Positions 1 through 59,681 of a DNA stretch of 59,681 nt are shown here, piece by piece. Every line of letters starts with the position of its first letter. Position 1 is the stretch's first letter. The position numbers were made by a program, and so were the translations under genes. Location: NCBI RefSeq assembly GCF_028330965.1, contig NZ_JAQMUB010000024.1:1-59681 (forward strand). Reading direction: 5' to 3'. The stretch is from Oscillatoria sp. CS-180. Its GTDB lineage: Bacteria; Cyanobacteriota; Cyanobacteriia; Phormidesmidales; Phormidesmidaceae. The notes under the pieces are model-generated. The model was not told the origin of the DNA. It made no database searches and saw nothing but the letters and a program-made list of their open reading frames with translations.

Positions 1-16
1 AGCTCTCTACGCTCTT

Positions 17-134
17 TCCTGGTGCCTATGGCGGTCTGGAACCACCTCGACCCTTCCCGAACTCGAACGTGAAACGGGCCTGCGGCGAAGATACTTTGGG
101 GGCCACCCCACGGCAAAATAGCTCGGTGCCAGGT
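17..134 (+). rRNA. rrf: 5S ribosomal RNA
   Basis: This is the 5S rRNA of the large ribosomal subunit. The 5' end CCTGG (18-22) pairs with CCAGG (129-133) to close helix I. The interior has the conserved bacterial order, with a CCCGAACTCG block and GTGAAAC downstream of it, and the length of about 118 nt is normal. A strong hairpin terminator follows directly. This is presumably the last gene of an rRNA operon whose 16S and 23S genes lie to the left of the window. The exact ends are set by pairing and may be off by a base or two. Confidence 0.93.
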
Positions 135-145
135 TTATACTAAAG

Positions 146-189
146 AACCACCTCTGTTTCACTATATTTGGTGACAGGGGTGGTTTTTT
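146..189 (+). terminator. Rho-independent terminator of the rRNA operon
   Basis: The arms AACCACC-T-CTGT and ACAG-GG-GTGGTT form a strong stem around an AT-rich loop, and a run of six T follows. It sits 12 nt after the 5S rRNA, so it should end the rRNA transcript. Confidence 0.85.
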
Positions 190-269
190 ATAGGGAGCTT
201 CCCGAGAAATCTAAGTTGCCTTTCAGTTCCAGGTCTATAACTATAGAAGCGTTTTGAACGAGTCTTTTT

Positions 270-1805
270 ATGTCTACCTGGTCATCTGGCTATAATACTG
301 ATCTCGGCTATACTTTTGGTTTTTATCGCGAAATTAGTCCAGAGTGGCTCGATTATGTCGCTTTGACTAGGTCAGTTACGCCTCCCTCTGAACAGTGGCG
401 TTATTTAGAATTAGGATGCGGACAAGGTTATGGATTGACGCTTCTCGCAGCCCTGAATCCTGACCACGATTTCTTAGGCATTGACTTTAACCCTGTTCAT
501 GTGACTCATGCTCGTGGCTTAGTACGAGCTTCGGGATTAAGCAATATTCACTTTGAAGAAGCGGACTTTCTCGAAACTGCCAAGGAGTGGCCCGCTGCTT
601 GGGGCCAATTTGATTACTTAAGTGCTCATGGTATCTATTCTTGGATGAGCTCTGATGTTTGTAGGGCTATTGTTCAAACAGTCGATCATGCAGCTGCTCC
701 AGGAGCTTTATTTTACGTTAGCTATAATGCATTACCTGCTTGGGTATCCTCGTATCCAATTCAGCATTTGATGCGCCTTTGGCAAACAGCGGAAAGCCTG
801 GAATCAGTCAAAGCTATTGAGACAGGAATTAGCCGCCTGCAGGATATTACGGAAGCTCAAGCAGGGATGGCAAAGCTGCTGCCTGGCATGAAGGCAATGC
901 TTGAGAAGGTCGGTAGTCGAGATCGCGCCTATCTTGTCCAAGAGTATCTTCACGATAATTGGCATCCTAGGTGGTTTGACCAGGTCGTAGACGAACTCAA
1001 ACCGGCAAAGCTCAACTATGTAGGTACTGCTAGCTTAAGCGATTTGTACATCGCGAGCTTTATGCCAGATAAATTCAAATCTATTTTGAACACCTATTCT
1101 GATCCTATTGTGCGTGAGGTGATCATCGATGTCTTGACTAATCAGAGCTTCCGTCGTGATGTTTTTAGTCGCGGTGCGACACCGTTGTGGCCCATTCAAC
1201 GAAGAGACGCTCTTTTACAGCAGCGATTTGCGTTAGTGAACCGACCTGGAAACGTTGAGGAAGTGAAGTTTAAGACCTCAATAGGAGAACTGAAAGGTAA
1301 GTCTGAAATTTACACGTTGTTTTACGAAGAACTCGGTAGTGGGCCTAAGACAGCTGCTGAATTGATGAGCGTCAAAACATCTAAGGCGTTGAATTTAGGG
1401 GATATTTCACAGGCCATTTCGTTTATGTTAAGTGCTGGGCATATTACCTTCTTTCGGCCTCCTCATGATCGCGGTCCAGCTTTGGCTCTGAACAAAGCGA
1501 TCGCAATAGCAGTAGCAGAAGGCGCACCCTATCGGTTTGTAATTGCAAGTCGTATAGGTCATGTACTGACGGTAAGCGATGTTGATCTCATGTTTCTCGC
1601 AGAAACTTTCAACAATCCTAATGTTGCAGCAGTGGATCTTGGCTCAGCATTGACAACACGTCTATTGACACTGGGTAGAGGACTTACTCAAAACGGCAAA
1701 CCCTTAACAACACAAGAAACTCTGTTGCCGTATGCGGAAGAACTAGCCCAGAAATTTCTTCACCAGACACTTCCCAAATGGAAAGAACTTGGCGTTTGTG
1801 CCTAA
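270..1805 (+). CDS. SAM-dependent methyltransferase with methyltransferase regulatory domain
   Basis: This is a class I SAM-dependent methyltransferase; the substrate is unknown. SAM motif I is ELGCGQG near residue 47, followed by the acidic GIDFNP strand near residue 70, as in Rossmann methyltransferases. The N-terminus (SSGYNTDLGYTFGFYRE) and the total length of 511 residues match proteins in which a Methyltransf_25/12-like catalytic domain is followed by the methyltransferase regulatory domain (PF10119 type, about residues 210-300). The rest of the C-terminus is uncharacterised. There is no signal peptide or membrane segment, so it should be cytoplasmic. It is transcribed alone, downstream of the rRNA terminator, with no clear Shine-Dalgarno before the ATG. 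Such proteins are sometimes found near surface-polysaccharide genes, but the neighbours here give no support for that. Confidence 0.82.
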   Translation: MSTWSSGYNTDLGYTFGFYREISPEWLDYVALTRSVTPPSEQWRYLELGCGQGYGLTLLAALNPDHDFLGIDFNPVHVTHARGLVRASGLSNIHFEEADFLETAKEWPAAWGQFDYLSAHGIYSWMSSDVCRAIVQTVDHAAAPGALFYVSYNALPAWVSSYPIQHLMRLWQTAESLESVKAIETGISRLQDITEAQAGMAKLLPGMKAMLEKVGSRDRAYLVQEYLHDNWHPRWFDQVVDELKPAKLNYVGTASLSDLYIASFMPDKFKSILNTYSDPIVREVIIDVLTNQSFRRDVFSRGATPLWPIQRRDALLQQRFALVNRPGNVEEVKFKTSIGELKGKSEIYTLFYEELGSGPKTAAELMSVKTSKALNLGDISQAISFMLSAGHITFFRPPHDRGPALALNKAIAIAVAEGAPYRFVIASRIGHVLTVSDVDLMFLAETFNNPNVAAVDLGSALTTRLLTLGRGLTQNGKPLTTQETLLPYAEELAQKFLHQTLPKWKELGVCA

Positions 1806-1818
1806 AGTGCGCTATGGC

Positions 1819-1920
1819 CATAACACTGGCCATTTAGGCTAATGCACCAAGTATTTAGAAGGTTGTGATGAATAGCCAGGTTGCTTGCCGTCTGGTCCTA
1901 ATGGAACCGGTAACGGCTAC
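1819..1920 (+). repeat. Dispersed ~100-bp intergenic repeat, copy A
   Basis: This is a diverged member of the repeat family described in the findings. It starts with a GCCATTTAGGCTAATGCACC block and ends with GGAACCGGTAACGGCTAC. It lies between the 3' ends of the convergent methyltransferase and TerB genes and fills most of that spacer. The rest of the spacer up to 2113 shows nothing recognisable. Confidence 0.7.
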
Positions 1921-2113
1921 GATTAGGCAACCACTACTTCTCCCGCTAGACTCACCTGACTAAAACTGTAGATTGAATTGCTGTGGAAAACTCAATAAAG
2001 GTACTACCAACACTGAGTCTTATTGTGTTCAATACCAATCTAAACAAGGCACTTGCTGAACCTCGGATGCACTATTAGTCGTAGATAGTCTGCGTAAGTT
2101 CTGAAGGACTAAA

Positions 2114-2599
2114 TCAGGCAAGGTTAAAAAACTGCCTAAGCTGTTCAGTCATGCTATCAACAACTGAATGGTCAGAGCCTGCCGTCTCGATATCAGCTTC
2201 CAAACGTTGAACGGTTTCTGAAGGGAGGTCAAGCAATTTTACAAGACGAACATAGGCGTCTTCCTCTTCCGAGTTAATCAAATCCTCCTCCGGCGTACGA
2301 GAACTGCTACTGATGACTTCGTATCCTAAGCGCAGTACAAATTCCCGTTCCTCTTGTGACTGTAGCTTGGGTACTGATTCTTCAAGAGGGATGTTTTGCA
2401 TCAAATAATCGCGTAACTCTTTCTGTAATCCTGACTGCTGTTCAGCGTTTTGGGCAAACAGACTACTAAACCGTTCGAGCATCAAATCGACTTCCTCAGT
2501 CGCAAGCTCACCGTCACTCCAAGCCATTGAAGCAACAATTCGCATCAATGTCATTTGACGAGGAGAAATTGAGGGTGGTGGTGGAACTTGGAGAGCCAT
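2114..2599 (-). CDS. TerB-like (tellurite resistance TerB fold) protein
   Basis: This is a 161-residue soluble, all-helical protein resembling the TerB family (PF05099). The N-terminal part, with TLMRIVASMAWSDGEL and then a helix rich in acidic residues, matches the TerB signature in which an acidic D-G-E loop follows the first long helix and may bind metal. TerB-fold proteins are linked to envelope stress and tellurite phenotypes, but the exact role of the cyanobacterial versions is unknown. The ATG at 2599 has an AGGAG a few bases upstream, which supports this start. It stands alone, convergent with the methyltransferase gene. Confidence 0.75.
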   Translation of the reverse strand: MALQVPPPPSISPRQMTLMRIVASMAWSDGELATEEVDLMLERFSSLFAQNAEQQSGLQKELRDYLMQNIPLEESVPKLQSQEEREFVLRLGYEVISSSSRTPEEDLINSEEEDAYVRLVKLLDLPSETVQRLEADIETAGSDHSVVDSMTEQLRQFFNLA

Positions 2600-2860
2600 T
2601 ACAAACTCCTAAAGAGTGCAGCAACAATTGACTGGCTGAATTATGGCTCAAGCTAACATGACCTATCTGGTTGGCTGACAGACTCTTAACTGATCGCTAC
2701 ACAGCTTGTCATGGCTGACGGCAAAAAAATAACTCTATCCCCCGCCCGGAGCAAGCTTCAGAGGTTTCAAGCAACATAGCCATGACGGTTAAAGCTGTAC
2801 AAACGTCTGTAAAGTCTCTGCAATATCTGATTTTTATTGCTTTGGATTGTGAAACAGGTT

Positions 2861-3544
2861 CTAGCTCTTACCCGCAAGCTGACTTAATTGCTTTGTGTTA
2901 GTTAACAAAATGGCATTTTGAGCTTCGTCAACTTTGACCCACCCTTTTTCAATTAACTTCTCCATAATTTTGCTGGTTTCTTCCTCAGAGATGTCTGCCA
3001 CATCAGCTAGGTCGTCTTGGGGAATGTTGAAGATGGCAATGCCTTCTTCACTGGACTGACCATAAGCTTCACAGAGAGTTGCCAATGTATTCGCCAGCTT
3101 GATAGCAGGTGGTTGATTACGAAGCTGAAAGCGAAAATTAGTGAGTCGGAGTCGCTGCACCATCAGCTGAAGCATCCGGTGGTGCAATTGGGAGTCCTTA
3201 AACAAAGTTTGAATGAACCGCTGTGCAGAGACGCTTAAAAGCTTCACGGGTGCTAGGGCGACCACGTCCGTTGATCGGGGGGATTCGTCTAGGATCGCCA
3301 TTTCTCCAAAAAAGTCTCCCGGTCCAAGCACGGCTAAAGTAACAGCACCATCACCCGCGTGACGACGAACTTTCACCCAGCCTGACTCGATGAAATAAAC
3401 AGCGTTGCCCCAAGCGTCCTCCATCAGAACCGCTCGGTCAGCAGGATATTCATGCTCAGTCGCAACGGACAAGAGCCATTCGACGGTTTCAGGATTGGCA
3501 ACATCGAAAAGCGGGAAAAGCTCACTAAAGGCTTCTGGCTGCAT
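2861..3544 (-). CDS. Crp/Fnr-type transcriptional regulator
   Basis: This is a 227-residue protein with the Crp/Fnr layout. Residues about 15-130 form a cyclic-nucleotide-binding beta-roll with the phosphate-binding cassette FGEMAILDESPRSTDV, then a dimerisation helix, then a winged-helix region (NIPQDDLADVADISEEETSKI, about 175-200). The Gly-Glu and Arg-Ser of the cassette, which in Crp contact the ribose and phosphate of cAMP, are both present, so cyclic-nucleotide binding is plausible. The recognition helix does not closely match E. coli Crp, so the DNA target cannot be predicted. The gene appears monocistronic. It may act downstream of the adenylate cyclase encoded at 11683-13668, but that is inference. 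Confidence 0.85.
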   Translation of the reverse strand: MQPEAFSELFPLFDVANPETVEWLLSVATEHEYPADRAVLMEDAWGNAVYFIESGWVKVRRHAGDGAVTLAVLGPGDFFGEMAILDESPRSTDVVALAPVKLLSVSAQRFIQTLFKDSQLHHRMLQLMVQRLRLTNFRFQLRNQPPAIKLANTLATLCEAYGQSSEEGIAIFNIPQDDLADVADISEEETSKIMEKLIEKGWVKVDEAQNAILLTNTKQLSQLAGKS

Positions 3545-3726
3545 GGGAGTTTAGAGTGTTTGAGCTAGAGATTACGAGTTTCAGGGTACTGATTTTATCT
3601 AGAAACAGTGCGATCGCAAGCGGCTGTTAAAAATCTGCACTCATACTACCCACAAACCTTAGGCAATATCCATCCCTCTTTGATGAAGAGCACAGGAATT
3701 TTTGTCAGCGTTCTGGCAAAAAGACA

Positions 3727-4605
3727 TCAACTTCGCTTGGGCAGAGCTAGCTCTTGACATCGGATATCTATGACAGCTTGGCGAATTTGGGGACGGAGGG
3801 CCTTCACATATTCAGGCCAGCCAATCAACATAGGTTGACGATGAATTAGTGTATGGGGATAAACGTTGTTGATGCTGAAACGAATGGGAAAACCGTCCAA
3901 ATCACAGCAGGTAAGGCCAGCGGCGGCAGCTAGAGCTAAAGGCCCTGTGGTATCCCACAATTTAACTCGACCGTTGAGATAAACGTATAACCCTGCCTGC
4001 CCCTTGATGACCTCTAAAACCTTGAGCCCAAAGCTGCCAATGGAGTTAAACGTAAGCTTAGGAATACGATCGCTGATGGCATTGCCAAACCGACGCTGAT
4101 CGCGATCGCCTAACAGCAGTATTGAACGATCGCCCAATTTCTGGGGGCAGGGATGCAACGAAACCGTCTTGCCATCGCTACCGCGTTGAAACAATCCCCA
4201 TTCAGGTCCTCCCCAATACAAGCGGTCTTGAGCGGGAGCATAGACCCAACCTGCTTGAGGTTGGTCATTTTCTAACAATCCCACCATGACCGAATAATGT
4301 TGACCGCGATTAATAAAGTCTTCGGTCCCATCGATTGGATCGATAACCCACAGACGACGATACGCGGTCAAAAACTGTGCTGCAGAAGATTGATTTTCCT
4401 CAGTGATAATGCCGTCTGCGGGAAATTGCGTTGCAAATGCCTGGGAGAGATATCGATCTAAAGCTCGATCCACGGTTGTAACGTAGTCTTCATGGCCTTT
4501 CTCAAACACATCGAAAGTCTCTAGTGCTGCTTGACGAGCCTGATGACCGCTGTGCAGCAGAGTCTGAAGAATTTGAGTGTTTTCGTCTACAGACAAAGGT
4601 GGCAT
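3727..4605 (-). CDS. Inositol monophosphatase family protein (IMPase/CysQ-like)
   Basis: This is an Mg2+-dependent phosphatase of the FIG/IMPase superfamily, acting on inositol phosphates, histidinol phosphate or 3'-phosphoadenosine phosphates. The metal-binding motifs are in order: IITEEN, then WVIDPIDGTEDFI, then the C-terminal WDTTGPLALAAAAG with the third Asp. I start it at the ATG giving MPPLSVDEN, which yields 292 residues, the usual size. An in-frame GTG at 4713 would add 36 residues with no family counterpart. Neither start has a good Shine-Dalgarno. The substrate cannot be assigned from motifs alone. It stands alone upstream of the divergent DCC gene. Confidence 0.85.
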   Translation of the reverse strand: MPPLSVDENTQILQTLLHSGHQARQAALETFDVFEKGHEDYVTTVDRALDRYLSQAFATQFPADGIITEENQSSAAQFLTAYRRLWVIDPIDGTEDFINRGQHYSVMVGLLENDQPQAGWVYAPAQDRLYWGGPEWGLFQRGSDGKTVSLHPCPQKLGDRSILLLGDRDQRRFGNAISDRIPKLTFNSIGSFGLKVLEVIKGQAGLYVYLNGRVKLWDTTGPLALAAAAGLTCCDLDGFPIRFSINNVYPHTLIHRQPMLIGWPEYVKALRPQIRQAVIDIRCQELALPKRS

Positions 4606-4933
4606 TAGGAGAATTGATTCAATACTGTTTTCGTAGAACAGTGACAGTGTCCCATGGCGCAGACTCTCTGTAGGCTCTACCCCTAGAAATAGTCCGTTCA
4701 CTAAACTGACCACATTAAAAATGCAGGTTAAATCAGCGTCAAAGTAGTGAATGTCTGACTGGCTAGCCTATAGCTAAACTCAGCTTGCCTAAACTAGGTA
4801 AGCTATTGTTTTAGCTGGGTCATTCGATGAGTGGTTAGATTTTGATGCAAACGCAGATTGTAGCCCCAAGTATCCGAAACATTTCTTAAAATAGAATAGA
4901 TAAGAGCTGATTTAACTCATTCATCGTTCACGT

Positions 4934-5413
4934 ATGACTTCTACTTCTACCCGCGATCGCGTTAATCCTCCTGAAGCGAATCCTCAATCCTGGAAAATTG
5001 CCTTGCTCTACGATGGCGATTGTCCTTTGTGTTTGCGTGAAGTTAATTTTTTGCGGAAAAAAGATGCTGGTCGAGGATTAGTGAGATTTGTGGACATTGC
5101 AGACGATGACTATAATCCAGCAGAAAGTGGCGGTGTGGATTTTGAAACTGCGATGGGACGTATTCATGCCGTTTATCCAGACGGCACGGTCATTAAAAAC
5201 GTTGAAGTCTTTCGCCAGATCTATAGCGTACTTGGAATTGGCTGGATGTATGCACCCACCCGCTGGCCGATTGTAGGCCCAATTATCGATAAGCTCTACG
5301 ACATCTGGGCTGATTTGCGGTTGAAGGTAACTGGACGCCCTGACTTGCAAACCTTAGTGGCTCAACGACAAGAGCGTTTAAGCTGTGAAACTGAAGGTCG
5401 CTGCCGGCTGTGA
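4934..5413 (+). CDS. Thiol-disulfide oxidoreductase DCC family protein (DUF393)
   Basis: This is a 159-residue protein of the DCC family (PF04134). The defining motif YDGDCPLC is at residues 26-33, so a CxxC-type redox site (Cys30, Cys33) follows the first beta-strand in a thioredoxin-like fold. A second block, YPDGTVIKNVEVFRQIY, and the C-terminal WPIVGPIIDKLYDIWAD helix are also typical. The reaction partner is unknown; the family is assumed to take part in thiol-disulfide exchange. There is no signal peptide, though the C-terminal hydrophobic helix could touch the membrane. The tRNA-Arg gene lies 40 bp downstream on the other strand. Confidence 0.85.
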   Translation: MTSTSTRDRVNPPEANPQSWKIALLYDGDCPLCLREVNFLRKKDAGRGLVRFVDIADDDYNPAESGGVDFETAMGRIHAVYPDGTVIKNVEVFRQIYSVLGIGWMYAPTRWPIVGPIIDKLYDIWADLRLKVTGRPDLQTLVAQRQERLSCETEGRCRL

Positions 5414-5452
5414 CAAGTGACTGGACCTTATACAAGACTTATGCAAGAGAAC

Positions 5453-5525
5453 GAGCACGGAGGGATTCGAACCCCCGACCCTCAGAACCGGAATCTGATG
5501 CTCTATCCAACTGAGCTACGTGCCC
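5453..5525 (-). tRNA. tRNA-Arg (anticodon CCG)
   Basis: The reverse strand folds into a complete cloverleaf. The acceptor stem is GGGCACG/CGTGCTC, the D arm is GCTC...GAGC, and the anticodon stem TCAGA/TCTGA holds the loop TTCCGGT. The T arm is GGGGG-TTCGAAT-CCCTC. The loop places CCG at positions 34-36, which reads the codon CGG. CCA is not encoded. There is no intron. Confidence 0.95.
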
Positions 5526-5839
5526 TGGGTCAGGCTGTATTGTAGCATTCCCCTTAAATTACGAGAGAAGCTTTGGGAAATCGTAATAGCGCACGGTCTC
5601 CTAATCTGGCTGAGAAACCCTTTAGACACCCTATCTCGCCAAACATCTGAGGCAAAGACCCATAGCCCTGTCAGCTTGGTCAAGTCCATATCGATGTCTT
5701 AAGGGAGCAAGGAACAGGGAATGGGGCATGTTGACTCAAATGCATGCCGCTATAGCTTCAGGCTATTTACGATGTGATGTAGGTTGATTGAGCGGAAGCT
5801 GTAGAGAGCTGATAGCGATCGATGGGCTTTGCTAAGGGT

Positions 5840-6031
5840 TCAACACTCGCTAGGATTAGCAAACATAGATACAGGTACTTCTTCATAGTTGGGGCTTAAG
5901 GTGCGGCTGTAGGTATCAACCACTGCTCCATCAGAAGTTACAGGGCTAAAACTGTGTTTCTTATCTATAGGCAAATCGATCTTGATCACAAGGGGTAATG
6001 TTTTAGAGCCATGAAGCTGTGCTTTGACCCT
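5840..6031 (-). pseudogene. Possible remnant of a protein C-terminus
   Basis: On the reverse strand a 63-codon open stretch ends in TGA at 5840-5842 and has no ATG; a stop codon lies just upstream (6032-6034). Its translation reads like real beta-rich protein: KTLPLVIKIDLPIDKKHSF, then VVDTYSRTLSPNYEEVPV. The family is not recognised. It may be the decayed end of a lost gene, or chance. Nothing else is recognisable in the 563-bp spacer 5526-6088. Confidence 0.25.
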
Positions 6032-6088
6032 TTAGACGCTTGATTTCTAATGCTTTGGTCTTGTTCATGTGTGGCTGCTGTCTCCCCC

Positions 6089-7498
6089 TTAAAAGAGAGG
6101 AATGGTAGCGTCAAAGCTAATACCAAAGAAGGAATCGTCGAAAGTGATGCGCTCTTCCGATGAGCGTCCGTAGCTCAATCCCCCGAACAGTGAGACTCTT
6201 ACTGATGGACTAATGGCATAACGGATCTGTCCTGTGATGCGCTGATAGGTCTCATGGCGGTTTTGTTGGGTAAAGTCAGAGACGGTGAGCCGATAGCTGA
6301 GACCTGTATCCCAGCGGGGGTCGATGCGATAGCCCAAGTAAGCGCCTACGGAGTTTAGGACATTACTAAATCGCTCTGGATCGCTGAAAAAGACTTGGCC
6401 TTGGTAGTAAGTATCCAGAGTGAGCTGAGGGGTTAGGAAATCTCGGCGGCCAATAGTCAGTTCAATACCGTCATTGCTGAAAAATTGATCTTGATAACCT
6501 TCATCAAAAAGCATTTGATGGCTAAAGGTTAATTGCCCATAGACGCGATCGCTGAAACGATGGCGAATGCCTGCTCGAAATCTGATCTCGTCGTAGCTAG
6601 AGTTGCTTTGTTCTTGATAGCGTAAAAAATTGGTTTCGACGGATGCCACGATATTAGTGCTAGGCCCAATTTGGGGAAAGGCCGTTAACCGGATGCCTGG
6701 GCGGATGAAGTTGTCACCAAATCGCCCCTGAATGGCATCCTCCACAAGAAAAACATTGTCGCTACTAGACGCTGACACATAGGTTGATAGAAAGATTGAG
6801 GGACGAGGGGGTGGGGGTGGTGCAATCTGACGGAGTTGCAAAATTCCTAATTCAGGATCCTGAAGTGGACTGCGCAGTTGAATAATGCCCAACTCTGGAT
6901 CTCTGCGAGGGTCTTCAACCTCAATTACGCCCAGTTCTGGATCAGCTGGGACTGAGGCGATGTCAGCAGGTAAAGCGCTTTCATCGGGTGCTGATGTAAC
7001 GGCGTCATCAGGAGATGGAGAAGTCGCACGGGGAGGATTGTCCTCCGGAAAAGATTCTAGAAATGTTTCTAGAAGGGGGGTAGCACTTTTAGGCTCCTTC
7101 TTATCCGTATTGGGTTTTGCTGCCCTATCTGTGAGGTTTTCTGGGAACTGAGAGGTCGCCGCGATCGCGGATTCTTCAACCCAAACAGCGTCGTTGGGTC
7201 TTTCGCTGACATCGGATATAGGCTCGATACCTTTCGCAGACGACTCAATTACAGTCGGTTCAACTGCAATGGTTGTGACCTGAACTAAATGTTCTTCTGT
7301 TCGCTCTCCTGAGTCAAGAGCGTTGACGTGGGAAGGGGTATTGGAGGTATTGGATGAGAAGCCGCTAGCAACACGGTCTTCCGATGCAGGTGCTATGGCT
7401 GAACTAGCAGTAGCATTGGTTTGATGCAAGCTCCAGAAGATAGGCACCCAGCATATAATCCAATACGTGTACTTGGATAAAAAGATATGGCTTAGCAC
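6089..7498 (-). CDS. Putative outer-membrane beta-barrel protein with proline-rich N-terminal region
   Basis: This is a 469-residue protein. A hydrophobic N-terminal segment (YWIICWVPIFWSL) can serve as a signal sequence. Residues about 35-230 are low-complexity and Ser/Pro/Asp-rich. They include three tandem short units of the type DPELGxIxL (about residues 185-225) and a PPPPPRP stretch. From about residue 235 onward, alternating polar/hydrophobic strands rich in aromatic residues and Gly look like an outer-membrane barrel, ending in the terminal Phe (SFDATIPLF) expected for BAM recognition. It is divergently transcribed from the first FecR gene across a 237-bp shared upstream region, suggesting functional linkage. 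The specific function is not known; a porin or surface-exposed sensor partner are options. Confidence 0.65.
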   Translation of the reverse strand: MLSHIFLSKYTYWIICWVPIFWSLHQTNATASSAIAPASEDRVASGFSSNTSNTPSHVNALDSGERTEEHLVQVTTIAVEPTVIESSAKGIEPISDVSERPNDAVWVEESAIAATSQFPENLTDRAAKPNTDKKEPKSATPLLETFLESFPEDNPPRATSPSPDDAVTSAPDESALPADIASVPADPELGVIEVEDPRRDPELGIIQLRSPLQDPELGILQLRQIAPPPPPRPSIFLSTYVSASSSDNVFLVEDAIQGRFGDNFIRPGIRLTAFPQIGPSTNIVASVETNFLRYQEQSNSSYDEIRFRAGIRHRFSDRVYGQLTFSHQMLFDEGYQDQFFSNDGIELTIGRRDFLTPQLTLDTYYQGQVFFSDPERFSNVLNSVGAYLGYRIDPRWDTGLSYRLTVSDFTQQNRHETYQRITGQIRYAISPSVRVSLFGGLSYGRSSEERITFDDSFFGISFDATIPLF

Positions 7499-7735
7499 AA
7501 ACGGTTCCGCAAAAGAGGTTGAGACTTCTTCCTATAGCCAAGCATGTGCCATTTTTGACACATCTATCATGAAATTCTGATGTCGGAGAACACACTCGTT
7601 TGAGAAACGTTCAATGTTTCTTTATCGTCGGGATATTAATGATAGAAGCTGATTAAGTCTTATGGGTTGGCAGGACGAATACTGTTTTGACTCTTGGATG
7701 CAGATGGTAGTTCCTCTAGAAAGGCTATTAAGCAG

Positions 7736-8872
7736 ATGGTCATTCGTCAATACTTTCTCCGCTGCAGCGGGTTAGTTGGTCTTGTTTATTGGGTTTTGAG
7801 CGCGATCGCGGCTCCTGCGTCTCGGGCTGAGACTGTGCTGACAAGAGCAGATGTAGAGTCTTTTCAAAATAGAGTTGAAATATTGTTGCGTGGCGGGCCT
7901 ACTCGTCCTGTGCGCTTGAGCGATCGCCTCGGTACAGGCGATGCCGTTCGAACAGACACTGCATCTCAAGTTGATCTGAGATTTAACGATGGTTCATTTG
8001 CCCGTGTCGGTGAGCTTGCTACCTTTTGGTTCATTCCCAATACACGTGACTTTCGGCTGTCGAACGGAACGGTGCTGTTTTTGGTTCCCCCTGGTAACGG
8101 TAGCAGCACGATAGAGACGCCAAATGTAGTGGTGGGCATACAGGGGACCGCGATCGTTGTGCGCCACTTTCCGTCTCCTGATGAGAACCTGTCCGAGCAA
8201 ACTGATCCGCTAGCTAATTTGACAGGAGATACGGGACGAACGGCGGTCATGGTGTTGACTGATAGTCCTGGTGGGCCTGCTGAAATCAAACTACAGGATG
8301 GTCGCAGCGTTAATGTGTCTTCTGGAGAAGTTGCCATTGTTGATAACGGCAATCTTTATCTTTTCGAGTTTGACTTAGGGCTTTTCTATGAAACCAGTCC
8401 GCTACTAGAAGGGCTGTTTCTGGAGGACGCTAATTATCTCGACAGTTCTCCAACAGCTCCTGTACGACAAGAGATGGTGGAAGGATTAGAGAATCAGCAG
8501 GATTTTGCCGGTGACTACTTCTTGAATCCATCCTTTTTGAGTCCTGATACCGATATTTCAACCGGAAGTGGATGGTTGTTTCCTATCAACCCTGCCTCAC
8601 CAGTAGATGAGTCAGCCACCGAGTCAACCGAAAATCTTGACGATGATGCTGGAATTTCGGCTCCTCATGAAGGCACAGCCGACTTGGAAGGCGAGTTAAG
8701 TCCGCCTGAAACAATAGACATGCCATCTATTGATAATCCGCCTGCACCTACCGATGGAACCGATGGCGATGTATTACCCCCCGGCGTAATTACTCCGATA
8801 CCGAATGAAACTTCTCCCGTTCCTCAACAGTCAGGAGAAGAACAGATCCCAAATCCTGCCACCTCAGATTAG
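7736..8872 (+). CDS. Secreted FecR-domain protein (first paralogue)
   Basis: This is a FecR-domain protein with an N-terminal signal sequence rather than the cytoplasmic anti-sigma segment of classical FecR. The ATG giving MVIRQYFLRC is preferred over one 42 bp upstream because it places the hydrophobic segment GLVGLVYWVLSAIAAP at the N-terminus, with a likely cleavage after SRA. The FecR domain follows, with [36 protein letters not shown] and GIQGTAIVVRH (about residues 40-200). The C-terminal 130 residues are acidic and Pro/Ser-rich. The protein should be periplasmic or anchored at the envelope. It shares most of its FecR core with the next gene, so the two are tandem paralogues. A role in passing on an envelope signal is inferred from family and context. 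Confidence 0.82.
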   Translation: MVIRQYFLRCSGLVGLVYWVLSAIAAPASRAETVLTRADVESFQNRVEILLRGGPTRPVRLSDRLGTGDAVRTDTASQVDLRFNDGSFARVGELATFWFIPNTRDFRLSNGTVLFLVPPGNGSSTIETPNVVVGIQGTAIVVRHFPSPDENLSEQTDPLANLTGDTGRTAVMVLTDSPGGPAEIKLQDGRSVNVSSGEVAIVDNGNLYLFEFDLGLFYETSPLLEGLFLEDANYLDSSPTAPVRQEMVEGLENQQDFAGDYFLNPSFLSPDTDISTGSGWLFPINPASPVDESATESTENLDDDAGISAPHEGTADLEGELSPPETIDMPSIDNPPAPTDGTDGDVLPPGVITPIPNETSPVPQQSGEEQIPNPATSD

Positions 8873-9214
8873 ACTTAGCCGTCTTGCCCAGACATACAGA
8901 CTTCGCACAAAATCTACGGAAAAATTCATGAAGTCTTTACGTTGAGGCGTAGGGATTCGATGAAGTCTAGCGGATTTCTCTATAGGATGTAGGTGGCATA
9001 TCGGGTAAACGCACACTTGAGCCGTGCTCTGTGTGACTGCAAGCACATAGCCCCCTGGAATAAGCATGTAGTGTTTGTACTGGATTATCAGGCAGGTGGG
9101 GCTACTGACAAGCACAGTGAGGATGCTTGACAAGCCTGATAGCTTGATGAAGTCAAATGCCTTCATTGGGTAGGAATTCCTAGCACTGTTCCTTCGAAAC
9201 TCGGATTGCTAACT
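8873..9214. other. Spacer between the two FecR paralogues, no gene seen
   Basis: These 342 bp contain no convincing ORF, hairpin terminator or copy of the dispersed repeat. A motif resembling GATGAAGTC occurs more than once (near 8928, 8959 and 9146) but without regular spacing. The second FecR gene probably has its own promoter here, because the spacer is long for an operon. Confidence 0.5.
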
Positions 9215-11536
9215 ATGAATCGTCACTTATGTTTCCAACAGTTTCGTTTACTAGGTTTAGCGAGTCTGATTTGGGGGATCGGTGGTGCGATCGCGCCCAA
9301 CCTCCTTCGAGCAGAAGTTCCCCTCACCCGAGCGGATGTCGAATCTGTTTACAACCAGGTCGAATTTATTCCTAATGGACAAGCTGCTCGCCCGGCAACG
9401 CTGAACGACTGGCTAGCCATTGGGGATGCTGTTAGAACGTCCGAAAATGCGAGGGCAGAGTTGCGGTTTAACGATGGTTCTCTGGCTCGGGTAGGAGAGC
9501 AGGCAACTTTTTGGTTCATCCCTAACACTCGGGACTTTCGCCTATCCAATGGGACAGCGCTGTTTCTCATTCCACCTGACAGAGGTCCCAGCAATATTCA
9601 AACACCGAGTGCCATCACCGGTATTCAGGGAACGGCTTTAGTAGTCCGACACATCCCTTACGAGTGTGAGACCAATACTCATAAATTGGGCAATCAACAA
9701 CCGCTTCAGGAGTGCCCCGGCCGAACTGTTGTGATGGTGTTAACGGAGAGTCCGAAAGGCCCCGTTGAAGTGACGACTTCTGATGGGAATTCAGAAGCCC
9801 TCTCAGCCGGAAACATGGCGGTTATTGAAGGCGACTCTATTCAAATCCTAGAGTTCAACCTAGAGCTTTTTTACGAGACAAGTCCTTTGGTTCAAGGGCT
9901 AGACCTGAATAATCCAAATTTTGAAGGAAGTGGCTCACCAACCGATCCGGTTCGACAAGAAACCTGGGATGGTATTCAGTTACAGCAAGGCTTTGAAGGG
10001 AGCTACTTGCTTAATCCTGAAGTAATCGGTATGTCTGAGCAACCGACGGTCACGACAAGCTGGTTGCTGCCAGCCGATGCTTCTGAAAGTATCTTCCCAT
10101 TAGACTCAGTGGCTGATAGCAATGCGACTGGGGTTCAAAATGTGGCAAATCAGACGAGCCAGAATAGCAAGACTCAGAACTTAATGGGCGCTAGGCTCAA
10201 CAACAGCATGGCTAATTTAGATACTACGAGAGCTAACCTTGCTCCGGGTATCATCAATCCTCATTCCTCACGTCTCCCTTCTGCTCCAGCTTCTGGTGGA
10301 GGCACGATGGGGGGGAGTACTCGACAGCCCGGTCAGAAACCAGCCGTTGAAGATCCCAATGTAGTGGGTCAGCAGCCTCCTGCAGCTGGAACAGGACCAA
10401 CCACTCCGGAGGCTCCTATAGGGGGTGGCGGTGGTACAGACACCGGAGCGGACAATCCGGGAACAACTCCACGTCAACCTACCAACCCTACCGAGCAGCC
10501 TGGAACACCTCAACAGCCTGGACCTGAGCCTGGTGGTCAAGAACCCGATCCAGTGACTCCAACTCCCCCTGCTGGAGAACCTCAGACTCCTCCCTCAAAC
10601 GCGGGTCCAAGCAGGCCGCCATCCGGTGAGCAGCCTAGCACGCCTACGGAACCGTTCAACCCACCTGGGAACCAAGCACCTGTAGAACCGGTTACTCCTG
10701 TAGAACCAGTTACTCCTGTAGAACCGGTTGCTCCTGTAGAACCGGTTACTCCCGTAGAACCGGTTGCTCCTACAGAGCCGGTTGCTCCTGTAGAACCGGT
10801 TACTCCTACAGAACCAGTTACCCCCACGGAGCCGTTTAATCCACCTGGGAATCAGGCACCTATCGAACCCACTAATCCTGTGCAGGAGCCTGTCACTCCC
10901 GTAGAGCCGATTACACCTCCTAGTGTGACGCCTACGGAGCCATTTAACCCACCCGGGAATCAAGCGCCTATCGAACCCACTAATCCTGTGCAGGAGCCTG
11001 TCACTCCCGTAGAGCCGATTACTCCCCCCAGTGTGACGCCTACGGAGCCATTTAACCCACCCGGTAGCGTTGCCCCAATTGAGCCCACAGCGCCATCCAT
11101 GGAGCAGCCCATCGCCCCTGTGGAACCTGTGACTCAACCCGCTGTGGTTCCTGAAACTTTCAATCCTCCTGGGAATGTAGCTCCTGCTCCTACGACGGAT
11201 GCGGTTCAATCGGTTTCGAATCCAACTCCTTTACCTGTTGATAATTCCCCCGTAGACATTTCGCCCATTCCGAATGAACCTACGATCAATAGCGAATCGG
11301 TGGTGCCTGCTGGCGTCATTACACCTTCACCTGAAGACGGGCAACCTGCTGAAGGTCCTTCTGTTGCACCAGAGGGACAACTACCTACTACCCCTGAAAA
11401 CCCCGTGCAGCCTGTTGATCCAGGTGTGCAGCCTGTTGATCCAGGCGTACAGCCTGCTGATCCCACGGTTCAACCTGTAACACCAGACGGAACTCCTACT
11501 GACTCGGAAGCTACTACTGGAGCACCAACAAGTTGA
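9215..11536 (+). CDS. Secreted FecR-domain protein with long proline-rich repeat tail (second paralogue)
   Basis: This is a paralogue of the preceding gene. A signal sequence ([17 protein letters not shown]) is followed by a FecR core with [30 protein letters not shown] and [11 protein letters not shown] in the first 210 residues. I start it at the ATG giving MNRHLCF; a TTG start three codons earlier is less likely. From about residue 360 the protein is almost entirely Pro/Glu/Val/Thr/Gly-rich. It contains hexapeptide units of the form PVEPVT, 36-residue units beginning [10 protein letters not shown], and a terminal run of VQPVDPG units. Such a tail may span the periplasm or peptidoglycan. 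It converges on the CHASE2-cyclase gene, 147 bp away. The repeats make its length likely to vary between strains. Confidence 0.82.
10680..10830 (+). repeat. 18-bp coding tandem repeats (PVEPVT units)
   Basis: Within the second FecR gene an 18-bp unit close to CCTGTAGAACCGGTTACT repeats about eight times with few changes, encoding [12 protein letters not shown] or PTEPVT. The low divergence between units suggests recent slippage or unequal exchange. Confidence 0.85.
10832..11047 (+). repeat. Two near-identical 108-bp coding tandem repeats
   Basis: Two units of exactly 108 bp (10832-10939 and 10940-11047) encode the same 36 residues, beginning [17 protein letters not shown]. They differ by only a few mostly silent substitutions. 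A third, diverged unit begins at 11048, and PFNPPGN also appears at about 10652 and 11159. This indicates recent in-frame duplication. Confidence 0.88.
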
Positions 11537-11541
11537 GGCCT

Positions 11542-11616
11542 TATAGCCGTTGTTAGGTTAGTTAGGACAAGGTAGCGAGCTGTTTGGCTGTAGGCTGAGC
11601 GTTATGGCCTTAGCCT
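11542..11616 (-). repeat. Dispersed ~100-bp intergenic repeat, copy B (degenerate)
   Basis: This is a degenerate, shortened copy. It begins TATAGCCGTTGTTAGG and continues with TTAGGACAAGG, matching the conserved end of the family in reverse orientation. The other half is poorly conserved. It lies between the convergent 3' ends of the FecR and CHASE2-cyclase genes. Confidence 0.55.
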
Positions 11617-11682
11617 AAAAATTTAGTTTGTGTAAGTCATGTTCTCCGTGCCCTGGGTTAGGGCATTTATGCGCGATCGCCT

Positions 11683-13668
11683 TTACGCCTTGGCAGCTAG
11701 GATGCGATAGACCTCGACAGATGCTTGTCTCCCCTTAAGGTGAAGCGCTCCCCAAGACTCGACTTTGAATTTGCTCTCAAGATGTTGAAGGGTGTCTTCT
11801 CCGATGAGCATCCGGCAATTAGAAGGTTGCTCTTCCTTGTTAAGGCTTTCTAAGCGGGATGCAATGTTAACACTGTCGCCGATAATTCCGTACTCCATGC
11901 GGTTGGACCCTCCTAGGCTTCCTACCACGACTGGACCTGTAAAGATGCCCACTCGCATCTGTAGTATTGGCAGCCTTTGAGACTGACGGTAACGATTGAT
12001 TTCAACTAGCCGCTTTTCCATGCAGAGAGCGCAGGCTACAGCTGCTTGAGCATCTGTATTGATTTCTTCGGTTGTCTGACTAGCAATGGGCACTCCAAAG
12101 ACCGCCAGCAGGCCATCTCCAGTAAATTTATTGACGATGCCATGGTGAGCTTGGATTTCCTCGGTCATCGCCTCTAAGTAATCGTTGAGCCATTCCAGCA
12201 ACTGCTCAGGGGGCGTCGTCTCAGCTAGTGTGCTAAAGCCTTTGATGTCGATAAACATCATGGTGGCGATCATTTTTTGCCCTGGGAGCTTCCCCGATTT
12301 TAGGAGGCGATCGCGGTTCTCCCAAAGGGCTTTGGCGATTTCAGGAGAAGCTGTTTGACCCAGCAGTTCCTGCATCATTTGTCGCTGTCGAAAGGATTGC
12401 TGAGCTTGGTAAGCCAGCACCACGCTACTGCTGCCGATGACAGATAGGATTGGGGCAACTAGGGGAATCCAGCCGCCAGTAGTAAAGAAGCCATATCCTA
12501 CCACCAGAATGCCCATAAGAACGGTGGTTTGGCTGATGGTTAACAGCAGTGGATGCCGCAGAATCCAAGCTAATGCGCTTCCTAAGAGAGCCCAAAAGCA
12601 GCACCATAGCCATTCTTGCCAAGGTTGACTAGTCCATATCAAGGCGCGATCGCCCGTTGCTAGATCCAACAGTTGGCTGACCATCTGAGCATGTACGATG
12701 ACGCCCGGCATTTGGTGAGCATCATCGCTGGTTCCAGCCGTGAAAGGTGTGTAAAACAAATCCTTAAAGCTGGATGCGGTAGTGTTACCAATTAAAACAA
12801 TTTTGTTTTTGATCCATGCGGGGTCCACTTCGTTGTTGAGGACCTGTGTCAGTGTGACTTCTCGGCTAGGAGAGGTGCGGTCCCGATAGTCCAGCATGAT
12901 TTGATGCCCTCGTGTATCCGCGATCGCATACCCTCCGGCTCCTGACTGTAGGGGCAATAATGTTGCTGGGCCTAGCTTCATGTAATTGGGATTAACGGGA
13001 CTGGCTTCGGGAGTGATGTTTTGCATCGCCAAGTATTGTAGAGCCAGCTGTAGTGAGAAGGAATACAGCGTTGTGCTTCCTTCTGGTGTTACTTGTTCAC
13101 CTAGCAGGAGCGCTCGACGAATTTTTCCGTCAGAGTCAACCACTACATCATTGAAGCCAACTTGTGTGGAATCAATCCCTGCTGGTGGTGGAATTCCAGG
13201 GCCACCCCTAGGATTCGATATTTGAGTAATGACAATGACATTCTTCGCCTGAAGCGATCGCATCAGCTCCGTTCGTCCAGGGGGTTTGGGGATCGCTCGA
13301 AAAATATCCAGCCCAACGGTGGCAGGGGCATGCTGCTGAAGTTGGTCAATGGCTTGGGCAACTGTGCGATCGGACAGGGGAAATTCTTTGAGGGTTTCTA
13401 AGTCACGCTCGGTAACCGTCACGACGAGAAGGCGATCGTCTTTGGGTAGTGGCTGTGTCTCGTGTCGCAAACGCACCATTTGGTCGTAGACTTTCTGTTC
13501 AAGGCTTTCAATCGCACCGGATTGAGCTAGCACAACTGTGCTGGCGGAAACAGCAACGCTGGTGCCAATAATGACAGTGGCCTTTTTCCAGTGCTCACGA
13601 AGCCACTTTCGCAAACTAAAAGAAGAGGGGACGGGTGACGAAACCTCAGGCTGCTTCAAGGTAATCAC
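11683..13668 (-). CDS. CHASE2-domain adenylate cyclase (class III)
   Basis: This is a membrane-bound class III nucleotidyl cyclase of 661 residues. An N-terminal anchor (about 29-48) is followed by a large extracytoplasmic CHASE2 sensor domain (about 55-340). Three transmembrane helices (about 350-425) then lead to the catalytic domain (about 455-650). Catalytic motifs are present: FIDIKGFS with the first metal Asp, VNKFTGDGLLAVFG with the second Asp and the purine-reading Lys, and GDSVNIASRLES with the transition-state Asn and Arg. The position equivalent to the Asp that reads adenine in mammalian cyclases is Gly here (EYGIIGD), so cAMP is likely but not certain. The start codon is GTG. It faces the two FecR genes, a pairing that suggests the FecR domains signal to CHASE2. 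Confidence 0.9.
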   Translation of the reverse strand: MITLKQPEVSSPVPSSFSLRKWLREHWKKATVIIGTSVAVSASTVVLAQSGAIESLEQKVYDQMVRLRHETQPLPKDDRLLVVTVTERDLETLKEFPLSDRTVAQAIDQLQQHAPATVGLDIFRAIPKPPGRTELMRSLQAKNVIVITQISNPRGGPGIPPPAGIDSTQVGFNDVVVDSDGKIRRALLLGEQVTPEGSTTLYSFSLQLALQYLAMQNITPEASPVNPNYMKLGPATLLPLQSGAGGYAIADTRGHQIMLDYRDRTSPSREVTLTQVLNNEVDPAWIKNKIVLIGNTTASSFKDLFYTPFTAGTSDDAHQMPGVIVHAQMVSQLLDLATGDRALIWTSQPWQEWLWCCFWALLGSALAWILRHPLLLTISQTTVLMGILVVGYGFFTTGGWIPLVAPILSVIGSSSVVLAYQAQQSFRQRQMMQELLGQTASPEIAKALWENRDRLLKSGKLPGQKMIATMMFIDIKGFSTLAETTPPEQLLEWLNDYLEAMTEEIQAHHGIVNKFTGDGLLAVFGVPIASQTTEEINTDAQAAVACALCMEKRLVEINRYRQSQRLPILQMRVGIFTGPVVVGSLGGSNRMEYGIIGDSVNIASRLESLNKEEQPSNCRMLIGEDTLQHLESKFKVESWGALHLKGRQASVEVYRILAAKA

Positions 13669-13790
13669 AGAAGCTTTCCGTATACGTTCGCTGGTTCGTG
13701 CACCCTAGCTGCCTTGGGAATTTTCGACAGCTTTTCTAAAGATATAGCAAAAGTAAAAGGTAGATGATGAAGGCAGACTGAAATGCCTGT

Positions 13791-14207
13791 CTAGTCAGTT
13801 GAGCTTAACCAATTAGTCACTTGCTGTATCAAGCGCTCTCCCGATTGAATAGCGGACTCCGCTTCAGAGCGGGTAAAGGCTTCCGATGGCGTCAGCTCAG
13901 CCAGTGCGTCGGGATAGCGTGTCGGAATATAAAGCTTATCCAGTGCCAGAGCAGTGTCCATCAGGACTAAAAAATCTTTCTTTACAGGATCAGGTAGGTC
14001 ACGAATTAGCCGACCGCAGGAATGACCCCAGGGGTCGAGATCTAGCCGAAACCAGACTGCCTTGAGTGCTTTTTCAGCGGCCTGTTGAGCATAGAAACAG
14101 GCTTGAGGATATTTGCTGGCTGTCAATAACGCAGTAGCAGCCTCTAGGTCGTCAATCCCCTGTTGATGCCATCGTTGAGCTTCCCGCCGAAGCTTTTCCA
14201 CGCTCAT
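13791..14207 (-). CDS. HEPN-domain protein paired with the MNT nucleotidyltransferase
   Basis: This is a 138-residue four-helix HEPN-domain protein (PF05168 type). The signature RRWHQQGIDDLEAA-like N-terminus (here AQRWHQQGIDDLEAATALL), ACFYAQQAAEKALKA and YIPTRYPDA are all family landmarks. The RNase motif R-x4-6-H of toxic HEPN proteins is not seen; the nearest candidate has the wrong spacing. Toxic RNase activity is therefore doubtful, and substrate binding or regulation is also possible. The gene overlaps the 3' end of the upstream nucleotidyltransferase gene by 56 bp in another frame and has a good AAGGA Shine-Dalgarno inside that gene, so the two are co-translated. The ATG at 14207 is well supported. 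Confidence 0.85.
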   Translation of the reverse strand: MSVEKLRREAQRWHQQGIDDLEAATALLTASKYPQACFYAQQAAEKALKAVWFRLDLDPWGHSCGRLIRDLPDPVKKDFLVLMDTALALDKLYIPTRYPDALAELTPSEAFTRSEAESAIQSGERLIQQVTNWLSSTD

Positions 14208-14514
14208 AGAGAACTTTTCCTTCTGACAAAATCTGTTGGATGAAGGGGCGATCGCGTCTTTGAGTCAACTCGTCTGGAGTGTACACTATCACCTCGACTG
14301 GATAAGGGGCATCAGCAAGCAGAGCCAGTACTTGACTGATGCGGTCTAGCGGCGACAGATTACAGGCCCAAACTACAAATAAATCAATATCAGAATGACG
14401 AGTTGCTGTTCCCCGCGCCCAGGAACCAAACAGAAGGATTTGCTCTGGGTCTAAAGCCTGTTGCAATTTCTTCACCGCATAGCCGAGCCAAATCTCAGTG
14501 GATTGAGGAGTCAT
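14152..14514 (-). CDS. Minimal nucleotidyltransferase (MNT domain), partner of HEPN protein
   Basis: This is a 120-residue MNT-type nucleotidyltransferase. The catalytic signature LLFGSWARGTATRHSDIDLFVVW gives GSxARG followed by DID, the two metal-binding Asp residues of the pol-beta superfamily. In characterised MNT/HEPN systems the MNT protein AMPylates and neutralises its HEPN partner; whether that holds here is inferred. It is the first gene of a two-gene unit, and the 56-bp overlap with the HEPN gene means its last residues are encoded within the overlap. It starts at ATG 14514. Confidence 0.85.
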   Translation of the reverse strand: MTPQSTEIWLGYAVKKLQQALDPEQILLFGSWARGTATRHSDIDLFVVWACNLSPLDRISQVLALLADAPYPVEVIVYTPDELTQRRDRPFIQQILSEGKVLYERGKASAGSSTMASTGD

Positions 14515-14939
14515 AAAATCTGCTCGAAGTTGAAGAATATCTCTATGTTACTAATTAAAAAAATCTTGGTTCAACAGGCTTTTGTCAAGGTCTTCTCAGA
14601 CAATATTCAGGTGTTTCTGAGAAGGTATTTCTATCTGAAATTCTCTGTACTCTGCCTGGATTTGCTCAATGCCGTTTTCCTTGAATGTTTTGATGATGCC
14701 TGTTGTGCTTGATTTTGTCACAATAAGTACCACCCATTTCAGTTACTGCAAGCGTGAATTGGAATCGTGTTACTCAACAAAAATCCGCACCTTTGTGAAC
14801 GACTTGGCAGTATGCTTAATGGGCTTTGTTTAGACGACTCAAAGATTTGGTTTTTGGCTCATCACTGCTCGATTCTAACTTTGCACTTCAGGGTTAAGTC
14901 CCCTTTCATTCACTTCATGTCTGTATCTACTGATTAACC
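14515..14939. other. Spacer with a possible short gene remnant on the minus strand
   Basis: No convincing gene is seen in these 425 bp. On the minus strand, roughly 14590-14740, a 49-codon open stretch lacking an ATG reads GIIKTFKENGIEQIQ and then REFQIEIPSQKHL before a stop. It faintly recalls the C-terminal tail of MscS-type channels, with their ENGIEIPFPQ motif, but is too short and altered to assign. Confidence 0.2.
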
Positions 14940-16379
14940 ATGTTTGTAACTACCCTAACTTGGGCCTTGCTAGCCGGATATGGCAGCCTGATCTTTTACC
15001 TAGTGCATCAAACCACACCCCAACGGGTCACTGCGCCGGAATTTTTTGAAGGCCAGTCTAAAAACGGTGAAGTTCCAGGACAGTGGTTACTCATAGCGAG
15101 TGCCGCTATTTCTTGGATTTTTGCCAAATCGATTGATAACGCTGCAAGTTTAGGCAATGCCTTTGGCATTTTGGGTGGCATTGGGTACTCCATTTACTAC
15201 CTAAGTTTTGTGACTGCCGCGATCGCCCTCTATTTCATCCGCACTCGTGGCGGCTATCGGTCTATCCCAGAATTTTTGGTGGGTAAGTATGGAAAGCTAT
15301 GCTCCCGGCTTTTTCTGATTGCGATCGCCATTCGATTAATTAACGAAGTTTGGTCAAATACCAAAGTCTTTTCTCTATATTTCGGGGCAGAGGGTAGTTT
15401 GGGGTATTGGCTCGCTGCGCTAATTGTTACCCTTTTTACGGTTTACTACAGCCTGTTAGGTGGACTCCGTAGCAGCCTGCTGACGGATGGCGCACAAATG
15501 TTGTTGGCAGCCGTTTTGCTAGTGGTCATTTTGATTACCCTCGGGCCTGGACTTGTCAATCAAGGACTGCCCGTTGTTGATGCTGATACGCGCTTGGCGG
15601 GGCTGACATTCTGCGGCCTAGCGTTTGTGCAAATCTTCAGCTATCCCTTTCACGATCCGGTTATGACCGACCGTGCCTTCATCACGGGCCCTCGCACAAT
15701 GGTGAGAGCGTTTATCTGGGCCGGGGTAATCAGCGGAGGATTTATCTTATTGTTTAGCTCTGTGGGACTATATGCCAGGGCATTTGGCGTTGAGGGAGCA
15801 CCTAGTTATACGGTGCCTGCCTTGTTTGGCTTGCCCATGCTGTTGGTCTTCAACGCAATCATGCTGACCAGCGCCGGCTCAACCTTGGACTCGACATTTT
15901 CCAGCGTCGCCAAATTAGGGGCGAGAGATTGGGACAACCGCAAAGGGCAGCCTACGGAGACTCAAGCCTTCATCGGACGCTGGTGGATCATCGCGATCGC
16001 CCTGCTTGGCAATGTCCCTCTACTAAGTATCTATATGGGTGACCAAGTTGGGCCTGCCATCATCATGGCAACCACCATCAGCGGGACGATGGTAATGGGA
16101 CTGGCCCCTATTTTTCTTCTGGCTTTCCTCCCTGGAGCTGGGGCACTAAGTTTTCATCTTGCTTTTTGGCCGGGTCTGATTGCGGGTGTTCTTCGTGTTT
16201 TAGAAAATGCTCTCAGCACGACAATTTTCCCAGCCTGGATGAGTTTAGGCGGTGGCAGGTACGCGATCGATCTGGGGGTGAATGTTTACGGCTTGATTCT
16301 TTGTACTGCGGGCTACTTGATTGGAGCCTGGTGGGGGTCTCGTACTCAGAACAGCGCTGAAGGTCGACCCGTTTCTTAA
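14940..16379 (+). CDS. Sodium:solute symporter family (SSS) transporter
   Basis: This is a polytopic inner-membrane protein of 479 residues with about 12-13 hydrophobic segments. It matches the SSS (SLC5-like) family. The family landmark YYSLLGGLRSSLLTDGAQ (about residues 165-185) corresponds to the conserved GG-x-x-x-x-x-x-TD region, and RTRGGYRSIPEFLVGKYG fits the first cytoplasmic loop. These carriers couple Na+ influx to uptake of sugars, amino acids, vitamins or urea; the substrate cannot be told here. It appears monocistronic. A weak hairpin (CCCTAAT...ATTAGGG at 16383-16407) follows the stop codon but lacks a T-run. Confidence 0.83.
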   Translation: MFVTTLTWALLAGYGSLIFYLVHQTTPQRVTAPEFFEGQSKNGEVPGQWLLIASAAISWIFAKSIDNAASLGNAFGILGGIGYSIYYLSFVTAAIALYFIRTRGGYRSIPEFLVGKYGKLCSRLFLIAIAIRLINEVWSNTKVFSLYFGAEGSLGYWLAALIVTLFTVYYSLLGGLRSSLLTDGAQMLLAAVLLVVILITLGPGLVNQGLPVVDADTRLAGLTFCGLAFVQIFSYPFHDPVMTDRAFITGPRTMVRAFIWAGVISGGFILLFSSVGLYARAFGVEGAPSYTVPALFGLPMLLVFNAIMLTSAGSTLDSTFSSVAKLGARDWDNRKGQPTETQAFIGRWWIIAIALLGNVPLLSIYMGDQVGPAIIMATTISGTMVMGLAPIFLLAFLPGAGALSFHLAFWPGLIAGVLRVLENALSTTIFPAWMSLGGGRYAIDLGVNVYGLILCTAGYLIGAWWGSRTQNSAEGRPVS

Positions 16380-16619
16380 GTACCCTAATAAAGAAAGGTG
16401 ATTAGGGCTTATGTGTAGTCCCTTGAATTTCTCAACTCTAGGAACGTCGAATCCGGCTTCTATGTTTGAGGAGTAAGGGACAAGGCTAGATTCAGCTGCA
16501 TAAGTCCTAGCTGGCTTTTATTGCTGTCTTGAATTGCAGCGTTTTTCCTTATGGAATGCCGTATGGCTAACCACTAGGCAGCAGTCATCTTCTTGCTTAT
16601 TCTGTCTTCATCATCCAAA

Positions 16620-16901
16620 ATGCTTGACCAATCCGTACAATTCCTAACGCCCGAAGAATCGGCAGACGTTGACAAGGCACTGTTGACTTCTCCTGAAAAA
16701 TTCTTAACTCGACTAACCATCTCAACCAGCAAACTTCTGAAGGTGATTGCCAAGGATTTAAACCTTTCGGTAGAAGAGCTATCACCACAGCAGATTATTC
16801 AATGGTTTGAGGCTGACTCTAAGCGGAAGCAAGAGGAAGGGGTCAATGCCTCTGTGCTGAAATGGGAAGCCACTAATCTCAGTGACATGACTGAGAGTTA
16901 G
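16620..16901 (+). CDS. Conserved-looking small hypothetical protein
   Basis: This is a 93-residue soluble protein of unknown function. It starts at ATG (MLDQSVQFLTPEESADVD); an in-frame TTG nine codons earlier is less likely. The sequence has helical, charged character (KFLTRLTISTSKLLKVIA, then LNLSVEELSPQQIIQWFE) and good codon use. It resembles small proteins seen in other cyanobacteria, though I cannot name a family. The 293-bp region between it and vipp1 has no further gene. Confidence 0.5.
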   Translation: MLDQSVQFLTPEESADVDKALLTSPEKFLTRLTISTSKLLKVIAKDLNLSVEELSPQQIIQWFEADSKRKQEEGVNASVLKWEATNLSDMTES

Positions 16902-17144
16902 AAACAGCAACGGTGAGATCGGTCTTGACACCTATCAGCACTGGCGTTTTGATGAAGCTCGAAAGATCTTTGGGAATAAAGCTATATTACGGGCAGAGGC
17001 CATACTTCAGAAAGAGAGGCTATGTGCTAAGACTAGAGCAGACAATTGCGATTGTCTGATGAGCACCTTGCTAGTTGCTCAAAATTGCTTAAGAAGGCAT
17101 CTAATCCCTCGGTGAACGCTATCCTAAGGGCTGAGGGACTTATC

Positions 17145-17160
17145 GGGAGGTCTGCCTCCC
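17145..17160. other. Short perfect hairpin in the vipp1 leader
   Basis: GGGAGG-TCTG-CCTCCC forms a perfect 6-bp GC stem 34 bp before the vipp1 start. It is not followed by a T-run, so it is more likely a leader structure than a terminator. The vipp1 ribosome site AAGGAA lies between the hairpin and the ATG. Confidence 0.4.
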
Positions 17161-17194
17161 TGCGAAAAACCACATTGGAAGGAATTATAGAGTC

Positions 17195-17965
17195 ATGGGG
17201 TTGTTTGATCGAGTCAGCCGAGTCGTTCGCTCTAATCTAAACGCCGCTGTCAGCAATGCTGAAGATCCTGAAAAGATCTTGGACCAAGCCATTATCGACA
17301 TGCAGGAAGATTTGGTACAGATGCGACAGGCCGTGGCTAAGGCGATCGCGTCTCAAAAACGAGTCCAGCAACAGTACGAGCGTGCTCAGTCTGAATCGAA
17401 TACTTGGCATCAGCGAGCACAGCTAGCTTTGCAAAAAGGCGACGAGAATCTGGCTCGGGAAGCACTGACTCGCAAAAAAGCTCAAACTGAGACCGCTACT
17501 GCACTTAAGGGTCAGCTGGATGCTCAGAATGGACAAGTTGATCAGCTGAAGAAGAACCTAATCGGTCTTGAGAGTAAAATCTCTGAGGCCAAGACTAAGA
17601 AAGATATGCTCAAGGCGCGGGTTAGTGCCGCTAAAGCCAATGAGCAGCTCCAGAGCACGATGTCTTCCATGAGTACGAGCAGTGCAATGGGAGCTTTTGA
17701 GCGTATGGAAGAAAAAGTCTTGATGATGGAAGCCAAGTCTCAAGCGGCTCAGGAACTTGCGGGTGCTGACTTAGAAAGTCAGTTTGCAGCGTTAGAAGCC
17801 GGTGGTGATGTTGATGATGAACTGGCTGCCATGAAAGCTCAGCTCGCTGGCGGTTCCACTGGGCAAGGCCAGCTCCCCTCGGCTGATGAACCAGTGGCGA
17901 CACCCAAAGATGCTGCCGTTGATGCTGAATTAGAAGAATTGAAAACACAACTTGATAATCTTTAA
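17195..17965 (+). CDS. vipp1: Vipp1/IM30, PspA-family ESCRT-III-like membrane remodelling protein
   Basis: This is the vesicle-inducing protein in plastids (IM30), needed for thylakoid biogenesis and membrane maintenance in cyanobacteria. At 256 residues it starts with the amphipathic helix MGLFDRVSRVVRSNLNA. It continues as a long coiled coil (about 25-185: AEDPEKILDQAIIDMQEDL and onward) and has an extra C-terminal segment (about 220-256, VDAELEELKTQLDNL). That C-terminal extension separates Vipp1 from PspA. It forms rings and rods on the inner face of the plasma and thylakoid membranes. A good AAGGAA Shine-Dalgarno precedes the ATG and a strong terminator follows, so it is a single-gene unit. 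Confidence 0.92.
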   Translation: MGLFDRVSRVVRSNLNAAVSNAEDPEKILDQAIIDMQEDLVQMRQAVAKAIASQKRVQQQYERAQSESNTWHQRAQLALQKGDENLAREALTRKKAQTETATALKGQLDAQNGQVDQLKKNLIGLESKISEAKTKKDMLKARVSAAKANEQLQSTMSSMSTSSAMGAFERMEEKVLMMEAKSQAAQELAGADLESQFAALEAGGDVDDELAAMKAQLAGGSTGQGQLPSADEPVATPKDAAVDAELEELKTQLDNL

Positions 17966-18058
17966 GCTTGACGTTCGTTGAAGAGACCGCCAGGAATTTC
18001 GGGTCCGATTTACAATCCTGATAGCTGACAGCTCGTACTGGCACAATATTTCGCATTC

Positions 18059-18093
18059 GCCCCCTAATCCTGACGGATTTAGGGGGCTTTTAA
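18059..18093 (+). terminator. Terminator of vipp1
   Basis: The stem GCCCCCTAATCC / GGATTTAGGGGGC (one mismatch) is followed by TTTTA. It lies 94 bp after the vipp1 stop codon and is the best candidate for ending that transcript. Confidence 0.8.
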
Positions 18094-18291
18094 TCCATTC
18101 GAAAATTTGCGAAATAATGTCGTCAGCAGTATCAAAAATCAAAACACCTGTACAAGTGTCCTTTAACGTTAACGAGTGCCCCTTTGCGCTATCTAAGCAT
18201 TCCTTTAACACGAGTTATTGGTGTGGTGCTTCTGTGTTTTTTGCAGCGTGTAGGGAACTCTTGAAGCGTTGTAATTTTCAGAATCGACGTA

Positions 18292-18393
18292 ATAGCTTTA
18301 GCCATCTAGCGTAATGCAGTAGGTAGCGCACAGGTGCTCAGCGAATAGCTGATGGCCTACCATCTTGCTCCAACGGAACTAGCGACGGCTATA
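18292..18393 (+). repeat. Dispersed ~100-bp intergenic repeat, copy C
   Basis: The copy starts ATAGCTTTAGCCATCTAG and ends GGAACTAGCGACGGCTATA, so both ends of the family are intact. It sits between the vipp1 terminator and the ubiquitin-fusion gene. The rest of the 547-bp spacer holds no gene. Confidence 0.85.
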
Positions 18394-18494
18394 TTCTCTG
18401 TTCTTATGGATGGGCACCCCAACCAAGTCCTAAAAAATAGACAAAGGGCAAAGTCGATCTCTGAAATTACTCTCAATCAGACATCTACTTCTAT

Positions 18495-18500
18495 AAGGAG
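18495..18500 (+). promoter_or_regulatory. Ribosome binding site fixing the start of the ubiquitin-fusion protein
   Basis: AAGGAG lies 12 nt before ATG 18513, and part of the spacer is a HIP1 octamer. It supports a protein that begins directly with MQIFVK, so the ubiquitin fold is the true N-terminus with no signal peptide ahead of it. Confidence 0.7.
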
Positions 18501-18512
18501 CGATCGCGAGCC

Positions 18513-21500
18513 ATGCAGATTTTCGTGAAAATTTCTACTGGCAAAACGATAGCGTTAGCAGCTAATTCTAATGACACGATCAACAGCATTAAGGTCAAAA
18601 TTCGCGACCAAGAGGGGATTCCCCTTGAGGAACAGACGCTACTTTTTGCTGATGAAATCCTGGAAGACGAACGCTCGCTCGCTGATTACACCATTCCGCT
18701 AGCGTCTACGCTGCGTTTAGAAACCATCCAGACGGTCAGCGCCCTGAATGAGGCAACTGCCAGCATCTTTATTAACGAGGCAGACGCGGATACTCCCGGT
18801 AGTGACGCGGCAGAGTTTACGGAACTTTATGATGGTGGTGTCGGTAATACTCCTCTAGATGGCCTCGCGATTGTTTTCTTTAACGGTACGGATGATGCCT
18901 CCTACGAAGCGTTTGACTTGGATGGCTTCAGCACAGACGCCGATGGCTTTTTCGTTTTAGGGAATCCGGGTGTCGCCAACGTAGATCTGACCTTTGATCC
19001 GGGTGGAACGGGTAGTCTGCAAAATGGGGCTGATGCGATCGCCCTCTATCGGGCAGACGCTATCGACTTTCCCAACGACACCCCGGTCACCACAACCGGA
19101 CTGCTTGACGCGATCATTTACGGTACCGGAGATGTAGATGATGCTGGATTGTTGGCAGGTCTGGGGCAGTCTACACAGTTTGATGAAAACGCCAATGGCA
19201 ATCAAAGCGATGAGTCAAATAGTCGGGTTCCAGACGGTACGGGACCTTTTCAGACTCAAGCGCCAACCCCTGGCACAGCCAACAGCGTTACCAATACGGC
19301 TAATGAGGTTCCAGTCACTGCCGATAGCCAAATCGTTCTCACCGAAGATACCGTCTACACCTTCAGTAGTAGCAATTTTCCCTTTGCAGATACGGATAGC
19401 GGCGACACTCTACAAGTCGTCCGCATTACTGCACTCCCCTCTGTAGGACAGCTTTTTATTGATGCTGATGGCAGCGGTACACCCAGTGGCAGCGAGGCGG
19501 TTGTTCAGAATCAGGAGATTGCGATCGCTGAGATTGCCCAACTTAAGTTTGTACCCGCAGCCGACGCTAGTGGCGCAGACTACACCAGCCTGCAATTCCA
19601 AGTCAGTGATGGGACTGACGTTAGCGCCGTTGCAACGCTGACCATTGATGTCACTCCCGTTAATGATGCTCCAGCAATCTCTGGTAGTGCTGTCTTCGAT
19701 CCTATTGACGAAGATACTGTTGATGCCCTCAACACAGGTACTCCGGTGCTTGACCTTGTCGGAGTTTCAGTTTCTGATCCCGACATTTCCAATGCTCAAC
19801 CGACAGGCATTGCGGTCACTGGCGCTGACACTGCCAACGGAACGTGGCAGTACTCTACGGAAGGGGATATCTGGCAGGATTTGGGTCCAGTTTCAGACAG
19901 CAATGCCGTTCTTTTGGGACCAACGGGCCTCTACACCGCTCTGTCCAATAGTGCGCCCGATACTCAAAACTGGCTGTCTTACACAGCAGTCAATCTTGCG
20001 AATCCCTTCGGCACAGCAGCAACTGAGACCGTCAATGCTAGCGGCACGACTCTGGACACGACCAACGATCAAAACATCTATGCCGGCTATGGCAACTACG
20101 CCGCGAATCCTTCTAATCCCACCTTTGTCAACGCTGACTTTCCTACGCTAGACAACACCCTGGGCTATCAGATTGCCTTCGACATGCAGCTCTTGGAGGA
20201 ATCTGGCACCAACCCCAATCGGGCTGGCTTTAGCATTCTTGCCGTCAGTGAAGATACAACCAAGGCGATCGAACTCGGTTTTCAAAAGACCTCTGAAACG
20301 ACAGGGAATATCTTTGCTCAAAGCGACAATCCACTTTTTACAGCCGCAGAGGCGGTTGCTTTCGACACGAATCCAGCGACTCGCTATACTTTGTCCGTAA
20401 AAAATGATAGCTATCAGCTCTTTGCAAATGGGCTTCCTATTCTTTCCGGTGTCCTTCGAGATTACACCGCGTTTTCTCCACCGCAAGGGGTACCGGATCC
20501 CTATGAGTTGCCTAATCTTGTCTTTTTAGGAGACAACACAACGTCGGCTCAAAGCAGCTTTCTGCTAAGCCAAGTCGCTGTGACGACCGATACTCGGATC
20601 CGCTTTGTCCCCAATGCTGACTATAGCGGTGATTCAACGCTAACGTTTCGGGCCTGGGATACTTCGGATAGAGTTGCTAACGGGCAAACGGTCGATGCGT
20701 CTGTCAACGGAGGCGCGACCGCGCTGAGTGCTGATGCGATCGCAGGCACCCTCACTGTTAATCCTATCAACGACTCGCCGTCCTTCACTGCTAGCAATCC
20801 TCCCACCGTTGAAGAAAACAGCGGTCTGGTGACGGTGGAGAACTGGGCAAGCTTTGCTGCGGGCGGTGGCGTAGATGAAGCGACTCAGACAGCAACCTAT
20901 GTGATCAGCAATATTTCAGACAGTAACCTGTTTGTGGTTGCTCCAAGTGTTGATACTGACGGCAATCTGACCTATACGCTGGCAGAGGATATTTCTGGCA
21001 CGTCTACTTTTGAAGTTGCCGTGCAGGACAGCGGCAGTGGAGCTAACTTGTCCGAGTCTCAGACCTTCACCATTACTGTCAGTGAAGAAGAGGTTCCAGG
21101 CTTTACTTTTACCAAAACGACTGCGACTGTCAGCGAAGCCGGCGATACCGACACTTACCGGGTAGCGCTGACGTCCCAACCTACCGCTGATGTTGTCCTC
21201 ACGTTTGACGGTGGGGACGAGTTAGTCACCCCTGAAACTATCACGTTCGTTCCCAACGAGTGGGGGCAGCAGCAAACTATTACAGTCGCCGCCATTGACG
21301 ATTCTGACGTAGAGGGTGACCACACAGGCACGATCAGCCACAGCGCGAGTAGCAACGATCCAAACTATAACGGCATTGCGATCGCTCCCATCACCGTTGA
21401 TATCTCTGATAACGATGCTAGCCGTGAACGGCCTGCATCTCTCATCTTTACCTTTGAGCAGTTCGTTCGATATCAGGTGATCAACAAAGGCGGCAGTTTG

Positions 21501-22310
21501 CCTTTCAGCGAGACTCTATATTTGTTGGCCAATCCTGATGTCCAGGCTGCTGTGAATCAAGGATTGATTGCGAATGGATTCCAACATTTCAGTCAGTTTG
21601 GTGCTGTAGAGGGACGCCCCACGCTGCCGCTTGATCTAGAAGTCGGTGGACTCAAACTAGCAGCTCTGTTTGACGAAACCAACTACCTCAGCCAATATTC
21701 TGACGTTGCCGATGCTGTTGTCCAAGGTTTCTTCAACAGCGGTTTTGATCACTTCGTTCAAGCAGGCTTAACAGAAGGACGTAATCCTAGCGACTACTAT
21801 GATGAGGCGTTTTATCTAGACCATAACTCCGATGTTGAAACTGCTATTGACGACGGCCTATTTAGTAGTGGGTTAGTCCACTACCTAACAATTGGTCACA
21901 TCGAAAATCGAACGGCCAGTGAATTGTTCGATCCTCAAGACTATCTGCTCAACAACGACGGCATTCAGGCCGCGATCGCTAACGGCACCTTTGATAGCGC
22001 TTTCGATCATCTCATCGAATTTGGTGCTGAGGAGGGTAGGCTCCCGATCTTGCTGTTTGAAGAGGCATTCTATCTATCGCAGAACCCTGATGTTGCTGAG
22101 GCTGTCGTCAAGGGTGACTTTGATTCCGGTTTTGATCACTACGTCAGTGTAGGGCAGCGAGAAGTGCGAAACTCCAGTGCGGCGTTCAATGAAAGGGCTT
22201 ACCTTGAGGCCTATCCAGATGTTGCAGCGGCTGTGTCAAACGGAGATTTCTCTAGCGGCATGGAGCATTTCTTCCGCGCCGGACGTGCTGAAGGGCGACT
22301 ACTGGGATAA
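18513..22310 (+). CDS. Ubiquitin-like domain fused to lamin-tail/cadherin-like/Calx-beta-like repeat exoprotein
   Basis: This is a 1265-residue modular protein. Residues 1-72 align without gaps to eukaryotic ubiquitin, starting MQIFVK, with 39 of 72 positions identical by my hand count. Lys6, 11, 27 and 29 are kept. Lys33, 48 and 63 and most of the Leu8/Ile44/Val70 patch are altered, and the LRLRGG tail is absent, so conjugation is unlikely. Next come a lamin-tail-like domain (about 82-255), a cadherin-like domain ending VTPVNDAP (about 262-387), and a second such domain interrupted by a region of about 220 residues (about 470-690). A further domain (about 757-857) and a Calx-beta-like repeat (about 862-970) follow. 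The C-terminus has six repeats of about 44 residues, of the type YLxxNPDVAxAV...EGR (about 996-1265). There is no N-terminal signal peptide or membrane segment; type I export or a surface role is inferred. Function is unknown. Confidence 0.88.
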   Translation: MQIFVKISTGKTIALAANSNDTINSIKVKIRDQEGIPLEEQTLLFADEILEDERSLADYTIPLASTLRLETIQTVSALNEATASIFINEADADTPGSDAAEFTELYDGGVGNTPLDGLAIVFFNGTDDASYEAFDLDGFSTDADGFFVLGNPGVANVDLTFDPGGTGSLQNGADAIALYRADAIDFPNDTPVTTTGLLDAIIYGTGDVDDAGLLAGLGQSTQFDENANGNQSDESNSRVPDGTGPFQTQAPTPGTANSVTNTANEVPVTADSQIVLTEDTVYTFSSSNFPFADTDSGDTLQVVRITALPSVGQLFIDADGSGTPSGSEAVVQNQEIAIAEIAQLKFVPAADASGADYTSLQFQVSDGTDVSAVATLTIDVTPVNDAPAISGSAVFDPIDEDTVDALNTGTPVLDLVGVSVSDPDISNAQPTGIAVTGADTANGTWQYSTEGDIWQDLGPVSDSNAVLLGPTGLYTALSNSAPDTQNWLSYTAVNLANPFGTAATETVNASGTTLDTTNDQNIYAGYGNYAANPSNPTFVNADFPTLDNTLGYQIAFDMQLLEESGTNPNRAGFSILAVSEDTTKAIELGFQKTSETTGNIFAQSDNPLFTAAEAVAFDTNPATRYTLSVKNDSYQLFANGLPILSGVLRDYTAFSPPQGVPDPYELPNLVFLGDNTTSAQSSFLLSQVAVTTDTRIRFVPNADYSGDSTLTFRAWDTSDRVANGQTVDASVNGGATALSADAIAGTLTVNPINDSPSFTASNPPTVEENSGLVTVENWASFAAGGGVDEATQTATYVISNISDSNLFVVAPSVDTDGNLTYTLAEDISGTSTFEVAVQDSGSGANLSESQTFTITVSEEEVPGFTFTKTTATVSEAGDTDTYRVALTSQPTADVVLTFDGGDELVTPETITFVPNEWGQQQTITVAAIDDSDVEGDHTGTISHSASSNDPNYNGIAIAPITVDISDNDASRERPASLIFTFEQFVRYQVINKGGSLPFSETLYLLANPDVQAAVNQGLIANGFQHFSQFGAVEGRPTLPLDLEVGGLKLAALFDETNYLSQYSDVADAVVQGFFNSGFDHFVQAGLTEGRNPSDYYDEAFYLDHNSDVETAIDDGLFSSGLVHYLTIGHIENRTASELFDPQDYLLNNDGIQAAIANGTFDSAFDHLIEFGAEEGRLPILLFEEAFYLSQNPDVAEAVVKGDFDSGFDHYVSVGQREVRNSSAAFNERAYLEAYPDVAAAVSNGDFSSGMEHFFRAGRAEGRLLG

Positions 22311-22326
22311 TTTGGTTGGTCTACAG

Positions 22327-23682
22327 CTATTCTGTATCGGTTGCCGAGTCTCGACCAAAGGTCAAATTGTCCAATGTTTGTCCCGGCGGCAGATCTACAA
22401 AGACCAGATCACCTTCTTCAACGCCCTCTAAGATCTGGATCTGATTGCCAGCTTGAGACCCCAATGTCACCGGTTTAAAGCGAATGCGATCGCGTTCACC
22501 CGGCACCAAAACACCGGACTGCCCTTCTTGCGTCACAATCGCCACAGTGGGAACAACCAATGCATCACTGAGTTGGTCGCCAATAAAGGCCACGGTGACA
22601 TTCATGTTGGAGCGAAGAACATCTTGACCCGAGAGTAACTCAACTCTGACTTGGAATAACGTCACATTTTGACGCTCGATTGCTTCAGGAGCTATCAGTC
22701 GCACAGTGCCTTCAAAGACTTCATCGGGGAAAGCATCGGCGACAATCTCAACCGCTTGGCCTGGACGGATTCGAGCAATATCGGCTTCCGGCACATCAGC
22801 GACAATCTCCAGTTCGCTGGCGATCGCTACAATGGCCGTTGAGGTTGCGGAAGTCGCGTCAGAAGCTGATGTCGTTGGCGTTACCACAGCTCCCTCATTG
22901 GCAAACTTTTGAGTCACGATACCGGAAAAAGGAGCGCGGATACGAGTGTCACCCAACTGCACCCGAGTGGACTCTAACTGAGCTTGAGCCTGAGCTAATC
23001 GTGCTTCCGCTTGAGCAATTTCTTCAGGACGAGCACCGTCTTGCAAATCGGCTAGTCGCTGTTCAGTTTCCTCTGCTTGAAACCGAGCACTTTCCAGACT
23101 GGCCTCTGCACTTCGAACGGCTTGGACAAAGTTATCTAACTCGTTGTCTGAAATTGCTCCAGCAGCTTCTAGCTGCCGATTACGGTCGAGTTCTGCTATG
23201 GCAAGGTCGAGTCGGGCTTCTAAATCCTCGACCTGTGCGTTGGCGGCTTGCACGGCGGCTTCTGCCTGAGCAATTTCCTCCCTGTCAGCGCCTCTAATAA
23301 CATCAGCTAGCTGGGCCTCAGTCTCAGCGACCGCTGCCTCCCGTAACCGAATCTGGGTCTCGATGTCATCGCTCTCCATTTGCGCAATGAGCTGTCCCTC
23401 CGTCACGCGATCGCCCTGCTCTACGTACAATTCCTCTAAAATGCCTGATGTCTCAGGACTCAAATTCACTGTCTGAATTGGCTCTACGGTTCCACTTGCT
23501 GTAATCCGCACTGTCAGGGCAGTTGCCTCCACAGGCACCGTCAGCGCTTCGACATCATAAGGAGTTCCCCGAGTACGACTAACCACAAACGAGATCGCAC
23601 CCAGGCCAACGATGCCGACAGCCATGAAACCCAGTAGCCAGATAAATGGACGGCGAACCTTGCCAAAAAGCGGAATCTGCAT
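22327..23682 (-). CDS. HlyD/RND-type periplasmic adaptor (membrane fusion protein)
   Basis: This is the periplasmic adaptor subunit of a tripartite efflux or secretion pump. I start it at the ATG giving MQIPLFGKVRRPF, which places the membrane anchor (FIWLLGFMAVGIVGLGAISFVV) at the N-terminus. The 48 extra residues of the longer frame do not look like coding sequence. The lipoyl half-motifs (GILEELYVEQGDRVTEGQLIA, then TRIRAPFSGIVTQKFANEGAVV) flank a long Ala/Glu/Gln-rich coiled-coil hairpin (about 90-250). The beta-barrel and membrane-proximal domains follow. No inner-membrane pump or ATPase gene is adjacent, so the partner is elsewhere. It converges on the ubiquitin-fusion gene with only 16 bp between stop codons; a role in exporting that protein is possible but unproven. 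Confidence 0.85.
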   Translation of the reverse strand: MQIPLFGKVRRPFIWLLGFMAVGIVGLGAISFVVSRTRGTPYDVEALTVPVEATALTVRITASGTVEPIQTVNLSPETSGILEELYVEQGDRVTEGQLIAQMESDDIETQIRLREAAVAETEAQLADVIRGADREEIAQAEAAVQAANAQVEDLEARLDLAIAELDRNRQLEAAGAISDNELDNFVQAVRSAEASLESARFQAEETEQRLADLQDGARPEEIAQAEARLAQAQAQLESTRVQLGDTRIRAPFSGIVTQKFANEGAVVTPTTSASDATSATSTAIVAIASELEIVADVPEADIARIRPGQAVEIVADAFPDEVFEGTVRLIAPEAIERQNVTLFQVRVELLSGQDVLRSNMNVTVAFIGDQLSDALVVPTVAIVTQEGQSGVLVPGERDRIRFKPVTLGSQAGNQIQILEGVEEGDLVFVDLPPGQTLDNLTFGRDSATDTE

Positions 23683-24020
23683 GAACAGAATGAAGCGAGG
23701 GTTAAGTACTTTTCCACTATAGCGACGGGACGAGCGCACGAACGAATAAATGACCGAGTGGGTGAGTAAACATGGAGGATGGATGGGTCGCCTCCCTTTA
23801 GGAGCAAAAAAATGGGAAGGATTCAACCTTTGCTGCTGGACTCGTTGATTGATTGTCCATTTCCAGCTAAATTTTGCTCACAGTGTTGAAAGATATAGTG
23901 CAGTTGCCCCAAAATATTCTCCAGTTCACTGATGGAATACAACAGGGTTTCATATCCTTGCCTATAAGAGTAGAAAGCAAATTTCCTGACTCAGACCAAC
24001 TACAGCTATAGAGTTACAGG

Positions 24021-24118
24021 TGTAGCTCTAAGGCTTGTGCACCCGATAGCATTTGGGTGCCTAGTTTATAACCAAATGACTCGTCTCCGTTTTAACGGAA
24101 CTGGCAATGGCTTCAGCT
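24021..24118 (+). repeat. Dispersed ~100-bp intergenic repeat, copy D
   Basis: A diverged copy starting TGTAGCTCTAAGGCTTGTGCACCC and ending AACGGAACTGGCAATGGCTT. It lies between cobS and the HlyD-like gene. The 452-bp spacer 23683-24134 has no other recognisable feature. Confidence 0.7.
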
Positions 24119-24134
24119 AGAACTCAGCAATCCC

Positions 24135-24950
24135 TTACTTTAGAAAGCTAGACGACAGCACTACTGCGACACACAAGACCAAAGCTTCTGTCCACTCCAC
24201 GATCGCACCATAGGTATCTCCAGTGTGTCCCCCAAGCTGATGATTGAGCCACGCTCCGGTTAGAAGGGCGATCGCGGCGCCGCTAAGGGTGATCCCTATA
24301 ATGAATTGCCAGCAGGCAGGATTAAAGTACAGGATAATACCGCTGAGAATGAGAAGTGTCATAAAGCCAAGCAGCCAGTCAGTTGCAGGACGGGCATAAG
24401 CTTTGTGGAAAGCGCCTTTGCCTTCCGTTTTGAGATAGGAATAGCGGGCGATCGCAACAACTTGGCCCCATCGACTCCATCCTGTAGCCGATAATACGCT
24501 GAACCATCGCAGCGACTCTAAATCGTTCAGGAAAAGTCCTTTCAATCCCAGAATGACGACGGCAACCATAACGCCAAACGCCCCTGACTGACTATCTGCC
24601 ATAACCTCAAGCCTGCGCTTCTCATCGGGAACAGCAAGACCATCTGCTGTGTCCATTGCACCGTCTAAATGAAGCCCTCCGGTAATCAACAGCCATAGCG
24701 CCACAATTAGTCCGCTGCGAGTTGACGAGGGAACTGCTATCCCGATTAGTAGACTGTCAATGCCCAATAGGGCAGCGCCAATGCCTAACCCAATTAAAGG
24801 AGCGTAGCGGGCAATACCCTCAAAGCTCATAGGCCATGAATGGGGAAGCGGAATACGGGTATAAAAGACAATTGCTCCCATTAATGTGATCGCCCATTGG
24901 TGAAGAGGAAACCGTTGAGGTGCTTCGGATTCATTTTGTGAGAAGCTCAT
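24135..24950 (-). CDS. cobS: Adenosylcobinamide-GDP ribazoletransferase (cobalamin synthase)
   Basis: CobS catalyses a late step of B12 nucleotide-loop assembly, joining alpha-ribazole (or its phosphate) to adenosylcobinamide-GDP in the inner membrane. This 271-residue protein has the family landmarks. FYTRIPLP lies near the N-terminus, GGLHLDGAMDTADGL with its metal-binding Asp residues is near residue 95, and RRLEVMADSQSGAFG follows. Several hydrophobic helices (about 7) fit an integral membrane protein. In cyanobacteria the product is usually pseudocobalamin, which needs adenine instead of dimethylbenzimidazole. No other cob genes are adjacent. Confidence 0.93.
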   Translation of the reverse strand: MSFSQNESEAPQRFPLHQWAITLMGAIVFYTRIPLPHSWPMSFEGIARYAPLIGLGIGAALLGIDSLLIGIAVPSSTRSGLIVALWLLITGGLHLDGAMDTADGLAVPDEKRRLEVMADSQSGAFGVMVAVVILGLKGLFLNDLESLRWFSVLSATGWSRWGQVVAIARYSYLKTEGKGAFHKAYARPATDWLLGFMTLLILSGIILYFNPACWQFIIGITLSGAAIALLTGAWLNHQLGGHTGDTYGAIVEWTEALVLCVAVVLSSSFLK

Positions 24951-25375
24951 GACATTACAAAACTAAGGAGACCTTGGTATAGAACACTGCATGCAAAGAC
25001 CGTAACGCTATCCATGGCGTTGAGACATTAGCTGATCCCCCTAGGTAGGATAGATAATGGTCTCGCTACAAGTCATCAATAGACAAACATCGAGTTTTAG
25101 CGTCGCTGAAAACCTTTGAATTGCGGTGTTTTGAAGCAAGAAAGTACAGCTGCCACAGTCTGTTATTTCCCACTACTTATACAAAAAACGTTGATAGAAA
25201 GTCGTTTCAGCGACATCGTAGATTTTCGCTGTGCTTGTGAATAGGGCTGATTTTAGAAAACCGTCCTATCCCTGAGATCCGATCCCTAATGATCGACTAT
25301 CGTGGAGATAGCCTCTTAACAGGCCGTCTTCATTTTCGGTTCTGCCAGAGCGAAGTTTGCATTTGTGACAGTCCT
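24951..25375. other. Upstream region of the pre-tgt gene, nothing recognised
   Basis: There are 425 bp between cobS and the preferred start of the next gene. It contains no tRNA, terminator or repeat copy that I can see. An in-frame ATG at 25289 would extend the downstream gene by 29 Cys/Arg-rich residues, which look unlike coding sequence. Confidence 0.45.
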
Positions 25376-25828
25376 ATGGCCCACGATCCTGCTAACTCGT
25401 CTAATCTGCCTGCGCCTTGCCTTGTCGATAATGGCATTGTAATTAACAAGGCAGACATGCTGAGGCTGCTCAACGATCTGGGCAAAGTCACCTACGCTGA
25501 CATCCAAGAAGGCGATGTGTTGAGCGAAGGTACAGGCTACATTATGGATGTTTTTGCCGAGCAGGGCGTATCAACACTGGTCGCCAATCAAAGCTTATAT
25601 CTCAACGTCTGTAGCTTTGACTATTTAGAACTCAAAAAGTTGCCGGATGGGCAGGCCTGCTTTAAGTTAGTACAGGAAAATCGCTGCTTACAGCTTTTGC
25701 CTCTCACGACCCCTATTCAAGAGCAATCGACTCGCAACATGAACGCGGTTGCCCTTGAGGCGATTGTTGCCGAAGCGCTCTCTGCCAGCTGGGACGCTTG
25801 TTTAGACGATGACGGGCCTTTTGCTTAG
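25376..25828 (+). CDS. Hypothetical protein upstream of tgt
   Basis: This is a 150-residue soluble protein of unknown function. It is read from the ATG giving MAHDPANSSN rather than the upstream ATG, which would add a poorly plausible N-terminus. The middle (VTYADIQEGDVLSEGTGYIMDVF, then YLNVCSFDYLELKKL) suggests a compact beta-rich domain, and the C-terminus is acidic. No motif is recognised. It lies 18 bp before tgt in the same direction, so the two are very likely co-transcribed. Linkage to tRNA modification or translation is therefore possible but only inferred. Confidence 0.6.
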   Translation: MAHDPANSSNLPAPCLVDNGIVINKADMLRLLNDLGKVTYADIQEGDVLSEGTGYIMDVFAEQGVSTLVANQSLYLNVCSFDYLELKKLPDGQACFKLVQENRCLQLLPLTTPIQEQSTRNMNAVALEAIVAEALSASWDACLDDDGPFA

Positions 25829-25846
25829 GTAGCTCGTCTCGGAGAA

Positions 25847-26962
25847 ATGGCATTGAACAATTTTGAGTATAAGGTCGAGGCTTGCTGTAGTCATACCTCA
25901 GCACGAGCCGGTTGCTTTCAGACCCCTCATGGCAAGGTGGATACGCCACGGTTCATGCCGGTCGGCACCTTAGCCAACGTCAAAACGGTAACCCCGGCTC
26001 AGCTTCAAGAAACCGGAGCGCAGATGGTGCTAGCGAATACCTATCACCTGCATCTACAGCCGGGAGAAGAACTGATTGCGGCTGCAGGAGGAGTCCATCG
26101 GTTCATGGGTTGGGATGGTCCCATGCTGACGGATTCAGGTGGTTTTCAGGTGTTTAGCTTGAGTAAAATTCGGACTATTTCGGAAGCAGGGGTTATGTTC
26201 AAGTCACCCCGTGATGGCCGCCTGATTAACATGACGCCGGAGGAATCAATTCGGATTCAGAATGAACTAGGCGCAGATGTGATCATGGCATTTGACGAAT
26301 GCCCGCCTTATCCAGCCAGTCGCGAAGCCGTTGAACTCGCCACTGATCGCACCTACCGCTGGCTGAAGCGTTGTGTCCTTGCCCACGATCGCTCTGATCA
26401 GGCCCTCTTTGGCATTGTTCAGGGAGGGGTTTTCACAGATTTGCGATCGCAAGCTGCCGAAATGTTGACCCAGCTAGACCTGCCGGGATATGCCATCGGC
26501 GGCGTCAGTGTCGGAGAACCCTCGGAACTGATTGAAAAGATTGTCCGGTCTACTACGCCCATGTTGCCCCTTCACAAACCCCGCTACCTGATGGGTGTAG
26601 GTACTCACCGCGAAATGGTGCAGGCGATCGCTGCTGGCATGGATTTGTTTGACTGCGTGATTCCTACTCGTTTAGCTCGTCACGGTACAGCTATAGTTCG
26701 GGGCGATCGTTGGAATTTGAAAAATGCTCGTTTCCGCAAAGACTTGTCCCCGTTGGATGAGACCTGTTCGTGCTACACCTGTCGCAACTTCAGCCGAGCC
26801 TATTTGTGTCACCTCATTCACGCCCGTGAAGCCCTCGCCCACACCCTCCTCTCAATTCACAACATCACCGAACTGGTGAGCTTCACTCAGCGTATTCGAG
26901 CTGCCATTTTGGGCGATCGCTTTGTTGAAGAATTTGGTGAGTGGTTGGCACCCACAAAATAG
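25847..26962 (+). CDS. tgt: tRNA-guanine(34) transglycosylase (queuine tRNA-ribosyltransferase)
   Basis: Tgt exchanges guanine 34 of GUN-anticodon tRNAs for preQ1, on the path to queuosine. The 371-residue protein shows the TIM-barrel motifs. [12 protein letters not shown] contains the general-acid/base Asp, and [13 protein letters not shown] contains the nucleophilic Asp. The Zn site is C-x-C-x2-C with a downstream His in [19 protein letters not shown]. Length and start (GGAG 6 nt before the ATG) are normal. It follows the hypothetical gene at 25376-25828. In many cyanobacteria psbK lies directly after tgt; here a broken cupin gene on the other strand takes that place. Confidence 0.95.
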
Positions 26963-26982
26963 AGGTGTCTTCAGCCTTACCT

Positions 26983-27201
26983 CTAGAAATCATTAGGATC
27001 GACAAACTCAATGCCATACTTGGCTGCGACAGGCGCCAGCTTCTCCAAAGAGGGAACCCCTAACTCTGAAGCTTCACTTTCAGTGTCAGTTGAAGCCTCC
27101 AGCAGAAAATTTTGAAACCAGTCAGAACCCGTAATAGTTAACAGTTTGCTAGGGGTCGAACCAACATTTTTAGGCGCATGGGGAAGACTGTAGATGTCCA
27201 C
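26983..27201 (-). pseudogene. Cupin-domain protein fragment (C-terminal part only)
   Basis: The 72 codons encode only the end of a cupin protein. SLPHAPKNVGSTPSKLLTI corresponds to the second conserved cupin motif and the following strand, and the acidic C-terminus (KYGIEFVDPNDF) is typical of the group. The N-terminal half with the first metal-binding motif is missing; an in-frame stop lies just upstream of the GTG start. It is most likely a gene remnant. A short functional peptide is less likely. Confidence 0.65.
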
Positions 27202-27277
27202 AGCAATTGCCTTTCAAAAGACTATTGGCTCTAGCCAATAACCAGCAGAATGCAGGGCAAATGATTAGTTATGCTTT

Positions 27278-27309
27278 AAAAACTGCCTTCTGGAACACAG
27301 AAGGCAGTT
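27278..27309 (-). terminator. Rho-independent terminator of the phosphoesterase gene
   Basis: AACTGCCTTCTG-GAACA-CAGAAGGCAGTT is a perfect 12-bp stem with a 5-nt loop. Read on the minus strand it ends in a run of five T. It therefore terminates the transcript coming from the large phosphoesterase gene to its right, or that of the cupin fragment's opposite neighbour. Confidence 0.8.
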
Positions 27310-27348
27310 TCAGAAAATGCATCTGAGGTCGATGATTTTCCAAAGGAT

Positions 27349-27438
27349 GGCTGCAGCCGTCTAAGCTTTTGCACCTAGTAGCAGCACGATGCTGAGTGCA
27401 TAGCTTGATGGCTCGCTAATGGAATTGGCGACGGCTAT
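27349..27438 (+). repeat. Dispersed ~100-bp intergenic repeat, copy E
   Basis: The copy begins GGCTGCAGCCGTCTAAGC, continues TTGCACCTAGTAGCA, and ends AATGGAATTGGCGACGGCTAT. It lies 3' of the phosphoesterase gene, between the stop codon and the terminator hairpin, so it is probably transcribed into that mRNA. Confidence 0.75.
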
Positions 27439-27456
27439 CAGCAAACCATTATTTGC

Positions 27457-29607
27457 TTATGAAGCGGATTGAGCAGTTCCGGTCAAACTATTAACGTTGA
27501 GCACAAAGTCGTTAAAGTCAAAATCGGTTAAGTCCTCAAACTGCCACTCATTTCCTTCACGTTCGACACGGCTCATCCCAACCACACCGTCATCAATCGT
27601 GGCTAGGCTGTCGATATTGCCGTCGATGAGCAAGGCAGGCGCATAGTAAGTTCCCCCTGCTAACACGATAGACTCGTCAATTGTTGTCAGATTATTTACA
27701 AAGAGCTCTGGTCCGTCGACCAAAGCAGAACGAACAGCGTCTTCGTAGCCTTCATCTCCGGGTTTTAGACCTGCGATCGCTCCTTCAGCATCCGTTTCAT
27801 AGAATTTGAGGATGTTGTCAAACGCAGCCTCACGAGACAAAGTGAGTTCGGCTACAACGTCACCGTCAAAGCCCGTCAAGTCAATAATTTCGGCAAATGC
27901 AGGCTCAGTATCCGCGACGACCTCACCTTCGGCGTTAGTCGTCAAAACAATTTCATCGCCATAAACCCGACGTTCCGTATCGACTAACTCGTAGTTTGAG
28001 TCGAGAATGGGGAAGCTGTAGACTGGCGTCAGCGTGATTTGTGCCCCTTCATCGGGCCCATCAAGACGCTCCAAATTGACTTCTAAGTGACCGTAGTGCT
28101 TACCCCCTTCTACGATTTGGAGCACACCCTCTACTTCTGCCCACAACTCAGGTTCACTTTGATCCGCAGTCCACTCGCTAAATTCGTTGTAGTTTAGCAG
28201 TTCCCCCTCTTCATCGGTACGTTGTCCGCGCATGCCATCGCCGGCAACGCCCACATCGTAATAGTGAACGCCAATCCCATCATTATTCTCATCGACAAAG
28301 CTGCGCTCGAACATCTCACTGTGACCAGAGAAGACTGCTGCAACCCCATACTCCTCAAACAGAGGATGGTATTGACGCATCGGCGTTCCTCCCTGTCCCG
28401 AAGAATCCTCATGGTTCATGGGAAGACCATGAGTGCCACTAGAGTAGGCCGCATGGTGCCACTGAGCAAAGATGATTTGTCCATCTTCTCGGGCATCTTC
28501 AAGCTGTTCAATTACCCAATTCCATTGAGGACTACCAGGGTTAAAGTCGGCTAAATCCGTACCGCCTGCTGCTTCGTACTGTTCACGACTGATGTTTTCT
28601 TGTGTATCCGTTCCTGGACCTGTAAATTCTTGGCCGCTGATTTTTGGAGGCTGTCCTTCGCTACCATAATTATCGCGGCTATCATCAGGTTCGCCATTAG
28701 AACTATCTAGGGTCAGGACGGTGATGGGGCCATAATCAATCCGGTAATAATTATCTTGATGTTCCGGTATACCATTCTCAGGAGCATCGAAGTAGACATG
28801 GAACTTCTCACGACCAAACAAAGGTCCAAAACGCCCATCGTCATCCGTCCCGTAGCCACCATTAAGGGCACCAAAGTTTTCCCAGTTGCCTAGAGCAGGT
28901 AGGATGGCGTATTCCGATAGGCCACTATCAAATTCGCCCGCGTTGTGACGGAAGAACTCATCCCAACCAGGTTGATATCCTCCCCCTTGCATCAAATCTC
29001 CAGGCATCACCAAGAAATCAGGTTCGCGGCTGTTGATAATTTCAAGATTTTCGCGATAACCCACATTTTCAGTCAAGGGATAGTTAAGGCGATCGCCTCT
29101 AACACCAATAGTCTCAGCCCAAAGACTCTCTTCCGTAGAAGGGCGGGGCAATGAATCAGGGGCTAGAGCGCCTTGTTGCCAATCGCGACGATTGACTCGA
29201 CCACGGGGCTCAGTTTCACTATCTGAAAATGCAACAAAGCGAATCTCATCCCAGTCTTCAGCACTGGGGGCGGTTGTGAAACTCGCTTCAAAAACGTCAT
29301 CTTCTACAGTAACGGTGTAGGTATAGGTGCTATCAGGTGATAAACCATCCACATCAACCGTGTGCTTATAGTTTTCATTACCTAGCAACCAAGAACCCTG
29401 CTCTAGTCCATCAATGTCTTGATTCAGTTCCGCATTGGTATAGCTGAGAAGCGGCTCGAAGGTTGGGGTTGTTGTGAAAGTAACGGGAGCATCTAATCCT
29501 GGTCCTGTAATAGATACCTCACCAGCAGCATTCGTTTCGCCAAACCAAGTGATGTAGATGCCATCGCTAGACGGTTGCTGCAAATACGGATTAACTCGAA
29601 ATGACAT
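27457..29607 (-). CDS. Secreted-type metallophosphoesterase with atypical motifs and DUF4114-like C-terminus
   Basis: This is a 716-residue protein resembling purple acid phosphatases and related phosphoesterases. A fibronectin-like N-terminal domain (about 1-113) precedes the metallophosphoesterase domain (about 120-480). The C-terminal region (about 590-716) ends in EDLTDFDFNDFVLNVN, a DUF4114-like calcium-type motif found in many exported cyanobacterial proteins. The blocks run in family order, but several ligands differ: DSE (129-131) for DxD/DxH, GDL (203-205), GNWE (240-243) for GNHE, WHH, and GHSE for GHxH. No N-terminal signal is present, so type I or other leaderless export is inferred. 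A role in phosphate scavenging is possible, but the changed catalytic His makes activity uncertain. Confidence 0.78.
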   Translation of the reverse strand: MSFRVNPYLQQPSSDGIYITWFGETNAAGEVSITGPGLDAPVTFTTTPTFEPLLSYTNAELNQDIDGLEQGSWLLGNENYKHTVDVDGLSPDSTYTYTVTVEDDVFEASFTTAPSAEDWDEIRFVAFSDSETEPRGRVNRRDWQQGALAPDSLPRPSTEESLWAETIGVRGDRLNYPLTENVGYRENLEIINSREPDFLVMPGDLMQGGGYQPGWDEFFRHNAGEFDSGLSEYAILPALGNWENFGALNGGYGTDDDGRFGPLFGREKFHVYFDAPENGIPEHQDNYYRIDYGPITVLTLDSSNGEPDDSRDNYGSEGQPPKISGQEFTGPGTDTQENISREQYEAAGGTDLADFNPGSPQWNWVIEQLEDAREDGQIIFAQWHHAAYSSGTHGLPMNHEDSSGQGGTPMRQYHPLFEEYGVAAVFSGHSEMFERSFVDENNDGIGVHYYDVGVAGDGMRGQRTDEEGELLNYNEFSEWTADQSEPELWAEVEGVLQIVEGGKHYGHLEVNLERLDGPDEGAQITLTPVYSFPILDSNYELVDTERRVYGDEIVLTTNAEGEVVADTEPAFAEIIDLTGFDGDVVAELTLSREAAFDNILKFYETDAEGAIAGLKPGDEGYEDAVRSALVDGPELFVNNLTTIDESIVLAGGTYYAPALLIDGNIDSLATIDDGVVGMSRVEREGNEWQFEDLTDFDFNDFVLNVNSLTGTAQSAS

Positions 29608-30543
29608 AATTTGGTAGTGTCCTTTATCGGAATTGAGCTTACTTACAGAGCTTGTGTGAAATTTTTAAAGACCAAAAATCACGTCAAAATGCTTAGAGAG
29701 GGGAATAATTGTCCAACCACCCCGGCTATTAGATAGCAAGGACTTTAACTCTTTTATTAAGGTGGAAAAAGTCAGAGCAAGATAGCGATCAGCTAATTCT
29801 TAGAGACAGAATTAACAGCCTTTATATAAGAAGTATTCTTTGGACAATGATTCTTACCCGTAAAGAATCAATCCCAACCCAATAATTGAACTGTTAATTC
29901 TCTTGGAATATAGCCTTTAGAGAATCACTTTGTGGGAGCCAGAATAGACCTAATCACAGAAGACCAAAAGCATAGGTCTGCTGAATCTATTTCATGAATT
30001 AGCTGAAGTTTTCAATACAGAAGATATCATGTCGACAATATCAAAAAGGTTAAAAGTGGAATAAGGAAAAGTTTAAAAGTCAGATCTGTCATATTTTGAA
30101 GTAATTCAAAGATATTTCAGGAATGAATACAGAAAAAGTATCTTCTGTTGAAAGCGCGAGTGTTGATGTATAGATGTCAGCAAAAAACGGTAATCTCTAC
30201 CGTATGTAGCGATTTATAGCGATCTATTTGGATTTGGAGTCAGGTTTTTCCAAGACAACCTGACTCCAAAAAGCCTTCTTATCCCCAGAATTATCTGAGA
30301 TGGCTATAGGTGGTATGAAGTTGTAGATATCGTGAAGTTCTGATGAAGCTTTGATGTTGAATTCTTGAACTTACAAACAGCTATCAGTTGATGATAATGT
30401 GCGGTGAGTAAGCGCTATTCTGCATTGACTATGCCCCATTGCCTATACTCGAAAGTCTTGCTTCTTATCTGAGAAGAGATAGAGGCAACTTTACTCATGA
30501 CGCCTACGCTTCAAGCTAAAGCTGTCGGGATGTTGCTGCACGA
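29608..30543. other. 936-bp gene-free AT-rich region with a perfect inverted repeat
   Basis: No convincing ORF is seen. The region is visibly richer in A and T than its surroundings. A perfect 13-bp inverted repeat, TTGGAGTCAGGTT/AACCTGACTCCAA (30234-30246 and 30257-30269), has no T-run on either side. Short sequences such as GAATTAACAG and CTGTTAATTC recur upstream of the phosphoesterase gene and may be operator-like. A regulatory region or small RNA locus is possible. Confidence 0.45.
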
Positions 30544-32523
30544 TTAGGGGAAAGCCGATTGCAGCAAAAACTCCTTCATGAAAAGGATATTAGTGTAGAA
30601 CTGGAAATCAATATTCTGCTTCTTCGAGAAGCCGTGCCCCTCGTCACTGGCAACGAGATACCAAACAGGAACGTCTTCATCTTCAAGAATCTCGACGAGC
30701 TGTTCTGCTTCGCTCAAAGGCACACGAGGATCGTTGGCACCGTGAACGACTAGCATAGGTTTCTGTATTTTGTCGGCATGGGTCAGAGGCGAAATATCGA
30801 TCAAGAACTGACGCATCTCTGGGTCTCGCTCATCGCCATACTCAACTCGCCGCAAGTCCCGCCGATAGTCTTCTGTATTCTCCAGAAAGGTCACGAAATT
30901 AGAAATACCGACAACGTTGATTGAGGCGCGAATGCGATCGCTATACTGAGTCGCCACTGCCAGAGACATGTAGCCGCCATAGCTCGCCCCGGTGACTAGG
31001 ACGCGATCGCTATCCAAATCGGGCTGAGCCGCAATCCAATCAAACAGAGCACCAATATCTTTGACGGCATCTTCTCGCTGATAACCGTTGTCCAACTTAA
31101 CAAAAGTCTTGCCGTAGCCTGTGGATCCCCGAACGTTGGGAAAAAGGAGCGCGATTCCTAACTCGTTCAGATAATAGTTGAGGCGACCCAGATAAGCCGG
31201 ACGAAACTGGCTCTCTGGTCCGCCGTGAATGTACATGGCAACTGGACGTTTTCCGGTAAATTTGGCTGGGGGGCGATAGAGAAACCCTGTGATGGTGCGA
31301 CCGTCAAAGCTTTGCCATGAGACTAATTCGGGTTCTGAAAATGTTTCCGTATTCAAGCCTGCCGTTTCGCTTTGGGTCCAGCGTTGAAGTTCGCCACTAT
31401 CGACATTCAAGGAGAAAACGTCTGCGGTAGAACGGGCAGACATCAAGGTGAAGCCGAGTGAATGTCCCTGAGGATGCCACTCTAGACCGCGAATCATACC
31501 GAGGGGCAGTTCCGGCAGGGGCAGGCTTTGCCCCGTTGCCGCGTCCACTAAGTGAAGGACACTAGCACCATTCTCATTCGCGACGAAAGCAATTTGAGTG
31601 CCCTCAGGAGACAGGACAACGGCCTCGATATTCCAAGGAATGTCACCTGACAAAACAGTGAGTTCCCCCGTGGTCAACTCCAGATAACAAAGCTGTAAAA
31701 ACTCCGAATCAAGATCACTCACTACATATAAGCCCTGTCCATCGGGACTAAAAAGAGCCTCTAGATAGGAAACGGCCTCATCGCCATTGAGTTCAGTGAT
31801 GCGAGTGCGATCGCCGGTTTCAGCGTCAAACAACCACACGTAGGTTTCAGTAATGGAAATGTACTGAATGACGGCAATCTGGCTATCGTCAGGTGACCAA
31901 TCCGTGGGAAACCAGCCGCCCCCCTCGACCTCTGCCAGCAAGCGATCGCTCTCCGGCTCACGAGGATTCATGATGTACAAATCAGAATCTTTGCCGTTAC
32001 GGCGATTAGAGGTGTAAATCAAGCGATCACCTGCCGTAGACCAAACTCCACCGCTATTGCGTGAAGAACCATCGGTCAGCAAAGTTACGTCTCCGGTTGC
32101 AAAGTCGTAGCGATATGTTTGGTTGGCCTCCGTTCCCCCAATATCTTTGCTAAAAATGAAATAGTCTCCCTCAGTAGGCTGATAGCTAACGTTTGAAACC
32201 CGTTCTGGAAAGAACGTCAGCTGATAGCGAACGCCTAATGGCTGACTAACCCGATGAACTTGAGATGTATCGCCAAAGCGAGTGGAGATCAGCATTTCCT
32301 GACGAGTAGGATGCCAGCTTTGGAGAGAAGCCGTGCGGAACTGGGTATAGCGATCAACCTGCTCCACCAACGACATTGGGATAGGCGGAATATTCTGAGT
32401 GACGAGATTGTCGCCGGGTGTCAGCATTGGTGAATTAGCTAGCACATTGGACTGGAAAGTGGGCATAGCCGCAAACATCAGGGCAAAGGCCAGAGCTAGG
32501 AACAAAAATTTCGGTTTTAGCAT
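30544..32523 (-). CDS. S9 family prolyl oligopeptidase-like serine peptidase, exported
   Basis: This is a peptidase of the S9 (prolyl oligopeptidase / acylaminoacyl-peptidase) group. The N-terminal half has WD40/Tol-like beta-propeller repeats (SGGVWSTAGDRLIYTSNR, then GGWFPTDWSPDDSQIAVI). The C-terminal alpha/beta-hydrolase domain carries the triad: Ser in GASYGGYM (about residue 512), Asp in HGANDPRVP and His in DEGHGF. I start at the ATG giving MLKPKFLFLALAFALMFAA, which exposes a signal peptide; the longer frame adds 16 unlikely residues. The protein should work in the periplasm or outside the cell, degrading short peptides. Confidence 0.88.
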   Translation of the reverse strand: MLKPKFLFLALAFALMFAAMPTFQSNVLANSPMLTPGDNLVTQNIPPIPMSLVEQVDRYTQFRTASLQSWHPTRQEMLISTRFGDTSQVHRVSQPLGVRYQLTFFPERVSNVSYQPTEGDYFIFSKDIGGTEANQTYRYDFATGDVTLLTDGSSRNSGGVWSTAGDRLIYTSNRRNGKDSDLYIMNPREPESDRLLAEVEGGGWFPTDWSPDDSQIAVIQYISITETYVWLFDAETGDRTRITELNGDEAVSYLEALFSPDGQGLYVVSDLDSEFLQLCYLELTTGELTVLSGDIPWNIEAVVLSPEGTQIAFVANENGASVLHLVDAATGQSLPLPELPLGMIRGLEWHPQGHSLGFTLMSARSTADVFSLNVDSGELQRWTQSETAGLNTETFSEPELVSWQSFDGRTITGFLYRPPAKFTGKRPVAMYIHGGPESQFRPAYLGRLNYYLNELGIALLFPNVRGSTGYGKTFVKLDNGYQREDAVKDIGALFDWIAAQPDLDSDRVLVTGASYGGYMSLAVATQYSDRIRASINVVGISNFVTFLENTEDYRRDLRRVEYGDERDPEMRQFLIDISPLTHADKIQKPMLVVHGANDPRVPLSEAEQLVEILEDEDVPVWYLVASDEGHGFSKKQNIDFQFYTNILFMKEFLLQSAFP

Positions 32524-32615
32524 GACCCGGAATATTGGGTGAATAGTGGTGCGATCGCCATCGTGAGGCAATCAGGCTACAGCGTCAGCCAGCAGGTAAT
32601 TTCAGCGCTGAGAGA

Positions 32616-32716
32616 ATAGCTCTAGCCATCAGGCTTGTGCACCGAATAGTATCCAGGTGCCAAGTTCATAGCCAAATGGTTCACCGTCTTGCCCTAACGA
32701 GCTAGCGACGGCTATA
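32616..32716 (+). repeat. Dispersed ~100-bp intergenic repeat, copy F
   Basis: Both ends are intact: ATAGCTCTAGCCATCAGGC at the left and GAGCTAGCGACGGCTATA at the right, with TTGTGCACCGAATAGTATCC inside. It lies between the S9 peptidase start and the GUN4 3' end; nothing else is recognised in the 380-bp spacer. Confidence 0.85.
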
Positions 32717-32903
32717 CCTTCAATGGCTCATCGTAAACCCAAAATTATGCATTATGTGAAACCAGCAGCCAGAATTTGCCTTTATTGCTCCTCGGCTCCT
32801 TGAGACTTCTAAGAAGATTTCTGAAAATAAAGACACCCGGCTGCGGTACATTACGGTGCGACGATAATACCCTACCAGCGGTAAATGGTTTTCTGGAGAT
32901 CTT

Positions 32904-33632
32904 CTAAGATGTCTGCCAGGCTGGATGATTCATCAAGGCATCCATCACCCGAACGCCGCGCAACTGATTTGTCAGCGGCAGATGCCCTGCAGGTGCTTGC
33001 AGATCCCAGATGAATCCACCGGGATACCGAGTCCAGACATTGCCGTCTTTCCAAGCAATTTTCGGCCATAGCTTTTCCCAGTCTTGCCCAACGCCTAACC
33101 AGATTTCTCGCTGCTTAGAGAAGCCAAACTTACCTTCTGAGTAGATTAACCACAGCTGATCCAAAGTCTGCAAATCGACGTTTGGAAACGTCTTGACCTC
33201 AGTGAAGTAGAGCCATTTGCGCTGAATGGCATTCGTTCCTGCCAGTTCACACATTTTTTGCAGCGTTAGCCGATCCGCCAACTCGAAGTCCTGTTGAATC
33301 AGAGCGGTTTGAAGGTCGGTGTAATCAACCCCACAGGTGTTGGGTAGAGATACTAAGCCTGACTTAAAGTGAGTTTCTAGAAAATTCTGAATGTTAGGGT
33401 CGTCTACTTGATGCAGCAGCTGTAGCGATCGCCCCGCGCTAACGGACGGCACAAGCTGTGTCTTTGCCTCTAGCAAAAAGTCCATCAATACCTGATATCC
33501 CGGAACACCCGCTTCCATGATTTGCGGCAGCAATAAAAGCTGTTTTTGGGGCAAAGCCTCCGAGAGCTGGCGTTTGAGAGACTCCAGCAGTTCTAAGGAT
33601 GACTGTGAATTATGCGCGACAGAACTGCTCAT
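32904..33632 (-). CDS. GUN4-domain protein (tetrapyrrole/Mg-chelatase regulator family)
   Basis: GUN4 binds protoporphyrin IX and Mg-protoporphyrin and stimulates Mg-chelatase in chlorophyll synthesis. This 242-residue protein has an N-terminal helical bundle (about 10-95) followed by the GUN4 core (about 100-225). The core shows VDYTDLQTALIQQDFELAD, VDLQTLDQLWLIYSEGKFGFS, then QREIWLGVG and LQAPAGHLPL. These match the porphyrin-binding fold in order. Cyanobacteria often have several GUN4-domain proteins, and only one is the main chelatase partner. I therefore do not assign the symbol gun4. It stands alone, with an ATG at 33632. Confidence 0.85.
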   Translation of the reverse strand: MSSSVAHNSQSSLELLESLKRQLSEALPQKQLLLLPQIMEAGVPGYQVLMDFLLEAKTQLVPSVSAGRSLQLLHQVDDPNIQNFLETHFKSGLVSLPNTCGVDYTDLQTALIQQDFELADRLTLQKMCELAGTNAIQRKWLYFTEVKTFPNVDLQTLDQLWLIYSEGKFGFSKQREIWLGVGQDWEKLWPKIAWKDGNVWTRYPGGFIWDLQAPAGHLPLTNQLRGVRVMDALMNHPAWQTS

Positions 33633-33893
33633 GTTGATTAATGAAAATCCTCAGACCGACTATTGACTGAAATAAGGGACTCCCAGTAACACAGGAAACT
33701 AAAATCTAAGATTATCAATCCCTGTGTCTGATCCTACAACTCAAATTGTCTGCTATCCAAGCTGGACTTATCAGGATGACAGCAGTTAACCGCTTTTGCC
33801 ATTGGTAAGCTTCATTGACAAAAAGCGTTTATTCTCCACCATTCGAAAAAATAGTAGGCTGCTTAGTTGCTCAATCCAACGAGGAACCGTAGT

Positions 33894-35351
33894 ATGTCTG
33901 ATAGTCTCCAGCGCAGCGCTATGTACGAACGCATCACCCTTCCAACGACCGGAGAAAAGATTACCTTTGAAGCGGGCGAGCCTATCGTTCCTGATATGCC
34001 GATTATCCCCTTTATTCGAGGAGACGGAACTGGAGTCGATATCTGGCCTGCGGCTCAAAACGTTTTTGACGCTGCTGTGGCGGCAGCTTATGGGAGTCAG
34101 CGGCGGATTGTTTGGCTCAAAATATATGCGGGTGATGAAGCCTGCGACCTCTACGGGCAGTATCAGTATCTACCGGAAGATACCCTACAGGCCATTCGCG
34201 ATTTTGGGATTGCCATTAAAGGACCTCTGACGACACCCATCGGCGGCGGCATTCGTTCTCTGAATGTTGCCCTGAGACAAATTAACGATCTTTATGCTTG
34301 TGTTCGTCCTTGTAAGTATTATCAGGGCACACCCTCGCCCCACAAAAGCCCTGAAAAGCTAGATGTCATTGTCTATCGGGAAAACACTGAGGACATCTAT
34401 TTGGGAATTGAATGGAAGCAAGGGGATGAACGAGGCGATCGCCTGATCAAGCTTCTAAACGAAGAGTTTATTCCCGCAACGCCGGAGCATGGGGCTAAAC
34501 AAATTCGCCTCGATTCAGGCATTGGCATCAAGCCCATCAGCAAGTTTGGGACCCAAAGACTTGTCCGTCGTGCCATCAAACATGCCTTACGGTTGCCCAA
34601 AGAGAAGCAGCAGGTGACGTTGGTGCACAAGGGCAACATCATGAAGTACACCGAAGGCGCTTTTCGAGACTGGGGCTACGAGCTAGCGACTTCCTCTGAA
34701 TTCCGTTCAGAATGCGTCACTGAGCGAGAATCTTGGGTGCTTAGCAACAAAGAGGCTAATCCTGATATTTCCATTGAAGACAATGCCCGTAAAGTTGAAC
34801 CAGGGTACGATGCCCTAACGCCTGAAAAGCAGGCGGAAGCCCGTGATGAGGTTGAAGCCATCCTCAATGGAATTTGGGAAACCCACGGCAACGGTCAGTG
34901 GAAAGACAAAGTGATGGTGAACGATCGCATCGCTGACAGCATCTTTCAGCAAATTCAGACTCGTCCCAATGAATATTCCATTTTGGCGACCATGAACTTG
35001 AATGGAGATTACCTGTCTGATGCAGCGGCGGCAGTTGTGGGTGGCCTTGGCATGGGACCAGGCGCTAACATTGGCGACACCTGCGCTATTTTTGAGGCCA
35101 CTCACGGTACAGCCCCTAAACACGCAGGATTAGATCGGATTAATCCTGGTTCTGTTATTCTGTCTGGCGTCATGATGCTGGAATACATGGGCTGGCAGGA
35201 AGCTGCTGATTTAATTAAAAAAGGAATCGGTGCGGCCATCTCCAATCGTGAAGTCACTTACGATTTGGCACGAATGATGGACCCTCCTGTCGAACCGCCC
35301 TTGAAATGTTCTGAGTTTGCTCAAGCAATCATTACTCACTTCGGCGATTAG
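33894..35351 (+). CDS. icd: NADP-dependent isocitrate dehydrogenase
   Basis: The enzyme oxidises isocitrate to 2-oxoglutarate with NADP+, supplying the carbon skeleton for ammonium assimilation in cyanobacteria. Landmarks include [37 protein letters not shown] and [14 protein letters not shown]. The substrate-binding and Asp-containing metal motif [13 protein letters not shown] is also present. I use the ATG at 33894, which has GAGGAA 9-14 nt upstream. An ATG at 33921 (MYERITLP) matches the N-terminus of other bacterial Icd proteins and may be the real start. The remaining length fits the cyanobacterial enzyme. It is monocistronic. Confidence 0.95.
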
Positions 35352-35483
35352 GTTAGGAAAGTAATCAAAAGCAAGCTGCGATCGCCCATCGAAATTGTGA
35401 ACTTGAAACGCAAATTGATGAATACCTCTTACCATAGCGATCATGGAGCTACTCGTCACGTTTTAAGTTAGCAATGAGGATTC

Positions 35484-36545
35484 ATGAAGCGATTTGTGCG
35501 GTGGTTAGCTGTTCTATCTGGATTAAGCGCTATTGGTTTCGGGGCGATCGCCTGCGTACCCGGTATTCCTAAAAGCTCTAACAGAGTTGATGATGACGCG
35601 CTCGAATTTGAATATATTGATGGCGATGAAAACAGCGATAACTACCTGTTAGAAATTCGCATCAACGGTCCCATTCTAAATACCCCTTCTAACGCTGGTT
35701 TTTTTGGGCTTGATACCAGCGTGACCTATGCCTATCAATTGCAAGAGCTTTTAGAGGAAGTTGCTGAGGACGAGCGCATCAACGGTCTTTTCCTGCGCCT
35801 CTCTACCCCGGGTGGTACTGTCGTGGGTTCCAACGTCGTCTACGAAGCTTTAGTGGATTATAAGGAAGCCACCGAGAACCCAATATATGCCTATGTTGAG
35901 GGCCTTTCAGCGTCTGGTGGGGTATGGGCAATGGTGGCTGCCGATCAAATTCTGGCGGCCCCAGGCAGCATCGTCGGCAGTATTGGTGTCATTGGGCCAA
36001 GCCTCATTTACTTCAACAATCCCATCGCGATTGACGGAGGTATCTTGGGGGGTGGCGTTACGACTCAGGGCGGTATTCAGCAGTTTGTTGTCTCTGCTGG
36101 CAAGGGCAAAGATCTTGGCAATCCTTTTCGCCAACCTACTGAAGAAGAACTTCAAGTGCTACGAGAGAATATCAACAACGAATATGACAACTTCGTGAGT
36201 CATGTGTCTGAAACCCGAGGTATCCCTGAGCAAACAATCCGTGAAGACATGGGAGCCTACATCTTTGGAACTGAGCAAGCAAAGCAGTATCAACTGATTG
36301 ACGACACGATGGGGCGTCCTGAAGCGATCGCAGCTCTCGCAGAGTCCTTAGAACTGGAAGACTATCAACTTGTTGCTGTCGGTTTTGATGCGCCTGGATT
36401 GCTGGAAGTTCTATTGGGACGGACGCCTATCAATCTGACCTATGAACAGCAGGAAGACATCATTCAGCAAGATCTCTGCAATCTCGCGAATTATAGCTTT
36501 TTGGCTTATTACGGAGATGTATTAGCTCTATGTCCACAGCCCTAG
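35484..36545 (+). CDS. SppA-type S49 family signal peptide peptidase
   Basis: This is an S49 serine protease of the signal-peptide-peptidase A group (short form, 353 residues). A hydrophobic N-terminus ends near GAIAC, which resembles a lipobox loosely. The domain reads GLFLRLSTPGGTVVGSNVVY, then YVEGLSASGGVWAMVAADQI with the nucleophilic Ser, and GSIGVIGPS. A Lys in AGKGKDLGNPFR is the expected dyad partner. It should act at the cytoplasmic or thylakoid membrane on cleaved signal peptides or membrane proteins. The start has GAGG nearby (MKRFVRWLAVLSG). It follows icd by 132 bp but probably has its own promoter. Confidence 0.87.
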   Translation: MKRFVRWLAVLSGLSAIGFGAIACVPGIPKSSNRVDDDALEFEYIDGDENSDNYLLEIRINGPILNTPSNAGFFGLDTSVTYAYQLQELLEEVAEDERINGLFLRLSTPGGTVVGSNVVYEALVDYKEATENPIYAYVEGLSASGGVWAMVAADQILAAPGSIVGSIGVIGPSLIYFNNPIAIDGGILGGGVTTQGGIQQFVVSAGKGKDLGNPFRQPTEEELQVLRENINNEYDNFVSHVSETRGIPEQTIREDMGAYIFGTEQAKQYQLIDDTMGRPEAIAALAESLELEDYQLVAVGFDAPGLLEVLLGRTPINLTYEQQEDIIQQDLCNLANYSFLAYYGDVLALCPQP

Positions 36546-36735
36546 TTGCTGTCGCTAAACAAACACATCCCATCCCCTGACATCTTGCATTTAGCACAAT
36601 GTCCTGCAACTGTCCCCCTAAAGCCTTCTGGTCAGGGAATTTCAGCTTCAGAACCTCCAAATTTCTAGGGCAAGGGGCATCAACGCAATTACCCTAAGCT
36701 CAACTGCAAAATCTAGATCTATTCGTTTCTCCCAC

Positions 36736-36784
36736 AAAAGGCCAAGGTTTGCTAATCCTACGCAGAAGCAAATCTTGGCCTTTT
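36736..36784 (+). terminator. Probable terminator downstream of the SppA gene
   Basis: AAAAGGCCAAGGTTTGC pairs with GCAAATCTTGGCCTTTT around a 15-nt loop, with one mismatch. The arm ends in a short T-run. It lies 191 bp past the stop codon. It could also work on the other strand. Confidence 0.6.
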
Positions 36785-36795
36785 GGCTTCACGAC

Positions 36796-36886
36796 ATAGC
36801 CGTCGTCAGTTCCGCTGAAACCAGACAGCAAGCCATCTGGCGATGCGCTAAGCACTCGGATGCTATTGAGTGCACTAATCAAGCTT
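36796..36886 (-). repeat. Dispersed ~100-bp intergenic repeat, copy G
   Basis: This reversed copy begins ATAGCCGTCGTCAGTTCCGC and ends with GCTATTGAGTGCACTAATC. It lies immediately after the probable SppA terminator. Confidence 0.78.
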
Positions 36887-36960
36887 GAATTGTTGGTTGG
36901 GTGCCGTTAGAAAACCTAACCTATCCTTTGTCAGTGTCGGTTTACTCTGCAAGACGGCGA

Positions 36961-37002
36961 AGCCTACACTGTGAAGCCTACACTGTGAAACCTACACTGT
37001 GC
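36961..37002. repeat. Three tandem 14-bp repeats
   Basis: The unit AAGCCTACACTGTG occurs three times in tandem (36961-36974, 36975-36988, 36989-37002); the third differs by one base (AAACC...). It lies in the spacer between the SppA gene and sigF, about 550 bp before the sigF start. It could be a protein-binding array or a slippage product. Confidence 0.85.
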
Positions 37003-37547
37003 TCCACGCCAACCTACAAAGACACCCAGTTTAAACGTTGACAAAGCATTAGATCACTAAAGCTATAAGTTCGCTTCATAGGAACTTTGTACGTCTTATT
37101 TTGTTGATAGATATGTAAAGACAATCAAGTTTTGTGGGAAAACTTTATAAAGAGCGTTGTTTTTCAAAAATTGTTTTCATATTGTCAAACTGATAGTTGC
37201 AGATAAAATGTCAACGCTAGGGATGGGATCTTATGTACATTTTATTTCTATGCCCATTTAGTTGAAGAATTTGTAATTTAAGACTGATTTTTTCCGGAAA
37301 ACTTTGCTTCTGTGTCCAGGTTTGGGCATATTTACAGGGAATTTTCGGTACTACTGACAATGGCTGAAAGCCTTTCATATCAGGCTTGAACAAATCAAAT
37401 TTGAAATGTATTCCGAATATATACGGAGACTTTTTTCAGGTCCTACTGAGAGTCCCGTATAACAACGATGGTTGTGAGAAGAATTGACATCGAAAATAAA
37501 GCCAGTTTCCTAAACCTGTCACTTTAAAACGCAAGGAAATCCCATCA
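37003..37547. other. Long upstream region of sigF
   Basis: About 545 bp without an ORF, AT-rich and with several small inverted repeats. Examples are AAGCCT/AGGCTT around 37369-37387 and CCG...CGG followed by six T near 37412-37436. The second resembles a weak terminator or attenuator ahead of sigF. A long regulatory leader or a small RNA is possible. No promoter element can be assigned with confidence. Confidence 0.4.
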
Positions 37548-38333
37548 ATGGCTACTCAGACTTCTTCTCTTCGCTCTCGCGGCATGGAAATGCTTATTGC
37601 ATATAAAAGCCAGCCGTCCGTCGAGCTTCGTAACCGTTTAGTTCGCCTCAATGCAGGCTTAGTTAGAAAGATTGCTCACCGCGTTAGTCATCAGTGTTCA
37701 GAGCCGTATGAGGATCTAGAACAGATTGGTTACTTAGGTCTTATCCGCGCCATTGAGCGTTTTAACCCAGTTCAGGGCTGTGCATTCAGTTCTTTCGCAG
37801 TGCCCTACATTCGCGGTGAAATGCTCCATTTTCTGCGCGATCGCGGCACGACTGTCAAAATTCCTCGTCGCTGGCAAGACTTGCAAAAAGAAGCCCAGAA
37901 ATGCCAGGGCGACTTGATTCGAGAACTAGGGCGTCAACCCAGTGATTCCGAAATGGCAAAAACCCTCAACGTTTCTGTTGAAGAATGGCGCGAAGTGAAG
38001 ATGGCAAACAAGAATCGGATGCCGCTTAGCTTGGATGCCACTGTATGCCAGCAGACTGATTCCAACATTACATTGGGGGATACGCTGCCAGATACTTATT
38101 ACCAGCGGATGCAGTTGCTTGAAGAAGACCGTCAGCAGCTTCAGCGAGCAATGGCTCAGCTAGAGGATAAGACACGCTCTGCTATTGAGTATGTCTTTTT
38201 CAATGGCCTGTCTCGTAAAGAGGTGGCAGAGCGCATTGGTGTCAGCCCGATGACCGTTACTCGCCGGATTCAGCGCGGCATCGATCAGATGATTGCGTTC
38301 CTACATCCTCAAACTCTACAAACTGAGCCTTAG
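37548..38333 (+). CDS. sigF: Group 3 RNA polymerase sigma factor SigF
   Basis: This is a 261-residue alternative sigma factor of the SigF/B/G type. Region 2 (about 28-95) has LRNRLVRLNAGLVRKIAHRV, EDLEQIGYLGLIRAIERFNP and FSSFAVPYIRGEMLHFLRD. Region 3 is about 108-150. Region 4 ends in the HTH GLSRKEVAERIGVSPMTVTR. There is no region 1.1. In cyanobacteria SigF is linked to pilus formation, motility and envelope or stress responses. It has a clear AAGGAAAT Shine-Dalgarno, a 1-kb upstream spacer and its own terminator. No anti-sigma gene is adjacent. Confidence 0.9.
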   Translation: MATQTSSLRSRGMEMLIAYKSQPSVELRNRLVRLNAGLVRKIAHRVSHQCSEPYEDLEQIGYLGLIRAIERFNPVQGCAFSSFAVPYIRGEMLHFLRDRGTTVKIPRRWQDLQKEAQKCQGDLIRELGRQPSDSEMAKTLNVSVEEWREVKMANKNRMPLSLDATVCQQTDSNITLGDTLPDTYYQRMQLLEEDRQQLQRAMAQLEDKTRSAIEYVFFNGLSRKEVAERIGVSPMTVTRRIQRGIDQMIAFLHPQTLQTEP

Positions 38334-38395
38334 GCTCGCCTTTCGAAGCATTGAACTTGCTTCGAAAAGCCTCAACCTTGCGTATAAAGTGTGCC

Positions 38396-38427
38396 AAAGG
38401 AGCATCGCTTTAGCATGCTCCTTTTTT
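38396..38427 (+). terminator. Terminator of sigF
   Basis: AAAGGAGCAT-(9 nt)-ATGCTCCTTTTTT forms a 10-bp stem ending in a run of six T, 63 bp after the sigF stop. A smaller hairpin with arms CTTTCGAAGCA/TGCTTCGAAAAG lies just before it (38340-38368). Confidence 0.88.
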
Positions 38428-38513
38428 CCCATCCAAAACACTTAACCGCAGGTATTGCAACAGTCTTATGGTTCAAAGTGTCTGCTCAGTGATTTACGGA
38501 ATTGCCTACACGG

Positions 38514-38578
38514 TTTTTCTCCAGCCCTGATATGTTGAAAGCCTCTCAAGCAACATCAGGCTGATCCCTGGAGAAAAA
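38514..38578. other. 65-nt two-tier inverted repeat
   Basis: Outer arms TTTTTCTCCAG (38514-38524) and CTGGAGAAAAA (38568-38578) match perfectly. Inside them CCTGATATGTTG pairs with CAACATCAGG, with a two-base bulge. The T-run is at the 5' end and the A-run at the 3' end, the opposite of a terminator. It may be a small mobile or structural element, or encode a structured RNA. Confidence 0.75.
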
Positions 38579-38639
38579 GTCGTGCGATCGCAACCTGATT
38601 TTCCTTGTTTGCCAGCCCTCATTAATAGGGATGGCATTT

Positions 38640-38741
38640 TATAGCCGTCGCTAGTTCCGCTAGGACAAGACGACGAGCCATCTGGCATCCATTAACATCC
38701 GGACGCTATTGGGTGCACAAGCCTAGATGGCTAAAGCTATA
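38640..38741 (-). repeat. Dispersed ~100-bp intergenic repeat, copy H (best preserved)
   Basis: Reading the minus strand, it starts TATAGCTTTAGCCATCTAGG and ends GGAACTAGCGACGGCTATA. Inside are GTGCACCCAATAGCGTCC and GCCAGATGGC, each with self-complementary character. It fills the spacer between the sigF downstream region and the sulfite-oxidase-like gene, 3 bp from the latter's stop codon. Confidence 0.88.
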
Positions 38742-38744
38742 TCA

Positions 38745-39335
38745 TTAGCGGCCACTGTAGCGCTCTTCTGCAAAAGGTTCGCCTCTGCGGTGATAACCAT
38801 TTCTTTCCCAAAATCCTAGATTTTCCTGAGGCAAAAACTCAATCCCATTAAGCCACTTGGCGCTTTTCCAGGCGTAAAGGTGAGGCACTACCAAACGCAT
38901 CGGTCCACCATGGTCTACCGGTAGCGGTTCCCCATAAAGCGTATGGGCAAAAAAGTTTTCTGGGCGGTTAAAATCCTCCAGAGTCAGATTTGTCGTGTAA
39001 TCACCAAAACAGTGAAGGAGTACGTGACTTGCAGTTTTCTCGACAGCAAGAGTTTGGAGAAAATCAGGAACCGCAATTCCAGTCCATTTCACATCTAATT
39101 TTGACCACGTTGTCACGCAATGGAAATCAGCAGTGAAATCCTGCTGCGGCAGCGCCATCATGTCTTCCCAGGTATAGGTTTTTCTCTCGGCATGGCCCCA
39201 TGTCTTGAGCTTCCAGTCGGCCTGCGAAACTTGTGGAGTGTCACCATACGTTAAGACTGGGAAACCTTTTGCCAAGTGCTGCCCGGGGGGAACGCGATCA
39301 GCGACATCAGCTCCCGGTTTCTCAAAATATTTCAT
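38745..39335 (-). CDS. Sulfite oxidase-like molybdopterin oxidoreductase
   Basis: This is a 196-residue single-domain protein of the sulfite oxidase / MsrP molybdopterin superfamily. The Mo-ligand Cys is in FHCVTTWS (Cys73), followed by WTGIAVPDFL and DYTTNLTLEDF. The molybdopterin-phosphate-binding GGPMRLVVPHLYAWKSAKW block and the ending GFWERNGYH are also there. It has no signal peptide, haem domain or dimerisation domain, so it is probably cytosolic. The substrate is unknown. It stands alone. Confidence 0.88.
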   Translation of the reverse strand: MKYFEKPGADVADRVPPGQHLAKGFPVLTYGDTPQVSQADWKLKTWGHAERKTYTWEDMMALPQQDFTADFHCVTTWSKLDVKWTGIAVPDFLQTLAVEKTASHVLLHCFGDYTTNLTLEDFNRPENFFAHTLYGEPLPVDHGGPMRLVVPHLYAWKSAKWLNGIEFLPQENLGFWERNGYHRRGEPFAEERYSGR

Positions 39336-39580
39336 GGTCTCAGCAAATAAAGGGCTTCTTGCAACAATACCCAGAAATCATTGAACAAGAATTGTAGGGT
39401 TGGATTCAACAAGGCATTCTACTGGTATCGCTACGCAGAATTCAAAATGCAAAACTCAGAATACTCTGCGAGAAAAGCAAAGCTCTGCAAAACTAAGGCA
39501 GACAAGCTTTCCCAGAGTTTTGAATGGTGAGCCTGTCTCTACCGTAGTGTCCTCTCCTATTCTAATACTGTCTTGCCTCA

Positions 39581-40285
39581 TCAATCTCCCGGCAACTCCA
39601 AACAATACCCTGCACCATAGACCGTTTTAATGTACTTAGGATGGCGAGGATCGGGCTCGATCTTGGTTCTTAGGTGACGGACATGAACACGAATCGTTTC
39701 GATATCGTCGTTCGGATCATACCCCCAAACCTCTTTCAGAATTTCACTGGGTGAAACAGTTTGCCCGTGGCGCTGAAGTAGACAATGCAGTAGCTCAAAC
39801 TCTAGATGAGTGAGCTTAACAGTGTTGTCGAACCAGACAGCCTCAAAGCGCTCAGGAATCAACGTCAGGGGGCCATAGTTGAGAATTTCACTATGCTTAG
39901 CAGCCTGAGGAATTCTGTCGGTCCTGCGAAGCAGCGCTCTTACCCGAGCTAACATTTCTTCTAGCTCGAACGGTTTAGTGAGGTAATCATCCGCACCCGC
40001 ATTGAAGCCATCGACCTTATCCTGAGTCTGGCCTAGAGCTGTTAGCATCAGAACAGGGATCTCAGCCGTCCGGCTATCGCGGCGCAGCCGTTGACAGACT
40101 GTTAAGCCGTCAACCTTGGGCAGCATCAGGTCAAGCATGATCAAATCTGGCAGTAATTGTACTGCCAGAGCTTGGCCTTTGATTCCGTCGCCCGCTTGAC
40201 TCACGTCATAGCCAGCCATTTCCAAGTTCACTGAGACCAACTCAGAGATCGAAGGATCGTCGTCAATAACAAGTATACGAGGCAT
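39581..40285 (-). CDS. rpaA: OmpR-family response regulator RpaA
   Basis: RpaA is the output regulator of the Kai circadian clock, phosphorylated by SasA and controlling global day/night expression; it also affects phycobilisome coupling to photosystems. The 234-residue protein has a receiver domain with Asp8-10, phospho-acceptor Asp52 in LDLMLPK and Lys in LTKPFE. The OmpR-type winged helix follows. The linker [20 protein letters not shown] and the C-terminus [16 protein letters not shown] match RpaA as I remember it, and separate it from RpaB. The symbol rests on that recall. No kinase gene is adjacent. Confidence 0.87.
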
Positions 40286-40454
40286 TTTTAGACTCTCTAT
40301 TTAATCCAAGAGCATCCTGTCGCAGCTCTAAGGAGCTGATAGGGGGTATTAAATTGCGAAGTTTCGTATACCATATCATACGCTTCTTAGCAAAAGCTCT
40401 GCATTCCTTGAGCTTTTAGCGACATAACTTAATACTTAGGTCAAAGTAAGATTC

Positions 40455-40554
40455 ACAGCGATCGCCAGTTCCCTTAGGACAAGACGGTGAGCCACTCAGC
40501 GTTGGCTAGCACTGGATGCTATTGGATATACGAGCCTAGAAGGCTAAAGCTATA
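40455..40554 (-). repeat. Dispersed ~100-bp intergenic repeat, copy I
   Basis: This reversed copy ends GGAACTGGCGATCGCTGTG on the minus strand and begins TATAGCTTTAGCCTTCTAGG. The conserved GCGACGGC has become a HIP1 site, GCGATCGC. It lies upstream of rpaA; the rest of the 546-bp spacer has nothing recognised. Confidence 0.8.
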
Positions 40555-40831
40555 GCTTCCCCTCTAGTTCATGACATTCTGTAGAGGTTTTAGACAGGGA
40601 AAACTTACAAATAGCCCAAAAAACGCCAGCTCGTTGAAGAGTAAGCAGGATTCATAGACTATCTCTTGCGTAGAGCACTCTTCCCAGCCCTTGGTTAGGA
40701 GCAGTTTGAACGTTTTCCAAAAAAGCTGAAGAGCGTCAGGCAAAATTGAAAGGCAAGTTCAAGAACGGCAACGGAAGTGCCTTGTGAATGAACGTGCATT
40801 CAAACCGATCAACGTCAGGCTGAAGACACGG

Positions 40832-41320
40832 TTACTCTAAGCTACTTGAGCGCCTTCCAGGGCGATTGCGGCGCTTCTGACGCTTTCGCTGTTCGCTTCG
40901 AGCCATTGCCTTATCAACGGGAAATCCGGCGATTGGAATGACCTGATCCTTGCGTTCCCGTTCAAGTTGCTTCAGTTCTGTGTAATCCACCCAGTGAATA
41001 CAGTTCACCGGGCAGGTGTCCATCGCTTCCTGAATAACTTCCTCGGTATCGCCATCTTGACGAATTGCCCGAGCACGACCATAGTCAGGTTCGATGTAGA
41101 ACGTGTTGCGAGCAACATGGGCACAGTGCTTGCAACCAATACAAGTTAATTCGTCGACATAAACGCCGTTTTGTCGTAAAACCCCTCCAAGCTCAGGTTC
41201 AAGTCCAGAGCGATCTTCAGCGCCTCTTAGGTCGCCACCAAGCTCAGGCTCTAGCCCAGTTGGAGAGGTCTCTTTTGAATCATCTGCTTTAGCAGATATA
41301 TCGTCGAAATACTGGGGCAT
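40832..41320 (-). CDS. 4Fe-4S ferredoxin with cyanobacterial LEPELGG repeats
   Basis: This is a 162-residue bacterial-type ferredoxin with one recognisable [4Fe-4S] site. CIGCKHCAHVARNTF supplies three Cys and TCPVNCIHW supplies the fourth. The N-terminal region repeats the motif GLEPELGGxLR twice, with matching DNA repeats at about 41185-41250. The C-terminus is very basic (RKRQKRRNRPGRRSS). It is the third gene of the unit DUF2997-ycf35-ferredoxin, with 22 bp to ycf35. The GGGGAGACG before the ATG is a good ribosome site. Its electron partner is not known. Confidence 0.88.
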   Translation of the reverse strand: MPQYFDDISAKADDSKETSPTGLEPELGGDLRGAEDRSGLEPELGGVLRQNGVYVDELTCIGCKHCAHVARNTFYIEPDYGRARAIRQDGDTEEVIQEAMDTCPVNCIHWVDYTELKQLERERKDQVIPIAGFPVDKAMARSEQRKRQKRRNRPGRRSSSLE

Positions 41321-41342
41321 TACGTCTCCCCTTGTTTGCTAA

Positions 41343-41732
41343 CTAGGCCCAACGTTGGACAACAAGGCGAATCGCGCCTTCTTCAGTCGTTGTTTGCTCA
41401 GCAACCTGGAAGCCTTCTTTGGAAGTCGCTTCCAGCACTGTGTGAAAGGCATAACGCTGACTGATTTGATTGATGAATCCATCTACGGACAAAGGCTGTT
41501 GCCAATATTGCAAATCTGCAACTAGCTCATAATCCTCAGTTTGAGGATTAAGACGAAACCCAATATCAAAGCCATTGGGCTGTTCAATGATGATTTCAGC
41601 AGTTTGCGTGGAACCTTGATATCCGCGTACAGGAGAAGGACCTGATTTCCAATCAATGCCTAAGTCAGTTAAGGCAGCTTGCAGAGAGGAAAGGCTACGA
41701 ATTTTGGTTCTGATTTGGCTAAAGTGTGACAT
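41343..41732 (-). CDS. ycf35: Ycf35-family protein (DUF1257)
   Basis: This is a 129-residue Ycf35 homologue, conserved in cyanobacteria and red-algal chloroplasts. It begins MSHFSQIRTKIRSLSSLQAA, followed by LGIDWKSGPSPVRGYQG and DIGFRLNPQTEDYELVADL, all typical of DUF1257. The function is unknown. It is co-linear with a DUF2997 gene upstream (27 bp) and a ferredoxin gene downstream (22 bp), a conserved association that suggests a redox-linked role. Confidence 0.9.
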   Translation of the reverse strand: MSHFSQIRTKIRSLSSLQAALTDLGIDWKSGPSPVRGYQGSTQTAEIIIEQPNGFDIGFRLNPQTEDYELVADLQYWQQPLSVDGFINQISQRYAFHTVLEATSKEGFQVAEQTTTEEGAIRLVVQRWA

Positions 41733-41759
41733 ATTAATTGCGCTTAAACAACCAATGAA

Positions 41760-41978
41760 CTAGCCCCAATCGCTGTAGGAGACCTGGTTTTGCGTTTCCG
41801 CTAGCGAGGATTGTTGAGTCTGTTGAGCATAGTACTCAGATGTGCTTTCACGACTGACTACGTTGCCTAATTGAGCTTCAATCTTCCTCGTTACTTCCTC
41901 GCAAGACCGACCGATCACACCAGTCACCATCTCTTTGACACGGCCGTCGGGGTAGATGATGAACTCAAGTGTTTCCAT
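41760..41978 (-). CDS. DUF2997 family small protein
   Basis: This is a 72-residue protein starting METLEFIIYPDGRVKEMV, with GVIGRSCEEVTRKIEAQLG as a helix, matching DUF2997. The function is unknown. It is the first gene of the DUF2997-ycf35-ferredoxin unit, and the 416-bp upstream region (shared with the divergent gene at 42395) should hold the promoter. Confidence 0.85.
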   Translation of the reverse strand: METLEFIIYPDGRVKEMVTGVIGRSCEEVTRKIEAQLGNVVSRESTSEYYAQQTQQSSLAETQNQVSYSDWG

Positions 41979-42254
41979 ACAACGTTAGGGATAAAGGTAA
42001 GTACAACGTTCAGCATTGAGCTGAAACTGAATCAAGCCAACTACGTAACTTAATCCTACTAAGCATTCTTGCAAGACAGCTAATCACGACATAACAAAAG
42101 TTTATAGACTTTATTGATAGCGTGAGCAGCTGCTTCAAGCTAGGAATCAGTGTTACGCAAATCCCCCGAAGCCGTCAACCTGTAACTCAACAGCAGGCTT
42201 GTAAAACCAGGATTTTCATCCTAAAGAGTTAACTTTTCTTCGCATATCTTTATT

Positions 42255-42282
42255 GTTGAAGTCATTAGGTTGAAGTCATTAG
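42255..42282. repeat. Perfect 14-bp tandem direct repeat in a divergent promoter region
   Basis: GTTGAAGTCATTAG occurs twice in direct contact (42255-42268, 42269-42282). It lies in the 416-bp spacer between the divergent DUF2997 operon and the saccharopine-dehydrogenase-like gene. Direct repeats with spacing of one-plus helical turn are typical of OmpR-family binding sites, but no regulator is identified. The rest of the spacer has no gene. Confidence 0.7.
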
Positions 42283-42394
42283 ACAGATGAGCGGACGGAC
42301 TGGTTAGTTACAAATCATCTCCTCTATGAACTGACGTGCTTACGGAGCGCGATCGCCTCCGATAATAGGGGACTGTGATGTAAAGGATAGTGGC

Positions 42395-43405
42395 ATGAAC
42401 TCTCAACTCACTTATCAGGTCAACCCTATATCTGTGGGTGTCTTGGGCTTTGGCGGTTTGGGGCAGGCGGCAATGCGCGTTTTAGCCCCTAAGTCCGAGA
42501 TGGTTTTAGCGGCTGCGGCTGATAAGCAGGGCTATGTTTATGTTCCTGGAGGACTGGATGCTCAGGCTTGTGTAGCGGCGTATCGCGATCGCGGTTCTGT
42601 AGGGCACGTAGAACCGGGTGGCGTGCTTAGTCAACGCAGCATTCAGGATTTAATTGCTTCAGCCAAGTCTGTGCAAGGGTATTTTTTAGCGCTGCCTAAT
42701 TTGCCTAATACGTTTATGGCTTCAGTCGTGCGACAGTTTATTGACGCTGGTTGGCAGGGAGTACTGGTGGATGCTCTGAAGCGAACGAGTGCAATGGAGC
42801 AGATTTGGGCTATGGGGGATGACTTGAAAACGGCTGGAATTACCTATATGACCGGATGTGGAGCAACCCCTGGACTGCTGACAGCAGCAGCAGTAGTTGC
42901 AGCTCAGAGTTACACCGAGATTCACAGCGTCAAAATCACCTTTGGCGTCGGCATTGCGAACTGGGAGGCCTATCGCGCCACCATTCGTGAGGACATTGCT
43001 CACATGCCCGACTACGACGTGGAGACTGCGCGTGCAATGACGGATGCTGAGGTGGAAGCGCTGCTGGATCGGACCAACGGTATCCTTGCTCTTGAGAATA
43101 TGGAGCACGCCGATGATTTGATGCTGGAACTGGCGGGAATTTGCGATCGCGACCAGGTTACTGTCGGCGGTATTGTCGATACCCGTAACCCCAAGAAACC
43201 CCTCAGTACCAACGTGCAGGTGACGGGACGAACGTTTGAAGGAAAAACGTCCACTCATACCTTTACCTTGGGGGATGAAACCAGCATGGCAGCCAATGTG
43301 TGTGGTCCCGCGTTTGGCTATCTCAAAGCAGGACTTGCTCTTCATCGGAGAGGTCAGCATGGTCTCTACACTGCGGCTGAAGTAATGCCTCGATTTGTGC
43401 AATAA
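42395..43405 (+). CDS. Saccharopine dehydrogenase-like oxidoreductase
   Basis: This is a 336-residue Rossmann-fold protein. The dinucleotide-binding motif [17 protein letters not shown] lies near residue 14, and the fold continues with [20 protein letters not shown] and [18 protein letters not shown]. It resembles proteins annotated in cyanobacteria as saccharopine dehydrogenase-like oxidoreductases. True lysine-pathway activity is unlikely, because cyanobacteria make lysine by the diaminopimelate route. The substrate is unknown. It is monocistronic, with an ATG at 42395. Confidence 0.72.
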
Positions 43406-43632
43406 AGCAGCTCAGGGCGCGTCACCTCTCAAGATTCGTTTTATCTCTGCTCAAAGTGATACAAGTAGGGATATTGCCATAGCCCCATAGCCCAGGACAA
43501 TTAAGAACGCTAGAATCCATCCTACGCAAAGGTTTGATTCTGCTTCCTTTGGAGTAGACATCGCTATGGCACTTGGATCTATCTGCCCCTTGCTCTACCT
43601 GCAATCTTGACGTTGAGAATTTACACGAAGAT

Positions 43633-44541
43633 ATGGCCGATTCTTCTCGGGTTTCGATTTATGCAGCTATGGCTGCCAATATTGCTATTGCGATCGCTAA
43701 ATTTATTGGTGCTGCTATCAGTGGCAGCTCGGCCATGCTCTCGGAGGGAATCCATTCCGTTGTCGATTCAGTTAACGAGATTTTGCTGCTGTACGGGCTG
43801 AACCAAAGTCAAAAGGGGCCTGATGAACTTCATCCTCTAGGGCACGGACAGGAGCTGTACTTTTGGTCATTAGTCGTCGCCGTGCTGATCTTTTCGCTAG
43901 GGGGTGGATTTTCCATTTATGAGGGCGTTCAAAGTTTTCAGCATCCAGAACTGTCTCAAAATCCGTTGATTAGCTATACCGTTTTAGGTGCGGCAGCTGT
44001 CTTTGAAGGAGCGGCTTTGGTCGTTTCTGTTCGGGAGTTCAGCCACGAACGCACAGATGACGTCAGCTTTTGGGCAGCTGTAAGGCGAAGTAAAGACCCC
44101 AGCCGTTTCATCGTCATTTTCGAAGATGCGGCAGCTCTACTAGGATTGGCCGTCGCTTTCACAGGCGTATATCTGAGCGAGTGGCAGCAAAATGCGGTCT
44201 ATGACGGCATTGCCTCTATTGTTATTGGCCTGATTTTGACGTTGGTTGCAGTGGTTTTGGTTTTGGAAACTAAAGGTCTCTTGATTGGTGAAAGCGCACT
44301 TCCAGAGACTCAAGACAGCCTCAAAGCCATTATTGAAGCGGACCAAGCAGTGTCCGAAATTGGCCCCCTGATTACACTCCACTTAGGTCCCAAAGACATC
44401 ATGCTGGCTTTGAATATCGAATTTGACGACACCCTGTCTGCCGATGAGATAGAAGTGGCTGTCAGCCGTATTGAGGGGTGCATTCGCAAAGCTCATCCAG
44501 AGGTCAAGCGCATCTTTATTGAGGCTGCTTCAATGCCATAG
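43633..44541 (+). CDS. Cation diffusion facilitator (CDF) family transporter
   Basis: This is a 302-residue CDF exporter of divalent metal ions (Zn, Co, Mn or Fe), driven by proton exchange. Membrane helices run from about residue 10 to 205. The metal-site motif SEGIHSVVDSVNEILLLYG gives a His and Asp on TM2, and FEDAAALLGL gives the Glu/Asp pair on TM5. The C-terminal cytoplasmic domain (about 210-300) has the CDF ferredoxin-like fold. The His-Asp/Glu-Asp layout is nearer to the ZnT9-like branch than to classical ZitB. I start at the ATG giving MADSSRVSIY; a TTG start 60 bp earlier is less likely. It converges on a ZIP-type importer gene, so the pair may balance metal levels. Confidence 0.85.
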   Translation: MADSSRVSIYAAMAANIAIAIAKFIGAAISGSSAMLSEGIHSVVDSVNEILLLYGLNQSQKGPDELHPLGHGQELYFWSLVVAVLIFSLGGGFSIYEGVQSFQHPELSQNPLISYTVLGAAAVFEGAALVVSVREFSHERTDDVSFWAAVRRSKDPSRFIVIFEDAAALLGLAVAFTGVYLSEWQQNAVYDGIASIVIGLILTLVAVVLVLETKGLLIGESALPETQDSLKAIIEADQAVSEIGPLITLHLGPKDIMLALNIEFDDTLSADEIEVAVSRIEGCIRKAHPEVKRIFIEAASMP

Positions 44542-44675
44542 AGATTGTATGAAGGAATGAATATGCAGAACGCGATGAGACTTCAACATAAGTCGCACTA
44601 CTGAGTACTCTGGCTCTGAATGTGGGCGATCGCTGCTTTCCCAGGAAAGAAGCCCGCTGTAGGAGGAACTAGCAG

Positions 44676-45956
44676 TTAGCCAACGAGGGATAGGGTGACT
44701 ACCCAGAAGCCGACGAGAAAGCCTGCAATGGTGGAGTAAGTAACGGTACCGCCACCTAGCTCATAGGCTTCTGGCATCATGGTGCTGGAGAGCATGGCAA
44801 GAATGGCTCCTCCAGCAAGAGATTGAGCGGTACCCAGCACCCAGTCGTTAGCGAAGTTGCTCAGGAAGCTGCCCAGCATGGCTGTCAGTCCACTCAGTAA
44901 AACAGCGCCGCCCCAGAGAGCCAGGATGCGTTTAGCTGAGGTGCCTGCCTGCTGCATACCCACGGAACTGGAGAGTGCTTCGGGAATGTTGGAAATGAAG
45001 ACTGCCATCAGAAATGAGCCGCTGAGATGTCCACCGCCGGCATTGAAGCCAATGACTAATGCTTCGGGGATGTTATCCATTAGGGTGCCGACGAGAATGG
45101 CTAACGGCGCTGAGCTTTTGGCGAGCTGCTTGATTTGGAGTTCCGAGAGTGGAAAATCGACCTCTACGCTATCAAGGACTTCTTTGCGCCACTGTCCATC
45201 AGATTTTTCTTTTTCCCGTGCGTTTGCGGTTGATTGAGTCGTCTCTCGCAGGCGACGGGCCAAAATGCGGCTGAGACCACTCGCGAGGTGGGGCGATCGC
45301 GTCAGCATTCCATCAAAATTCACCTTATCTAGCTCATACAGCCGCATGGGTGTCCGAGCGACGACGCTGGCAGAGCGTTCTTCACCCGTCAAAAGGGACA
45401 TCTCGCCAAACATTTCTCCAGCTCCCAGCTTCGCCATGAGCTGAGGGCCTTTGTAAATGTCGGCTTCGCCATCCACGATGATGAACATGGCATCGCCAGG
45501 CATCCCTTCTTGGCAAATCATCGTCCCTGGCTCAGCAGAGAGCGGCTTTAGCAAGGGAATAATGGCCTGAACCTCGGAGGGGGAGAGACTGTGAAGCATC
45601 TCGACGTGAGCAATCTCATCCAGTACCTCTGACGTTTCTTCCTGACGGTGATGATAAAAGAATCGCCTTGAGGAGGAGGGATGACGAATGAAGCCGCCTT
45701 GATCATCGATGTAGTTGATGATGATCGTAAACAAAGCTCCGCCTAAAACGAACCCAATCAAGATTGGCCAGAATCCCGTCATAGCAAAAACAGGCTGGGT
45801 GATGTCGAAGGCGATCGCGGCCAGCAACGTACCGCTACCAAAAGCCATAATGGCCGCTGTTACAACGCGGTCGGGCTTCCAGCAGATGCCTAATACTGCC
45901 CCAATAACTAAGCTTGAGGCTCCTAAAAATCCCTGAAGTAGTGCGTCCAAGGGCAT
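44676..45956 (-). CDS. ZIP-like metal transporter with inserted cyclic-nucleotide-binding domain
   Basis: This is a 426-residue membrane protein that combines two families. N-terminal helices (about 8-85) and C-terminal helices (about 280-425) fit a ZIP fold. LVGTLMDNIPEALVIG (about 285-300) and SNIPEALSSS (about 322) correspond to the ZIP metal-site helices, with Asp replacing the usual His of HNIPEG. Between them a cNMP-binding domain is inserted (about 118-240), with FGEMSLLTGEERSASVVA as the phosphate-binding cassette and its Arg present. A short linker of charged residues follows. Direct gating by cAMP or cGMP is inferred. The gene converges with the CDF exporter. Confidence 0.82.
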   Translation of the reverse strand: MPLDALLQGFLGASSLVIGAVLGICWKPDRVVTAAIMAFGSGTLLAAIAFDITQPVFAMTGFWPILIGFVLGGALFTIIINYIDDQGGFIRHPSSSRRFFYHHRQEETSEVLDEIAHVEMLHSLSPSEVQAIIPLLKPLSAEPGTMICQEGMPGDAMFIIVDGEADIYKGPQLMAKLGAGEMFGEMSLLTGEERSASVVARTPMRLYELDKVNFDGMLTRSPHLASGLSRILARRLRETTQSTANAREKEKSDGQWRKEVLDSVEVDFPLSELQIKQLAKSSAPLAILVGTLMDNIPEALVIGFNAGGGHLSGSFLMAVFISNIPEALSSSVGMQQAGTSAKRILALWGGAVLLSGLTAMLGSFLSNFANDWVLGTAQSLAGGAILAMLSSTMMPEAYELGGGTVTYSTIAGFLVGFWVVTLSLVG

Positions 45957-46023
45957 AAGCCGATATCGTTCACAAGCCTAAGATAAACTCGAAGGCCCCC
46001 ATGAATGCAACAGTATTCTGACG

Positions 46024-46464
46024 TTATGGTGTTGAGACGGGCAAGGCTGTATCAATGGGCAAATTTGCTTGACGCCAACCTTCCATATCGCCCTCAAGGG
46101 TCAAGATATACTCAAAACCCTCCTGTTCTAGCATAATCTCTGCAATGCCTGCTCTGACACCGATTTCGCAGTAAACAATAACTTCTTTAGTCGCAAACCC
46201 TTCAAGCTCGTTCAGTCGACTTGGAATGTCACGATAGGGAATATTGATGGCCCCAGGAATATGCCCTTCAGCGAATTCCCGTTCAGAGCGAACGTCTAAG
46301 AGCAAAGGCACATCTGCCGAATTTAAGCGTATCGAAAGTTCTTGAGGAGAAAGTCGTTCGGAGGAAGACCAACTCACCTGACCAACCACCAGCGTGATGG
46401 CAATGGAGACGACTAGGATCAGTCCTTTAACCTTGCGGTTTGAGAAAAGCGTTATTGGCCGCAT
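46024..46464 (-). CDS. Exported rhodanese-domain protein
   Basis: This is a 146-residue single-domain rhodanese (sulfurtransferase) with an N-terminal hydrophobic segment (GLILVVSIAITLVVGQV) as a signal anchor. The domain runs LLLDVRSEREFAEGHIPGAINIPY, then VIVYCEIGVRAGIA with the persulfide-forming Cys in the active-site loop CEIGVR. It should face the periplasm or lumen. The partner is unknown. It stands 67 bp from the ZIP-like gene in the same direction and may be read from the same strand but is probably independent. Confidence 0.87.
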   Translation of the reverse strand: MRPITLFSNRKVKGLILVVSIAITLVVGQVSWSSSERLSPQELSIRLNSADVPLLLDVRSEREFAEGHIPGAINIPYRDIPSRLNELEGFATKEVIVYCEIGVRAGIAEIMLEQEGFEYILTLEGDMEGWRQANLPIDTALPVSTP

Positions 46465-46576
46465 CTGAACATCTGGAGTAAGAGCACTGAAGGCAAAACC
46501 GGGTAGCTTGTATACTTGTCGTTAGCTTAAGGCTTCTTTATGAGTGCAAGCTGAGAGTAAACTCGTTTTTGTATTT

Positions 46577-47131
46577 ATGGCTTCTCCCCGTCGTCAGCAA
46601 AGAAAGTTGCGCCCTTGGCGGCGTTCTCGTAGGCCGTCGAATGTACCAACGACTATCCCTTGGGGATGGATGTGCCTGACAGGCATTTTGTATATGGCAA
46701 CCGGCATGGTCATGGCTGCTTTCCCTGCACCTTACTGGATTTGGAATTTGGCCTTAGGTGGCGCGATCGCCCAAGCATTGGCGTTGGCCGGCCCTCAAGC
46801 ACTCAGGCATTTTCGCTATTGGAGCGCTAATAGCCTGGTATTTTTGGCAATTTTGGGAACAGGGGCAATTGTTGTCGCATTGGCAACTGCACTGGGGTTC
46901 GTTGGCACTGACCAGCTAGACGAAATCAAACTAACAGCCACAACTTTTCAGGTCATTCGAGTAAGCTTTCTCGCCATTGTCATCGCCGCGTTAGGCGCGA
47001 TCGTAGGCGCTGAGACAGGCGATCGCCTCTTGCGGACCTTTAACCGTTTGCAAACAACTTTAGTCTTAGCCGCGACCTGTATTTTGGGTCTTGGGTTGGG
47101 TGGGCTTATTGGTCTTCTAGTGTCTGAATGA
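46577..47131 (+). CDS. Hypothetical integral membrane protein
   Basis: This is a 184-residue protein of unknown function. I start at the ATG giving MASPRRQQRKLRPWRRSRR, a strongly basic N-terminus that should stay in the cytoplasm. Four hydrophobic helices follow: WGWMCLTGILYMATGMVM, then NSLVFLAILGTGAIVVAL, RVSFLAIVIAALGAIVGAE and TTLVLAATCILGLGLGGLI. No catalytic motif is visible. Its 3' end overlaps the convergent DUF3253 gene by 26 bp. Confidence 0.6.
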   Translation: MASPRRQQRKLRPWRRSRRPSNVPTTIPWGWMCLTGILYMATGMVMAAFPAPYWIWNLALGGAIAQALALAGPQALRHFRYWSANSLVFLAILGTGAIVVALATALGFVGTDQLDEIKLTATTFQVIRVSFLAIVIAALGAIVGAETGDRLLRTFNRLQTTLVLAATCILGLGLGGLIGLLVSE

Positions 47132-47372
47132 GGCGATAGCGAATGGGACCTTTCGCGTGTTCAGGATCAACTACTTTCCCCTTCTGAGTAACTGCAATCT
47201 TGCCTGCCCTCGCCAGCTGAGTGCCCACATCGCGCACCTGAGGCATCCATTGCCGCCAGTTTGTATCGGCCAGAGCACGCGCGACCTCCGATGGACAGAT
47301 GGTCTTATCGGGACCGCGATCGCGCACCAGTGCCAACAGACAATCTTGAATCGATTGAGGGCTAATCGTCAC
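47106..47372 (-). CDS. DUF3253 family protein
   Basis: This is a small winged-helix-like protein matching DUF3253: ICPSEVARALADTNWRQWMP, VRDVGTQLARAGKIAVTQKG and KGPIRYRLI. I place the start at the GTG giving VTISPQSIQDCL (88 residues); a TTG 27 bp upstream would also work. It follows the alpha/beta-hydrolase gene with an 11-bp overlap (or 38 bp with the TTG), so the two are likely co-transcribed. Function is unknown; DNA or RNA binding is only a guess from the fold. Confidence 0.75.
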   Translation of the reverse strand: MTISPQSIQDCLLALVRDRGPDKTICPSEVARALADTNWRQWMPQVRDVGTQLARAGKIAVTQKGKVVDPEHAKGPIRYRLIQTLEDQ

Positions 47373-48222
47373 GGCTAGGAATTTGTAGGAATTCGCCAAT
47401 ATATTGGTTGACTAGGTTGGGATACTCTTGGGGAACCCAGTGCCCACACTGAGAAATATAGCGGAGGTGAAAATCGCGGACGTACTCCTCGGTTTTTTTG
47501 GCCAGTGAACTTTCAAAGGCCGGGTCGTCTTCGCCCCAAATCATCAGAGTCGGCACTTCTAAAACGGGCCAGTCTTGCTGAAACGTTGAGGGAGATAGAA
47601 GATTGCGGTAGTAGTTGAGTGCGGCTTGTAAGGCTCCAGGTCGGGCGATCGCTGTTTTGAAGGTCTGAATATCGGTTTCAGTAATGGCGTTACGATTAAC
47701 TGCCATGCGGTCAAATGCTTGGGAAATGAATTGGTAGTCATTGGCCTGAAGCAGCAGTTCGGGTAACCAAGGGATTTGGAAAAAGCCAATGTAAGCACTC
47801 CGCACCCACTGAACTGGATTGGCAAATCCGTCGAGAAAGCGTTGAGGATGAGGACAATTTAGAATAATGAGCTTCTCAACCTGTTCAGGATAGGTGTAAG
47901 CAAAGCTCCAGGCGATCGCGCCGCCCCAATCGTGTCCCGCTAAGATACATCGCTCATAACCTAATGCGGCAATCACCCCAGAGATGTCTTTCACCAGTTC
48001 AGACATAGCATAGTCGCTAACGTTGGGGGGCTTGTCGCTGTCGTTGTAGCCTCGCAGATCCAAAGCCACCACAGTGAATTGTTCTGCAAAAACAGGGATT
48101 TGATGTCGCCACGTGTACCAAAATTCTGGAAAGCCGTGCAAAAACAGGAACAGAGGGCCTGTGCCTTGAGTGACGTAATGAAGCTGAATGCCATTCGTTT
48201 TGATGAACTGATGCTGCAACAT
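47362..48222 (-). CDS. Alpha/beta hydrolase, epoxide hydrolase-like
   Basis: This is a 286-residue alpha/beta-fold hydrolase. HGFPEFWYTWRHQIP forms the oxyanion region, and GHDWGG holds an Asp nucleophile. The acid Asp is in WGEDDPAF and the catalytic His is in QCGHWVPQEYP. The Asp nucleophile and cap region place it with epoxide hydrolases and haloalkane or haloacetate dehalogenases rather than with esterases. The natural substrate is unknown. It is upstream of the DUF3253 gene in the same unit. Confidence 0.88.
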   Translation of the reverse strand: MLQHQFIKTNGIQLHYVTQGTGPLFLFLHGFPEFWYTWRHQIPVFAEQFTVVALDLRGYNDSDKPPNVSDYAMSELVKDISGVIAALGYERCILAGHDWGGAIAWSFAYTYPEQVEKLIILNCPHPQRFLDGFANPVQWVRSAYIGFFQIPWLPELLLQANDYQFISQAFDRMAVNRNAITETDIQTFKTAIARPGALQAALNYYRNLLSPSTFQQDWPVLEVPTLMIWGEDDPAFESSLAKKTEEYVRDFHLRYISQCGHWVPQEYPNLVNQYIGEFLQIPSRDD

Positions 48223-48440
48223 GGTGAGAAATGAGAGCGATACGAGGCAATGGGACAGCCATGCTCACACTATAACTAGGGAGCTAAGATTCTTCAGGTC
48301 AAGGTTGAGCAGCCAGCTTCGGCTCTTTTTCCAGCAGTGGACAGCCTTCTGAGATTGGCAAAATTGCTATTGACTGTAGCGAGGCCAGTCGTGAAAGCTT
48401 AAACCTTAGTAAGAATTTGATTCACGCTTCTGCTTTGGAT

Positions 48441-50057
48441 TCAGACTGCTTTTGTACAAGGCTTAAGTTGCCATAGCTGCACCGTTCTATTGGTGTAATA
48501 CAACGGTTGTTCATAGCTCAAAGAAGAACATAACCCCTTCTGCTGTTCAATCGTTTCTCTTAGAACAGTAGAGCCATACAAAAACAAATGAGATCTTGGG
48601 GGAATTTCTTTTATTCTGTCAGCATCTAACAGTTGAATGGGCACATCGGGCCGCAGACGATAACTCAGCGAGATCAAACGAGTCGCTTCGTCTCCTAACA
48701 GGAGGGGATCCGACGACGAGTTTATGATTGAAGCAATGTCACGGTCATAAATATTGCTATATTTGTGCCACCAAGTATCTGCCTGAACAGCTTGTGCTGA
48801 GGTGAACAAACCTACAAGAAGCAGCGCGATCGCACTTCCTGTCCATAAGAGTTTTTGCAGCGATCGTCGGCTCTTTTGAATTTGATGACCCAAACAATAG
48901 GCAACCGCTAGTCCTAACGCGATGTAGCAGGGAATGAAATAACGAGGAATTGCTGAGCGCACGCCGCCCAGCACAATATCTGAAAGCATGAAGGGCAAAG
49001 CTGGAACGGCTGCCAATGACAGGATAAAAAGCCATTCCTGCTTTTTCGATATCCTCACTAAGTAGATAAAAGAATACATACCCAAACCAAAAATCAGCAT
49101 CCAAATAAGCAACAACGGATCTGATTGAGAAGAGGGAAAGTCATACTGATTCGGACCTGGCAGAGGGCGATCATAAAAGCTGCGGCTCATATTGACAATC
49201 CATCTACCCGTCAGTGATGTCAGAGGCAAGACGGTTTTCCGGCGCCAATCTGCGATCGATCCTAAGGTCAACAAGATGACAATGGCCCAGGGTAGAAAAG
49301 CAACATAACTCCAACGAGCAGCACTTAAATAGCGCTGAAAAATGCCTTTGGAATAGACCTTCCTCGCTAGCAAAACGTAGAGGCCGTGAGCCAAATTTGT
49401 GAAAATAAAAAGAGGCTGTGTGTAGAGTCCGGCAATGGTCGCGAATAGATAGTTGCGCCAGTCGGTAGGTTTATTGGATTTAAGTGATCTCAGCAAAAAG
49501 ACGCTTGAAAATACAACCGTAGCTGTAAACAAGCTGTACTGTCTGGCTTCTTGAGCATACAGAATATGAAATGGCGAAACTGCCATTAAAGATGTTGCCA
49601 GTCCACTGATTAACCCGTTTGAGAAAAGCGCTTGACAGAGCCAGAACAGACCTCCAAGCGATAACAAACCAAAGAAGATTGAAAGACCTCTCATACCGAT
49701 GATCGGTGAGATCGTTGTGAGGCTAAGTAAGGGTCTTGCCAGTATAAAATAAAGGGGAGAGTTATGAGCTTCTTCTGCGCCAAGAGAGGCGATCGCGTCA
49801 ATTAAATGTGTCCCTGGCTGCGGTGTTTGATATCGAGATAAATCAGCTGCTCGCAAAACACTTCCGGTCTGAGCAAAATGCAGTAGCCAGTCTTCCTTCA
49901 CGTCTCGTTTGGTTTGTCCAGACACTGGGATTGCCGTATAGGTTTCGTCATACCAAAAGGTCTTCTTTTCAACATGACTCAGACGCAAATAGCTGCCCAG
50001 GAAAAGACACAGGATCAAAACACCATAGAGAGGAACTTTCAGGATGAGACGTGACAT
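48441..50057 (-). CDS. GT39-like (ArnT/PMT) integral membrane glycosyltransferase
   Basis: This is a 538-residue polytopic protein with about 11-12 transmembrane helices, of the GT-C fold (PMT/ArnT, GT39-like). The first periplasmic loop has the acidic FWYDETYT motif expected at the catalytic site of GT-C enzymes. SPFHILYAQEARQYSLFTA is a second landmark. These enzymes transfer sugars from lipid-linked donors to proteins or lipids on the outer face of the membrane. The acceptor is unknown. The start is ATG (MSRLILKVPLYG); an in-frame TTG four codons upstream is less likely. Confidence 0.8.
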   Translation of the reverse strand: MSRLILKVPLYGVLILCLFLGSYLRLSHVEKKTFWYDETYTAIPVSGQTKRDVKEDWLLHFAQTGSVLRAADLSRYQTPQPGTHLIDAIASLGAEEAHNSPLYFILARPLLSLTTISPIIGMRGLSIFFGLLSLGGLFWLCQALFSNGLISGLATSLMAVSPFHILYAQEARQYSLFTATVVFSSVFLLRSLKSNKPTDWRNYLFATIAGLYTQPLFIFTNLAHGLYVLLARKVYSKGIFQRYLSAARWSYVAFLPWAIVILLTLGSIADWRRKTVLPLTSLTGRWIVNMSRSFYDRPLPGPNQYDFPSSQSDPLLLIWMLIFGLGMYSFIYLVRISKKQEWLFILSLAAVPALPFMLSDIVLGGVRSAIPRYFIPCYIALGLAVAYCLGHQIQKSRRSLQKLLWTGSAIALLLVGLFTSAQAVQADTWWHKYSNIYDRDIASIINSSSDPLLLGDEATRLISLSYRLRPDVPIQLLDADRIKEIPPRSHLFLYGSTVLRETIEQQKGLCSSLSYEQPLYYTNRTVQLWQLKPCTKAV

Positions 50058-50134
50058 AGTGGATGACAAAGATCAATAGTTGAAGATTCACCGCGAATCT
50101 GATCAACGTATCGTCAGAATATCTTGCATTGGTA

Positions 50135-50174
50135 TATAGCCGTCGTCAGTTCCGTTAGGACAAGACGACGGGCC
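50135..50174 (-). repeat. Dispersed ~100-bp intergenic repeat, copy J (truncated)
   Basis: Only the conserved end is kept: TATAGCCGTCGTCAGTTCCG then TTAGGACAAGACGACGGGCC. The other 60 bp are absent, so the copy is truncated. It lies between the flotillin gene and the GT39-like gene. Confidence 0.8.
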
Positions 50175-50279
50175 GGGGAAAGCTTATCTGCCTTAGTTTT
50201 GAATTCTGGAGAGCTTTGCTCTTCCCGTTCGCCTTTGGCGTGCTCAAAGAGTAGAGTATTTTGAAATTCCGCCTCGGTA

Positions 50280-52271
50280 CTAGTTCGTCGTTTCTTCCTC
50301 AGACGTGATTTGAATTGTTGGATTTTCTGGATCAGTTCCGACACTCGATGCAGGCGTTCTTGTCAATGATTCAGGATTTGATGCGTCAGCGGATGTAGAA
50401 CTGCCCTGAATAAGTCCCTTAACTTGCTCTAGAACCACACCGAGTTTGCCGTCTTCCAACAGGCTGTTGATTAAGGCGAGGCCGCTTGTAGACAAGAGCA
50501 ACTTATTGATATCGCCGGCGCCGTTGTCATTGTCATTGCCGCTGCCCTTGCCGTTAGCACCCGGAAAAGCATAGATGCGGGCGTCGCCAATCACGCCGGG
50601 CTGAGGGGCTAGGGCTTGCAAAACTTCAGGCAGACGTTCTGATAGTTGGGGCCAGATTTGAGCAATAACATCAGCGGTGAGGTTGGCGGTGCTGATGGCG
50701 TTCCGAGCCTCAATTTGAGCTTCAGTTCCTTGAGCTTGAGCCAAGGCTTTATCGAGTTCTGCTTGAGCCAGGGTACGGATGGCTTCCGCCTCTAATTCAG
50801 CCGTTTGACGAGCGATTTCAGCTTGCCGACGCTTACGGAAGACATCGATTTCCACGACGTTTTGATCGGCGATGCGGCGTTCTTCAGCTGCTCGCTGAGC
50901 CGCAATTACGGTAAGGCGCTGCTCTCGTTCGGCCTGCTCAACAGCGGTGGCCGTTTGGACACCCGCTTCGGCTTGTGCCCGTTCGGCCTCAGCTTCGAAA
51001 CGGCTGCGTTCTCGTTCCGCGATCGCGATCGCCGCTTCCTCTTGCGCCACTTTGGATTCCTTCTCAGCTTCCGCCACATCTACCATGGCCCGGTATTGAG
51101 CAGAATCGACCGCTTTCTGACGATTAACTTCAGCCACGTCGGATTCCTCTCGCTGACGGGCCTGGGCAATCTTCAATGCTTTTTGGCGTTCTTCTAGTTC
51201 AATATCTGCTTCAATCTGCTTCTGTCGTACGCTAAGCTTCCGCTGAATCTCTTCTTCCTCGACGGACTGTTCCTGCAAAATTTTGGTTCGCTGGGCTGTT
51301 GCTGCTTCACGATCGCGCTTTTCCTGAATGGCGCGATCGCGCTCCGCCTTAAGCGATTCGATTTGTAATGACTGCGCTAACTTAGCGTCTTCTTGGTCTT
51401 TGGCAATTTCGAGCGATCGCTTTTCAGCATCCAGTTCTCGCTGCTCAATGGCAACTCGGGTTACCAGTTCAACCTCACGCTTTTGCTGGATAGAGCGCTG
51501 GATGGTTTCTGTGCGGAGGCGCACCCCTTGGGCATCGAAGAAGTTGTTGGTGTCGTAGGTATCGCTTTCTTCAATTTCTGAAATTGCCAAGTTATTCAGC
51601 GTCAGACCGACTTTCTTCAAATCTGGTTCGATTAGGTTCAGCACCTCTTGAGCAAACCCAAGCTTGTCTGAGTCGATTTCGGCCAAAGTCTTCGTCTTAG
51701 CGGCGGCGCGGATACCATCATCAGCCCTTTTCTCTAGCGCGTTCTTGATATCCTCCGGAGTAATCCTGCCTTCGCGAGACAGTCGCGCTGCTGAGGTCAA
51801 CACATCATCCTCCGACGCATTAATACAGACATAAAATGTCACGCGCATGTCTGCCCGTAGGTAGTCTTGGGTCCGCACGGCTAGCTTACCCGTTCGCTCT
51901 ACGTCGATGGAGAGTTCCCGCAAAGGCACCCGCGTCAGCTCATGAAAGCCAGGAAGCACCACACAGCCACCGTTGAGAATGACCTTCTTCTGCTTGCGAA
52001 TGACGCCCCCCGTTTTGACAAAGGCTTCGTTGGTCGGGGTGATAGTGTAAACCCGCGTGTAGGCGACGACTGCCAGCAACAGCAGAATGATAAATGTGAC
52101 CACACCACTGGAGGCCAGAATGCCGAGTCCGCCTAGCTGCCCTACAACTGGAGTCGGACTTACGGGGATCTCTTCAGTGAAGGCAACGGTCTCGGTCGCA
52201 TGCGGCTCGTCCCAAAGGTCAACAGAAGGAATGGTTGGCAGGGATTGCAGGAGAGTAAGCCAGTACAGCAT
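50280..52271 (-). CDS. Flotillin/SPFH-domain protein (FloT/YqiK-like)
   Basis: This is a 663-residue flotillin that organises membrane microdomains. An N-terminal extracytoplasmic segment and one transmembrane helix (ILASSGVVTFIILLLLAVVAY, about 50-70) come first. The SPFH domain (about 75-265, with LRELSIDVERTGKLAVRTQDY) is next, then a long Ala/Glu/Gln-rich coiled coil (about 265-550). The low-complexity tail includes GNDNDNGAGD and an acidic C-terminus. It follows the OB-fold/NfeD-like gene by 84 bp in the same direction, the typical YqiJ-YqiK or NfeD-flotillin pair. Confidence 0.9.
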   Translation of the reverse strand: MLYWLTLLQSLPTIPSVDLWDEPHATETVAFTEEIPVSPTPVVGQLGGLGILASSGVVTFIILLLLAVVAYTRVYTITPTNEAFVKTGGVIRKQKKVILNGGCVVLPGFHELTRVPLRELSIDVERTGKLAVRTQDYLRADMRVTFYVCINASEDDVLTSAARLSREGRITPEDIKNALEKRADDGIRAAAKTKTLAEIDSDKLGFAQEVLNLIEPDLKKVGLTLNNLAISEIEESDTYDTNNFFDAQGVRLRTETIQRSIQQKREVELVTRVAIEQRELDAEKRSLEIAKDQEDAKLAQSLQIESLKAERDRAIQEKRDREAATAQRTKILQEQSVEEEEIQRKLSVRQKQIEADIELEERQKALKIAQARQREESDVAEVNRQKAVDSAQYRAMVDVAEAEKESKVAQEEAAIAIAERERSRFEAEAERAQAEAGVQTATAVEQAEREQRLTVIAAQRAAEERRIADQNVVEIDVFRKRRQAEIARQTAELEAEAIRTLAQAELDKALAQAQGTEAQIEARNAISTANLTADVIAQIWPQLSERLPEVLQALAPQPGVIGDARIYAFPGANGKGSGNDNDNGAGDINKLLLSTSGLALINSLLEDGKLGVVLEQVKGLIQGSSTSADASNPESLTRTPASSVGTDPENPTIQITSEEETTN

Positions 52272-52355
52272 GGGTGCCTCAGTAGATCAATAACCAATAG
52301 TGAGCGTCACAAATCAAGATTCAACTAGACCAACGTCGATTTCGCAGAGTTCTGA

Positions 52356-53087
52356 TCAAGCAATCTTTTCACCACTCAGCCAGCGGTCTTGATCGGGACT
52401 GTCTCGGGCGATCACCAAGTAGTAGCCGCCAGACCGCTCGATTACCAGTACCTTAGCCCCCCGTCGTAGCGTAATGGTGGCCCAATCCGGCAATTTGGCA
52501 CTGACGGTGATAAAGTTAGCAGCTGCATCTTTGACATCGACTTGTCCAATTTTGCCGGAATGCTCAAAGGGGACAAAGGCCGAAGTCACGATGCCTAAGC
52601 AACCTACCAGGCGATCGCTACTCGCATCTTCGCCAAAGGCCGCAAAGATCTGTCCAATGGGATGAGAGAGCAAACTGCCCACAAACAACGAAAAGAGCAG
52701 AGATCCAAAAAAGATGCCGATAGCGATAATTCCGGCAGGCGATCGCTCCAAAAAGTTTCCAATCGCCACATTGAGAAACCAGCCTACAAATCCCCATAAG
52801 GTTAAATCCATCGCCAGCAGCAATATCAGCGGCGTGCGTCCAATACCAAACCACGTCAAGATCTGAAGCGGACTAAAATCACCATTCCCGTCGCCGCCGA
52901 TTTCAGAATCCCAGTCCAATGGCCCTGTATCCACATCAGCATCCAAGTTCGCGTCAATGTCAGCATCAACGTCAGCATCCATATCCAAGTCATCGTCTCC
53001 CCCGCCTGACAAAATGACGAAGAGAAACAACAGCACACCCGCGATTAAAAAGATCCAGTAGGGCAGATTGGTGAGGCTGAATAGCAT
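52356..53087 (-). CDS. NfeD/YqiJ-like OB-fold membrane protein, flotillin partner
   Basis: This is a 243-residue membrane protein. N-terminal helices (PYWIFLIAGVLLFLFVILS) are followed by an unusually acidic loop with repeating Asp pairs (DMDADVDADIDANLDADVD, about 35-55). Further helices (about 80-160) lead to a C-terminal OB-fold domain (about 165-243, VGCLGIVTSAFVPF, then GQVDVKDAAANFITVSAKL). This matches YqiJ/NfeD-type partners of flotillins. I use the ATG giving MLFSLTNLPYW; a TTG 48 bp upstream is possible. It is the first gene of the pair with the flotillin. Confidence 0.82.
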   Translation of the reverse strand: MLFSLTNLPYWIFLIAGVLLFLFVILSGGGDDDLDMDADVDADIDANLDADVDTGPLDWDSEIGGDGNGDFSPLQILTWFGIGRTPLILLLAMDLTLWGFVGWFLNVAIGNFLERSPAGIIAIGIFFGSLLFSLFVGSLLSHPIGQIFAAFGEDASSDRLVGCLGIVTSAFVPFEHSGKIGQVDVKDAAANFITVSAKLPDWATITLRRGAKVLVIERSGGYYLVIARDSPDQDRWLSGEKIA

Positions 53088-53212
53088 GGGGAGTAAGACA
53101 TTCACGAAATTGTAGGATGTGTTCGGCGCAGCCAACGCACCGCAGACTGCAACAAGCCAAAGATAGCTACCCTAAAATAGAATTAGCCCGTTCTGCAAAG
53201 TATTTGTAACCC

Positions 53213-53584
53213 ATGAAACCGAATCGTCTCGGCCATGTCGCCATCTGCGTACAAGACATTGATAAAGCTGTTGAGTTCTACCAGAACCTGGGCATGGAGG
53301 TCGCTTGGCACGATAAAGATTGGGCCTATGTGAAAGCAGGAAATGACGGCTTAGCCCTACTAAGTCCCAGCTACGAACAAGCAGGTCCCCATTTCGGCTT
53401 TGTGTTTAGCGATCGCACCGAAGTTGACTCCGCCTACGATCGCCTCAAATCTCAGGGCGTATACGTTACCAAAATCCATGAACATCGCGACGGCACAGCC
53501 TCGTTCTATGGCAAAGATCCTGATGGTAATTGGTTCGAATATCTCTACGAACCTGCTTCTGTAGCTGAGCCTGTCACGGCTTAG
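53213..53584 (+). CDS. VOC/glyoxalase-family protein
   Basis: This is a 123-residue single VOC-fold protein (glyoxalase I/bleomycin resistance/dioxygenase superfamily). NRLGHVAICVQDIDKAVEFY supplies the first metal His (with the second-half Glu in DPDGNWFEYLYEP). FGFVFSDRTEVDSAYDRL forms the middle strands. The short length suggests it acts as a dimer. The substrate is unknown; it may be a glyoxalase, a lactoylglutathione lyase-like enzyme or a binding protein. It is divergent from the NfeD-like gene. Confidence 0.87.
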   Translation: MKPNRLGHVAICVQDIDKAVEFYQNLGMEVAWHDKDWAYVKAGNDGLALLSPSYEQAGPHFGFVFSDRTEVDSAYDRLKSQGVYVTKIHEHRDGTASFYGKDPDGNWFEYLYEPASVAEPVTA

Positions 53585-53685
53585 ACCCACCATGTGTTGG
53601 AGATTAAGTTTGTATACGATAGCGGCGTCGGGATTTCTCAACGTCAGCACAACCCGCTCAATTGGCCTACTTTACAGTGGTCTAT

Positions 53686-54183
53686 CTATTCCTCAGCTGC
53701 CATGAGCACCTGGATCTGAGCGATCGCCACTTCCACCGTTGCTACATCAACCATGGCCACCTTAGCCAATAGGCGGCATTGCTCAACAACTGCATCAGGA
53801 ACGTGAATTAAAACAAGAGGCTTTTGTAATTTCAGTGCGAGGGCAATTTCAGACAGCGTGCCTGCTCCCAGTCCGCAGGCGACCACGACTTCACTAGAGA
53901 GGATATTGATGACATTTCGGCCACTCCCCATTCCTGTCAAAATGGGAATATCAACAGCTGCTGACATTGCTGTCCTATTTTCTCCGGGCAAAATCCCGAT
54001 CACCAAACCGTTGACTGATTGGGCACCGCGACTAGCTGCGTCCATTACGCCGGTAGCGCGCCCACCCGTGAGGAGTATCCAGTCCTGTTTGGCGATCGCC
54101 TGTCCCAAAGCGTAAGCCGTCTCTTTTTCAACTGTTGAAGCGGTTTCGCCCGGTCCCATAATGCCAACTAATTTCCGTATCAT
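53686..54183 (-). CDS. SLOG-family nucleotide/MoCo-carrier-like protein (TIGR00725 type)
   Basis: This is a 165-residue Rossmann-like protein of the SLOG superfamily. It has VGIMGPGE at the start and LLTGGRATGVMDAASRGA. GILPGEN, GMGSGRNVINILSSEVVVAC and GLGAGTLSEIALAL follow. This matches the TIGR00725 group, related to LOG and molybdenum-cofactor carrier proteins, which bind a nucleotide-like ligand. The ligand here is not known. It stands alone, convergent with the VOC gene. Confidence 0.85.
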   Translation of the reverse strand: MIRKLVGIMGPGETASTVEKETAYALGQAIAKQDWILLTGGRATGVMDAASRGAQSVNGLVIGILPGENRTAMSAAVDIPILTGMGSGRNVINILSSEVVVACGLGAGTLSEIALALKLQKPLVLIHVPDAVVEQCRLLAKVAMVDVATVEVAIAQIQVLMAAEE

Positions 54184-54403
54184 TCGCTAGGCTCTCTTCT
54201 CTTGAGGGAACATTAACCCTAGTGAATCAGAGACTAGGAGTGCCGTCAGGCCATGGATCGCTTTAGCAGCGTGACGCTCAGGTTAATTTCGGCAACAAAA
54301 TTTGACATTCTGCCCACTCCCAAAGCTCGGGGTTGTCACTTAAATTGAATAGGCGCCTAGCTCATCACTACCGCTCGGTTCTTATTTTGGTTCGTTTGTT
54401 TCA

Positions 54404-56254
54404 ATGCGCGTGTCTCATTCCATCAAACGATTTGCTCACAACTGGATAAAACGCTTTAGCGTCGCGGTATTAACAGGGGGAACGCTGGTGTCTGTCGCGA
54501 CATCGGCAAAGGCTGTTGAGACGGTTACGATTGAGTTAGGTCCTGCTGAAACTGAAATTCACGTCAGTGATTTAGAGTCATTTGCCCAGACAGGACAGGT
54601 GCCCACTCGGCTGAAGCTGTATCGCTCTTTCCTGACACCTATGCTTCAGCAAACCCTTTACAATCCCCTCGATGTTGAGCCCACTATTCGCGATCGCTTT
54701 CTGCAAGATCTGATTGGAACCGAAAATGGACGTCCTCTGGTTAACATGCTCTCAGAGATTGCCCCCAGCCTGACGCCTGAAGCTATCCAAACAGCGATAG
54801 GAGAAGTTGAAGCAGGGGCCAACGGCGTGACCGCAATCAGTTTGTTGCAGGCATTGCCAGGAGAAACGCTCTCACTCAATGGAGCTGCTCTTCTGCGAGT
54901 GCTGTCGCAATTAGGGCTGTCACATCTGGAACAAACTGCTCTCAGTAAGGTGCTTTATCAAGAGCTGCGAGAGAAATCTCCAGTTCCTTTTTCAGGACGC
55001 TTTGAACCCTCCATCCCCGGCAATCGCCGCGTTGAGCAGTGGTCGGTTTCTTTTCGGGATCATGAGCGCGATCGTGTGATCCCCATCGATCTGTATTGGA
55101 CTGAGTTCAATCCGGGTCCCACGGTGATTCTTTCCCACGGATTCGGGGCTGATCGCCATTTCTTAGATTATTTAGCCCGACATTTGGCTTCTCATGGTCT
55201 AACGGTGGTTGCCCTAGAACATCCTGGAAGCAACGTTGATGCTTTAGTCAAAGAAGAAGGGGCACTACTGCCGCCCCATGAGTTTGTTCAACGACCTCAG
55301 GACGTCAGCTTCATCCTAAATCGTCTAGAGGACCTGAACCGACATTCTTTCTTTCTCAAGGGTCGCCTCAAGATGGACAAGATCACGCTGGTAGGGCATT
55401 CTCTCGGTGGTTATACCGGATTAGTTCTAGCGGGCGGAAAGGTCAATCCTGTTGCGGTTGCGAATTTCTGTAATGGGCTAGCAATTGGTGCTTCATCGCC
55501 CGCCGATTGGTTTCAATGTGCCGCGGCAGACGCAGAGTTACCGCCCCATAGTTTGGCAGATTCGCGGATTACCCAGCTGGTCTTGATGAATCCGCTGGCA
55601 GGTCACATTTTTGGCGACAAGGGATTACGCCAGGTGAAGATCCCAACTCTAGTGATCACCAGCACTAAAGATGGCATTGCTTCAATATCGGATCAGCAGC
55701 TGCGCCCATTTAATCAGCTAACGGGACCGCGATCGCTCGTCGCCATCATTGGAGGCACTCATCTCAGTGTTGGCGATCCTCAAAACATCAATCCTGCTTT
55801 AACTCAAGTTCCTTTTATGCCGGAGCACCCTGAGGAAGAGACGCTACCGCTACGGCACTATTTGAATGGGACGGTGTTGAGCTTTGTGATGCAGCAAACT
55901 CACGAAGCAAAACAGTATCGGCCCTTTTTGAGTTCGGATTATGCTCAGCTATTTTCGACAGACCAGTTGCCCATTCGATATAGCGATCGTCTCCCCAAGA
56001 GCGTGGATCGATGGTTAGCAAATCGAGATCGTCTCACCCATCGCTTCACTCCAACGTTCAAGAGCATTGCCTCACTGCTGCATTTAGAATTTATTGATGC
56101 TCAGCATCGAGTTGCCAATTTGCGGCGAGACACGCTGGAACGATTGCCCGTTCGCCCAACTGATGTTGCTAATCGGCTGGCGCCAAGGGCACCCAAAACG
56201 TATCGCACTGCTGAGGGACAGTCTAATCGTGAGTCGTCCCGTCCGGCAGAATAG
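54404..56254 (+). CDS. DUF1400 alpha/beta hydrolase (exported, cyanobacterial)
   Basis: This is a 616-residue exported hydrolase. The N-terminal signal sequence (VAVLTGGTLVSVATSAKA) precedes a DUF1400 region (about 35-165, TVTIELGPAETEIHVSDLES onward). An alpha/beta-hydrolase domain (about 200-480) follows. The nucleophile elbow is VGHSLGGYTG (about 330), the acid lies in ITSTKDGIA, and the His is in GGTHLSVGD (about 452). The C-terminal 130 residues are specific. It is cyanobacteria-specific and of unknown substrate, probably a lipase- or dienelactone-hydrolase-like enzyme. Its end overlaps the convergent pentapeptide gene by 32 bp. Confidence 0.83.
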   Translation: MRVSHSIKRFAHNWIKRFSVAVLTGGTLVSVATSAKAVETVTIELGPAETEIHVSDLESFAQTGQVPTRLKLYRSFLTPMLQQTLYNPLDVEPTIRDRFLQDLIGTENGRPLVNMLSEIAPSLTPEAIQTAIGEVEAGANGVTAISLLQALPGETLSLNGAALLRVLSQLGLSHLEQTALSKVLYQELREKSPVPFSGRFEPSIPGNRRVEQWSVSFRDHERDRVIPIDLYWTEFNPGPTVILSHGFGADRHFLDYLARHLASHGLTVVALEHPGSNVDALVKEEGALLPPHEFVQRPQDVSFILNRLEDLNRHSFFLKGRLKMDKITLVGHSLGGYTGLVLAGGKVNPVAVANFCNGLAIGASSPADWFQCAAADAELPPHSLADSRITQLVLMNPLAGHIFGDKGLRQVKIPTLVITSTKDGIASISDQQLRPFNQLTGPRSLVAIIGGTHLSVGDPQNINPALTQVPFMPEHPEEETLPLRHYLNGTVLSFVMQQTHEAKQYRPFLSSDYAQLFSTDQLPIRYSDRLPKSVDRWLANRDRLTHRFTPTFKSIASLLHLEFIDAQHRVANLRRDTLERLPVRPTDVANRLAPRAPKTYRTAEGQSNRESSRPAE

Positions 56255-57062
56255 CACCTGTTAAAACAGCATTTCTCAGATTGACATAATCCATGTTGGC
56301 GTTGATCATAACGGCTTCATTCAACATTGCTCCGCTGAGGTTGGACCAACTCAGTTTGGCTCGATAGAATGTTGCTCCTCGCAACTCAGCTCCGCGTAGA
56401 GAGCTCCAACTTAGATTGGCTCCCCTCAAATTAGCCTGCACAAGCTGAGCGTTCACCAGCGTACAGCCCTGAAGTTTGGCTCGACTTAAATCTGCGCCCC
56501 CAAGGTCGGCACCATCCAAATTGGCACCGCTCAGCAGTGCCGTAGACAAGCTGGCCCCGGTCAAGGTAGCCCCCGTTAAAATTGCATTAGCAAAACTAGC
56601 CCCTTCTAATTTTGATAAGGTCAAATCCGTCTCAATCAGATGACATCGATTCAATGCTGAATGAGACAGATTTGCTTCTCTGAGGAAGGCATGATCCAGG
56701 ATAGCTTCGTTGAGATTCGCATCTTGAATCCGGGCATTTTCTAGGATTGTGTATGTCAGATTTGCGCCTCTAATTCCTGCTTCGTCGAGGTTCACGCCCT
56801 TCATATTGGCATTGGATAAATCAGCGCCAATCAGATTTACCAACTCCATTTGTGCATACTGCAAGATAGATTTCGTCAGAATAGCCTCTCGCAGATTTGC
56901 GCCCTTCAAATCGGCTCCTGACAGATCCGCTCCAGTCAGATTTGCTTGCCGGAAGTTCACATCCCTCAAGTTTTCATTTTTAAGCCGAATGCCCTTCAAA
57001 TCTGCACCGCGAAAATCGCGTTCCCCAGAGGCATATCGCGCTGTTATTTCATTGGCATCCAT
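56223..57062 (-). CDS. Pentapeptide-repeat protein
   Basis: This is a 279-residue protein made almost entirely of pentapeptide repeats of the form A(D/N)LxG, in a right-handed quadrilateral beta-helix. Repeats run from about residue 15 to 270, for example LTGADLSGADLKGANLREA and LSGANLDGADLGGADLSRA. It has a short N-terminal cap (MDANEITARYASGERDFRG) and no signal peptide, so it is cytoplasmic. Cyanobacteria have many such proteins of unknown function. The 373-bp region upstream, 57063-57435, holds no gene. Confidence 0.93.
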   Translation of the reverse strand: MDANEITARYASGERDFRGADLKGIRLKNENLRDVNFRQANLTGADLSGADLKGANLREAILTKSILQYAQMELVNLIGADLSNANMKGVNLDEAGIRGANLTYTILENARIQDANLNEAILDHAFLREANLSHSALNRCHLIETDLTLSKLEGASFANAILTGATLTGASLSTALLSGANLDGADLGGADLSRAKLQGCTLVNAQLVQANLRGANLSWSSLRGAELRGATFYRAKLSWSNLSGAMLNEAVMINANMDYVNLRNAVLTGAILPDGTTHD

Positions 57063-57435
57063 ACAGTTGATCCTGGTTCAGGAATTCTTGGGAAAACATC
57101 TTGCGTTAGCTTGCTACCTACGCTAACGCGGCTTTGGCAAAGGGGCTATTGTCGAGGGTGGAATTGGGAGCGTTTCCCAAATTTTCAAAAGCTTACGGGG
57201 CATCGTAAAGCACGGCTCAGTAATCTTAACGCGATTTCTGTTGGACACTGTTTTGTTCACAAAATCAGCCATTTTTGACGAGAAGCGCAGATATGTAAAC
57301 CGCTAGTAAAAGGGTCATTAAGTTACGCAAAGCGTTTGTGCTTATGGGTTTTCAATGATTGCATCTATGTAACGGAAGCCACCGCATTCGATAGGATTGG
57401 ATGAGCAATTTTGAGAGCAGACGGACATAATCATC
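57063..57435. other. Divergent promoter region of pentapeptide and ilvD genes
   Basis: 373 bp between the two divergent genes. It has no ORF or repeat copy that I can support. No sequence is a confident promoter. Confidence 0.4.
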
Positions 57436-59124
57436 ATGTCGGATAACCGTAGAAGCCAAGTCGTTACGCAGGGAGTGCAACGAACTCCTAACCGAGCTAT
57501 GTTGCGGGCTGTTGGCTTTGAGGACAACGATTTTTCAAAGCCAATTGTGGGCGTAGCCAACGGATTTAGCACAATTACTCCTTGCAACATGGGGTTAGGC
57601 GATCTGGCTCAGCGGGCAGAGGCGGGGGTTCAACAGGCGGGAGGAATGCCACAGCTGTTCGGCACGATTACTATCAGCGATGGCATTTCGATGGGTACTG
57701 AGGGAATGAAATATTCTCTAGTTTCCCGCGAAGTGATTGCTGATTCCATCGAGACGGTTTGCAATGGTCAAAGTTTGGACGGTGTGATTGCAATTGGAGG
57801 CTGTGATAAGAACATGCCCGGTGCCATGATTGCAATGTGCCGACTGAACATTCCTGCAATCTTTGTTTACGGTGGCACGATCAAGCCAGGTCACTATAAC
57901 GGCGAAGATTTGACGGTGGTCAGCGCGTTTGAGGCTGTGGGTCAGTACAGTGCAGGCAAGATCGGTGACGACGAACTGCTAGCGGTGGAGCGCAACGCCT
58001 GTCCGGGTGCGGGGTCCTGTGGCGGCATGTATACGGCTAATACGATGTCCTCCGCGTTTGAGGCCATGGGCATGAGCTTGATGTACTCTTCTACGATGGC
58101 GGCTGAGGATGCAGAAAAGGCCGACAGCACTGAAAAGTCTGCCTTTGCCTTAGTGGAGGCCATTCGTAAACAGATTTTGCCGAAACAAATCCTAACGCGG
58201 AAAGCATTTGAAAATGCGATCGCAGTCATCATGGCAGTCGGTGGTTCAACTAACTCGGTGCTTCATCTGCTGGCGATTGCCAATGCGATCGATGTTAGCC
58301 TCACCATTGATGATTTTGAAACGATTCGTCAACGGGTTCCTGTCCTTTGCAACTTAAAGCCTTCTGGTCGCTACGTTGCTACTGACTTTCACCAAGCAGG
58401 AGGCGTCCCCCAAGTGATGAAGATGCTGCTCAGTCAGGGCCTTCTGCATGGAGATGCTCTGACCATCACTGGAGAAACCATTGCAGAGCTATTGGCGGAT
58501 ATTCCTGAAACTCCCCGTACGGATCAGGATGTCATTCGGCCATTCGATAACCCGATGTATCCTCAGGGCCACCTCGGCATCCTTAAGGGTAATCTAGCCA
58601 CCGAGGGCGCCGTCGCTAAACTAACGGGAATTAAGAAGCGTCAAATTACTGGACCGGCTCGGGTATTTGACTCTGAAGAAGCCTGTCTTCGAGCCATTTT
58701 AGACAAGCAGATTCAGGCGGGCGATGTGGTGGTGGTGCGTTATGAAGGTCCTAAAGGTGGGCCAGGTATGCGAGAAATGTTAGCGCCAACATCGGCCATC
58801 ATCGGTGCAGGGTTAGGCGACTCTGTGGGTCTGATTACGGACGGACGCTTCTCAGGGGGCACCTATGGCATGGTTGTGGGTCATGTTGCTCCAGAAGCGG
58901 CGGTTGGCGGGGCGATCGCCCTCGTCAAAGAAGGTGATTTGATTACTATTGACGCGGATAAGAATCAACTTCATCTCAATGTTTCAGACGAAGAGTTAGA
59001 CACTCGTCGAGCCGCTTGGCAAAGCCGTAAACCGAACTACAGCCGAGGCGTTTTAGGCAAATATGCTAAGCTCGTCTCCTCTAGCAGTCGTGGAGCTGTA
59101 ACAGATTTAGGTCTGTTTGATTAA
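57436..59124 (+). CDS. ilvD: Dihydroxy-acid dehydratase
   Basis: IlvD dehydrates 2,3-dihydroxy acids in the valine/isoleucine pathway and needs an Fe-S cluster. The 562-residue protein keeps the three cluster Cys regions: TPCNMG (Cys50), GGCDKNMPG (about 120) and [17 protein letters not shown] (about 190). The active-site block VAVGGSTN-like (here [15 protein letters not shown]) and SDGRFSGGT-like (here [13 protein letters not shown]) are also present. The total length is usual. It starts at ATG 57436. It is divergent from the pentapeptide gene and probably monocistronic. Confidence 0.97.
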
Positions 59125-59148
59125 TCTGCCATACGACCGAATGACAAT

Positions 59149-59442
59149 TTATTCAGTCAGAGAGTACTGTATGCATATCGGCAATAGCGACTGACTGGTC
59201 TGAAGCTGGGTCTGAGCGGAGTTGAAGAGCTGGTAGATGCTAGTTTTGACTCCGCTTAGCCGGTAACAAATGGTGAGTTGTAGATCTTTTGCACTGAAAC
59301 CCTGAAACGTATGGAGTGTTTCTCTAGCTGAAATTGTATGGATCATAGATTTCGAAATCATGGGAAAAGCGATAAAACCATCAAACTCATTCCAAAAATC
59401 TTGAGTAACCATTCGCCATCTACTGCATAAATGGGTTGCCAT
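59149..59442 (-). CDS. Uncertain small ORF
   Basis: The 97-codon frame has an ATG at 59442 and no family signature. It contains a stretch TQDFWNEFDGFIAFPMISKS that looks partly protein-like, but there is no Shine-Dalgarno, and codon use is not distinctive. It may be chance. It lies next to the transposase end, so it could also be decayed sequence. Confidence 0.25.
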   Translation of the reverse strand: MATHLCSRWRMVTQDFWNEFDGFIAFPMISKSMIHTISARETLHTFQGFSAKDLQLTICYRLSGVKTSIYQLFNSAQTQLQTSQSLLPICIQYSLTE

Positions 59443-59600
59443 CCGTATTGATTCAATTTGCTAATGCTGATCCAACACAAGATTTTAATTGACTATTATC
59501 TAGAGACTGTTTCTATGTGAAGCTTTAGGGGGCTTCATGCTACTAGTACCGCATGGCAGAAATGGCGTTACCCTTTAGAACCGTCTCTGAGATTCCGATG

Positions 59601-59681
59601 ATGCCCCGTCTTTCTGCTCCAGCGATTACTTTGAGCGCGTCAGAACAGGATGAGCTAGAGTCCCTAGCGAAGCGCCCCAGC
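59601..59681 (+). mobile_element. 5' end of an IS630-like transposase gene (cut by window end)
   Basis: From the ATG at 59601 (or 59598) the frame reads MPRLSAPAITLSASEQDELE and continues open to the window end. The start MPRLSAPAI and the ESLAKRPS-like continuation resemble the N-terminal helix-turn-helix of IS630-family transposases. The left inverted repeat of the element probably lies between about 59520 and 59590 but cannot be fixed. The catalytic part is outside the window. Confidence 0.65.

Follow-up and report, generated by a model that had tools for sequence, protein, structure and literature searches.

The window, a stretch of 59,681 nucleotides that forms one whole contig (59.7 kb) of the 6.5-Mb genome of Oscillatoria sp. 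CS-180, encodes a large protein whose first domain is a genuine homologue of ubiquitin, the textbook signal of eukaryotic cells. This domain is followed in the same ORF by a lamin-tail-like domain, a cadherin-like domain, a choice-of-anchor Y domain and C-terminal repeats (Table 1). The reading favoured here, with moderate confidence, is that of an exported-type, adhesin-like protein in which a domesticated ubiquitin would act as an N-terminal binding head and not as a conjugated tag.

Table 1. Features of the ubiquitin-headed gene and of its neighbourhood, in positions of the window
Feature	Position	Strand	Basis or remark
Two small overlapping ORFs	13791..14514	-	
Shine-Dalgarno-like site AGGAG	18496..18500	+	12 bases 5' of the ATG
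HIP1 palindrome GCGATCGC	18500..18507	+	directly 5' of the start codon
Ubiquitin-headed ORF, 1265 aa	18513..22310	+	translation; starts MQIFVKISTGKTIALAANSNDTINSIKVKIRDQEGIPLEEQTLLFADEILEDERSLADYTIPLASTLRLETIQ
Ubiquitin domain, residues 1-73, without Gly-Gly	18513..18731	+	PF00240; model; Foldseek
Linker between ubiquitin and lamin-tail-like domain	18732..18755	+	comparison with lamin-tail-like relatives
Lamin-tail-like domain, residues 82-260	18756..19292	+	PF00932, E 3.8e-4 when residues 74-269 were scanned alone, below the Pfam curated cut-off; 71% identity to the closest relative, in genome G058
Cadherin/Big_9-like domain, residues 264-378	19302..19646	+	PF17892 E 5.6e-7; PF17963 E 7.3e-5
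Choice-of-anchor Y domain, residues 523-690	20079..20582	+	NF050052 E 9.3e-56, above cut-off
C-terminal repeat block, units of about 43 aa, 5 matches to the motif	21726..22298	+	
RND/MacA-type periplasmic adaptor, convergent	22327..23826	-	TIGR01730 above cut-off

The profile PF00240 matched residues 3-69 of the full protein (E 9.2e-15) and the isolated residues 1-81 (E 9.8e-17), and its score was 60.9 bits against a curated cut-off of 25.4. Residues 1-72 align without gaps to human ubiquitin with 39 identities (54%), the same count that had been made by hand in a first-pass annotation of this DNA. With an E limit of 0.001, a sequence search of the PDB returned 329 distinct sequences, and most of the 60 listed bear the name of ubiquitin, of polyubiquitin or of a ubiquitin-ribosomal fusion. 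The fold was also recovered: the AlphaFold2 model of residues 1-81 reached a mean pLDDT of 86, and Foldseek listed 50 PDB matches, 49 of them with ubiquitin or Ub in the title, although the model leaned on five ubiquitin-like homologues and is not independent of the sequence match. Many of these matches superimpose with an rmsd of 0.6-0.8 A over about 70 columns; others lie near 3 A, where the disordered tail or the full 81 residues were aligned, and two at 11 A. A single-sequence model of residues 1-269 (mean pLDDT 33) was set aside.

Identity to human ubiquitin is unevenly distributed. Of 15 positions in the hydrophobic core, 13 are identical, compared to 26 of 57 elsewhere (Fisher p 0.007), and the two changed core residues are V17A and V26I. 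By contrast, the substitutions L8S, R42T, I44L, G47D, K48E, H68R, V70E and R72I fall among the E1-contact and receptor-patch positions, L8, I44, H68 and V70 forming the patch mostly used by eukaryotic ubiquitin receptors. Lys6, Lys11, Lys27 and Lys29 are retained and the other three lysines replaced (K33Q, K48E, K63L), and the chain passes through I Q T V S at positions 72-76 and continues without a Gly-Gly. With the loss of the latter and the changes at positions 8, 42, 44, 47, 68, 70 and 72, both the receptor patch and the conjugation tail are gone; the fold seems to be maintained, and the surfaces for conjugation and for most eukaryotic receptors seem not to be. As Lys48, Lys63, the Gly-Gly and the Ile44 patch are all lost, conjugation or plain mimicry is unlikely. 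In parallel, no E1, E2 or JAB conjugation genes were recognized by eye among the ORFs neighbouring the gene. The first-pass annotation had thus read the lysines and the absence of a conjugatable tail correctly, and its expectation of a beta-grasp fold was borne out in the model; the lamin-tail-like domain that it named matches below the curated cut-off. Of the two origins that it offered, descent from a eukaryotic gene is graded here as probable, whereas its idea of a mimic of host or predator ubiquitin is weakened by the S, L, R and E found at the four patch positions.

The start of the gene was also as annotated. Upstream of the ATG, the 16 codons (NYSQSDIYFYKERSRA) that reach back to an in-frame stop contain no ATG, GTG or TTG, and therefore no Sec signal peptide can precede the ubiquitin. 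The Shine-Dalgarno site that had been invoked for this start is real, but its spacing is longer than usual.

The ubiquitin is isolated among the relatives of the strain. PF00240 had a single match in its own genome, the window gene, and above cut-off it was found in 1 of 63 genomes of the order (0 of the 62 others), in two genomes out of 388 of the class (that of the window and G402) and in 3 of 386 of the phylum, the third being a genuine case in G063, from another class in which it was the only one of 18; these and the following genome samples overlap. Neither a second genuine ubiquitin among the 388 genomes of the class nor a second genome with the window's fusion was found, so the fusion that the first-pass annotation had thought to look for in other cyanobacteria did not appear. 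The ubiquitin of G402 was rejected as contamination, as it heads an ORF that by eye resembles a ubiquitin protease on a 3.3-kb contig; in this entry, rated 1% contaminated, the small contigs L013 and L017 carry eukaryotic-looking ubiquitin genes. Further matches above cut-off were obtained in 6 of 395 genomes of the phylum of G446 (itself included), in two genomes, G446 and G1189, out of 395 of its class, and in 2 of 86 of the family of G765, both already found; none of 14 control genomes had a match. Matches under the cut-off in G237 and G444 (by eye FliD-like flagellar ORFs) and in G1182 (by eye a peptidase-like ORF) were discarded as not being ubiquitin.

Mobile and viral sequences were searched as well, with methods that favour sequences near canonical ubiquitin. 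By tblastn, two queries returned 1 and 3 plasmid records, corresponding to Ruminococcus albus pRUMAL01, whose protein WP_013483628.1 is already annotated as 'ubiquitin family protein', and to two megaplasmids of Pseudoalteromonas shioyasakiensis; neither query matched the phages collection. Viral contigs gave no match with the window sequence as query and nine loci with the alignment, and a single scan of the genome_contigs set with the diverged window sequence gave one locus. Four of the loci (L046, L047, L048 and L052) lie on contigs that look like those of giant viruses or eukaryotes and were used only as eukaryotic-type rows.

Leaving out these four and G402, 16 distinct bacterial or phage ubiquitins were found: those of the window, G063, G446, G639, G765, G689, G762 (two), G565, G1189, R. 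albus, the two Pseudoalteromonas, L045, L049 (the same gene in L050 and L051) and L053. In 14 of them a hydrophobic stretch with Ala or Ser as its last residue stands immediately before the ubiquitin Met (VHA, ANA, ASA, AQA, LFA, AFS, AFS, VYS, AEA, LFA, ILA, ILA, VAA and AFA), which was judged signal-peptide-like by the hydrophobic stretch and the small end residue; the window and the phage ubiquitin L053 have no hydrophobic leader. At L026 there is no upstream ATG, and the start would be GTG or TTG. What stands behind the ubiquitin varies: an autotransporter barrel (G765 and, with Big_3_5, G639), a T9SS tail (G446 and G1189), IPTL-CTERM (L049) or a He_PIG/cadherin-like protein of 2720 aa (Pseudoalteromonas), with stand-alone forms in G762 (twice) and L045. 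The ubiquitin-headed proteins L026/L027 (autotransporters), L012/L043 (T9SS-tailed), WP_013483628.1 (R. albus) and WP_217877103.1 (Pseudoalteromonas) resemble the window protein in having ubiquitin as the first domain and no Gly-Gly, but they carry signal-peptide-like leaders, absent from the window protein, and other anchors. As the window ubiquitin joins these scattered ubiquitins heading exported-looking bacterial proteins, an extracellular role is likely for it; the first-pass annotation had taken no position on location or kin.

Several of these loci deserve a separate mention. The contig of L045 (3902-4231) is prophage-like and encodes a signal-peptide-like segment followed by a full ubiquitin ending LRLRGG, the only intact Gly-Gly tail among the 14 exported forms. 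On a phage-like contig, L053 (4001-4741) encodes a 246-aa protein with ubiquitin first and without signal peptide, whose remainder matched no family at E up to 0.1. The temperate-phage-like IMG/VR contigs L049 (2451-2768), L050 and L051 share a signal-peptide - ubiquitin - IPTL-CTERM gene, and between L049 and L051 the 517 bases around the ubiquitin gene are identical, inside about 1.3 kb of low divergence, whereas over their longest alignment, of 4.4 kb, the two contigs diverge by 8%; this gene is perhaps recently exchanged cargo. In G762, L029 (4875-5817) holds two stand-alone signal-peptide ubiquitins in tandem, one of them ending TPPCN, with a near-terminal Cys that resembles the C-terminal Cys reported for BfUbb (PMC3352274).

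The relationships of the window ubiquitin were addressed by shared residues and by a tree. In gapless identity counts, which like the derived-residue counts omit L029a, L053, L054 and L055 for their indels, its closest rows are G446 and G1189 (42 of 72 for both), ahead of L049 (41), L045 (40) and the human protein (39). Of its derived residues it has five in common with L012 (G446) and four with L043 (G1189), compared to 0-2 for the eukaryote- or giant-virus-like rows, 1-3 for the other exported rows compared and 3 for NEDD8, bearing in mind that rows more diverged from human ubiquitin have more chances of shared derived residues. These counts hint at a kinship with the T9SS-tailed proteins of G446 and G1189. 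The tree (24 rows, 72 columns) resolved almost nothing, with 1 of 21 inner branches starred, and it joined the window with G1189 weakly (80/41). When the 14 exported rows and the window were forced into one clade, the cost was 12.2 log units (p-AU 0.176), and a clade of the window and the two T9SS-tailed rows gave p-AU 0.44; a single exported clade is thus neither shown nor rejected, and one origin and several are indistinguishable by the tree.

This bears on the strongest of the alternatives, in which ubiquitin was captured directly from a eukaryote (a grazer, an alga or a giant virus) in the window lineage alone and kept as a mimic or decoy for the eukaryotic ubiquitin system, independently of the other bacterial cases. 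The high identity to eukaryotic ubiquitin, the patchy distribution and a tree compatible with several origins would all suit such a capture. However, receptor-patch and E1-contact residues have changed, the two Bacteroidota ubiquitins with T9SS tails have more derived residues in common with the window domain than human- or giant-virus-like rows do, and no route into a eukaryotic cytosol came to notice, so that we regard it as improbable, though the best placed of the rivals.

Nearly as improbable, and slightly behind, is that the ubiquitin has no specific partner and serves only as a structural cap at the N-terminus, or persists as an inert leftover, with the other domains doing the work. Its strongly diverged surface, with 33 of 72 residues changed, speaks for this view, as does the lack of a second genome with the fusion, but the core is preserved in 13 of 15 positions, the ORF is intact, and ubiquitin recurs as the first domain across different exported-looking architectures. 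The Pseudoalteromonas pair (L054, 11908-20070; L055, 11905-21177) also argues against an inert role. Between the two strains the ubiquitin head keeps 62 of 70 residues (dN 0.083, dS 0.673), indicative of purifying selection on it, whereas the 600 residues after the head are only 40% identical and a later stretch of 1942 residues is 87% identical, a pattern that places a variable module mid-protein between a conserved head and the later stretch.

The favoured reading, a displayed binding head, requires that the protein leaves the cell. Its composition resembles that of type I-secreted exoproteins: it lacks a signal peptide, has no Cys at all and is acidic, with 14.2% Asp+Glu vs 2.7% Lys+Arg outside the ubiquitin domain. 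No RTX nonapeptide match (HemolysinCabind) was found in it at E up to 0.1. In the genome, on another contig than the ubiquitin gene, there is an HlyB (TIGR01846, 780.5 bits vs a cut-off of 725.55) with an HlyD beside it that falls about 3 bits under its cut-off (205.2 vs 208.65). The HlyD profile had no match above cut-off over the genome, and it is uninformative on its own because it also matches in 13 of the 14 control genomes.

The C-terminal repeats recur in large proteins of this genome and of the genus's 5 other genomes. Twelve ORFs of the repeat family were read, and 9 of them had a plausible N-terminus, with 0-5 Cys; counting from the first Met, the highest hydrophobicity within their first 40 residues (Kyte-Doolittle scale, 12-residue segments) was 0.49-1.71, below the 1.87-3.09 of the segments before the 14 exported ubiquitins. 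On the other hand, type I secretion can be jammed when a fast-folding domain is fused to the N-terminus; ubiquitin folds fast, and this is counted against a type I export of the window protein. An extracellular location is nevertheless the most likely one, and we infer a type I or similar route from the traits above.

The second domain of the protein was followed with residues 74-260, which found matches in 7 of 60 genomes of the order, including its own. PF00932 was absent from the scan of the full-length protein at E up to 0.1. The closest relative, the protein of G058, has no signal peptide by eye; it carries RTX repeats and an ExeM/NucH-like match whose 209.2 bits stay below the cut-off of 300. 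Four relatives from related cyanobacteria resembling ExeM/NucH nucleases (L065, L067, L069 and L070) share with the window protein the lamin-tail-like domain and the lack of a signal peptide by eye; they have no ubiquitin and carry nuclease matches, with RTX repeats in L065, L069 and L070, whereas the window protein has neither nuclease match nor RTX. The domain is internal in L065, L033, L066 and L068, and it is the first domain in L067, L069 and L070, which begin MA[ST]VFINE.., while the window protein reads ATASIFINE after the linker. As three relatives start with this domain, the likeliest reading of the junction, which is one among others, is that ubiquitin was prepended to a lamin-tail-first exoprotein.

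That the protein stays in the cytosol as a scaffold, with ubiquitin for protein-protein contact, would explain the missing signal peptide, but it is very improbable in view of a Cys-free, acidic cadherin/anchor architecture typical of exoproteins and of the RTX repeats and ExeM/NucH-type nuclease matches in L065, L069 and L070. Finally, a eukaryotic ubiquitin gene joined to a cyanobacterial one by contamination or misassembly, of which G402 is an actual example and for which the ubiquitin-part GC of 0.454, about 2 sd below the 216-base windows of the gene (0.514, sd 0.030), could be cited, is practically negligible, as the first-pass annotation had argued. Against it stand an unbroken ORF within the 59.7-kb contig, an identity to human ubiquitin of no more than 54%, the same GC3 in the ubiquitin part as in the whole gene (0.50) and the HIP1 site next to the start codon. 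That site is one of 75 HIP1 palindromes in the window, a mark of cyanobacterial DNA, and the low GC of the ubiquitin part may come from foreign origin or from its amino-acid make-up.

Returning to the ubiquitin as a binding head, the protein would be exported through a type I or similar system that reads a C-terminal signal, and its anchor and repeat domains would hold it at the surface or in the sheath. There the ubiquitin, compact and stable, would be displayed as a head for binding a partner, either in the matrix or on another cell. The domain itself was probably drawn from the exported bacterial ubiquitins, with an ultimate origin in eukaryotes or giant viruses.

The closest tested analogue is BfUbb (ubb) of Bacteroides fragilis, which is secreted behind a signal peptide, lacks the terminal glycine and inhibits 13 of 40 B. 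fragilis strains, bovine ubiquitin being inactive (PMC5705921), and can bind human E1 in vitro (PMC3352274). Both BfUbb and the window domain are eukaryotic-like bacterial ubiquitins with a missing terminal glycine, but BfUbb is a stand-alone protein of 76 mature residues behind a Sec signal peptide, with 63% identity to human ubiquitin (the paper's figure) vs 54% here, whereas the window ubiquitin heads 1265 residues without one; the extracellular location is demonstrated for BfUbb and deduced for the window protein. Since BfUbb is secreted and inhibits sister strains, a first guess by analogy is that the head may bind an envelope component of competitors, and a second that it may target a protist grazer. 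A different use of the fold is described in PMC1779556, which reports operons of polyUbl, E1, E2 and JAB in bacteria, cyanobacteria included; the window domain shares the ubiquitin-like fold and has no Gly-Gly.

More broadly, an evenly balanced proposition is that these proteins form a class of exo-ubiquitins, a eukaryote-derived, mostly tail-stripped and recurrent extracellular module that plasmids and temperate phages have carried from phylum to phylum, N-terminal on autotransporter, T9SS, IPTL-CTERM, cadherin-like and (in this cyanobacterium) type I-style proteins, and recognising a partner on cells of competitors. Among the titles and abstract openings listed from the open literature on bacterial, secreted or surface ubiquitin, a body that takes in few subscription journals or preprints, none described ubiquitin at the head of autotransporters or of T9SS-tailed or cyanobacterial exoproteins, and 'BfUbb' is absent from the main text of PMC11354881; databases may list such proteins already. 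BfUbb is the bacterial homologue with experiments and has been portrayed as a trait of a single gut species. The window protein extends this theme, and the cases gathered here make exported ubiquitin a comparative subject, in which several phyla and export routes have put one fold to new use, apparently outside the cell. Natural variants that keep the core and have lost the conjugation and receptor surfaces can reveal which surface matters, the target becomes testable by simple binding and competition assays, and the wider class merits a dedicated survey.

Regarding the neighbourhood, the adaptor gene that converges on the ubiquitin-headed ORF was considered as an export partner and discarded, as it does not reach the type I HlyD cut-off and lies in the convergent orientation. 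The two small overlapping ORFs further upstream resemble by eye a HEPN/nucleotidyltransferase (MNT) toxin-antitoxin pair.
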